From: Bacteroidales bacterium
GTDB taxonomy: Bacteria; Bacteroidota; Bacteroidia; Bacteroidales; UBA932
DNA: 34,570 nt
Assembly (NCBI GenBank): GCA_015060225.1
Contig: SUYX01000020.1
Span: 1-34,570 of the forward strand
Direction: 5' to 3'
The notes under the pieces are model-generated. The model made no database searches. It saw nothing but the letters and a program-made list of their open reading frames with translations, and was not told the DNA's origin. Below are positions 1-34,570 of the stretch, piece after piece. Position 1 is the stretch's first letter, and every line of letters starts with the position of its first letter. A program made the translations under genes and the position numbers.

Positions 1-2
1 TG

Positions 3-179
3 GATTTTACCGGAGTTAATGTTGTGAGCAACTCTTTCGCGGATGAGTGTATTGCCAAATTGTTATTGGTTATGTCCCTTTCTGAATTGAAGAGCAAGAC
101 AACATTTAGAGGACTTAATCCTGTTGCTTCTGAGAGTGTGCTTACGGCTTTGCGCCGCAGACATCTTACAACGGTATAG
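3..179 (+). CDS. C-terminal end of a DUF4325 (STAS-like) domain protein, partial
   Basis: Reading frame 3 is open from the left edge of the window to a TAG at 177-179 and gives 58 residues beginning DFTGVNVVSNSFADECIAKL. A short Asp-Phe-Thr-Gly-Val strand followed by a Ser-Phe-Ala-Asp-Glu helix start is the signature of DUF4325, a small STAS-like domain found alone or beside ATP-binding regulatory proteins. The C-terminus is basic (LRRRHLTTV). The start lies outside the window, so the full length and any N-terminal domain are unknown. The family call rests on this motif only; the cellular role is not established. Confidence 0.6.
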   Translation, partial: DFTGVNVVSNSFADECIAKLLLVMSLSELKSKTTFRGLNPVASESVLTALRRRHLTTV

Positions 180-211
180 TCTCTTTTAGGGAAATAATAT
201 TTAATACTTTT

Positions 212-249
212 AAACGGAGAATGACCTATTGAGGAATTTTCCGTTTTTT
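212..249 (+). terminator. Possible intrinsic terminator after the DUF4325 gene
   Basis: AAACGGA (212-218) pairs with TCCGTTT (240-246) and runs into a T-rich tract. The 21-nt loop is long, so this is a moderate prediction. It lies 33 bases after the stop codon. Confidence 0.45.
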
Positions 250-468
250 ATTGTAATATACTCATTAATTCATTTTATAAAACTCTATTAAAATTGTAGC
301 ATTATTATTGTAATACGCAGATATACAAAGAATTAAGGAAGTGTCTTTGTGTTGCAATGTAGTTGTGTCGCTGAAAATATTCATAACTATTTGTCAAAAA
401 TCTTTATTAGAAAATTGCTAAATATTGAATATCAGTGTCTTTCTCGTCTCGTTTTTGACATAAAATAA

Positions 469-500
469 TAAATTAGATGAAACGCGTTTCATCTAATTTA
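469..500. repeat. 32-bp perfect palindrome
   Basis: The 16 bases from 469 (TAAATTAGATGAAACG) are followed directly by their exact reverse complement, centred on CGCG at 483-486. There is no loop and no T-tract, so it is not a standard terminator. It sits in an AT-rich stretch (about 250-535) with no credible gene, about 50 bp before the first 104-bp repeat array. It could be a dimeric protein-binding site or a cruciform; the sequence does not say which. Confidence 0.85.
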
Positions 501-548
501 CTACATCTTTCTATTTATCAGTACGTTATATAGGGTATCACCAACCGT

Positions 549-1112
549 TGTTGTCCACAAACAAGGTGTCTTTTGTGGACGCGGAGGAGAAATAGTTGCC
601 GCCTGTCCACGCTGAGGGTGCCTGGTGTGGATGTATGGTGCCCGCAGTTGGCATTTGTCCACGGATGGGGCGTTTTTGTGGACGCGGAGGAAAATAGTTG
701 CCGCCTGTCCACACAGAGGGTGCCTGGTGTGGATGTATGGTGCCCGCAGGTGGCATTTGTCCACGGATGGGGGCGTTTTTGTGGACGCGGAGGAGAAATA
801 GTTGCCGCCTGTCTACACAGAGGGTGCCTGGTGTGGATGTGTGGTGCCCGCAGGTGGCATTTGTCCACGGATGGGGGTGTTTTTGTGGACGCGGAGGAGA
901 AATAGTTGCCGCCTGTCCACACATAGGGTGCCTGGTGTGGACGTATGGTGCCCGCAGGTGGCATTTGTCCACGGATGGGGGCGTTTTTGTGGACGCTGAG
1001 GAGAATAGTTGCCGCCTGTCCACACAGAAGGTGCCTAGTGTGGATGTATGGTGCCCGCAGGTGGCATTTGTCCACGGATGGGGGCGTTTTTGAGGACGCG
1101 GAGGAGATTCCC
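549..1112 (+). repeat. Tandem array 1 of the 104-bp (2 x 52-bp) GTCCAC/GTGGAY element
   Basis: About five and a half copies of a 102-104 bp unit. GTCCAC-type half-sites start at 553, 605, 657, 707, 759 and so on to 1070, and each is followed 21-22 bp later by GTGGAC or GTGGAT. The last one has decayed to GAGGAC at 1092. The linker between half-units carries AGAAATAG-TTGCCGCC, a subtype different from the GGGAAATG of the array at 17053 but the same as the repeat that overlaps the 3' end of the transposase gene. The orientation matches the arrays at 17053 and 18921. Open frames in this region are artefacts of the GC-rich repetition. Confidence 0.95.
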
Positions 1113-1166
1113 GGAGAAACGGTTCTGCCCAGTGGGGAGGAGACCTCCTCAGGAGGGGAACAAAAC

Positions 1167-1195
1167 AAAAAAGACAGCTCTTTTTCAGAACTGCC
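1167..1195 (-). terminator. Intrinsic terminator of the tRNA-Arg/tRNA-Lys operon
   Basis: Read on the minus strand, GGCAGTTCT and AGAGCTGTC form a 9-bp stem (with G-U pairs) around a GAAAA loop, followed at once by six T residues. It begins 8 bases past the tRNA-Lys 3' end. Confidence 0.85.
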
Positions 1196-1202
1196 TTTCA
1201 AG

Positions 1203-1275
1203 TGACCCGCCAGGGGATCGAACCCTGGACCCCAACATTAAGAGTGTCGTGCTCTACCAGCTGAGCTAGCGAGTC
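1203..1275 (-). tRNA. tRNA-Lys (anticodon CUU)
   Basis: Complete 73-nt cloverleaf. Acceptor GACTCGC pairs with GCGGGTC (one G-U), the D arm is GCTC...GAGC, the anticodon stem CGACA/TGTTG closes a CTCTTAA loop with anticodon CTT, and the T arm is CAGGG-TTCGATC-CCCTG. CCA is not encoded. It is the second gene of a two-tRNA transcript, 8 nt after tRNA-Arg. Confidence 0.95.
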
Positions 1276-1283
1276 GGTTTTTG

Positions 1284-1357
1284 TGATCCAGAAGGGATTC
1301 GAACCCCTGACCCACAGATTAGAAATCTGTTGCTCTATCCAGCTGAGCTACTGGACC
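1284..1357 (-). tRNA. tRNA-Arg (anticodon UCU)
   Basis: Complete 74-nt cloverleaf. Acceptor GGTCCAG pairs with CTGGATC, anticodon stem ACAGA/TCTGT closes loop TTTCTAA with anticodon TCT, and the T loop is TTCGAAT. CCA is not encoded. First gene of the two-tRNA operon. Confidence 0.95.
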
Positions 1358-1389
1358 AATCCCGCCTGGCTTATTGCCTTTAGCGGATG

Positions 1390-1418
1390 CAAATATAGGA
1401 ATATTTTTCATTTCCAAA
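1390..1418 (-). promoter_or_regulatory. Probable promoter of the tRNA operon
   Basis: On the minus strand a TATATTTG box (1397-1390) matches the Bacteroidota -7 consensus TAnnTTTG, about 33 bp before tRNA-Arg. A TTTG lies 17 bp upstream, slightly closer than the usual 19. Confidence 0.6.
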
Positions 1419-1472
1419 AAATTTTTTTGCATAATTCTTGTTAACTTTACATCCGGATGAGCATTTTTAAGG

Positions 1473-3809
1473 ATGAGGAGACTTTTTGCAATATCATTTT
1501 CTATTGTTTTGCTGTTCAGCACTGCAGCATTGGGAGTCCCTGCCGCAATTGGAGTCCCTGCAGCAACGGGAGTCACTGCGTCAATGAATGATTGCGGATT
1601 TTGTGGTGGCCATTCAGTAGATGGTGCCCCTGCAACATTCAGATATCTTTCAGAAATGGCAGATACCCATTCCTATGGTGTCATTTATGAAAAGATGTTG
1701 GTTTCAGCTGATGGACAATCCGGTGTTCTGCAAGAGGATGAACTTTCCCTGCATCGGTTGAATACTTTGCTGGACAGTCTGAGGGCTAATGCTATCCGTT
1801 ACAGGGATATTTCTCCAGATTATGATGCATCCATTTATATAAGTGGGAATGTTGATGTCCTTTCAAGAGGCTGTTTGAATGATTTTATACCCATCCTCAA
1901 CAGAATTGATGATGGAGTGGACAATTATTATGCGGAGTTTATTGGTGGTCTCACTTTTACCAATCCCAATATCTACAATCACTCCCTTTATTCCATTTCA
2001 TCCAATAAAAAAAGGTTTATAGAAGAGCATATTGAGACTATTGTCGCTCCCTGTATCCAGCTGAATGTTTATTCGCAGTATTTTCTGGGACAGGTATATT
2101 CCCCACTGGCATATAAGTCGGGAAGATATTACATTTACTCTTTGGATTCCTCCTGGGTTGATAAAGGAAATATTTATTACAGGATCTCTTTTGCCCCACG
2201 CATTAACAATTACAAGTTTGTGGAGGGTTATTTGGTTGCCAGTGGAAGTAATTTCTCCATAAGGGAGATTTCAGTTAAGGGCAAAGTAGAATTTATAAAC
2301 TATTCCGGCAACGTTCAGATGGGAGAGGAGGGGACGGAGAGTGAATTTCTCCCCCGGAAGATACTCCTTGGTACAGATATAAAGTTCCTTGGTACCCGCC
2401 TAAGCGGAGAGTATACTTCAATGATAAGATACAATAAGATCAATCCCAGACATATTCCCGACGAAGAACCTGACAGAAAAACGAAAGTTAGACGGCAAGG
2501 GGATCCATTTGTAGAGCAGGGTGGCCTGATAAAAGGCCACAGGGCTCGCCAAACACAGTATGATCTCTCATTGCAGTATAGCACCCGTGTGGATACCCTC
2601 TCTGCAGTTGCAGCAAGGATTGTGGACTATAGGGATTCTATCCATACAGAAGGTGATGATTTTATCGGGAAGATAGATACATTGCCCAGAATGGTTGCTG
2701 TGGTAAAGAATCCTAGCGGTATTGAAAAGATGGGGCGTTTTATGATAAGGGATTATTCACTTGATCTCAAGGATTTGGGGCAACTCCACATTGCGCCTCT
2801 TGTGAGTCCTCTGCTTTTTGATTACAGCACCAGCAGGGGAGTTTCATACAATCAGAAAGTCAGGCTTTCCAGAATTACCACTACCGACAAACTTTATACC
2901 CTGGAGCCGCGTGTGGGTTACAACTTCAAATACAAGGAGTTCTATTGGGGTGTAAATGGAGAGGTAAATTATGCTCCAAGGCGGATGGGGAGGGTTTTCC
3001 TTGACATGGGCAACGGAAACAAGTTTGCAGCCCGCAGCGGAATAGCTGTAGATACATCGGGAGGAAAGAAGAATGAGTTCCGGGCTCTCCATGCACGTGT
3101 GGGCCATAAGATTGAGGTGGCCAACGGTTTTACCATAAGTACAAACATTGCCCTGCACAGGTATTCCCAGATAGAGAAACACAGCAATTTTTACTCAACT
3201 TTTGTTCCTGAACTTGAGTTACAGTACACCCCAAAACAGTACTACTACATGAATGGGGAGAGGAAGGTGTATCTCTATTCCCCTTGCCCCACATTTACCC
3301 TCAATTTTGCCCACTCCTTCAAAGGGGTGATGGGGAGTACAACCAGGTTCAACAAGGTGGAGTTTGACATGCAGCAAAAATTGAGGGTAGGGCCTATGCA
3401 CTCCCTCCACTACAGGGTGGGGTTCGGCCTCTTCTACGACTATTCAGATCTCTATTTTGCTGAATTCAACAACCTCAAAAGAAACAATCTTCCCGAAGGA
3501 TGGGATGATGACATAGGGGGAACATTCCATCTCCTCTCAACTGTAAAATACAATGAAATAGACAAATACCTCCGGGCCAATATCAAGTACGATGCACCGC
3601 TTATCCTTGTCCCAAGCCTTTTCAGGAAAGTAAAATACATTACCAAGGAGAGGCTCTATTGCAACATGCTCCTTGTTGACACCATGGACCCTTACATAGA
3701 GATGGGTTACGGAATAGGTACCAACATCTTCAATGTAGGGCTCTTCTGGGGCGGTGAAATCACCAAATGGGACATGGTAGGTGTGAAGTTCACATTTGAG
3801 GTACAGTAG
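1473..3809 (+). CDS. DUF5686 family outer-membrane protein
   Basis: The 778-residue product has a signal peptide (residues 1-21, MRRLFAISFSIVLLFSTAAL), a short repetitive GVPAA/GVPAAT stretch, then a long region typical of DUF5686. This includes YRISFAP near residue 233, where the family has its YxIsFxP strand, and a C-terminal half rich in alternating aromatic strands that ends on a hydrophobic residue pattern (FTFEVQ), as in outer-membrane beta-barrels. Most family members carry an N-terminal carboxypeptidase-regulatory-like (CarboxypepD_reg) domain of about 100 residues; I do not see one here. The function of the family is unknown; it is exported to the cell envelope. The gene converges on the pilus operon with only 14 bp between stop codons and no visible terminator. 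A TAACTTTA sequence at 1442-1449 could be a weak -7 box. Confidence 0.75.
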   Translation: MRRLFAISFSIVLLFSTAALGVPAAIGVPAATGVTASMNDCGFCGGHSVDGAPATFRYLSEMADTHSYGVIYEKMLVSADGQSGVLQEDELSLHRLNTLLDSLRANAIRYRDISPDYDASIYISGNVDVLSRGCLNDFIPILNRIDDGVDNYYAEFIGGLTFTNPNIYNHSLYSISSNKKRFIEEHIETIVAPCIQLNVYSQYFLGQVYSPLAYKSGRYYIYSLDSSWVDKGNIYYRISFAPRINNYKFVEGYLVASGSNFSIREISVKGKVEFINYSGNVQMGEEGTESEFLPRKILLGTDIKFLGTRLSGEYTSMIRYNKINPRHIPDEEPDRKTKVRRQGDPFVEQGGLIKGHRARQTQYDLSLQYSTRVDTLSAVAARIVDYRDSIHTEGDDFIGKIDTLPRMVAVVKNPSGIEKMGRFMIRDYSLDLKDLGQLHIAPLVSPLLFDYSTSRGVSYNQKVRLSRITTTDKLYTLEPRVGYNFKYKEFYWGVNGEVNYAPRRMGRVFLDMGNGNKFAARSGIAVDTSGGKKNEFRALHARVGHKIEVANGFTISTNIALHRYSQIEKHSNFYSTFVPELELQYTPKQYYYMNGERKVYLYSPCPTFTLNFAHSFKGVMGSTTRFNKVEFDMQQKLRVGPMHSLHYRVGFGLFYDYSDLYFAEFNNLKRNNLPEGWDDDIGGTFHLLSTVKYNEIDKYLRANIKYDAPLILVPSLFRKVKYITKERLYCNMLLVDTMDPYIEMGYGIGTNIFNVGLFWGGEITKWDMVGVKFTFEVQ

Positions 3810-3823
3810 CCCCGTAAGGTGTT

Positions 3824-6800
3824 CTACTCATCTACCCTGTATATTTCCCATTTTGAATAGTTGTCATTGCTATTGTTCCTTACAGTTACCGTTGAAGAGT
3901 TTTCCGGCATATACCAGTAATATCCGTTATTGTATATGGTGAAACTGCCATCTGTAAATTCAAAGGTAAATCTTGTTGCCCATGTGCTGTTGGTTCCGTT
4001 TATAGTCAGACTCTGGGAGTTCCAGCCAACAGTCAATCGTGCATAGTTCTGGGTCTGTACATTTTTGATTTTATATGCATCGTACTGTGTTTCAAACATG
4101 AAGTAATTGCTGTTGTCAGGGGTGTCCTTCCCATTTATAGGATCTCCTCCATCATACACATATGCCTCTGTACCAACATTTTTAATTACATATCTTGCAT
4201 TAATGTTATTGTTAATTTCGTCCAAAGATGTAACCTTTACCAGATTCACTGCAACAACTGTGAAACCTCTGGTTTCACTTTCCTGTGGAGTATCAATTCC
4301 AGCATATTTAACACTGAATCTTACTGTATAATTGCCTGCAGCATCAAATTCAAGGAATCCGTCTGTTGTACAATAACCGCTGTATATATATGTTGTTCCG
4401 CTAATACTATTGAGGTTGGCAGTAATATCTATTGGCTCTAAATCACCATTGCCGTCATTGATGATCATATATACCTTTTCAGGTGTATTGTCTCCGTAGA
4501 GCCTTATAATCCTGTTAATATTCTGTCCTGTAAGTACAGTGTTGTCGCCGGACCACTCTTCAAAGCTGATATAATTCTCTGATTTTATAGTTATTGTCGT
4601 AGATGAAATCCTGTTCACATTATCCTTGTTCCTTACATATAATATAAATCTGAATTCTCCGGTATTGTTGCTTAAATCCAAATCGTGTGTAGTGCAGAAA
4701 TCATTAAAATTGAATGCATATGTTGCCGGATTCCATATGAAACCTTCCCCATTCAGACTTGATGTCTTTATTTCTGACTCATCCCAAACTTGAATAACGT
4801 GCTCATGATGCACCTCCGGATTATCTTTCAGGTGATATCCTATAGAAAGTTTTGCATCGGTAATTGGCACACCAAAAGATTCTGCGTGGAGTGTAAAATT
4901 GACTGTTTCATCCAGGTCAGGTACAGATGTCCTGGAAGGAGTAATGAATGCCATTACCCTGTTCAACTCCATATTCCTTACGCATCTCACGGGAGCGGCA
5001 GTCTTCCTGTTGGTATGGTCAATTATCTGATGTCCTGAGTAATCTCCCTCCACATTCAGCTCTTTCCATGTCCTCTCTTTTGACAAATATATCCTTGACC
5101 GGTGCATGTAATACTCAGGATCATCAGCAAGGGTACTCACAACTGCAGACTGGTAATCAGCCTTCTGTCCCACATATCTCCATGAACATACCAAAGAGTT
5201 CAACCCTCTGTCAACCCCCTTATATCCTGTATACGGAAAATAAAATTCTGATTTTTTAGCAGGTACCCCATTAACAGTATTTACACTGACAATCTGCCCA
5301 TATTCAGTATTGGTGAATGTACCTGCAGCACCTGCATTGTACATTGCATATGAAAACAGGTCTCCCAATTCACCTCCGGATACCCTGTATCCGTATGGGC
5401 ATGGGTCATATATTGTTTTTGTAGTTCTTCCCGACGAAGTATTATAACCCCACAGAAAATCTATCTTTGCATGCAGCCAGTTGAAATAGTACGATTGTGT
5501 CTGGGCGGTAGGCATTATCAGATACATGGGATTTTCAACAGCATCCTTTAATGTTGGGGCAGCCAATCTTACAACCTCTGCAGCATCGTATTTGTCAGAA
5601 GCGTAATCGTAATATGGTGCGGTAATCATGTTGATAGGGGAGTAGTTCCACTCTGGAGGACCCATTGAAGGGTCTTTCCTTCCCCATTGGTAATAGAGGC
5701 CGTAGGTCTCCAGAACATTGCCTGAAGAGGTTTCATTGCCGTCCCATCTGGCTGCTGTGGCACCCAAATTCCTGTCCAAAATTACAATTTCAGTCTCATT
5801 TTCTGTATATGGTATCTCCTGTGGCGTATCTGTAATCCATATATGCCAGCTCCACAATATATTCCTGTTGTTGTCATATACTGCAATTACAGCATTTCCC
5901 TCCCTGAATTTTGTAGCGTCATTGGGGTCTTTGGCCACTTTGAACCTAACATATCCCATAAGCAGTTCAACCTGTGTAATGAGCCTTGGAGATGTTTCCC
6001 AAAGGATATCAGCAATTACAGGTTCAAGGTGTGTATTTGTCGGATACAGAGTTTGGGCACCAATTGACATCAGTCCCTTGTTGCCGTTGCCGGCAACAGT
6101 TGCATCAAAACAGAACCCATCATACATTGGATCTGCCTCCGTCCCTGCTGGATTAGACTTTATTATATAGCAGTTGGCATGTTTATAATTGAATACATGT
6201 TCCCCATCATCACCTCCTGTATACAGTTCTCCTGTAGTAAGGTCAAAATATTTCTCGGAGCCTTCTGAACCAAGGAATGTAAAAATGGTACCGTCTGTCT
6301 TGAAATTCAGATTAAGGTCGTATATATAGCCTGCATTGAATAGAGGTATTGCATCCTTTACAGCAGCTACATTCACATCATACACACCTGCTGTGGTATG
6401 TACCAGTACTCTCAGAGGCTGGTTTGGGCGTATCATCAGATATCCCAAATAGTGGTCAGCAGAACTTCCTCCAAGATCTATGGGGTACTTTTCTGCTGCA
6501 ATGTTTCCACTGCTTTTGTCATTCTCTCCAAATATAGGGGTGGTTACAACAGGAAGTTGTGCATTGTCTCCCCATTCGACATGTTCTGCAAAATTATCCT
6601 CTTCTTGAGGAAGTGCAATGGTACATGTGGTAGGTTGTCCTATCACCACAACCTTGGTAATGTCTCCCCACATACTCACATCCTGCGCTGAACCTTCAGC
6701 TTTTGCCCATATCCTTACGGCTGAAAGATAATGGTTGAACTTGAAGTAGTTTCCGGTATCGAAAGGATTCTCGTATGAACCGTCCTTCACATCGCTCACC

Positions 6801-7399
6801 ATTATATCTTTTGAACCGTCCAATCCTGTGAACTTTACTCCAACATAATCTTTCCCTTCAATTTCCATTTGTGTAAATGTGCTGTTGAAGTTGCTGTGGC
6901 CAAACTGTGTATACGGTTGGTTACCTTGAGCATTTTCCGGAAGTTCACATGTACGTGGGTACCATCCCACCATCCTCACATTCAGTTCTTTATTACTTGA
7001 AATGTAAGGTTGCTCAGGGTTCAGTGAGATGCTCCTAAGATTATTTGTTCTGTCATATGGAGCCGTAGAAATTGTACCTTCAGAAATATAAGCCTCGCTC
7101 CAATCTGTTATGTAATTCTTATCTGTATTGGCGGTGAATGAACCATTTTCCTTCTGGTCAATCCTAAGGAAATTGCAAAGCAGAGTATCAACATTTGTTG
7201 TCTGGTTTATAAGGGATTTTGTCCCCATAGTACCCGAGGCATGTTTTGTTGATACATTCTCTTTGATTAGACAATATGGAGTTACCTTTCCATTGCCTGC
7301 TATCTCTTCAAAAGTAAAGTCATCTTCCATTTTATTGCATCCGGCAACAAATGAAAGGGCAATTGAAGCAAAAATTATATATCTGTAAATATTCTTCAT
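3824..7399 (-). CDS. Large fimbrillin-FISUMP lipoprotein, probable pilus tip adhesin
   Basis: The 1191-residue product has a lipoprotein signal with lipobox Cys at 21. An N-terminal fimbrillin-like (Mfa-like) domain spans roughly 25-380, with the TK-S junction at residue 61. One FISUMP module (about 400-860) shows the repeated landmarks NCYII, NRNILWSWHIWITD, DRNLGATAA, YYQWGRKDP, IYDPCPYGYRV and PVRCVRN. About 330 further residues follow: Ig-like strands and a last ~130 residues of short aromatic repeats (YVIKNVGTEAYVY, FTIYNNGYYWYM) that resemble a ricin-type beta-trefoil lectin, which I infer from pattern only. It is the last gene of the operon, 4 bp after its FISUMP paralogue. In type V pili the large last-encoded subunits are usually tip components, hence the role given. 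Confidence 0.75.
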   Translation of the reverse strand: MKNIYRYIIFASIALSFVAGCNKMEDDFTFEEIAGNGKVTPYCLIKENVSTKHASGTMGTKSLINQTTNVDTLLCNFLRIDQKENGSFTANTDKNYITDWSEAYISEGTISTAPYDRTNNLRSISLNPEQPYISSNKELNVRMVGWYPRTCELPENAQGNQPYTQFGHSNFNSTFTQMEIEGKDYVGVKFTGLDGSKDIMVSDVKDGSYENPFDTGNYFKFNHYLSAVRIWAKAEGSAQDVSMWGDITKVVVIGQPTTCTIALPQEEDNFAEHVEWGDNAQLPVVTTPIFGENDKSSGNIAAEKYPIDLGGSSADHYLGYLMIRPNQPLRVLVHTTAGVYDVNVAAVKDAIPLFNAGYIYDLNLNFKTDGTIFTFLGSEGSEKYFDLTTGELYTGGDDGEHVFNYKHANCYIIKSNPAGTEADPMYDGFCFDATVAGNGNKGLMSIGAQTLYPTNTHLEPVIADILWETSPRLITQVELLMGYVRFKVAKDPNDATKFREGNAVIAVYDNNRNILWSWHIWITDTPQEIPYTENETEIVILDRNLGATAARWDGNETSSGNVLETYGLYYQWGRKDPSMGPPEWNYSPINMITAPYYDYASDKYDAAEVVRLAAPTLKDAVENPMYLIMPTAQTQSYYFNWLHAKIDFLWGYNTSSGRTTKTIYDPCPYGYRVSGGELGDLFSYAMYNAGAAGTFTNTEYGQIVSVNTVNGVPAKKSEFYFPYTGYKGVDRGLNSLVCSWRYVGQKADYQSAVVSTLADDPEYYMHRSRIYLSKERTWKELNVEGDYSGHQIIDHTNRKTAAPVRCVRNMELNRVMAFITPSRTSVPDLDETVNFTLHAESFGVPITDAKLSIGYHLKDNPEVHHEHVIQVWDESEIKTSSLNGEGFIWNPATYAFNFNDFCTTHDLDLSNNTGEFRFILYVRNKDNVNRISSTTITIKSENYISFEEWSGDNTVLTGQNINRIIRLYGDNTPEKVYMIINDGNGDLEPIDITANLNSISGTTYIYSGYCTTDGFLEFDAAGNYTVRFSVKYAGIDTPQESETRGFTVVAVNLVKVTSLDEINNNINARYVIKNVGTEAYVYDGGDPINGKDTPDNSNYFMFETQYDAYKIKNVQTQNYARLTVGWNSQSLTINGTNSTWATRFTFEFTDGSFTIYNNGYYWYMPENSSTVTVRNNSNDNYSKWEIYRVDE

Positions 7400-7403
7400 C
7401 CTG

Positions 7404-10400
7404 TTATTCTTTCATGCATCTTACCATTTTGCCGTAAGCGGAAGCATCTCCACCCTGGCTCTGTCGTGTATATGATCTGTTATACCAGAAAGATCTGGTG
7501 TCATACTGCCCCATAGGCATACCTGTATTCATTCTCCCTTCACTTCCTACATTTGTACAGGCTCCGGTTGTAGGATTCCTGTACCCTACAAGTGGGAACC
7601 ACATCTTCTCAAAATGTGCTTTGTTGGTAACGATTCCTTGTGGATCAAACCCTATCTCAGCATCTGTAAGTTGTGTACCATCCCCACTCTCGGTAATATC
7701 ACCCTCAGCATATTTCTCTGAGGAGTTGTATCTCCATGAGAAATGGAAAGGGGTACGGTATCCCGGAGGACAAGGATCGTGCATTGTCTTGGAGAATGTC
7801 TGTCCTTCAATAGAGTAATCTGCAACGGCATATCCCCACAAAGCAACATTTGTATAACCGTCTGCAAAAGATTCGGGGAACCATTGGCTGTTCTTCTGTC
7901 CGTTGGCAGTAGTACTTTTGTAGAATGCTGTAGGATCCTTTACGACATCAGGTATGGAGGCGGCCCCTTTCACATCTATCGACTTTCGGTAATCCCATGT
8001 CCCCTCATCGTTCTTTTTCCACCATCCCGACGAAGCTACTGTACTGCCTGTTGAACCGTCAGTGCCGTATCCAATGGTTGGAGGCCCCATAATAGGATCT
8101 TTCCTTCCCCATTGATAATAGAATCCCATCGTAGCTTCCTTTCCTTCTGTAGGCCATGTTATCTGAGAAATGTTTGCAGGAATCTCTGGAGCATAAGTGG
8201 CACCCAGAAATCTGTCCATTTTGGTATAGTTTCCGGATATCTTGTCTGCAGGCTTGTCTGTAAGCCAGATATGCCATGTCCACAAAATGTTCCCTGCATT
8301 GTCATATGCCGCAAGAATTGTATTTCCTTTGCTGAAATTGCTTACCTTGAACGCAACATAGCCGTCACTGCTTACGATACCTTCATCCAGCAAAGTAATG
8401 CACATGTTGGAAGGGGCCGGTTGATTGGAGGCTTCATTGTCAGGGAAATCGGTTTCCCCATTGGTAAAATCCCCCTGCCACCACAAAATGTCAACTCTTG
8501 CAGGAGATATTGTTGTGGAGAGACCTCCGTTTATCTCTGCAGTTGTAGTACCTCCCAATGGGAGAAGGCTTCCCACACCGTTGCCCCTTATGGTTGTCTT
8601 GAACTTGTAGAATCCGTCTTCATGCACCATATAGCAGTTTGCGGTTTGGGATGCACTCAAATCCTTCACTACATCTGCGGTGTTGTCACTCACACACCTT
8701 ACACCAAGGCCTCTGGTACGGTTAGTATATTCACCATCCTCAGACAATTTTGCAAGATAATCCCTTGTAAACTGCAGTCTGTATGGGGAGTCATTAATCC
8801 TCTCATCGGTTCCGGCAGACAAATTGGCATCATCAGCGTCATGTCTGTTTATGAGAGAAGACCACATCTCCACTATAGGAATATCTTCATGTTCATAGTT
8901 GCCGGTGCCATCCTTGTGGATATGTCCCAGTTTGTATTCGCCATTTATGTTTATATATCCCTGGAAAGGATACCAGATGTCATTACCCTCAATTACAAAC
9001 CTTATCCCTTGCAGTCCTTCCCAAAATGTTGCTACTGTCCCATTGGCTTTTGCAGTATTATATCCCGGCATATCTGCCCAGAACTGTTCCATACTCTCCC
9101 AGTTCCTCTGGTATGGCACATGATATCCTACAGGGCATGGGTCGTACAAAGTCTTTATAGGCTGCACATGCTCCACCTCCCTGTATCCCCAAAGGTTGTT
9201 TATGTTCTGGAATGCTGTCCTGTCTACCCAGTCATGTACATTATGACCGTTATGATCATGCAAACTTCCATAAAAAATGCCCGGATTAGCGACAGCTTCG
9301 TCGGGAGTAACACGTGTCTGACTGTCTTCTGCACTGATTTTTCCATCCTGCTTAATGCGGAATGGGGTAGGTCTTCCCCATTGGTAGAAGAGTCCGTTCA
9401 TGGTACCTGTTCCCCCTGGGGCGGCCGCTGTTGCTCCAAGGTTCCTGTCAAGTGCAACATACCCTTTGGTATAATTCTGTTTCTGAGGCTTGTCTGTTAT
9501 CCATATATGCCATGTCCAGATGCAATTTCCCTGTGCATCATATACTCCCAGCAGAACATTCCCCTCACTCTTGAGACTCTTGTCCGAGCGGTCAATTTTT
9601 CCTGTAATAGGATCAGTAGTAGTGTTTCCGTCAACATTGAACAGCACTTTACCCTCAACAATTTTATTTATTTCAAGTCTGAATTCAGCCACTTCACTCC
9701 AGATAATTTCCACTGTCTTAGGTGCGAGTACGGCATCTATTCCTCCTCCAAGTGCTGCTGAATTTCCGTTCCCTTTGACTGTAGCATTGAAACAGTACCC
9801 GAAATTGGCAGATGAAACTATATAGCAGTTTGCAGTTCCGGTTGTGCTCAAGTCGTAGAATGTACTTGAAATGTTAATGTCAGAATTTACATCTCCGCCA
9901 TCTGTCCAATCTGCAATCTGGACATCTGCATTTATTACTCCGTTATCAGAGAAACGGAGGATTATATCGTATGCATACCCAGGTTTGAAGTCCCTTGCAA
10001 TTGAAAGCTCGTGCTCGCCGGCTGTACCTGTGCTGCCACCTTCAGTTGTTACTACAATATCCAATAGCCCTAACCCGTCCACTTCCGGAGCCGCGGCAAT
10101 CCACTCTTTAAGAAGTTCCTTGTTGTCAAAACCGTCTTTAACAGGAGAATCACAACTGTAGACCATTGTGTTGCCGTTGCCGCTATACACTATAGAACAT
10201 TCTGTATTCTCTGCTCCCTTTGGGAGGGTAAGGGTACACTGGTCCGGCATTCCCATAAGTTTCAAAGACTTAATATTTCCCCAATTGAAAGAAGTGGTGC
10301 TTTTATATGCATAAATCCTGAACATTGAGAGGGCATGATTGAACTGCATTACATCAAATCCGCTCTCCATAGAACCGGTAACAGGCTCTGAGTACATTAT

Positions 10401-10892
10401 GTCTGAGTCTCCTGAGTTAGGAATAGGAAATGTAATTGTAGTGTTCACTTCTGTAGAATTATAAGTACCGGTAGCAGGATACCATGCTGCATAACGGATT
10501 TTATCTGTTGAATTTACAAAGAACTGCGGTGCATCATTCTCTGAGTTCCTGAAGCCGGAAATGATTCTCAGGTTCCCCTCTTCCGGTTGGGGCAGGCCAA
10601 GTTCTGCAGTAAGAGATAATGGAGTTGTAGCATCTTCCACCCTGAAATAAGGGTAGGATTTATGAATTTTTTCATCTATTCGGGCAACACCAATGGAGAG
10701 TTCTTCATTACTGTTGTTTGTAACGGCTCCGTTTACTATGGATTTTGTCCCCCCTTCCACAGAGAGGTGTACCCCCATCCTGGCAAAAAGCTTTACCTCC
10801 CCGGCATTATAATTCCCGGGATTCTCATCCCTTTCACATCCTGTAAGGAGAGCGCAGAGGACAGCCAATATGTATATCTTTAAAACTCTCAT
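7404..10892 (-). CDS. Large fimbrillin protein with two FISUMP modules, probable pilus tip subunit
   Basis: The 1162-residue lipoprotein (lipobox LLTGC, Cys 19) starts with a fimbrillin-like domain (about 30-340; TK-S junction at residue 50). Two FISUMP (Fibrobacter succinogenes major paralogous) modules follow. Module one (about 345-770) has NCYIV, NCIWTWHIWITD, DRNLGATAA, FYQWGRPTPF, LYDPCPVGYHVP and GVRCVSD. Module two (about 780-1162) has NCYMV, NILWTWHIWLTD, DRFLGATYAP, YYQWGRKDP, MHDPCPPGYRTP and MVRCMKE. The modules are clear internal duplicates. FISUMP proteins are surface-exposed and of unknown ligand. Ten to fifteen bp separate this gene from the upstream fimbrillin and four bp from the downstream FISUMP gene, so all are cotranscribed. 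Confidence 0.8.
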   Translation of the reverse strand: MRVLKIYILAVLCALLTGCERDENPGNYNAGEVKLFARMGVHLSVEGGTKSIVNGAVTNNSNEELSIGVARIDEKIHKSYPYFRVEDATTPLSLTAELGLPQPEEGNLRIISGFRNSENDAPQFFVNSTDKIRYAAWYPATGTYNSTEVNTTITFPIPNSGDSDIMYSEPVTGSMESGFDVMQFNHALSMFRIYAYKSTTSFNWGNIKSLKLMGMPDQCTLTLPKGAENTECSIVYSGNGNTMVYSCDSPVKDGFDNKELLKEWIAAAPEVDGLGLLDIVVTTEGGSTGTAGEHELSIARDFKPGYAYDIILRFSDNGVINADVQIADWTDGGDVNSDINISSTFYDLSTTGTANCYIVSSANFGYCFNATVKGNGNSAALGGGIDAVLAPKTVEIIWSEVAEFRLEINKIVEGKVLFNVDGNTTTDPITGKIDRSDKSLKSEGNVLLGVYDAQGNCIWTWHIWITDKPQKQNYTKGYVALDRNLGATAAAPGGTGTMNGLFYQWGRPTPFRIKQDGKISAEDSQTRVTPDEAVANPGIFYGSLHDHNGHNVHDWVDRTAFQNINNLWGYREVEHVQPIKTLYDPCPVGYHVPYQRNWESMEQFWADMPGYNTAKANGTVATFWEGLQGIRFVIEGNDIWYPFQGYININGEYKLGHIHKDGTGNYEHEDIPIVEMWSSLINRHDADDANLSAGTDERINDSPYRLQFTRDYLAKLSEDGEYTNRTRGLGVRCVSDNTADVVKDLSASQTANCYMVHEDGFYKFKTTIRGNGVGSLLPLGGTTTAEINGGLSTTISPARVDILWWQGDFTNGETDFPDNEASNQPAPSNMCITLLDEGIVSSDGYVAFKVSNFSKGNTILAAYDNAGNILWTWHIWLTDKPADKISGNYTKMDRFLGATYAPEIPANISQITWPTEGKEATMGFYYQWGRKDPIMGPPTIGYGTDGSTGSTVASSGWWKKNDEGTWDYRKSIDVKGAASIPDVVKDPTAFYKSTTANGQKNSQWFPESFADGYTNVALWGYAVADYSIEGQTFSKTMHDPCPPGYRTPFHFSWRYNSSEKYAEGDITESGDGTQLTDAEIGFDPQGIVTNKAHFEKMWFPLVGYRNPTTGACTNVGSEGRMNTGMPMGQYDTRSFWYNRSYTRQSQGGDASAYGKMVRCMKE

Positions 10893-10906
10893 CTTCTCCA
10901 GTTTAT

Positions 10907-11899
10907 TCAGTTATTTGGTAAAATGACCCCTTCGGTATATCCGCCATCTTTCCACTCGCAGATCTCTCCTTTCAGCTGTACACCGGTATTTATAGTAAGT
11001 GTATAAATTATTTTATGTCCCGATTCCCATACATATGGTGTGTAATTGAGCAGAATGAATTCCTGGTCATATGTTTTTGCTCCACTTGGCTCGGTAACGG
11101 TGTAATTTACTGCCAGTGTTGTGGCGTTGGTAAGCTGCTGTGGAATGGCAAGTATCCTCATAGAACCTAAGTGGTTTTCACCGGAAGTTGTAAATGAGGT
11201 CTTGGTATATGTCTGGTTGTTTGTTCCCGACAGTTGTACTGCCCACACATTCTTGTCTCCCGAGTTTGCAATTCCCTGGAACTCACACTTCATGGTGGCG
11301 GACTTGAAAATATTGCTCAAGTTTATACTGTTCAAGGCAATAGTGTGCTCCGGCATCTCTTTTTGTACCACTATCTCAATCCAAGACATTGCATGCTGCA
11401 TATAAAGCATAACAGTACGGTAATTTGAGCCGTCTGCTACCTTATAGGCGTGGGAGAGCAGGTAGTCAACCATATTTGCCTCATCATAGTCATCAGGTTG
11501 TGAAACATTTATTTCAAGGCCGGAACTTTTCATGCTGAATGATGCTCCGTTAGTAGGAGTCTGGGGCGAATGGGTAAATCCGTGGAACGAATAGCTCTGC
11601 CCCGGTTCCCATTGTTCCTTAGGATTTGTGTTCCAGTTGTTGCTGTCGCTCTCCTTGTATATTTCAGTTCCATCAAAAATGTTGGTGGTATTGTTCTTGA
11701 CACCATATACATATACATTCGGATGTGAGTTTGAGGTCAAATCATCATTGGTTATCAATGCTTTGGTATCTATATTTATTCCCGATACCCCAAAGGTGAT
11801 GTAAGGCAATCCATTGGAATCTCCCTGCTCTTCTTTAGAACAGGCAGAAACCGCCAATGCCAGTATCGCACAATATAATATGTATATGGTCTTTTTCAA
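10907..11899 (-). CDS. Fimbrillin family lipoprotein (third fimbrillin of the operon)
   Basis: The 330-residue product has a type II signal (LAVSAC, Cys 20), a short linker, then INIDTKALIT, where TK at 45-46 is the junction motif shared by all fimbrillins of this locus. The body shows features of the Mfa-like_1/fimbrillin fold: YSFHGFTH, then MLYMQHAMSWIEI (the conserved H-A-(L/M)-S segment), then SMRILAIPQQL and a final CEWKDGG strand. It is probably a shaft or adaptor subunit of a type V pilus, exported as a lipoprotein and matured by proteolysis; that mechanism is known from Porphyromonas FimA/Mfa1 and only inferred here. It lies 14 bp after the preceding fimbrillin gene. Confidence 0.8.
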   Translation of the reverse strand: MKKTIYILYCAILALAVSACSKEEQGDSNGLPYITFGVSGINIDTKALITNDDLTSNSHPNVYVYGVKNNTTNIFDGTEIYKESDSNNWNTNPKEQWEPGQSYSFHGFTHSPQTPTNGASFSMKSSGLEINVSQPDDYDEANMVDYLLSHAYKVADGSNYRTVMLYMQHAMSWIEIVVQKEMPEHTIALNSINLSNIFKSATMKCEFQGIANSGDKNVWAVQLSGTNNQTYTKTSFTTSGENHLGSMRILAIPQQLTNATTLAVNYTVTEPSGAKTYDQEFILLNYTPYVWESGHKIIYTLTINTGVQLKGEICEWKDGGYTEGVILPNN

Positions 11900-11913
11900 T
11901 TCTTCCTTTTTTT

Positions 11914-13083
11914 TTATAACTCAACATTATGCTCAATCCAAGGTATCTCGGATACCTGGAATATTATATCTTCACTACTTATTGTAATGTTGTATCTGTA
12001 TTTTTTCCCCATCTCCCAACTGGCTATGGCATCTATACTGCCAAGATTTCCGGTGTAATCTGTACTGCTGTCGTTGCTGTAGCGTACAGTAAATTTTATT
12101 TTTATCTCTTTCCCATATATAGTCTGGGGTAAGGCTGTTAAGTCTGTACAATCAAAAAGGTCTTTGGATTGTTCTTCTGACATTCCTTTAGGGAGGAAAG
12201 GGTTCTCTACTGTGCCGGTCAGATTGCTGCCGGCAAAAAAGCCTTCAGATTCCCCTACGGTTTCTGCAGTAGGGATGACAGCTGCAGTTATATTGCTGAC
12301 ATTTATATTGGCCTTGTATTGCAGACCTGTAAGGCTTATATTTTCAACTGATTTTATGTCTGTACTTGTTGCATTCCTTATTTTGAATGACAAACATGAT
12401 AATAGGTGGTTGAAATGCAGCGGTACAGAAGAGTAGTCGCTGCCGGTAGTATTGTCCCTAATATGAGAGGCAAACAGGAGATCCTCACATCTGGCATCAA
12501 ATTGTGGAGATCCTGTTGAAACTTTTCCCGATATGTAATTGGCAATGGTAATTTGTGGGGCAGTTTCAGTACCGGTAGATGATACAGTTCCGTTGGAGAT
12601 GCTTTTGCTGTCTCTCGAATTTGTTGCATAAGGCGCAAACGCCGTAAAAGAATATCTTGCCCCCGGAATCCAATATTTTGTAATGTCATAGTTCCAGGCG
12701 CTGTTGCTGTATTTCAAAAGGTCATTGTTGAACACAGCATAGGTATTTGCATCCTTGGATGCAGTAGCAAAAAGAGAAATCCCGTACTGCTGCAACTCGG
12801 ATGCACTTGTTATCAATGCCTTTGTGCCGCTCCCTGCACCCGTTCCAGTCCCAGTTCCAGTTCCTGTCCCGGCCCCGTCACCTGCTCCTGTGCCTGCGCC
12901 TGCCGCACTTCCGTTTGCAATCACAGGCCACCCCGCCGTAGGGGAGAAGACCAGAGGGGTTTCAGAAACATCTGTAGGAGGCAATTCTGGATCAGTTGTA
13001 CTCTTGGAACAAGAGAGCAACATTGTCACAAGGATTGCTACTACAGCTAAAGGTTGTATGTGTAATTTCTCTATGATCATCAT
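11914..13083 (-). CDS. Fimbrillin family lipoprotein with Gly/Thr-rich N-terminal repeat
   Basis: The product is 389 residues when started at the ATG at 13083. A longer frame opens with TTG at 13113 but falls inside a strong hairpin, so I reject it; the ATG at 13080 is equally possible. The lipobox is MLLSC (Cys 25), followed by a Pro-rich linker, then a low-complexity (G-A/T)n tract (about residues 60-86) that ends in GTKALIT, the junction motif of this locus. The fimbrillin body includes YSFTAFAPYA, a VPLHFNHLLSCLSFKI helix-like segment and a terminal WIEHNVEL. The tract is coded by hexanucleotide-like repeats at 12838-12900 and could vary in length. Probable minor pilus subunit. Confidence 0.78.
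   Translation of the reverse strand: MMIIEKLHIQPLAVVAILVTMLLSCSKSTTDPELPPTDVSETPLVFSPTAGWPVIANGSAAGAGTGAGDGAGTGTGTGTGTGAGSGTKALITSASELQQYGISLFATASKDANTYAVFNNDLLKYSNSAWNYDITKYWIPGARYSFTAFAPYATNSRDSKSISNGTVSSTGTETAPQITIANYISGKVSTGSPQFDARCEDLLFASHIRDNTTGSDYSSVPLHFNHLLSCLSFKIRNATSTDIKSVENISLTGLQYKANINVSNITAAVIPTAETVGESEGFFAGSNLTGTVENPFLPKGMSEEQSKDLFDCTDLTALPQTIYGKEIKIKFTVRYSNDSSTDYTGNLGSIDAIASWEMGKKYRYNITISSEDIIFQVSEIPWIEHNVEL
12838..12903. repeat. Simple-sequence tract coding (Gly-Ala/Thr)n
   Basis: Short repeats of the CCAGTT/CCAGTC/CCTGTC type lie in frame within the fimbrillin gene at 11914-13083. Six-base units keep the frame, so copy-number changes would lengthen or shorten the linker before the TKA junction. 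Confidence 0.75.
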
Positions 13084-13088
13084 TATTA

Positions 13089-13121
13089 ATATTCTGTTGC
13101 GGGAAACCCGCAACAGAATAT
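13089..13121 (-). promoter_or_regulatory. 15-bp hairpin between the first and second fimbrillin genes
   Basis: Positions 13089-13103 and 13107-13121 are perfectly complementary (15 bp, core TTGCGGG/CCCGCAA) around a 3-nt loop. It lies 18 bp after the stop of the first fimbrillin and just before the next start. There is no T-tract on the minus strand, so it is more likely an mRNA-stabilising or partially attenuating element than a full terminator. It would favour expression of the first fimbrillin over the genes that follow. Confidence 0.85.
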
Positions 13122-13139
13122 GAAATATAGTTAGTGAGA

Positions 13140-14243
13140 TTAGTTAATTTCAACTTCTGTTGAGCCAGGTGTTTCATCCCATGCTACAACATTTGCAGAG
13201 AAGTCAACAGTAGTAAGACCAATTTTGATAGCAAAAGTATAAGCTTTACCGGCCTCAAATGTAAACTCCATTTCTTTTGAAACAGTGTTTGGTACTCCAT
13301 CAACTGTATAAGATGCTGTCAAAGTAATTTTGTCACTAGCTCCAAAAGTTTGAGGGATGATCATTAGATACTGTGCATCATTTGTCCCATTTGAATCATT
13401 ATCAACAACTGTTGCTGCAGTTGCATTTGCTGCATATGAAACTTCTTGAGTGCCTCCAGTCAAATAAATGAATGTAACATTACTACCAGACTGTGTTTGA
13501 CTTGTCCAGTTGTTGTTTACTTTTTGAAATATTTCAGGTGTACTATTATCTGTGTCATGATCATAAGTAGTAATATTAGCTGTACCAAGGTTCATTTCAC
13601 CGCTTTCGTAAAATTTTCCTCTCAAAGTTACTCCGGTTAGAACTATTGTAGAGCTATAATTGACATCTGAATATACTTTAAAACCAACTCTTGACAATGC
13701 ATGGTAGAAAGTCATATCTACAGCGCCATCTGCTTTAGTCTGGTCTTCCTGTGCTGGTGTGAATAAAACATCCATATGTTTTGTGAATTCTTTAGCTACA
13801 GTGTATGTAAGTACAGGTTTCGAGTCAGCAGCTGTGGCTACTGAGATTGCATTTAATGCATCGTTATCATGTGGACCATACGCATAGAAACTGATTTTAT
13901 CGCCAGGAGTATTTGGCCAGTATTTTATTGTTTCATATCCCCAGTCTCCCGTAACAAATTGATTGAAATTTACTAGAATGTTATTCATAAATTCAGGTGC
14001 ACCTGTAATACTATAATCCTCCATTTCGGTCTGTCCAGTATAATAAGCAAATACACCAAATCCTTGTGTTTGTAACTGAGTTGTTTCAACTACAGTACCT
14101 TTAGTCTGAGCACCTCTACCAAGGTAAGTGTTGAATGAAATTGCTTCGTCCTGAGGCATTTCGCTGATAACCTCGTTTTTCTGACAAGCTGTAAAAGAAA
14201 CAGCTGCGGCGGCCATCAGGCCTAAGAATAGTTTCTTTTTCAT
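13140..14243 (-). CDS. Fimbrillin family lipoprotein, probable major pilus subunit
   Basis: The 367-residue product starts MKKKLFLGLMAAAAVSFTAC, a clear lipoprotein signal with Cys 20. The mature part has the TKG junction at residue 48 (GRGAQTKG), then GFGVFAYYTG, ISFYAYGP, VDMTFYHALSRVGFKV and a closing VVAWDE strand, all typical of the fimbrillin/Mfa-like_1 family. I call it the major subunit because it is the first fimbrillin, it has the simplest domain layout, and a strong hairpin follows it and separates it from the minor subunits; this is inference. Codon use looks less GC-rich than in the flanking genes. The start has an A-rich leader (TTAACAACAATTATC before ATG), as usual in Bacteroidota. 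Confidence 0.82.
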   Translation of the reverse strand: MKKKLFLGLMAAAAVSFTACQKNEVISEMPQDEAISFNTYLGRGAQTKGTVVETTQLQTQGFGVFAYYTGQTEMEDYSITGAPEFMNNILVNFNQFVTGDWGYETIKYWPNTPGDKISFYAYGPHDNDALNAISVATAADSKPVLTYTVAKEFTKHMDVLFTPAQEDQTKADGAVDMTFYHALSRVGFKVYSDVNYSSTIVLTGVTLRGKFYESGEMNLGTANITTYDHDTDNSTPEIFQKVNNNWTSQTQSGSNVTFIYLTGGTQEVSYAANATAATVVDNDSNGTNDAQYLMIIPQTFGASDKITLTASYTVDGVPNTVSKEMEFTFEAGKAYTFAIKIGLTTVDFSANVVAWDETPGSTEVEIN

Positions 14244-14299
14244 GATAATTGTTGTTAAGTGTTAATGAATTAATTGTTGTTTATTTTATTGTTATTTTT

Positions 14300-15547
14300 C
14301 TATAGTTCTACTTCGTGTTCTATTTCTTCGCCCCAGTCATTTACAGAGGCATCAAATCCGCCACCTTCGCCACCTTCCGGTTTTACGTCGGGAAGAGGAT
14401 CTCCAAGGTCAATCTCCAGGTGGAGGGTGAGGTGGGCTGTGTCGTCTTCCTCAAAGTCGTGTCCTACTTCAAATTTGTAGTCGAGGATGGTCTTGTTGTC
14501 TACCAGCAGTAATGAGAGGTTGAAGATGTTCTCCTGTGGGGTTGCCTTGTGACCGTCGGGAAGACCGAAACAGAGCAGTTGTGCTTTTATGTTGCCCTGT
14601 GTGGGGTCTTGCGGGTCTACTGTGAGGGTCCAGTTTTCCATCAGGTGGGTTACCTTGCTGGTACTTGGTTTGCCGGCTCCCAGTTTGTATCCCTCCGCTA
14701 TTCCTTCCAGTGCTGCTCGGGCAGATCTGAGGTTGTATATGCTTTTTATGTGTACAGTTACATATATTGTGTGTATGATGTTTTGCGGTTTCAGGTGCAT
14801 GAGGTCAATTCCACCTTTAGTGCTGCTGCGTGAACCATGGGTGTTCTGCACATAATCCTGTGTACTCTGTGCAATCATCTGTGCCGTTACCTCTGCGTTC
14901 TCATATTTGTCAGTTCCAAACCATTCAGGTTCGTGTACTATCCTCTCGTTTTCGTCTTTTGTGGTGTACCATTTTGTTGGGGCCTGTACTGTGGCAACCT
15001 CCGCATTCTGGTAGTTGTTGAGATTGCGGAATTCCAGTGAGCCGAACTCTGTTTCACTCTGGTTGAATACGATTGAGTTGTAGTGTCCCATTGGCAGGTT
15101 TACCAGCACATGGGAAATTGTGTTGCTTTTGGTTACAACCGGCGCATCTCCATTTTGCGGATATACTACCACTGTCATTCCCGTAGGTGTCTCTTTTTCT
15201 ACAAAATCGCTCCAGCCTACATTTATCCTCATAGGTGCGGCGTGCGGATGCATGAAGCATATTGCCTTGTGGTCGCACGAGGTGGCAGCCAGTGATAGGA
15301 TGGCAGCGGCGAGCACTGCAGTTGCCCTGCATGCAGTAGCTCCGGTTGCTCCGGTTGCTGTGGCTGCTTTGCCTGCTTCGGTTGCTTTGCTTGCTGTTGC
15401 TCCGGTTGCTCCGGTTGCTGTGGTTGCTTTGCCTGATGCTGCTCCGGTTGCTTTGCCTGCTTCGGTTGCTTTGCCTGCTTCGGTTGCTTTTTTTATAGCA
15501 GCTGCCAAATATATGAGTATCCCTTTTACCATCTTCCCAATATCCAT
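14300..15547 (-). CDS. DUF5119 lipoprotein of the pilus operon, with repeat-expanded N-terminus
   Basis: The 415-residue product has a DUF5119 body from about residue 90: LAATSC-DHKAICFMHPH with lipobox Cys 91, then INVGWSDF, TGMTVVVYPQNGD and LVNLPMGHYNSIVFNQSETE. DUF5119 proteins are usual second genes in Bacteroidales fimbrial operons and are thought to belong to the pilus anchor or assembly set. The oddity is the N-terminus: a basic/hydrophobic start (MVKGILIYLAAAIKK) is separated from the hydrophobic lipobox segment (AVLAAAILSLAATSC) by about 55 residues of KATEAGKATGA-type repeats. The start codon overlaps the end of the DUF3575 gene: ATG at 15547, or ATG at 15532, which overlaps the TAA by 7 bases and suggests translational coupling. 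Confidence 0.75.
   Translation of the reverse strand: MDIGKMVKGILIYLAAAIKKATEAGKATEAGKATGAASGKATTATGATGATASKATEAGKAATATGATGATACRATAVLAAAILSLAATSCDHKAICFMHPHAAPMRINVGWSDFVEKETPTGMTVVVYPQNGDAPVVTKSNTISHVLVNLPMGHYNSIVFNQSETEFGSLEFRNLNNYQNAEVATVQAPTKWYTTKDENERIVHEPEWFGTDKYENAEVTAQMIAQSTQDYVQNTHGSRSSTKGGIDLMHLKPQNIIHTIYVTVHIKSIYNLRSARAALEGIAEGYKLGAGKPSTSKVTHLMENWTLTVDPQDPTQGNIKAQLLCFGLPDGHKATPQENIFNLSLLLVDNKTILDYKFEVGHDFEEDDTAHLTLHLEIDLGDPLPDVKPEGGEGGGFDASVNDWGEEIEHEVEL
15320..15492. repeat. In-frame low-complexity repeats coding KATEAG/TGATGA
   Basis: Irregular repeats of short modules such as GTTGCTCCGGTTGCT and CCTGCTTCGGTTGCTTTG lie inside the 5' part of the DUF5119 gene. They code Ala, Thr, Lys and Gly almost only and interrupt what should be a compact lipoprotein signal. 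Confidence 0.8.
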
Positions 15548-16893
15548 ACTAATGAGACTTCCGCTTTGGTAGGGCCCACCCAGTTTCTATCTTTAGTGGC
15601 CTGCCAAACATAGCAGTTGTCTATAGGTTTATACTCCATATATTCTCCTGTGAGGTATCCCACTCCCAGTGTAAAATCCAGATTGAGCCTTTTTGCCAGG
15701 TTCTTTGAATAGCCTACCGCTATACCGGCAGCATATGACCATCTGTCTCCAAGGTATCCTGTTCCGCCCCATTCAAAGTCGTATGTGACCATCTGTGCAT
15801 ATGCTCCAATGTGCCATCCTGTGAGAGGGGTGGTGCCATTTGTGGTGCGCGATGCTTTCCATGGCAACTGCTTGAAATATCTGCGGATTTCAATGTCACC
15901 TCCGTAAACTCGGTGATACCAGCTGCTTTGGTCCCTCTTCCACCAAGCATACATCCAGTTTACCGCTACCGAGTATTTGTTGTTTATTGGCAGCTCCACT
16001 CCAATGTTAGGGGTTATAAGGAGATCATACAGTACGTTAGTCTTAACTGCCAGATAATTGTACTTTTTCTGGTAACGCTCCTTTTGTGTTGTTGTCTCTG
16101 TTACAGGTTTTTCCTCTTTGTCGGGATTATAAATCTCTACAGGTCTGTACCCGGTAAATATTCCTCCTGTGGTCTCCTTTGTAACAGGTGCCTTCGGTTG
16201 TTTGGCAACAGCCGGCAGGGGATCTTCCTTGGAAACCCTGCTGTAATCAACAATAATTCTTGTACTTCTTAATTTCGGCCACTTGGTATAGTGGGCACCG
16301 GTGTTTAATGTTACGTTGTCTTTTTGTACAAGTTGCTGATTTACAGAATGCTCATTTTTGATATATTTGGCTATTGCATCTGCCCTCCGGTTTGCAAGTA
16401 TCTTGTTCCAATGAACTTTGCCCTCTGGGGATGCGCTTCCCTGAAGGGTTATTCCTTTGAGGGTGAAATCAAATCGTGGATCGGTGTATTCTGTGAGGAA
16501 GCGGTCGAATGTATTGAGGGTAGTGCTGTTGCCCATAAACGAAGGGACAACATTTGTCTTGCCAACCCGGAAGTAGATGTACAGGGTGTCGGAAAGCTGT
16601 TTGGTGAAGCGGCCCTATCTGCAATTGTCATCCGTTACTACAGTTTTGGCTTTTGCTTTGGTTTCGGCTTGGGCATTTGCATTGGTGTCTGCTTGGGCAT
16701 CTGCTTTGGTTTCTGCTTGGGCATCTGCTTTGGTTTCTGCTTGGGCATCTGCACTGGCATTTGCATTTGCATTTGCGCTGGCATTGGCGCTGGCTCTGGT
16801 TTCTGGCTTGGTGGCAATATGGGACTGGGCTGCGGCAAAGGTCGCTGCGGCGCAAAACATGACAATAAATGCTAAGTGTTTTCCGAGTCTCAT
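15526..16893 (-). pseudogene. DUF3575/OmpA-like pilus-operon protein interrupted by an in-frame UAG
   Basis: One frame runs from ATG 16893 to TAA 15526 (455 codons before the stop) but holds a TAG at 16617-16615. Upstream are a signal peptide (MRLGKHLAFIVMFCAAATFAAAQ) and an Ala/Lys/Glu/Asp-rich repeat tract to residue 92. Downstream, in the same frame, the sequence resumes at once with GRFTKQLSDTLYIYFRVGKT, the normal start of the mature domain, then an OmpA-like part (GSASPEGKVHWNKILANRRA) and a DUF3575 domain (KTNVLYDLLITPNIGVE to WILGRW). The first ATG after the stop is at 16536 and would lose the export signal and this strand. Other genes here end in TAG, so reassignment is unlikely; recent nonsense mutation, read-through or a sequencing error are the options. 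First gene of the pilus operon. Confidence 0.8.
16645..16785. repeat. 24-bp in-frame repeats coding AETKADAQ
   Basis: Direct repeats of a 24-bp unit (GGGCATCTGCTTTGGTTTCT in part, plus shorter variants) lie in the 5' part of the DUF3575 gene and code a low-complexity linker of Ala, Asn, Asp, Lys, Glu and Gln. The units keep the frame, so copy number could vary without loss of the frame. Confidence 0.85.
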
Positions 16894-16936
16894 ATGTGTT
16901 TCTTTTGCTTGTAAGAATTATATTCTGCTCAACCTT

Positions 16937-16967
16937 CAAAGATAGGCTTTTCTTTTGTCATGTCAAA
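16937..16967 (-). promoter_or_regulatory. Promoter of the pilus operon
   Basis: On the minus strand TTTG (16967-16964) is followed after exactly 19 bp by TATCTTTG (16944-16937), a full match to the Bacteroidota consensus TTTG-N19-TAnnTTTG. The predicted start is about 40 nt before the ATG at 16893. The array at 17053 begins about 85 bp upstream. Confidence 0.85.
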
Positions 16968-17052
16968 GGATTTTGTTGCGTTTTTGGCTACATTTTTGGT
17001 CTGTTTGTGGCCTTTTGACCCCGTTTGATGCGGATTTTGCGGAAGTTAGGTA

Positions 17053-17831
17053 CCTAGAGGCGGCTTTTGTCCACAGGAGGAGGTGTTTTTGTGGATGCGG
17101 CAAGGGAAATGTTGCCGCCTGTCCACGCAGGGGGTGCCTGGTGAGGACGCATGGTGCCCGGGGATGACTTTTGTCCACGGGAGGAGGTGTTTTTGTGGAT
17201 GCGGCAAGGGAAATGTTGCCGCCTGTCCACGCAGGGGGTGTCTGGTGTGGACGCATGGTGCTCGGAGACGGCTTTTGTCCACGGGAGGAGGTGTTTTTGT
17301 GGATGCGGCAAGGGAAATGTTGCCGCCTGTCCACGCAGGGGGTGCCTGGTGAGGACGCATGGTGCCCGGGGATGACTTTTGTCCACGGGAGGAGGTGTTT
17401 TTGTGGATGCGGCAAGGGAAATGTTGCCGCCTGTCCACGCAGGGGATACCTGGTGAGGACGCATGGTGCCCGGAGGCGGTTTTTGTCCGCGGGAGGAGGT
17501 ATTTTTGTGGATGCGGCAAGGGAAATGTTGCTGCCTGTCCACGCAGGGGGTGCCTGGTGAGGACGCATGGTGCCCGGAGGCGGCTTTTGTCCACGGGAGG
17601 AGGTGTTTTTGTGGATGCGGCAAGGGAAATGTTGCCGCCTGTCCACGCAGGGGGTGCCTGGTGTGGACGCATGGTGCTCGGAGGCGGCTTTTGTCCACGG
17701 GAGGAGGTGTTTTTGTGGATGCGGCAAGGGAAATGTTGCCGCCTGTCCACGCAGGGGGTACCCGGTGAGGACGCATGGTGCCCGGAGGCGGCTTTTGTCC
17801 ACGGGAGGAGGTGTTTTTGTGGATGCGGCAA
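17053..17831 (+). repeat. Tandem array 2 of the 104-bp element, upstream of the transposase
   Basis: Seven and a half nearly identical 104-bp units. The TTTTGTCCAC landmark starts at 17065, 17169, 17273, 17377, 17481, 17585, 17689 and 17793, all exactly 104 bp apart. In the unit at 17169 the half-sites start at 17173 (GTCCAC), 17195 (GTGGAT), 17225 (GTCCAC) and 17247 (GTGGAC), a 22/30/22/30 spacing. The first linker holds a perfect 7-bp hairpin GCGGCAA-GGGAAATG-TTGCCGC. In about half the units the fourth half-site reads GAGGAC. High identity between units points to recent amplification or conversion. Long open frames on both strands here are repeat artefacts. Confidence 0.97.
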
Positions 17832-18005
17832 TGACTGGAAAGTCCTGGATGGCCCTGGTGATGTTTCTGGTAAGATTTTTTGCTTTTTTTAAAAATAGCA
17901 ATTACAAAAAGAGAAAAATGTGTGTTTGTCGGGAGAATTATTTACCCAATTGATTGTATATCAGTGTACAATATTGTAGAATTGCAGAAATTTTTTTGTT
18001 GGATT

Positions 18006-18938
18006 ATGTCGGTGGAAGAAATTTTGAATTATGAGTTTGAGTCGCATGGGCCTTTTTGGCATTTGTGCACTCCGGGGGATTTGAGCGGATTGCTTTTTAG
18101 GGAGACAAAGGATTTTGTTTATGGAATGAATCTGGTGGCTCATGCGGTTGCTGTTCATAAAAAAGAGGTAGATATTTACACTTTTGTAATTATGAGCAAT
18201 CATTTCCATTTTGTTTTGAGGGGAAACCAGGAAGATTGCATTTCTTTTTTCAATTTTATTTTCCGGCGGTTGAAGCGGTATTTGAGTTTGCATGGGAGAA
18301 TATCAGATTTAGATGGATTTAATTACAAATTATTTAAAATTAGTGATTTGTACTATATGCGCAATGTTATTGCATATATAAATAGAAACCCTTATGTAGC
18401 CAATTCTTCCTATACCCCATACAATTATTCTTGGGGTACCTCTTCCTATCTATTTAACTCTTTGTCCGAGCGTATTATTTTTACACCATTGAGTAAATTT
18501 ACAGTAAGGCAATTGCGCAGTATTTTCTTTACCCGCAATGTGGATTTTCCCACTACTTTCAGGTTTATAGATGGGTATGTTGTGCCGTCCTCTTACTGCA
18601 AAATTTCCCAAACCGAACAGTACTTCAGAAGTCCAAGCCATTATTTCCATATTCTTTCCCGACAGGTTGAGAGTTATGCCCTAATTGCCAGAGAGATTGG
18701 CGATTGGGTTACATATACCGATGATGAGCTCTTTTCTGTTGCGGTTTCTTTGTCCATAAAGGATTATGATATTAAGAAAATTTCAGAACTGGATAAAGAT
18801 CAGAAAATTGCTGTGGCAACCAAGTTGCATTTCAATTATAATGCTACAAATAAGCAGCTTAAGAGGGTGTTGAGGCTTGATGAGGTGGTTTTGGATTCAC
18901 TTTTCCCGATGAGTAAAAGGTCTCCTGGGAAGAAATAG
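18006..18938 (+). CDS. REP-associated-type tyrosine (Y1/HUH) transposase
   Basis: The 310-residue product belongs to the IS200-like Y1 transposase superfamily, RAYT-like branch. The HUH motif is H66-F-H68 in MSNHFHFVLRG, and the likely nucleophile is Y124 in VIAYINRNPY, followed by the usual WGTSSY segment. The N-terminus WHLCTPGDLSGLLF also fits. A C-terminal ~100-residue helical part (residues ~215-310, ending KQLKRVLRLDEVVLDSLFP) looks like a helix-turn-helix DNA-binding region. I chose ATG 18006 over an in-frame ATG at 17880 because the 42 extra residues are unlike the family. The gene is flanked by 104-bp arrays on both sides in the same orientation and its TAG lies inside the first downstream repeat. 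A 12-bp palindrome TACAATATTGTA (17967-17978) just upstream could be an operator. Nicking of the repeats is inferred from known RAYT/REP pairs. Confidence 0.85.
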   Translation: MSVEEILNYEFESHGPFWHLCTPGDLSGLLFRETKDFVYGMNLVAHAVAVHKKEVDIYTFVIMSNHFHFVLRGNQEDCISFFNFIFRRLKRYLSLHGRISDLDGFNYKLFKISDLYYMRNVIAYINRNPYVANSSYTPYNYSWGTSSYLFNSLSERIIFTPLSKFTVRQLRSIFFTRNVDFPTTFRFIDGYVVPSSYCKISQTEQYFRSPSHYFHILSRQVESYALIAREIGDWVTYTDDELFSVAVSLSIKDYDIKKISELDKDQKIAVATKLHFNYNATNKQLKRVLRLDEVVLDSLFPMSKRSPGKK

Positions 18939-19145
18939 TTGCCGCCTGTCCACGCAGGGGGTGCCTGGTGTGGACGCATGGTGCCCGGAGATGGCTTTTG
19001 TCCACGGGAGTAGGTGTTTTTGTGGATGCGGCAAGGGAAATGTTGCCGCCTGTCCACGCAGGGGGTGCCTGGTGTGGACGCATTGTGCTCGGAGATGGCT
19101 TTTGTCCACAAATAAGGCCATTTCCGTGGATGGAAATGGCCTTGT
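18921..19145 (+). repeat. Tandem array 3 of the 104-bp element, downstream of the transposase
   Basis: Eight half-sites alternate in orientation at 18948, 18970, 19000, 19022, 19052, 19074, 19104 and 19126, an exact 22/30 spacing throughout. The first linker (AGAAATAG-TTGCCGCC) carries the transposase stop codon and is of the array-1 subtype; the second (GGGAAATG) is of the array-2 subtype. The last half-unit is a distinct cap with a strong hairpin. Confidence 0.95.
19114..19143. other. Cap hairpin ending array 3
   Basis: AAGGCCATTTCC (19114-19125) pairs perfectly with GGAAATGGCCTT (19132-19143), giving a 12-bp stem whose 6-nt loop is exactly the GTGGAT half-site. It is the N16 part of a diverged terminal half-unit. 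There is only a weak T-rich stretch on either side, so I do not call it a terminator. Confidence 0.85.
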
Positions 19146-19154
19146 GTGCGTTCT

Positions 19155-19312
19155 GCATTGCCAAGGGAGCCCGCATTGCCAAGGGAACCCGCATTGCCAA
19201 GGGAACCAGTGTGCTATGGGTATCCGCAGTGCTATGGGTATCCGCAGTGCCCAGGGAATCCGAAGAGCTCGGAGAACCTGCAGTGCCGTGGCGCCCGAAG
19301 TGCCCGGGGCGG
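19155..19312. repeat. 18-bp minisatellite between array 3 and the dcyD-like gene
   Basis: About nine imperfect copies of an 18-bp unit. The first three read GCATTGCCAAGGGANCCC, the next two GCTATGGGTATCCGCAGT, and later copies decay toward GCAGTGCCNNGGG. No credible gene covers it, although frames are open because 18 is a multiple of three. It follows the cap hairpin directly. Confidence 0.8.
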
Positions 19313-19334
19313 CGGTATTGTCGGGGAAGAGTGA

Positions 19335-20318
19335 TTACCACTCAAACTGCTCGCTTACAGGGAACAGACCGAACATGCCGCCAGTGTGGATGAACAGTAT
19401 GTTCTTTGCGCCAACCAGTGCGCCCCCCTCTTTTAGTTCGTTGTAAACGCCATACATTGCTTTGCCGGTATATACAGGGTCCAGAATTACTGCCTCTTTG
19501 CGGGCTACATGTTTTATGAACTCCAGTTCCTCAGGTCTGCTGATTGCGTAGCCCAAGCCTACATATTTGTCAATTACCTCTATTTTCTCGCGGCGAAGTT
19601 TTGCGCCTGAATGCTCAGGCAAGTATGCCAACGCTCCGTTTGAGATATTGTCTATGATGTTTGTAAAGTACTCAATGTCATCACATACCGCCATGCTTAC
19701 CACACGTTTGCCGTAGCCGTGAAGCTCGTTTGCAAGATGCAGACCTGCAGCTGTTCCACCGGAACCGGTAGCAACTACTACAGTGTCAAACTCAATGCCC
19801 AGCTCTTTCTCCTGAGCCACAATCTCGTTCATGCAGTTGTAGTATCCAAGGGTTCCAATATCGTTTGAAGCACCTTCAGGAATAACATAGGGTTTGTAGC
19901 CCTGCTTGCGGTACTCCTCGGCCATAGCCTCCATAATCTCGCCGCGGCTGTTGCTGTATTCAGGTCTGGTACAGAATTTTACATCTGCTCCCATAAGCTT
20001 GTCCAGGAAGTAGTTTCCTTTTACAGGCGGTTCCTCGGAAATTCGGAGCAAAACTGCAGATTTCATCCCCAATTTAGTTGCTACGGCAACGGTTGCCCTA
20101 CAGTGGTTAGACTGGATACCGCCACATGTAATCAAAAGGTTACAACCTTTTTCAAGTGCGTCTTTTGCAACATATTCCAATTTTCTTACTTTGTTTCCCG
20201 ATATCTCTGAACCGGTGTGGTCATCTCTTTTGATGTAAAGGTTTGTTCCCCACTCAGCCGAAAGCCTTTCCAATTTCTCAATTTTGGTAGGGAGGTTTGC
20301 AATTGTCAATTTTTCCAT
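19335..20318 (-). CDS. dcyD: D-cysteine desulfhydrase / ACC deaminase family PLP enzyme
   Basis: The 327-residue product is a fold type II PLP enzyme. The motif GNKVRKLEY puts the Schiff-base lysine at K43; CGGIQSNHCRATVAVA is the family's substrate-side loop; ATGSGGTAAG binds the PLP phosphate; and HTGGMFGLFP near the C-terminus is typical of the D-cysteine desulfhydrase/ACC deaminase family. DcyD converts D-cysteine to pyruvate, sulfide and ammonia; ACC deaminase activity cannot be excluded from sequence alone. It is probably cytoplasmic, with no signal. It is divergent from the amidase-like gene at 20406, with about 90 bp between. The stop at 19335 is followed by the 18-bp minisatellite and array 3. 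Confidence 0.82.
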   Translation of the reverse strand: MEKLTIANLPTKIEKLERLSAEWGTNLYIKRDDHTGSEISGNKVRKLEYVAKDALEKGCNLLITCGGIQSNHCRATVAVATKLGMKSAVLLRISEEPPVKGNYFLDKLMGADVKFCTRPEYSNSRGEIMEAMAEEYRKQGYKPYVIPEGASNDIGTLGYYNCMNEIVAQEKELGIEFDTVVVATGSGGTAAGLHLANELHGYGKRVVSMAVCDDIEYFTNIIDNISNGALAYLPEHSGAKLRREKIEVIDKYVGLGYAISRPEELEFIKHVARKEAVILDPVYTGKAMYGVYNELKEGGALVGAKNILFIHTGGMFGLFPVSEQFEW

Positions 20319-20338
20319 AGTTATTGTTTGTTAAGTGT

Positions 20339-20369
20339 TTCGTTCGGGGCCTTTTTATTATTATATTTG
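20339..20369 (+). promoter_or_regulatory. Probable promoter of the golvesin/amidase gene
   Basis: TATATTTG (20362-20369) fits the -7 consensus and TTCG lies exactly 19 bp upstream at 20339-20342, one base off the TTTG -33 box. The start codon is 37 bp further on. Confidence 0.6.
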
Positions 20370-20405
20370 CGTTTTGTAAACTTTGCAAAGTTAATAGTAA
20401 AAAAT

Positions 20406-23400
20406 ATGTTTGTCAAAAAATTATTCTCAGCCGCGGCTGCCTTGATGTTTGTTGCCACTGCAGCATTCTCGCAGACCGTAGTAAAGGACCGCGAGGCCTT
20501 TGCTAAACTCTCGGATTCGCTTGACGCTTATCTTGAGCCAGTTGCATCAATAGTTGTAAACGTAAAGGTTGATTCTGCCGTAATCAGCGGCAAGAAACTT
20601 GATCTTCACCTTTCCAACCGCACCAGTGATTATTTCTTCAGAGACAACACTGTAAAGGACATCTACAGCATTGCCAAGGAACTTCTTCCCGACGAATACA
20701 AGGGAATGGACCTTACCATCCACGCAAACGGATACACCTTGCATGAGCTTGCATCAAAATTCTACTCAGATGCATACAAGATGCCTGCAAAACCAAAGAA
20801 AGTGAAGAAATCAAAGAACCCTGCACCTGTTCTTGTGCAGAACACTTCACTTCCATATGAGGTAACATATGGCCTTAACGGACGCCATCTTGCATTGTGG
20901 CAGAGCCATGGATGGTACTATGAGCAGTCTTTGGAGAGATGGGAGTGGCAGAGGGCACGTATCCTCCAGACAGTAGAGGATCTTTATACACAGAGTTATG
21001 TGGTACCTTTTCTTGTCCCTATGCTTGAGAATGCCGGTGCAAATGTGCTTCTTCCAAGGGAGAGGGATATCAATACTTTTGAGTTTGTTGTAGATAATGA
21101 CAAGTTGATGGGTGGCTATGAAGAGTTGTCGGGAAGCAAACAGTGGGGTAGAGGTGATTCAGGTTTTGCCAACACCAAGAAGTTCTATGTGCATGGTGAG
21201 AATCCTTTTACCATGGGTACATACAGAGTTGTTGAAGGTGTTGTGGCAAAAGGAAAGAAACAACCTGTGGAGAGTGTTGCAAAATGGATTCCATCCAAAT
21301 TTTTTATGGATAAAGAGTGCGCTGTGTATGTTTCATACAAGACTTTGCCAAACAGTACCGAGGCTGCACTTTATACAGTAAAGCATAAAGGTGGCGAGAC
21401 CCAGTTCAAGGTTAACCAGAAAATGGGTGGAAGTACATGGATTTACCTTGGAACTTTCAAATTCTCCAACAACAGTAATGTAGAGGGTGTTTATCTTACA
21501 AACTTGAGCACCAAAGAGGGTGTGGTTGTTACAGCAGACGCAGTGAAATTTGGTGGTGGAATGGGTAACATTGCAAGAAAACCTTCTCAGGAGAGACCGT
21601 ATAATGTAAAAGCTGTTACCAGCGGTTACCCACGTTTTACTGAGGGTGCGCGCTACTGGTTGCAGTGGGCCGGTTTTGTAGATTCAATCTACTCATACAC
21701 AAACCTTAAGAACGATTATACAGATGACTATATGAGCCGTGGCCGTTGGGTGAATGCCCTTATTGGCGGCAGTAAGGTTAAACCTGATGCACCAGGCTAC
21801 AACATTCCAGTTGACATGTCATTTGCATTCCATACAGATGCAGGTACTTTCCCTAATGATTCTATCGTTGGTACACTTGCCATCTATACCCGTTATTCAA
21901 ACGGCTCAGACAAGTTCCCTAACGGAAAGAGCCGTATGGGTTCGCGTGAGTTGACAGACATCGTACAGACAGAGATTGTGAAGGATGTAAGGGCAACCTT
22001 TGAGCCAAAATGGAGCCGCAGAGGCCTATGGGACCGTTCTTATGCAGAGTCACGTACTCCCGAAGTTCCTGCAATGCTTCTTGAGCACCTTTCTCACCAG
22101 AACTTTGCAGATATGACCTACGGCCTTGATCCTGCTTACCGTTTTGTAGTGAGCCGTGCAATATATAAAGGTATCCTCAAATACCTTAGCATGGACAGCG
22201 GCCTTCCTTACACTGTACAGCCTCTTCCTGTAAAGAATTTTGCGGCAGAACTTGAGGGTAATGATGCTGTAAAATTGCAGTGGAGCCCTGTTTATGACTC
22301 TTTGGAGCCTACCGCAGATCCTACTGCTTATGTTGTTTACACCATGAAGAACGGTACTGCATATGACAATGGAGTTGTGGTAAAGGATACTTCTGTTGTG
22401 ATTCCAATATCTCCAGACTGTATCTACAGTTTTAAGGTGGCAGCCTTGAACGATGGTGGTGCATCATTCCCTTCAGAGGAACTCTCTGTTGGAGTCTCTT
22501 CTGCCGCAGTTACAGAAGGGAAGAAACCTGTTATGATAGTGAACGGTTTTGAGAGAGTTGCAGGCCCTGCAGTATTTGAGAAGAACGATTCAACTTTTGC
22601 AGGTTTCAATAATATTAAGGACAGAGGAGTTCCATACAAGGCAGACTGGTCTTATATTGGTGATATGCACGAGTTCCGCCGTGAGGTTCCATGGATGGAT
22701 GACGATGCTCCGGGATTTGGTGCTTCTTATTCAGATTTTGAGGATAAAGTAATTGCCGGTAATACATTCAATTATCCATATTACCATGGTAAAGCAATTA
22801 TGGAGAACGGTTACAGTTTTGTTTCTTCTTCAGTTGGAGCCGTCAAAGCCGGTAAGGTTGATATGAACAACTATAAGATTGTTGATATGATTATGGGTAA
22901 ACAGGGCAAGACTGTTGTTGGACGTGGCGTTTACGGTCATAAGTTTGAGGTGTTCCCTGAGCAGTTGCAGAAAGAGATAAGGGAGTTCTGTGAGGCTGGC
23001 GGAAATCTTCTTGTTTCAGGGGCCAACATAGCCACTGATTTGTTCGATGCTCCAGGTGTAACCGAAGAGGGTATGAATTTTGCCAAAGATGTCCTTAAAT
23101 ACAAATGGATGACTGAATATGCTTCCAAATCAGGATATGTCAAACCTGCGGCAAATCCATACATAAATGCAAGAGGTACTTCTTTCTTTCATCATTTGAA
23201 CGACAATTTTTACAGTGTTGAGTCACCTGATGCACTTGTTCCTGCTTGCAAAGAGGCATTTACAATCTTCAGATATGGAGATAACAACATTTCTGCAGGT
23301 ATTGCTTATAAAGGCGACTATAAGACAGTTTGCCTTGGTTTTCCAATTGAAACAGTGATATCTTCTCGTCAAAAGGATTTGTTTGGAAGTATTCTCAAAT

Positions 23401-23417
23401 TCTTTGAGCAGGAGTAA
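20406..23417 (+). CDS. Secreted amidase-like protein with golvesin-like and fibronectin III domains
   Basis: The 1003-residue product begins MFVKKLFSAAAALMFVATAAFSQ, a Sec signal; I chose ATG 20406 over an in-frame upstream ATG at 20217 because of this signal and the promoter. Residues ~150-230 and ~460-610 look like the two halves of an N-acetylmuramoyl-L-alanine amidase (amidase_3-like) domain: NGRHLALWQSHGWYY, then LLPRERD, AFHTDAG and MLLEHLSHQN, with His/Glu residues suited to bind zinc. Inserted between them is a golvesin C-terminal-like domain (about 280-400: GGSTWIYLGTFKF, then VVTADAVKFGGGMG). A fibronectin III-like domain follows (about 620-700), then a ~270-residue C-terminal part with a GNLLVSGANIATDLF segment. 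Related Bacteroidales proteins are labelled xanthan lyase or golvesin-domain protein. The likely role is peptidoglycan or glycan processing in the periplasm or at the surface. Confidence 0.7.
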   Translation: MFVKKLFSAAAALMFVATAAFSQTVVKDREAFAKLSDSLDAYLEPVASIVVNVKVDSAVISGKKLDLHLSNRTSDYFFRDNTVKDIYSIAKELLPDEYKGMDLTIHANGYTLHELASKFYSDAYKMPAKPKKVKKSKNPAPVLVQNTSLPYEVTYGLNGRHLALWQSHGWYYEQSLERWEWQRARILQTVEDLYTQSYVVPFLVPMLENAGANVLLPRERDINTFEFVVDNDKLMGGYEELSGSKQWGRGDSGFANTKKFYVHGENPFTMGTYRVVEGVVAKGKKQPVESVAKWIPSKFFMDKECAVYVSYKTLPNSTEAALYTVKHKGGETQFKVNQKMGGSTWIYLGTFKFSNNSNVEGVYLTNLSTKEGVVVTADAVKFGGGMGNIARKPSQERPYNVKAVTSGYPRFTEGARYWLQWAGFVDSIYSYTNLKNDYTDDYMSRGRWVNALIGGSKVKPDAPGYNIPVDMSFAFHTDAGTFPNDSIVGTLAIYTRYSNGSDKFPNGKSRMGSRELTDIVQTEIVKDVRATFEPKWSRRGLWDRSYAESRTPEVPAMLLEHLSHQNFADMTYGLDPAYRFVVSRAIYKGILKYLSMDSGLPYTVQPLPVKNFAAELEGNDAVKLQWSPVYDSLEPTADPTAYVVYTMKNGTAYDNGVVVKDTSVVIPISPDCIYSFKVAALNDGGASFPSEELSVGVSSAAVTEGKKPVMIVNGFERVAGPAVFEKNDSTFAGFNNIKDRGVPYKADWSYIGDMHEFRREVPWMDDDAPGFGASYSDFEDKVIAGNTFNYPYYHGKAIMENGYSFVSSSVGAVKAGKVDMNNYKIVDMIMGKQGKTVVGRGVYGHKFEVFPEQLQKEIREFCEAGGNLLVSGANIATDLFDAPGVTEEGMNFAKDVLKYKWMTEYASKSGYVKPAANPYINARGTSFFHHLNDNFYSVESPDALVPACKEAFTIFRYGDNNISAGIAYKGDYKTVCLGFPIETVISSRQKDLFGSILKFFEQE

Positions 23418-23418
23418 T

Positions 23419-23465
23419 TTTAATTTTCCCGACAGGTTCCCCAATCTGTCGGGATTAAAATTTTT
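23419..23465 (+). terminator. Hairpin between the amidase-like gene and cyuA
   Basis: CCCGACAG (23428-23435) pairs with CTGTCGGG (23446-23453), and flanking TTTTAAT/ATTAAAA extends the stem, followed by TTTTTG. It could end the amidase transcript or lower the flow into the next gene, which starts only 20 bp later. Confidence 0.6.
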
Positions 23466-23473
23466 GAATCATT

Positions 23474-24838
23474 ATGGATTTACAGAGAGAACTTGAAATA
23501 ATTGAACTTATAAAGAAAGAGGTTAAACCTGCGTTGGGTTGTACTGAGCCTATTGCTGTTTCCCTTGCTGTAGCCCGTTCCTGCGAGGCTTTGAGGGAGA
23601 TTGGAGCAGAGGTGGGTTCTGTTTTGGTAGAGGTTAGTGCCAATATCCTGAAGAACGGTATGGGAGTTGGTATCCCCGGTACCGGAATGGTGGGTTTGCA
23701 TATTGCCTCTGCACTGGCTGTAACCTGCGGCCGTAGCGAGTATGGCCTTGAGGTTTTGAAGGAGTTGTCAGATGAGGCCATTGCCTCCGCCAAGGAGATG
23801 GTTGATGCCGGCAGGGTTAAGGTTGTGCTGGCAGAGACCCCTTTGAAACTGTACATTAAGGCGTGGGCTTATTCGGGTTGTGCGGATGCTGCTATGTCAG
23901 ATCCTGCCCATTTTGCTGCTACTGAGATTGCCAATAATCACGATTCAATAATTTCTGTTGTCCGTGATGGTATCTCTCTGTTGGATCATTCACACATAAA
24001 TCCTCTGAATTGTGCAGGTTCTGCCTGTACTGCAGTAGGAGGGGAGGTTGCTCCTGTGGAGAAAACCACACTGGATTATAAGTTGTCGGTGAAGGAGATA
24101 TTCCAGTTTGCACAGGAGGCTTCATTTGAGAATATTGGGTTTATTCTGGATTCTGTAAAACTGAACAAAGCTTTGGCGGAGGCAGGTTTGCGTGAGGATT
24201 ATGGCCTTAAGGTGGGTAAGACAATCCTTGCCCGCGAGCATTCTGCAGTTTTTGGAGATTCAGTTATGACATACGCAATGGCAGCTACTGCTGCTGCATC
24301 TGATGCCAGAATGGCCGGATGTACCCTTCCTGCTATGAGCAACTCCGGTAGCGGAAACCAGGGAATTACCGTTACCATGCCTGTAATTGCCGTTGCAGAA
24401 AAGATGGGCGTTTCTGAGGAAAAACTGGCAAGGGCTCTTGTTATGAGCCACCTTGTAGCAATCCATATCAAAGGCTATCTGGGCAAATTGTCTGCATTGT
24501 GCGGATGCGTAATTGCCTCTACCGGTTCTTCTTGTGGTATTGTTTACCTGAAAGGGGGCAACTACGAGCAGGTGTGTTCAGCAATCAAGAATATGATTGG
24601 AAACATTACAGGGATGGTGTGTGACGGTGCAAAAGTGGGGTGTGCCCTTAAAGTTGCATCGGGAGTATCATCCTCAATCCAGGCCGCGGTATTGGCGCTG
24701 GACAACATCTGCATCTCCTCAAACGACGGTATCATTGAAGATTGCATTGAAAAGACAATCTGCAACCTCGGCCGCATTGGTGCAGAGGGAATGCAGACCA
24801 CAGACAAAATGATTCTGGATATTATGGTTTGCAAATAG
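23474..24838 (+). CDS. cyuA: L-cysteine desulfidase / UPF0597 (serine dehydratase alpha-like) protein
   Basis: The 454-residue product matches the CyuA/YhaM (UPF0597) family, in which a 4Fe-4S cluster serves to split L-cysteine into pyruvate, ammonia and sulfide. Family landmarks are KPALGCTEPIAVSLA (Cys 23), GIPGTGMVGLH, NCAGSACTAVGGE (Cys 180 and 185), MSNSGSGNQGI and LSALCGCVIASTGSSCGI; the conserved cysteines are plausible cluster ligands. Length is close to E. coli YhaM (436). There is no signal peptide, so it acts in the cytosol. It lies 56 bp after the amidase-like gene with a hairpin between. With the D-cysteine enzyme at 19335 it may cover both isomers of cysteine. A serine dehydratase activity is the main alternative. 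Confidence 0.8.
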   Translation: MDLQRELEIIELIKKEVKPALGCTEPIAVSLAVARSCEALREIGAEVGSVLVEVSANILKNGMGVGIPGTGMVGLHIASALAVTCGRSEYGLEVLKELSDEAIASAKEMVDAGRVKVVLAETPLKLYIKAWAYSGCADAAMSDPAHFAATEIANNHDSIISVVRDGISLLDHSHINPLNCAGSACTAVGGEVAPVEKTTLDYKLSVKEIFQFAQEASFENIGFILDSVKLNKALAEAGLREDYGLKVGKTILAREHSAVFGDSVMTYAMAATAAASDARMAGCTLPAMSNSGSGNQGITVTMPVIAVAEKMGVSEEKLARALVMSHLVAIHIKGYLGKLSALCGCVIASTGSSCGIVYLKGGNYEQVCSAIKNMIGNITGMVCDGAKVGCALKVASGVSSSIQAAVLALDNICISSNDGIIEDCIEKTICNLGRIGAEGMQTTDKMILDIMVCK

Positions 24839-24853
24839 CGGCAAACATTTCTA

Positions 24854-25107
24854 TTCCCGACAAACACTTGCAGGCCCATTTCTCCACGGAATGGGCCTTT
24901 TTTGTGGACAAAAGTTACCTCCGAGCACCCGAAAGGTTGCTCCCGGCACTGTACTTCCACGCTGGGCACCCTCAGCGTGGACAGGCGGCAACATTTTCCC
25001 TCCGCGTCCACAAAAGATACCCTATGCGTGGACAAAAGCCACCTTCTGGCACCAAACTTCCACAAAAAGCACCTCCTGCGTGGACAGGCGGCAATATTTG
25101 TCGGGAA
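24854..25107 (-). repeat. Fourth copy of the 104-bp element, inverted, bracketed by TTCCCGACAAA/TTTGTCGGGAA
   Basis: Half-sites on the plus strand start at 24882 (CTCCAC), 24904 (GTGGAC), 24955 (TTCCAC), 24977, 25006, 25028, 25058 and 25080, with the 22/30 spacing kept except for a ~21-bp insert that forms its own small hairpin (GAGCA...TTGCTC, about 24923-24941). Read on the minus strand it has the same polarity as the other arrays and ends in the same kind of cap half-unit. An 11-bp inverted repeat (24854-24864 and 25097-25107) brackets the copy. Units are more diverged than in array 2, so this copy is older. Confidence 0.9.
24872..24903 (+). terminator. Terminator of cyuA, formed by the cap half-unit of the repeat
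   Basis: AGGCCCATT (24872-24880) pairs with AATGGGCCT (24890-24898) around a 9-nt loop and runs into T residues up to 24903: a textbook intrinsic terminator 34 bp after the stop codon. The loop holds CTCCAC, the half-site of the repeat, so the cap of the element doubles as terminator. Confidence 0.85.
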
Positions 25108-25126
25108 GCGGATTTAGTGCATGATT

Positions 25127-25157
25127 TTTGTTTGTTGCGATATTAGATTTAACTTTG
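25127..25157 (+). promoter_or_regulatory. Promoter of the glutaminyl cyclase gene
   Basis: TTTG (25127-25130), 19 bp, then TAACTTTG (25150-25157): a full match to TTTG-N19-TAnnTTTG. The predicted transcript start, about 25162-25164, nearly touches the ATG at 25165 and favours the in-frame ATG at 25177. Confidence 0.85.
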
Positions 25158-25176
25158 CAATATAATGTTTTGTAAG

Positions 25177-25953
25177 ATGAGGGTTACTGGAAGGATTTGT
25201 GCATTTTGGGCGGTTGCGGCATTTCTGCTGCTTCCATTGGCAAGTTGTGCCCAGAAGGTGAAAGAGTATAAATTGCAGGTGGTGGAGTCGCTTCCGCACG
25301 ATAGTGGTGCTTATACACAGGGGCTGTTTTTTCATAATGGCGAGTTGTATGAGAGTTGCGGCCAGTACGGCTCTTCTTCGTTCCGGAAAGTGGATTTGAA
25401 GAGCGGCAGGGATTTGCGCCGCCTTAATTTTGATGCCAAGTATTTTGTAGAGGGTTCCTGTGTCCATAACGGGCTGCTTTATATCCTTACCTGGCAGGAG
25501 CACAAGTGTTTTGTGTATGATATAAATAATTTTAAATTTTTGGGTGAGCTCTATAACCCTCGTGAGGGGTGGGGCCTTACTTCCAATGGAAAGGAACTGA
25601 TTCTCTCAGACGGTACTACAAAGCTGTTTTTCCTTGATCCGCAGACTTTTGCGGTAAAGGTCACCAAAGAGGTCAAATTCAATGGGAGGCCAATCCCCCT
25701 TATTAACGAACTGGAGTTCATAAATGGAGAAATATGGGCTAATGTATATACCCAGGATTATATCCTCATTATTGATCCGGCTACCGGCAATGTCAAGGGG
25801 CGCGTGGATTGCAAGGGGCTTTTGCCAGGCTCTTTGCGCAAACCAACAACTGATGTGCTCAACGGTATAGCCCACAATCCTGCTACCGGAGATATTTATC
25901 TTACCGGAAAATACTGGCCAAAGATGTACAAGGTGAAGCTGGTGGAGAAATGA
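25177..25953 (+). CDS. Glutaminyl-peptide cyclotransferase, plant type, lipoprotein
   Basis: The 258-residue product (262 if ATG 25165 is used; the promoter position favours 25177) has a lipoprotein signal ending LLPLASC. The body matches the plant/bacterial glutamine cyclotransferase family (five-bladed beta-propeller): PHDSGAYTQGLFF, LYESCGQYGSSSFRKVDL, GWGLTSNGKELILSDGT, INELEFINGEIWANVY and VLNGIAHNPATGDIYLTGKYW. Such enzymes turn N-terminal glutamine of exported proteins into pyroglutamate. It would act in the periplasm, anchored by lipid. The length is typical of the family. It is a single-gene unit with its own promoter and a bidirectional terminator 80 bp downstream shared with rnpB. 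Confidence 0.88.
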   Translation: MRVTGRICAFWAVAAFLLLPLASCAQKVKEYKLQVVESLPHDSGAYTQGLFFHNGELYESCGQYGSSSFRKVDLKSGRDLRRLNFDAKYFVEGSCVHNGLLYILTWQEHKCFVYDINNFKFLGELYNPREGWGLTSNGKELILSDGTTKLFFLDPQTFAVKVTKEVKFNGRPIPLINELEFINGEIWANVYTQDYILIIDPATGNVKGRVDCKGLLPGSLRKPTTDVLNGIAHNPATGDIYLTGKYWPKMYKVKLVEK

Positions 25954-26031
25954 TTCCTGTACAAGTTAATTTAACAGGCTGCTGCAGGATTGGATGTCAG
26001 CAAGGATAGATTGCAGCAATATTTTGTATAC

Positions 26032-26071
26032 AAAACGCCCCCGTGTCTATGGCTTCACGGGGGCGTTTTTT
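26032..26071. terminator. Bidirectional terminator between glutaminyl cyclase gene and rnpB
   Basis: CGCCCCCGTG (26036-26045) pairs with CACGGGGGCG (26056-26065) around a 10-nt loop, with A residues on the left and six T residues on the right, so it works on both strands. Confidence 0.9.
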
Positions 26072-26072
26072 A

Positions 26073-26505
26073 TAGGGCGGATCTATAAGCCGAGTTCTGT
26101 ACCTCAGACTGGTGTACCTCACGGCCACCCTAAGAGGCTCCTATCATTTATCTGTTGCAGCCTACCCCCCGGCAACGGGCGAGCAACCCTTGATTGCCGG
26201 TATACATGGCCTTGCAGGATGCAGTAGGATACCGCAACAATGTCGCCATTGAAGCCCGTGGGCTCTTACCCCACATTTTCACCCTTACCGCAGTGTTGCA
26301 GTCCGGCAACCGTATGGTCTCCTGCTGCGCGCAAAGGCCGGGTTGACCAGCCTTGTTGCAAGTATGAAACTTGACGCTCCTGCGGCGGTAATTCTCTGTT
26401 ACCCTTGCATAAACTCATCGCCTATCTGTGCTTTCCACAGTGCATTGCTCTCTCCTGCCCGGACTTTCCTCCCAATTACTTGAGCGATAGGACGACCCGC
26501 CAGCC
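26073..26505 (-). ncRNA. rnpB: RNase P RNA, class A
   Basis: On the minus strand the RNA opens near 26505 with GGCTGGCGGGTCGTCC and soon reaches the universal GAGGAAAGTCCGGGC, then GAGAGAGCAATGCACTG. Near the 3' end it has the conserved AGAAC-TCGGCTTATAGATCCGCC tail. Length is about 430 nt, within the bacterial range. It processes the 5' ends of tRNA precursors. Ends are estimated to within a few bases. Confidence 0.93.
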
Positions 26506-26506
26506 G

Positions 26507-26514
26507 CAAAGGTA
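26507..26514 (-). promoter_or_regulatory. -7 box of the rnpB promoter
   Basis: TACCTTTG on the minus strand fits TAnnTTTG and sits directly before the estimated 5' end. I see no clear TTTG at the -33 position. Confidence 0.6.
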
Positions 26515-26585
26515 TAAATTTTTGTGGTTAACTGGATTTTTTTTTATATTTTTGCAGGATATAACCCAAAATACTTTTAAAAACT

Positions 26586-27425
26586 ATGTTACTAATTGCC
26601 GATTGCGGTTCTACTAAAGTTGATTGGCGTGCCATTGCAGCGGATGGTACAGTGAAATCAGTTAATACAGAGGGTATCAATCCCGTTTTTTTGTCTTCTG
26701 AGGATATTTCAAAAATTCTTGAAGAGAAGGTTGTTCCTGCAATTGGGAACAATGTTAAGGAGATTTATTTCTACGGTGCGGGTATCCTTGCTCCTGAGCT
26801 TGCAAAAGTCCTCAGTGATGCTTTTGATAAAGTGTTCCCTGGAAACAAGTCTTTTGTGGCATCTGACCTTTTGGCTGCTGCCCGTGCTCTTTGCGGACAC
26901 AGTGCAGGTATTGCCTGTATCATGGGTACCGGTGCCAACACATGTTTCTACGACGGCAATGAGATTGTCAACAATGTAAAGGCCGGAGGCTTTATCCTTG
27001 GTGACGAGGCTTCAGGCGGTGTTCTGGGAAAGAAACTTATGGCTGATTTCATCAAAGGTCTTCTTCCAAAAGAGATTGAGGAGGAGTTTGTAAAGAGATA
27101 TGACCTTGACTACATGAAGATTGTACAGAAGGTTTATCGTGAGCCGCTTCCAAGCAAATGGCTTGCTTCATTCTCTCCTTTCATTTCTGAGTTCAGGGAC
27201 AATCCTCATATCAACAACCTTATCAGAACCAGTTTTGATGAGTTCTTCAAGAGGAATATTGTCCACTACGATTACAAGAATTATCCTGTAAACCTTGTTG
27301 GTTCCATTGCCCACTACTATGAGGATATCCTCAAGGATGTTGCAGCTCAGAACGGTGCTACAATAGGCAAGATTATCAAATCACCTATTGACGGTCTTGT
27401 TGAGTACCATACCAACGCAATTTAA
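26586..27425 (+). CDS. BadF/BcrA-type amino-sugar kinase, probably MurNAc/GlcNAc kinase
   Basis: The 279-residue cytosolic kinase belongs to the BadF/BadG/BcrA/BcrD ATPase family that includes N-acetylglucosamine kinases. It has the phosphate-1 motif DCGSTKVDW at the N-terminus, FYGAGI, IMGTGANTCFYDG as phosphate-2, and GGFILGDEASGG. The neighbour murQ acts on MurNAc-6-phosphate, so I infer that this kinase makes that substrate, as MurK does in Tannerella; a GlcNAc or glucosamine kinase is possible too. The start ATG follows an AT-rich leader with a TATTTTTG box at 26547-26554 but no well-placed -33 element. The upstream neighbour rnpB is divergent. A 59-bp inverted repeat region separates it from murQ. 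Confidence 0.82.
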   Translation: MLLIADCGSTKVDWRAIAADGTVKSVNTEGINPVFLSSEDISKILEEKVVPAIGNNVKEIYFYGAGILAPELAKVLSDAFDKVFPGNKSFVASDLLAAARALCGHSAGIACIMGTGANTCFYDGNEIVNNVKAGGFILGDEASGGVLGKKLMADFIKGLLPKEIEEEFVKRYDLDYMKIVQKVYREPLPSKWLASFSPFISEFRDNPHINNLIRTSFDEFFKRNIVHYDYKNYPVNLVGSIAHYYEDILKDVAAQNGATIGKIIKSPIDGLVEYHTNAI

Positions 27426-27436
27426 CCGGATTCTTC

Positions 27437-27495
27437 TTCCCGACAATTTCCCTGTTTGCCGTGCAACTGTGGGGCCGGAGAGTAACTGTCGGGAA
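27437..27495. repeat. TTCCCGACA/TGTCGGGAA inverted pair between kinase gene and murQ
   Basis: The 9-bp arms at 27437-27445 and 27487-27495 are perfectly complementary with 41 bases between. The same arm brackets the repeat copy at 24854-25107, and CCCGACAG/CTGTCGGG occurs at 23428-23453. Confidence 0.7.
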
Positions 27496-27530
27496 TAAAA
27501 TATTGACAAAACAAATAACAACATATAATT

Positions 27531-28349
27531 ATGACTAAAGTAACAGAGCAATCTTCAAATTATGCTAATTTGGATAAGATGACAACTGCCGAGTTGTTGC
27601 AGAACATGAACAAAGAGGACAAATCGGTTCCAGTGGCAGTTGAGAAATGTATCCCTGAAATTGAGAAACTTGTTGACGGTATTGTTGAGAGGATGAAGAA
27701 GGGTGGAAGACTATTCTACCTTGGAGCAGGTACCAGTGGCCGTCTTGGTATTCTTGATGCATCTGAGATACCTCCTACATACGGTGCTCCATTTGATCTT
27801 ATCATCGGTCTTATTGCAGGTGGTGATACAGCTATCAGAAAGGCTGTTGAGAATGCTGAGGATGACTGGGAGGGTGGCTGGAGAGACATGCAGCCATACA
27901 ATGTTGGTGAGAACGATGTTGTTGTAGGTATTGCAGCCAGCGGTAGTACCCCTTATGTAATTGGTGCAGTTAAAGAGGCAAGAAAACGCGGTATCCTTAC
28001 AGGATGTATCACATGTAACCCTGGTGCTGCAGTTGCTGCAGAGGTTGATGTTCCAATTGTTGCTGTTGTAGGTCCGGAGTTCGTTACTGGTTCTACCAGA
28101 ATGAAATCAGGTACAGCGCAGAAACTTATTCTTAACATGATCTCTACTTCTACAATGATCAAAATGGGTCACGTTAAGGGCAACAAGATGGTTGACATGC
28201 AGTTGTCAAATGCAAAATTGGTTGACAGAGGTACCAGAATGATTATGGGTGAGACTGACATTACAGATTATGAGTATGCAAAATCACTTTTGCTTGAGCA
28301 CGGTTCTGTAAGAAATGCAGTTGATTTCTATAATGCTTCAAAGAAATAA
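27531..28349 (+). CDS. murQ: N-acetylmuramic acid 6-phosphate etherase
   Basis: The 272-residue SIS-domain enzyme removes the D-lactyl ether of MurNAc-6-phosphate to give GlcNAc-6-phosphate and D-lactate, a step of cell-wall sugar recycling. Landmarks: TEQSSNYANLDKMTTAELL at the N-terminus, GAGTSGRLGILDASEIPPTYG with the catalytic Glu in DASE, then KAVENAEDD with the second acidic site, VVGIAASGSTPYV, and GPEFVTGSTRMKSGTAQKL. Somewhat shorter than E. coli MurQ (298) because it lacks part of the C-terminus. It follows the amino-sugar kinase in the same direction, with 105 bp between, and is followed by a likely terminator. Confidence 0.95.
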   Translation: MTKVTEQSSNYANLDKMTTAELLQNMNKEDKSVPVAVEKCIPEIEKLVDGIVERMKKGGRLFYLGAGTSGRLGILDASEIPPTYGAPFDLIIGLIAGGDTAIRKAVENAEDDWEGGWRDMQPYNVGENDVVVGIAASGSTPYVIGAVKEARKRGILTGCITCNPGAAVAAEVDVPIVAVVGPEFVTGSTRMKSGTAQKLILNMISTSTMIKMGHVKGNKMVDMQLSNAKLVDRGTRMIMGETDITDYEYAKSLLLEHGSVRNAVDFYNASKK

Positions 28350-28368
28350 TTTGGCTTAACGGCTTGAA

Positions 28369-28399
28369 AGGGGAATTCCAGGAGGGAGTTCCTCTTTTT
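28369..28399 (+). terminator. Possible terminator after murQ
   Basis: AGGGGAA (28369-28375) pairs with TTCCTCT (28389-28395), one G-U, followed by TTTT and a second T-run at 28404. The loop is 13 nt. Confidence 0.5.
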
Positions 28400-28417
28400 G
28401 GCCCTTTTTAATTTACA

Positions 28418-29032
28418 ATGTTCAAACAGAAATATTCTTCACAATTGCTGGAAAAGGCTGTAGATGAGTTTTCATCTTTGCCCGGTATAGGGAGAAAAAG
28501 TGCATTGAGACTTGCATTGCATCTTCTCAAACAGCCGGTGGAGAATATTGAGAGGTTCGGCTCTTCATTTATTGCTTTACGAAAAGGGGTAAAATATTGC
28601 AACTGCTGCAATATGATTACAGACAGTGATACCTGTTCAGTTTGTGCAGATTCCCGCAGGGACAGACAGACCATCTGTGTTGTAGAGAGTATAAGGGATG
28701 TTTTGAGCATTGAAAATACAGAGCAGTACAATGGCCTGTATCATGTGCTGGGAGGGATAATTTCCCCAATGGACGGGATTGGCCCGGCAGATCTCCCTAT
28801 CGGGAAGCTCGTTGAGAGAGTGCAGGAGGGGGATGTAAAAGAGGTGATACTGGCTCTGAGTACAAGTATGGAGGGGGAGACAACCTCTTTTTTCCTCTAT
28901 AAGAAATTGAGTGGACTCAATATTAAAATCAGTACTATAGCAAGGGGTGTGGGGTTTGGTGATGACCTTGAGTATACAGATGAACTTACTCTTGGAAAAT
29001 CAATCCAGAACAGGCACCTTTTTAAACTTTAA
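28418..29032 (+). CDS. recR: Recombination mediator protein RecR
   Basis: The 204-residue product shows the full RecR layout: helix-hairpin-helix ([18 protein letters not shown]), a four-cysteine zinc finger ([17 protein letters not shown]), a TOPRIM domain opening [14 protein letters not shown] with [16 protein letters not shown], and the conserved C-terminal [19 protein letters not shown]. RecR works with RecO (and RecF) to load RecA onto gapped DNA. The length is standard. It is followed 6 bp later by the symporter gene, so the two are cotranscribed; the link is positional rather than functional. Confidence 0.97.
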
Positions 29033-29038
29033 TCCTTT

Positions 29039-30484
29039 ATGAATTCAACTATTCTTCTAGTAACTTTTGTCCTTTATACCTTGCTTCTGTTTGGTATTGC
29101 ATGGTGGACCAGCCGTAATGCCGACAGCAAGACATATTACACAGGAAACAAAAGTTCAAACTGGTTCCTTGTTGCATTCGGTATGATTGGCTCTTCAATG
29201 AGTGGTGTATCTTTCATGTCGTTGCCGGGTAACGTTATCAACGAGAACTTCTACTATATGCCTATGGTATTTGGTATGTTCTTCGGTTATGCAATCATTG
29301 CAGGTCTTCTGCTCCCTTTGTACTTTAAATTGAACCTTACATCAATTTACACTTACCTTGAGCAGCGTTTTGGCCTTTACAGCTACAAGACAGGTGCTTC
29401 CTTCTTTATCATCTCAAGACTTCTTGGTGCTACTGTAAGGACATTCCTTGTGATTTTTGTGCTTTATAATTTTGTGCTTCAACCACTTGGCGTTCCATTC
29501 ATTGTTGCTGCAATTGTGTTTGTAGGTCTTGCTATCCTCTATACCATGAAGGGTGGTGTAAAGACAATCATCTATACAGATACAATCCAGACAACATTCA
29601 TGATTGTTGCTATAGTTGCTTCTTGTGTTGCAATCTGCGGCCAGTTGGACTGGAGCTTTGGAGATATGCTCAAAAATGTTCATCAGAGCCATTTCTCTGA
29701 TATGTTCAATACAGACAGTGCATCTGCTACAAACTGGATTAAGAGGTTCCTCAGCGGTGTCCTTATCCCTATTGCAATGACTGGCCTTGACCAGGCAATG
29801 ATGCAGAAGAGCTTGAGCTGCAAGAACATTAAGGAGGCTCAGAAGAATGTGATGACATCTATCCTTATGATGATTCCTATCAACCTTCTGTTTGTTACCC
29901 TTGGTGCTGTTCTTGCAATCTTCATGCAGAGCCATCCTGAGCTTATCCAGCAGGTTACTACTGCTGCCGGCAAACTTGAGGCTGACAAGATATTCCCTAC
30001 AGTTGCCCTTACTTTGGGACCAGTTGTAGGTGTAATCTTCTTTGTAGGACTTATTTCTGCAGCTTATCCAACTTGTGCAAATGCCCTTACATCACTTACA
30101 ACTTCAACTTGTATTGATATCGTTGGCATTGAGAAGCACGGTTGGGATGATGATAAGAAGAAGAAAGTTAGGATGAATGTTACATACATTATGGCTGCAT
30201 TGTTTGTACTGCTTATCTGTATGTTCAATATCCTAAAGAATGATGCGGTAATAAATATGGTTTACCAGATTGCATCATACACTTATGGTCCGCTTCTTGG
30301 CCTGTTCATGATGGGTATCCTTACCAAAATGAATGTTAAGGATAAAGCTGTCCCTTATATCTGTGTAATTGCACCTGCCCTTTGTTTCCTTATTGAGAAT
30401 TATGTATTCAGCTTCGGATTCTCACTGATTGCCGTTTGTGCAGGTATTACAATGTTGGGATTGTTCATTTTTAAAAAGAAATAA
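29039..30484 (+). CDS. Sodium:solute symporter (SSS family)
   Basis: The 481-residue membrane protein has about 13 hydrophobic segments. The SSS signature region is GMIGSSMSGVSFMSLPG near residue 50, followed by SIYTYLEQRFG, and GLDQAMMQKSLSC with FFVGLISAAYPTCANALTSL further on, which matches the conserved Na+-site helices of the family. Substrate cannot be read from sequence. Because murQ and an amino-sugar kinase lie just upstream, a sugar such as MurNAc or a muropeptide fragment is a reasonable guess. It lies between recR (6-bp gap) and mntP (6-bp gap) in one transcript. Confidence 0.88.
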   Translation: MNSTILLVTFVLYTLLLFGIAWWTSRNADSKTYYTGNKSSNWFLVAFGMIGSSMSGVSFMSLPGNVINENFYYMPMVFGMFFGYAIIAGLLLPLYFKLNLTSIYTYLEQRFGLYSYKTGASFFIISRLLGATVRTFLVIFVLYNFVLQPLGVPFIVAAIVFVGLAILYTMKGGVKTIIYTDTIQTTFMIVAIVASCVAICGQLDWSFGDMLKNVHQSHFSDMFNTDSASATNWIKRFLSGVLIPIAMTGLDQAMMQKSLSCKNIKEAQKNVMTSILMMIPINLLFVTLGAVLAIFMQSHPELIQQVTTAAGKLEADKIFPTVALTLGPVVGVIFFVGLISAAYPTCANALTSLTTSTCIDIVGIEKHGWDDDKKKKVRMNVTYIMAALFVLLICMFNILKNDAVINMVYQIASYTYGPLLGLFMMGILTKMNVKDKAVPYICVIAPALCFLIENYVFSFGFSLIAVCAGITMLGLFIFKKK

Positions 30485-30490
30485 TAGGGC

Positions 30491-31066
30491 ATGACATACC
30501 TCGAGCTCCTCATCCTGGCTGTTAGCCTCACTTTTGATACCTTTGCGGTTTCTGTAGGAGGGGGTATATCATTACCAAATATAAAAATATCAAAGAAGGC
30601 TCAGATAGTGGCCTTCTTTGGTTTTTTTCAAGGTACATATCTGTTTGCAGGATGGTTCATAGGGGGGAAGTTTGCAAATATCATCTCCGAGTGGGACCAC
30701 TGGGTTGCTTTTGCAATCCTTACCTATCTGGGAGGGAGAATGTTCCTTGGAGCCTTTTCAAAGCATGAAGAGGAGCATCTTCCCGATTTTCTCTCGTGGA
30801 AAAAACTCTTTTTCTTTGCAACTGCCACCAGTATTGATGCTGTTGCTGTGGGTGCATCACTGGCTCTTCTGGAGATAGAGACCACTGCCATTTCAATTAC
30901 AACTCTATTTACCGTTATAGCCACTGCGGCAGCATCCTGGCTTGGACTGCAAGGGGGGAGAAAACTTGGAGACAAGGTAGGCAAAAAGGCTGAGATGTGG
31001 GGAGGAGTTGTACTTATAGTTATAGGGATGAAAATCCTTATAGAACACGCTATAACATTCGGATAA
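30491..31066 (+). CDS. mntP: Manganese efflux pump MntP
   Basis: The 191-residue product has six transmembrane segments in two related halves, each with the family's membrane-embedded Asp motif: LTFDTFAVSVGGG in TM1 and TSIDAVAVGASLALL in TM4. MntP exports Mn2+ from the cytosol. No yybP-ykoY riboswitch is possible in the 6-bp gap before it, so manganese control would have to act further upstream, if at all. The gene closes the recR-symporter-mntP unit and is followed by a strong hairpin terminator. Confidence 0.93.
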   Translation: MTYLELLILAVSLTFDTFAVSVGGGISLPNIKISKKAQIVAFFGFFQGTYLFAGWFIGGKFANIISEWDHWVAFAILTYLGGRMFLGAFSKHEEEHLPDFLSWKKLFFFATATSIDAVAVGASLALLEIETTAISITTLFTVIATAAASWLGLQGGRKLGDKVGKKAEMWGGVVLIVIGMKILIEHAITFG

Positions 31067-31071
31067 ACAAT

Positions 31072-31107
31072 ATTGGCACTACTTGTGACGTAGTGCCAAT
31101 TCTTTTT
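31072..31107 (+). terminator. Terminator of the recR-symporter-mntP unit
   Basis: ATTGGCACTAC (31072-31082) pairs perfectly with GTAGTGCCAAT (31090-31100) around a 7-nt loop, followed by TCTTTTT. It overlaps the last codons of the convergent hisIE gene. On the minus strand only a weak T-rich stretch follows. Confidence 0.88.
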
Positions 31108-31681
31108 CCATATCTTCTATTGAGCATCCCATCTGTTCCATAAGTACCAGCAGGTGGTAAATCATGTCCGATGCCTCGTAAATGAATCTGCTGCGGTTCC
31201 CGTCTACAGCCTCAACAATGCTTTCTACTGCCTCTTCCCCAACTTTCTGGGCTATTTTCTTTACCCCTTTAATGAAGAGTTTTGTTGTGTAGGAGTTTTC
31301 AGGCATCTGTTGGTGCCTCTCCTGTATCACCTCCTGCAGTTTCCTTATGAAGCCCTCCTCGTCTGGAGTATCAAAGCAACTTAATGTGCCCCTGTGGCAG
31401 GTTGGCCCCCAAGGTGTTGCCTTTATGAGGATGGTATCGTTGTCGCAATCTTTGTAGATTTCCTTTACTGTAAGGAAATTGCCGCTTGTTTCCCCTTTAG
31501 TCCATAGGCATTGGCGGCTTCTTGAGAAGAATGTAACTTTTCCGGTTTCAATAGTCTTCTCGTATGCCTCCCTGTTCATATACCCAAGCATAAGCACTTT
31601 AAGGGTACATGCATCCTGGATTATTGCCGGTACCAGACCGTCACTGAGTTTCTCAAGGTCAAATTCTTCAAACTTTATCAT
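31079..31681 (-). CDS. hisIE: Phosphoribosyl-AMP cyclohydrolase / phosphoribosyl-ATP pyrophosphatase
   Basis: The 200-residue bifunctional enzyme catalyses steps 2 and 3 of histidine synthesis. The HisI part (about 1-110) has MLGYMNREAYEKT, FFSRSRQCLWTKGETSGN, DCDNDTILIKA and GPTCHRGTLSCF with the metal-binding Cys/His/Asp. The HisE part (about 112-200) has SYTTKLFIKGVKKIAQKVGE, EEAVESIVEA and SDMIYHLLVL. Length is usual for the fusion. It is the last gene of the operon seen here and overlaps hisF by 4 bp. The stop lies inside the hairpin that ends the convergent mntP unit. Confidence 0.97.
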   Translation of the reverse strand: MIKFEEFDLEKLSDGLVPAIIQDACTLKVLMLGYMNREAYEKTIETGKVTFFSRSRQCLWTKGETSGNFLTVKEIYKDCDNDTILIKATPWGPTCHRGTLSCFDTPDEEGFIRKLQEVIQERHQQMPENSYTTKLFIKGVKKIAQKVGEEAVESIVEAVDGNRSRFIYEASDMIYHLLVLMEQMGCSIEDMEKELALRHK

Positions 31682-32436
31682 AATCTTACATTTATATTCA
31701 TTTTTGCCAATTCTTCCTTCAATGCCCCAACGGTAATCTCACCATAATGGAAAATGCTGGCTGCAAGTGCTGCATCGGCCTTGCCAATAGTAAGTACATC
31801 TGCAATATCCTGTACACTTCCTGCACCGCCCGATGCAATTATGGGTATATTTATTCTTCCCGACAATTCTGCAAATGTACTGCAGGGGTATCCTTTTTTT
31901 GTACCGTCGTGGTCCATAGAGGTGAAGAGTATCTCCCCGGCACCCCTTTCCTGGGCCTCATATGCCCAACTGAAGAGTTCCTTGTCAGAAGGTCTGCTCC
32001 CTCCGTGGGTGGTGGCCAGCCATCTGCTGTCGGGATACTGGCGGGCATCTATTGCAACTACCACAAATTGGTTGCCGTATTTCCCCGCAATGGCATCTAT
32101 GAGTGCCGGGTTTGCGATTGCTGCACTGTTTATGGAGATTTTGTCTGCTCCGGCATCCAGAAGTCTTGAGGCATCATCCAAAGAGGAGATGCCCCCTCCA
32201 ACTGTAAAAGGTATGTTTATCCTTTCAGATATCTTTTCTACCAGCCTTGTAAATGTGCCTCTCCCTTCACTGGTGGCACTTATATCCAGGTATACAAGTT
32301 CATCTGCACCGCATTTAGAGTAATATTCACCCAGTTCTACAGGATCTCCTACATCCTGCAAGCCGGTAAAATTTATCCCTTTTACCGTACGTCCCTCCTT
32401 TACATCAAGGCAGGGGATTATCCTCTTTGCAACCAT
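31678..32436 (-). CDS. hisF: Imidazole glycerol phosphate synthase, cyclase subunit
   Basis: The 252-residue TIM barrel joins with HisH to turn PRFAR plus ammonia into imidazole glycerol phosphate and AICAR. It starts MVAKRIIPCLDVKEGRTVKG, with the catalytic Asp of CLDV, and has FTVGGGISSLDDASRLL, VVVAIDAR with the second catalytic Asp, GAGEILFTSMDHDGTKKGY and PIIASGGAGSVQDI. Full family length. It overlaps hisIE by 4 bp and hisA by 19 bp, so translation is likely coupled. Confidence 0.97.
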   Translation of the reverse strand: MVAKRIIPCLDVKEGRTVKGINFTGLQDVGDPVELGEYYSKCGADELVYLDISATSEGRGTFTRLVEKISERINIPFTVGGGISSLDDASRLLDAGADKISINSAAIANPALIDAIAGKYGNQFVVVAIDARQYPDSRWLATTHGGSRPSDKELFSWAYEAQERGAGEILFTSMDHDGTKKGYPCSTFAELSGRINIPIIASGGAGSVQDIADVLTIGKADAALAASIFHYGEITVGALKEELAKMNINVRL

Positions 32437-33146
32437 TGTTCTATCTGTTTGAGTGTTATCCTGTTTTCATAAATGGCCTTTCCCACTATAACCTTTCTCA
32501 ATCCCAGGGAATCAAGTTTTTCTATGTCTTCCACAGATCCTATCCCTCCAGATACCGTAATGTCCACTTTCCTGTATTTTTTCTGAAGTGTGGTGTAGAG
32601 TCCAAATGCTGGTCCGGCAAGCATTCCGTCTTTGGAAATGTCTGTGCATATTACCTGCGAGAGGTTGTGTGGGGTAAACATGTCAACAAGGTCTTCTATG
32701 CCGTAGAGGGTCTCTTCCTGCCATCCGTTTACAGATATTTTATCACCTTTTATGTCTGCCCCAAGAATTATCTTTTCCCCTCCAAACTCCTCCAGCCAAT
32801 GTGAGAACAAATGGGGTTTCTGCGCTGCTATGCTCCCTATGATTGCGTAATCGGCACCGCTGCCCAGGACGCTTTTAAGGCTCTCGCGGCTTTTTATTCC
32901 GCCTCCCCATTCAATTTCAAGTTCTGTTTTTGAAGCAATCTCCTCAAGTGTCTTAAGATTGCAGGGAGAAGAGGCTTTTGCACCGTCAAGATCCACTATA
33001 TGTATTCTCTTTATGCCATGTGCTGCAAACATTTTTGCCATATCCAGTGGGGTAGGGGTATAGGTTGTCTTCTGGGAGTAGTCTCCCTGTACAAGCCTTA
33101 CGCATTTGCCGTCAATTATATCTATGGCAGGTATTATCTGTATCAT
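32418..33146 (-). CDS. hisA: ProFAR isomerase
   Basis: The 242-residue TIM barrel (phosphoribosylformimino-5-aminoimidazole carboxamide ribotide isomerase) starts MIQIIPAIDIIDGKCVRLVQGDY, with the catalytic Asp of AIDI, and has IHIVDLDGA, IEWGGGIKSRESLKSVLGSGA, CTDISKDGMLAGP with the second catalytic Asp, and ITVSGGIGSVEDIEKL. It is close to full length. It overlaps hisH by 4 bp upstream and hisF by 19 bp downstream. Confidence 0.97.
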   Translation of the reverse strand: MIQIIPAIDIIDGKCVRLVQGDYSQKTTYTPTPLDMAKMFAAHGIKRIHIVDLDGAKASSPCNLKTLEEIASKTELEIEWGGGIKSRESLKSVLGSGADYAIIGSIAAQKPHLFSHWLEEFGGEKIILGADIKGDKISVNGWQEETLYGIEDLVDMFTPHNLSQVICTDISKDGMLAGPAFGLYTTLQKKYRKVDITVSGGIGSVEDIEKLDSLGLRKVIVGKAIYENRITLKQIEQWLQRG

Positions 33147-33727
33147 AATTCCAGGAAGTTTTTAAGTATTGTTTCCCCAATGCAGCCGCTCTTTTCGGGA
33201 TGGAACTGTGTCCCGTAAAAGTTTTCGTATTTCAATGCCCCGGAGAACATTGTTCCATGAACTGTTGTTGCAATTGTATCCGGACATAACTGCGGGTAGT
33301 AGGAATGTATGTAATATACATATTCTCCCCCTTTCAATCCTTTGAAGAGTTTGCTCTCCAGGTTGTTTATCCTGTTCCAACCCATGTGTGGTACTTTAAG
33401 CCCCTCCACAGGTTCAAACTTCCTTACTTTGGTGTCAAATATGCCAAGGCATTCCACATCACCCTCCTGGCTGTGGCGGCACATTATCTGCATCCCCACG
33501 CATATTCCCAGTACAGGTTTGCGCAGATTGAGTATTGTATTGCACAAATCCGCATCTTTGAGCCTCTCCATAGCCTGTGCGGCATTTCCAACACCGGGGA
33601 GGATAACTCTGTCTGCCTTTTCAATTGTTTCTTTGCTGGAGGTGATTTCAAATTCCCCTCCAAGCCTTTTGAGAGCATTGGCAACCGACCCCAGATTGCC
33701 GCACTTGTAGTCTATTATTGCAATCAT
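33143..33727 (-). CDS. hisH: Imidazole glycerol phosphate synthase, glutaminase subunit
   Basis: The 194-residue class I glutamine amidotransferase has all catalytic parts: VILPGVGNAAQAMERL, the nucleophile Cys in PVLGICVGMQIM, and the His-Glu pair in FYGTQFHPEKSG. It starts IAIIDYKCGNLGSVANALK as usual. It supplies ammonia to HisF. It follows the hisCB frame by 4 bp and overlaps hisA by 4 bp. Confidence 0.97.
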   Translation of the reverse strand: MIAIIDYKCGNLGSVANALKRLGGEFEITSSKETIEKADRVILPGVGNAAQAMERLKDADLCNTILNLRKPVLGICVGMQIMCRHSQEGDVECLGIFDTKVRKFEPVEGLKVPHMGWNRINNLESKLFKGLKGGEYVYYIHSYYPQLCPDTIATTVHGTMFSGALKYENFYGTQFHPEKSGCIGETILKNFLEL

Positions 33728-33731
33728 ATAT

Positions 33732-34570
33732 TTATATTATCCCTTTGCTGGATGGTAGTGTGTATTTGAAAGGATCTCTCCTTATTGCCATTTTTATGCT
33801 CCTTGCAAAAGCCTTGAACACCCCTTCAATAAGGTGGTGGTTGTTTTCCCCTTTTGCCTGTATATGAAGGTTTGCCTTCATTGCAATGCACAATGTCTTA
33901 AAAAAGTGCTTGAACATCTCAGTGGGTACATCCCCCACCATTTCTCTGGTAAACTGCACATCCCACTGGAAATCTGCCCTTCCTCCAAAATCCAGCAGCA
34001 CCAGGGCCCTGCACTCATCCATCGGGAGTGCAAAACCATATCTCTCAATTCCCCTCTTGTTACCAAGAGCAGTGTAGATAGCCTCTCCAAGCACTATTGC
34101 AACATCTTCCATTGTGTGGTGTTCGTCCACCTCAAGATCTCCCTTGCACCTGATATTAAGTTTTACCCCTGCGTGGTGTACAATCTGGTACAGCATGTGG
34201 TCAAAGAACTTCAGTCCTGTATCTATTTGAGGATCTTCACCGCCATCAAGGTTAAGTTCCACTTCAATGGAGGTTTCTGCAGTTTTCCTTGATATTTTGG
34301 CAACTCTTCCGGGCTCCGGAACATCTATTTCTACCCCATCCGGTGAGCCGTAGCCTTCCAGAGCCTTAAGGAGGAGTTCATTTTCATTTTTCCTCCCCAC
34401 GGATATCCTCAAACAACCTGCACATCCCGGAACATTGTTCCTATTGCGCACTATTATCCCCTTTTCAATCAGATACCCGTATACGGTATTGGGATCATTG
34501 AATTTTACAAGCAGGAAGTTGGCATCACTTGGGTATACCTTTTCTACAATATCCAGTTTTGCAAGTTTCT
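33732..34570 (-). CDS. hisCB: HisC-HisB (IGP dehydratase) fusion, 5' end outside the window
   Basis: The frame is open from the right edge of the window (first full codon 34568) to 33732. The first ~75 residues are the C-terminal part of histidinol-phosphate aminotransferase: [52 protein letters not shown]. After a ~15-residue linker ([16 protein letters not shown]) a complete imidazoleglycerol-phosphate dehydratase follows: [59 protein letters not shown] and [17 protein letters not shown], with the metal-binding His/Glu motifs. A GTG at 34451 could be taken for a start but lies inside the HisC part. There is no HAD-type histidinol-phosphatase domain, which in most Bacteroidetes sits N-terminal to this dehydratase. 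It catalyses step 7 and step 6 of the pathway. Confidence 0.9.

Follow-up and report, generated by a model that had tools for sequence, protein, structure and literature searches.

The window examined here (the whole stretch of 34,570 nucleotides that was analysed) is contig C41 of G000, a Bacteroidales bin of 2.15 Mb and 86% completeness. It carries an open reading frame for a protein of 310 amino acids, with its stop codon at 18936–18938, between two tandem arrays of one repeat family (Table 1). As an earlier note on this DNA had described, the arrays adjoin the gene closely, within 175 bp upstream and 0 bp downstream: 174 bp separate the upstream array from the ATG, and the start of the downstream array coincides with the stop codon. 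The 174-bp leader between the upstream array and the ATG is presumed to be the promoter region. Further copies of the repeat, placed by the note at 549–1112 and 24854–25107, were recovered with slightly different limits, the second on the minus strand.

Table 1. Features of the window, with the basis of each assignment
Feature	Position	Strand	Basis or remark
Gene-less dispersed array	551–1120	+	TRF for part 571–1107, 5.2 copies of 104 bp
Upstream array, 7.5 x 104 bp (~15 units of 52 bp), GTCCAC-N16-GTGGAY	17057–17831	+	TRF, pattern search
Leader of 174 bp, array to ATG	17832–18005	+	Sequence; array ends just past an arm
Y1/HUH class-2-like enzyme	18006–18938	+	ORF, hhalign, NCBIfam NF047646 below cut-off
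HUH motif, His66-Phe67-His68	18201–18209	+	Both histidines invariant in alignments
Candidate catalytic tyrosine, Tyr124 (YINRNP)	18375–18377	+	Invariant in alignments
Downstream array, 1.9 x 104 bp, unit and orientation as in upstream array	18932–19132	+	TRF, register
Dispersed array	~24904–25099	-	Between putative serine-dehydratase-like and glutamine-cyclotransferase-like genes

The enzyme

For classification of the protein, profile–profile comparison and searches of curated family models were used. Residues 12–156 aligned over 141 columns with six Y1 proteins of related genomes (hhalign, E = 5.4e-12), which delimits a Y1 core of approximately these residues and a C-terminal extension of approximately residues 157–310. 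His66, His68 and Tyr124 are invariant in alignments of 6, 39, 17 and 66 proteins, in agreement with the Y1/HUH enzyme that the note had read from HFH at 66–68 and Tyr124. With an HUH motif and a candidate catalytic tyrosine inside a Y1 core, the protein can be assigned by its residues to the IS200/IS605 Y1 HUH superfamily; the Y---NP motif of TnpAY1 class 2 is found as Y124-INR-N128-P129, NG replacing NP in most of 17 aligned homologues. Invariance of the HUH histidines and the tyrosine across 39 diverse homologues argues that catalysis has probably been retained.

The window protein reached none of the Pfam and NCBIfam cut-offs tried and had zero matches in PHROGs. Against the RAYT model NF047646 it scored 19.1 bits, with a cut-off of 80 (E = 9e-4); this model matches 7 of 66 family members at E ≤0.01 (best 6e-4). 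Pfam Y1_Tnp also matches 7 of 66 at E ≤0.01 (best 6e-5), the window protein not being among them, and its 23-bit cut-off is passed by two members elsewhere (G010:C15, 26.1; G007:C94, 23.4). In the C-terminal ~150 residues no domain rose above cut-off in Pfam, NCBIfam or PHROGs. HeH/LEM of Pfam was sub-threshold for the window protein (15.8 against 28.9 bits), and no HTH or Bac_DnaA_C-like C-terminal domain was matched by Pfam in the 66 members. A phenylalanine, Phe300, is invariant in the 17 proteins aligned with that of the window and lies within a C-terminal [LMI]F(P) (window 18900–18911), which we take to resemble, loosely, a sliding-clamp motif.

The repeat unit and its copies

The repeat had been described in the earlier note as a 104-bp head-to-tail unit far larger than REPs. 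The tandem arrays are real; the 104 bp resolve into two diverged units of 52 bp, each GTCCAC-N16-GTGGAY-N24, and with an inverted pair spanning 28 bp of a 52-bp unit the claim of unusual size falls away. Over both strands of the window, GTCCAC-N16-GTGGAY matched 32 times, at 22 places; shuffles gave an expectation of 0.01. Spacing was counted between 5-letter cores over the window and 16 other stretches of G000: TCCAC-Nk-GTGGA gave 96 pairs at k = 16 and 3 at k = 15, GTGGA-Nk-TCCAC gave 78 at k = 26 and 7 at k = 25, and all other values of k from 0 to 55 gave at most 2 each for either pattern. Genome-wide, G000 holds 77 forward and 71 reverse matches to GTCCAC-N16-GTGGA and 0 to the reversed control pattern; the matches lie on at least 13 contigs, plus C52, C54 and C57. 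The window gene is bracketed by arms in the order GTGGAT, gene, GTCCAC, the upstream array ending by an arm.

Within this repeat family, variability in a gapless stack of 12 arrays was 0.069 for arms and 0.114 for other positions, pooled with three indel-slipped arrays included; in the 9 arrays that are in register it was 0–0.033 and 0.033–0.152, respectively. One array end, ATTCCCGGAGAAAC (window 1107–1120), stands three times in a row in G024 (L280, 223–264).

Some of the places occupied by dispersed arrays are free of them in relatives. At the site of array 24904–25099 no array was present in G006 or G015, nor was there one in G015 beside the tRNA genes that adjoin the first array (551–1120). 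The latter array matches a second block of the same genome, G000:C20:69618–70189, with 547 identities, 23 mismatches and 2 gaps; the two blocks have sharp common ends and unrelated immediate flanks. This match is suggestive, not proof, of block-wise copying. Movement of whole arrays is not claimed from two matching blocks, as one flank carries a tRNA 3' end and a rearrangement may be involved. That flank, to the right of the C20 array (L041 18252–18268), includes 17 nt of tRNA 3' end, as is seen after integration into a tRNA gene.

A 9-mer, TTCCCGACA, is also over-represented in the window, with 9 occurrences against 0.12 expected (11224, 18656, 21127, 23426, 24854, 25099, 27437, 27487 and 31857) and 96 in 642 kb of the genus, unevenly distributed by species. 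It sometimes forms inverted pairs, one of which brackets array 24904–25099. It was considered as an element end and set aside as a separate over-represented word.

Co-occurrence of arrays and enzymes in the genus

Two consecutive GTCCAC-N16-GTGGAY units were found in G000 (40 forward, 42 reverse) and G024 (23 and 25), the remaining 37 of the 39 genus genomes having none. The orthologous enzyme is likewise confined to G000 (100%) and G024 (80%), other related-genome matches reaching at most 47% identity; the best identity in G061 is 28%, and G062 has no match to the enzyme profile. Units with TGTCAC arms are also restricted among genus genomes to G000 and G024, which have the corresponding enzyme in common at 86% identity. 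The check proposed in the earlier note, whether arrays occur only with the transposase, came out in favour of its reading for the GTCCAC and TGTCAC families. The exception is GGGGAAC: its units occur in both genomes, and the matching enzyme was not found in G024 by profile search of a bin that is 87% complete.

The TGTCAC enzyme locus is syntenic between G000 and G024 on both sides, and the window locus is syntenic on the side of an OmpA-like gene. Because both loci tested are syntenic, the co-occurrence amounts to one lineage, in which the genes give no sign of recent movement. By one gene, G006 is nearer to G000 than G024 is (74% against 66%); in this bin, which is 84% complete, neither the orthologous enzyme nor GTCCAC or TGTCAC arrays were found.

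A fixed period beside homologous genes

The window genome encodes three close paralogues of the enzyme (42–48% identity) and two distant ones. The flanking arrays of the four close genes, that of the window included, carry differing arms: GTCCAC/GTGGAY, TGTCAC/GTGACA, GGGGAAC/GTTCCCC and, less clearly, CTGCA/TGCAG. For a broader survey, 120 distinct homologous genes were assembled: 6 from the window genome itself, 40 from related genomes (of 44 matches, the weakest four, G007:C136, G024:C27, G002:C37 and G007:C113, being left out) and 74 from named or viral loci. These 74 are 80 named loci plus 1 viral, less 7 duplicates, the 80 being the best of at least 291 confirmed; all 80 come from Bacteroidales or Bacteroidia bins, many of them from herbivore gut. 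The viral collection yielded 1 relative and the plasmid collection 0, which gives little indication that the element is carried by phages or plasmids.

Flanks of up to 700 bp were scanned for periodicity at lags of 20–129. As control, 560 windows were taken from 20 stretches (400 kb), which were set by hand at round coordinates of contigs from ten family-carrying genomes. Above the 99% control threshold, which 6 of 560 control windows exceed by construction, lay 109 of the 233 flanks of the 120 genes; 82 of the 109 peaked at lags 50–53 or 100–104 and the remaining 27 were scattered. A flank of period 50–53 or its double accompanies 59 of 120 genes, against 2 of 560 control windows, one of which (L113) has a unit that, by our reading, contains a 17-letter word also found in an enzyme-associated array of its own genome. 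The homologues are therefore not consistently array-free, and 61 of 120 have no such array above threshold. A quick tree has arrays of the 51-bp type in each of its two deep halves.

Other Y1 loci of the same and related genomes were treated in the same way. One of 27 has a period-52 flank and a few have other periods (45, 46, 48, 72, 84). The 27 derive from 30 rows, of which 2 were the enzyme family itself and 2 overlapping ones were the period-52 locus; several of the loci weakly match the wider profile, some lie near contig ends, and their windows include part of the gene.

Some of these 61 genes with no such array above threshold sit in clades with period 73, period 93–94 or large palindromic modules. 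Modules of period 73 flank L075 (AGTGGCGCA...TGCGCCACT) and L077, modules of period 93–94 flank L069, and in the clade of L092, L099 and L101 palindromic modules of ~160 bp stand on both sides of the gene (L099: TTCCTGCAATTCACCGTGGGCA...TGCCCACGGTGAATTGCAGGAA). A rule that all periods (51–52, 73, 93–94) are whole helical turns is not claimed, since the other 27 lags are scattered.

Pairing of genes and unit families

In 62 genes, units could be sorted into 50 unrelated families, with periods of 51 (43 genes), 52 (13) and 50 (6); these periods were picked within 50–53, and the unbiased evidence for the period is the scan of lags 20–129. Of the 25 genes flanked by arrays on both sides, 23 had their own downstream unit, among all downstream units, as best partner of the upstream unit, with a median score of 80 for own pairs against 14 for others; in the two exceptions, L043 and L079, the repeats appear to be simple and unrelated. 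Upstream and downstream arrays have the same orientation in 18 of the 25, opposite in 6 and tied in 1, calls that are blurred by the palindromic arms. Unit similarity tracks protein identity (Mantel r = 0.43, 0 of 2000 permutations), mostly above 60% identity; below 60% the median unit score is 14, near that of shuffled units (12).

At 37 loci the arrays could be aligned on both sides, some of the upstream alignment scores being low. In 32 of these the downstream array begins between -16 and +31 bp relative to the gene end. The upstream array stops 76–479 bp before the ATG, often right after an arm. With the upstream array often ending just past an arm and the downstream array beginning at the gene end, the gene appears to lie inside an inter-arm spacer.

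Inverted arms and folding

Inverted arms of at least 6 bp were present in 58 of 87 units (66.7%) against 12.1% of shuffled units, and arms of at least 7 bp in 38 of 87 (43.7%) against 3.0%; the window is absent from these 87 because its 104-bp dimer outscores the 52-bp lag. In 48 of 56 arrays the arms were less variable than the other unit positions, a comparison that somewhat favours arms, as they were chosen on the consensus. When 40 arms were compared, a set that leaves out six near-duplicate genes, CAC/GTG was common to 18 otherwise different arms (shuffled mean 6.5; 18 never reached in 2000 shuffles). GT[AG]G lies within 3 of the 40, that of the window among them, and by our own reading GGGGWSAS is spelled by 0 of 40, many arms being shorter than 8 bp. 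No shared foot or nicking site was found beside 55 aligned palindromes, the window not included; the canonical GTAG/GTGG foot was sought there and not detected. When 8 units were folded as single-stranded DNA, the arms were paired in 7, and z fell below -2 relative to shuffles in 5.

Interpretation and alternatives

As in REPtrons and TIRtrons, the enzyme most likely has its cognate substrates in the arrays, and we consider it probable that the locus represents a partnership of this kind in satellite form, in which the enzyme acts on its own arrays. Such action is something that we, like the earlier note, infer. Each array family would have one Y1 HUH enzyme gene, whose product would read its own inverted-arm pair. 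Arms of alternating orientation run through 51–52-bp units joined head to tail, the gene seeming to occupy the spacer between two arms of an otherwise apparently single array. The enzyme would bind arm pairs in one of two forms, hairpins of single-stranded DNA at the replication fork or duplex DNA contacted by an enzyme dimer; hairpins do fold, yet a rigid duplex or a dimer agrees better with the strict spacer. Nicking and rejoining at the arms would then duplicate units and seed gene-less arrays elsewhere. A period held at about five helical turns is most simply accounted for by the geometry of the enzyme–DNA complex and not by sequence descent, because units without detectable similarity keep it. 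Counting against the partnership are the 61 of 120 genes with no such array above threshold and the GGGGAAC arrays of G024 with no matching enzyme; opposite orientation in 6 of 25 genes, moreover, does not fit one split array.

Arrays of this form could also serve as iteron- or operator-like sites at which the protein binds duplex arms cooperatively, for self-regulation or DNA organisation, with growth by recombination or slippage and neither nicking nor mobility. Strict arm spacing (96 pairs at 16 against 3 at 15) despite diverged spacer sequences would suit such binding, as would a period of ~5 helical turns with arm centres ~2 turns apart, arrays that adjoin the gene closely, and enzyme loci that stay put between G000 and G024. 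We nevertheless regard this reading as rather unlikely: the HUH histidines and the tyrosine do not vary among 39 diverse homologues, many gene-less arrays are found a long way from the enzyme gene, and relatives have array-free sites. Passive satellites, that is, tandem repeats of the host that share a common descent, inherited their period and later received the genes by insertion, would draw on the capacity of tandem arrays to homogenise themselves and on the single orientation seen on both sides of 18 of 25 genes, as if an array had been split. Common descent is very hard to reconcile with 50 unrelated unit families at periods of 50–52 bp and a period peak in the unbiased scan; the array family also tracks the enzyme, and control DNA of the same genomes is nearly array-free.

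The least probable reading is a canonical RAYT with REP/BIME elements in a Bacteroidota genome. It would account for the Y1 core, the Y---N[P/G] motif, one gene per repeat family and cognate dispersed palindromes; the window arm GTGGAY starts with GTGG, and one window half-unit has a second hairpin, GTGGAT/GTCCAC, that can be read like a double-foot REP of subclass 2.4. GT[AG]G in 3 of 40 arms, the lack of a foot common to the 55 palindromes, a score far below the RAYT model, a long C-terminal half and strictly periodic head-to-tail arrays all speak against it. Of the earlier reading of a RAYT-like transposase in a possible REPtron, the RAYT-like Y1 protein (E = 5.4e-12), its Bacteroidota host and its specific association with arrays stand; the canonical REPtron does not, because the arms have no shared GT[AG]G foot and the protein reaches 19 bits where the RAYT cut-off is 80.

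Returning to the partnership of enzyme and satellite, the results suggest that in uncultured gut Bacteroidales an enzyme shapes its own satellite DNA, the arrays differing from enzyme to enzyme while their unit length stays at ~51 bp. A wider proposal, which we put forward tentatively and would sooner doubt than defend, is that these HUH enzymes are dedicated makers of satellite DNA that impose a unit of about five turns on whatever arm sequence is currently recognised; if so, dozens of unrelated satellite families of one period arose beside one enzyme family in uncultured Bacteroidales. Such partnerships touch on long-standing questions, namely the origin of REPs and the retention of a domesticated transposase together with its repeats, and on a possible origin of satellite-like DNA in bacteria. 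About 60 enzymes, each with a readable and rapidly changing presumed substrate of fixed geometry, may provide a natural specificity code of residues against arm, and the system allows one to ask directly whether an HUH enzyme is able to measure tandem DNA and build it.

Comparison with known systems

In plasmid iterons, helically phased direct repeats adjoin the gene for the protein that binds them. The present arrays are likewise helically phased direct repeats next to a presumed binding-protein gene; they differ in being chromosomal, in having inverted arms inside each unit and in their many gene-less copies. RAYT/REP-BIME systems and REPINs resemble the present one in combining a single enzyme, a single cognate palindrome family and dispersed copies. 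Cognate palindromes were found both flanking the gene and elsewhere in the genome, as for RAYT/TnpAREP, whereas the REP with a 5' GT[AG]G foot was not, there being no shared foot here and the repeats forming strictly periodic satellites.

In TIRtrons, a RAYT-like gene lies between inverted repeats unrelated to GTAG REPs (Di Nocera 2013, PMC3733652); in the sections of that report drawn on here, some TIR families vary between genes and occur at dispersed sites, in many cases as dimers or clusters, and GGGGWSAS is common to some TIRs, or to the majority according to the corresponding sections of PMC6006769. Inverted repeats on both sides of the window gene and dispersed, gene-specific families are features in common. 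Fixed-period head-to-tail arrays are not mentioned in those sections of PMC3733652, and GGGGWSAS is found in 0 of 40 arms here. With TnpAY1 subclass 2.1, as presented in the parts of the 2018 survey by Quentin used here (PMC6006769), the window protein has in common the Y---NP type motif, NHxH, an extra C-terminal domain and length; it differs in having only a sub-threshold HeH/LEM hit and no HTH or DnaA_C match in Pfam, and in its arrays, no REP-like sequences being recorded there beside subclass 2.1 genes. Subclass 2.6 is similar in being a Bacteroidetes group of Y1 class 2 with atypical flanking structures copied elsewhere in the genome. Its median length is 179 aa against 310 here, its motif YIH[QN]NP against Y[IV]NRN[GPA], and the same parts of the survey do not mention fixed-period tandem arrays for it (PMC6006769).

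Head-to-tail satellites of fixed period with no shared GT[AG]G foot therefore appear to be new, no description of them having been found in searches of one open-access library or in the sections of the two papers used here. Judged from the sequences compared and from those parts of the two papers, a fixed period that outlives sequence similarity is what would set these arrays apart from the RAYT–REP and TIRYT–TIR systems (PMC6006769, PMC3733652).
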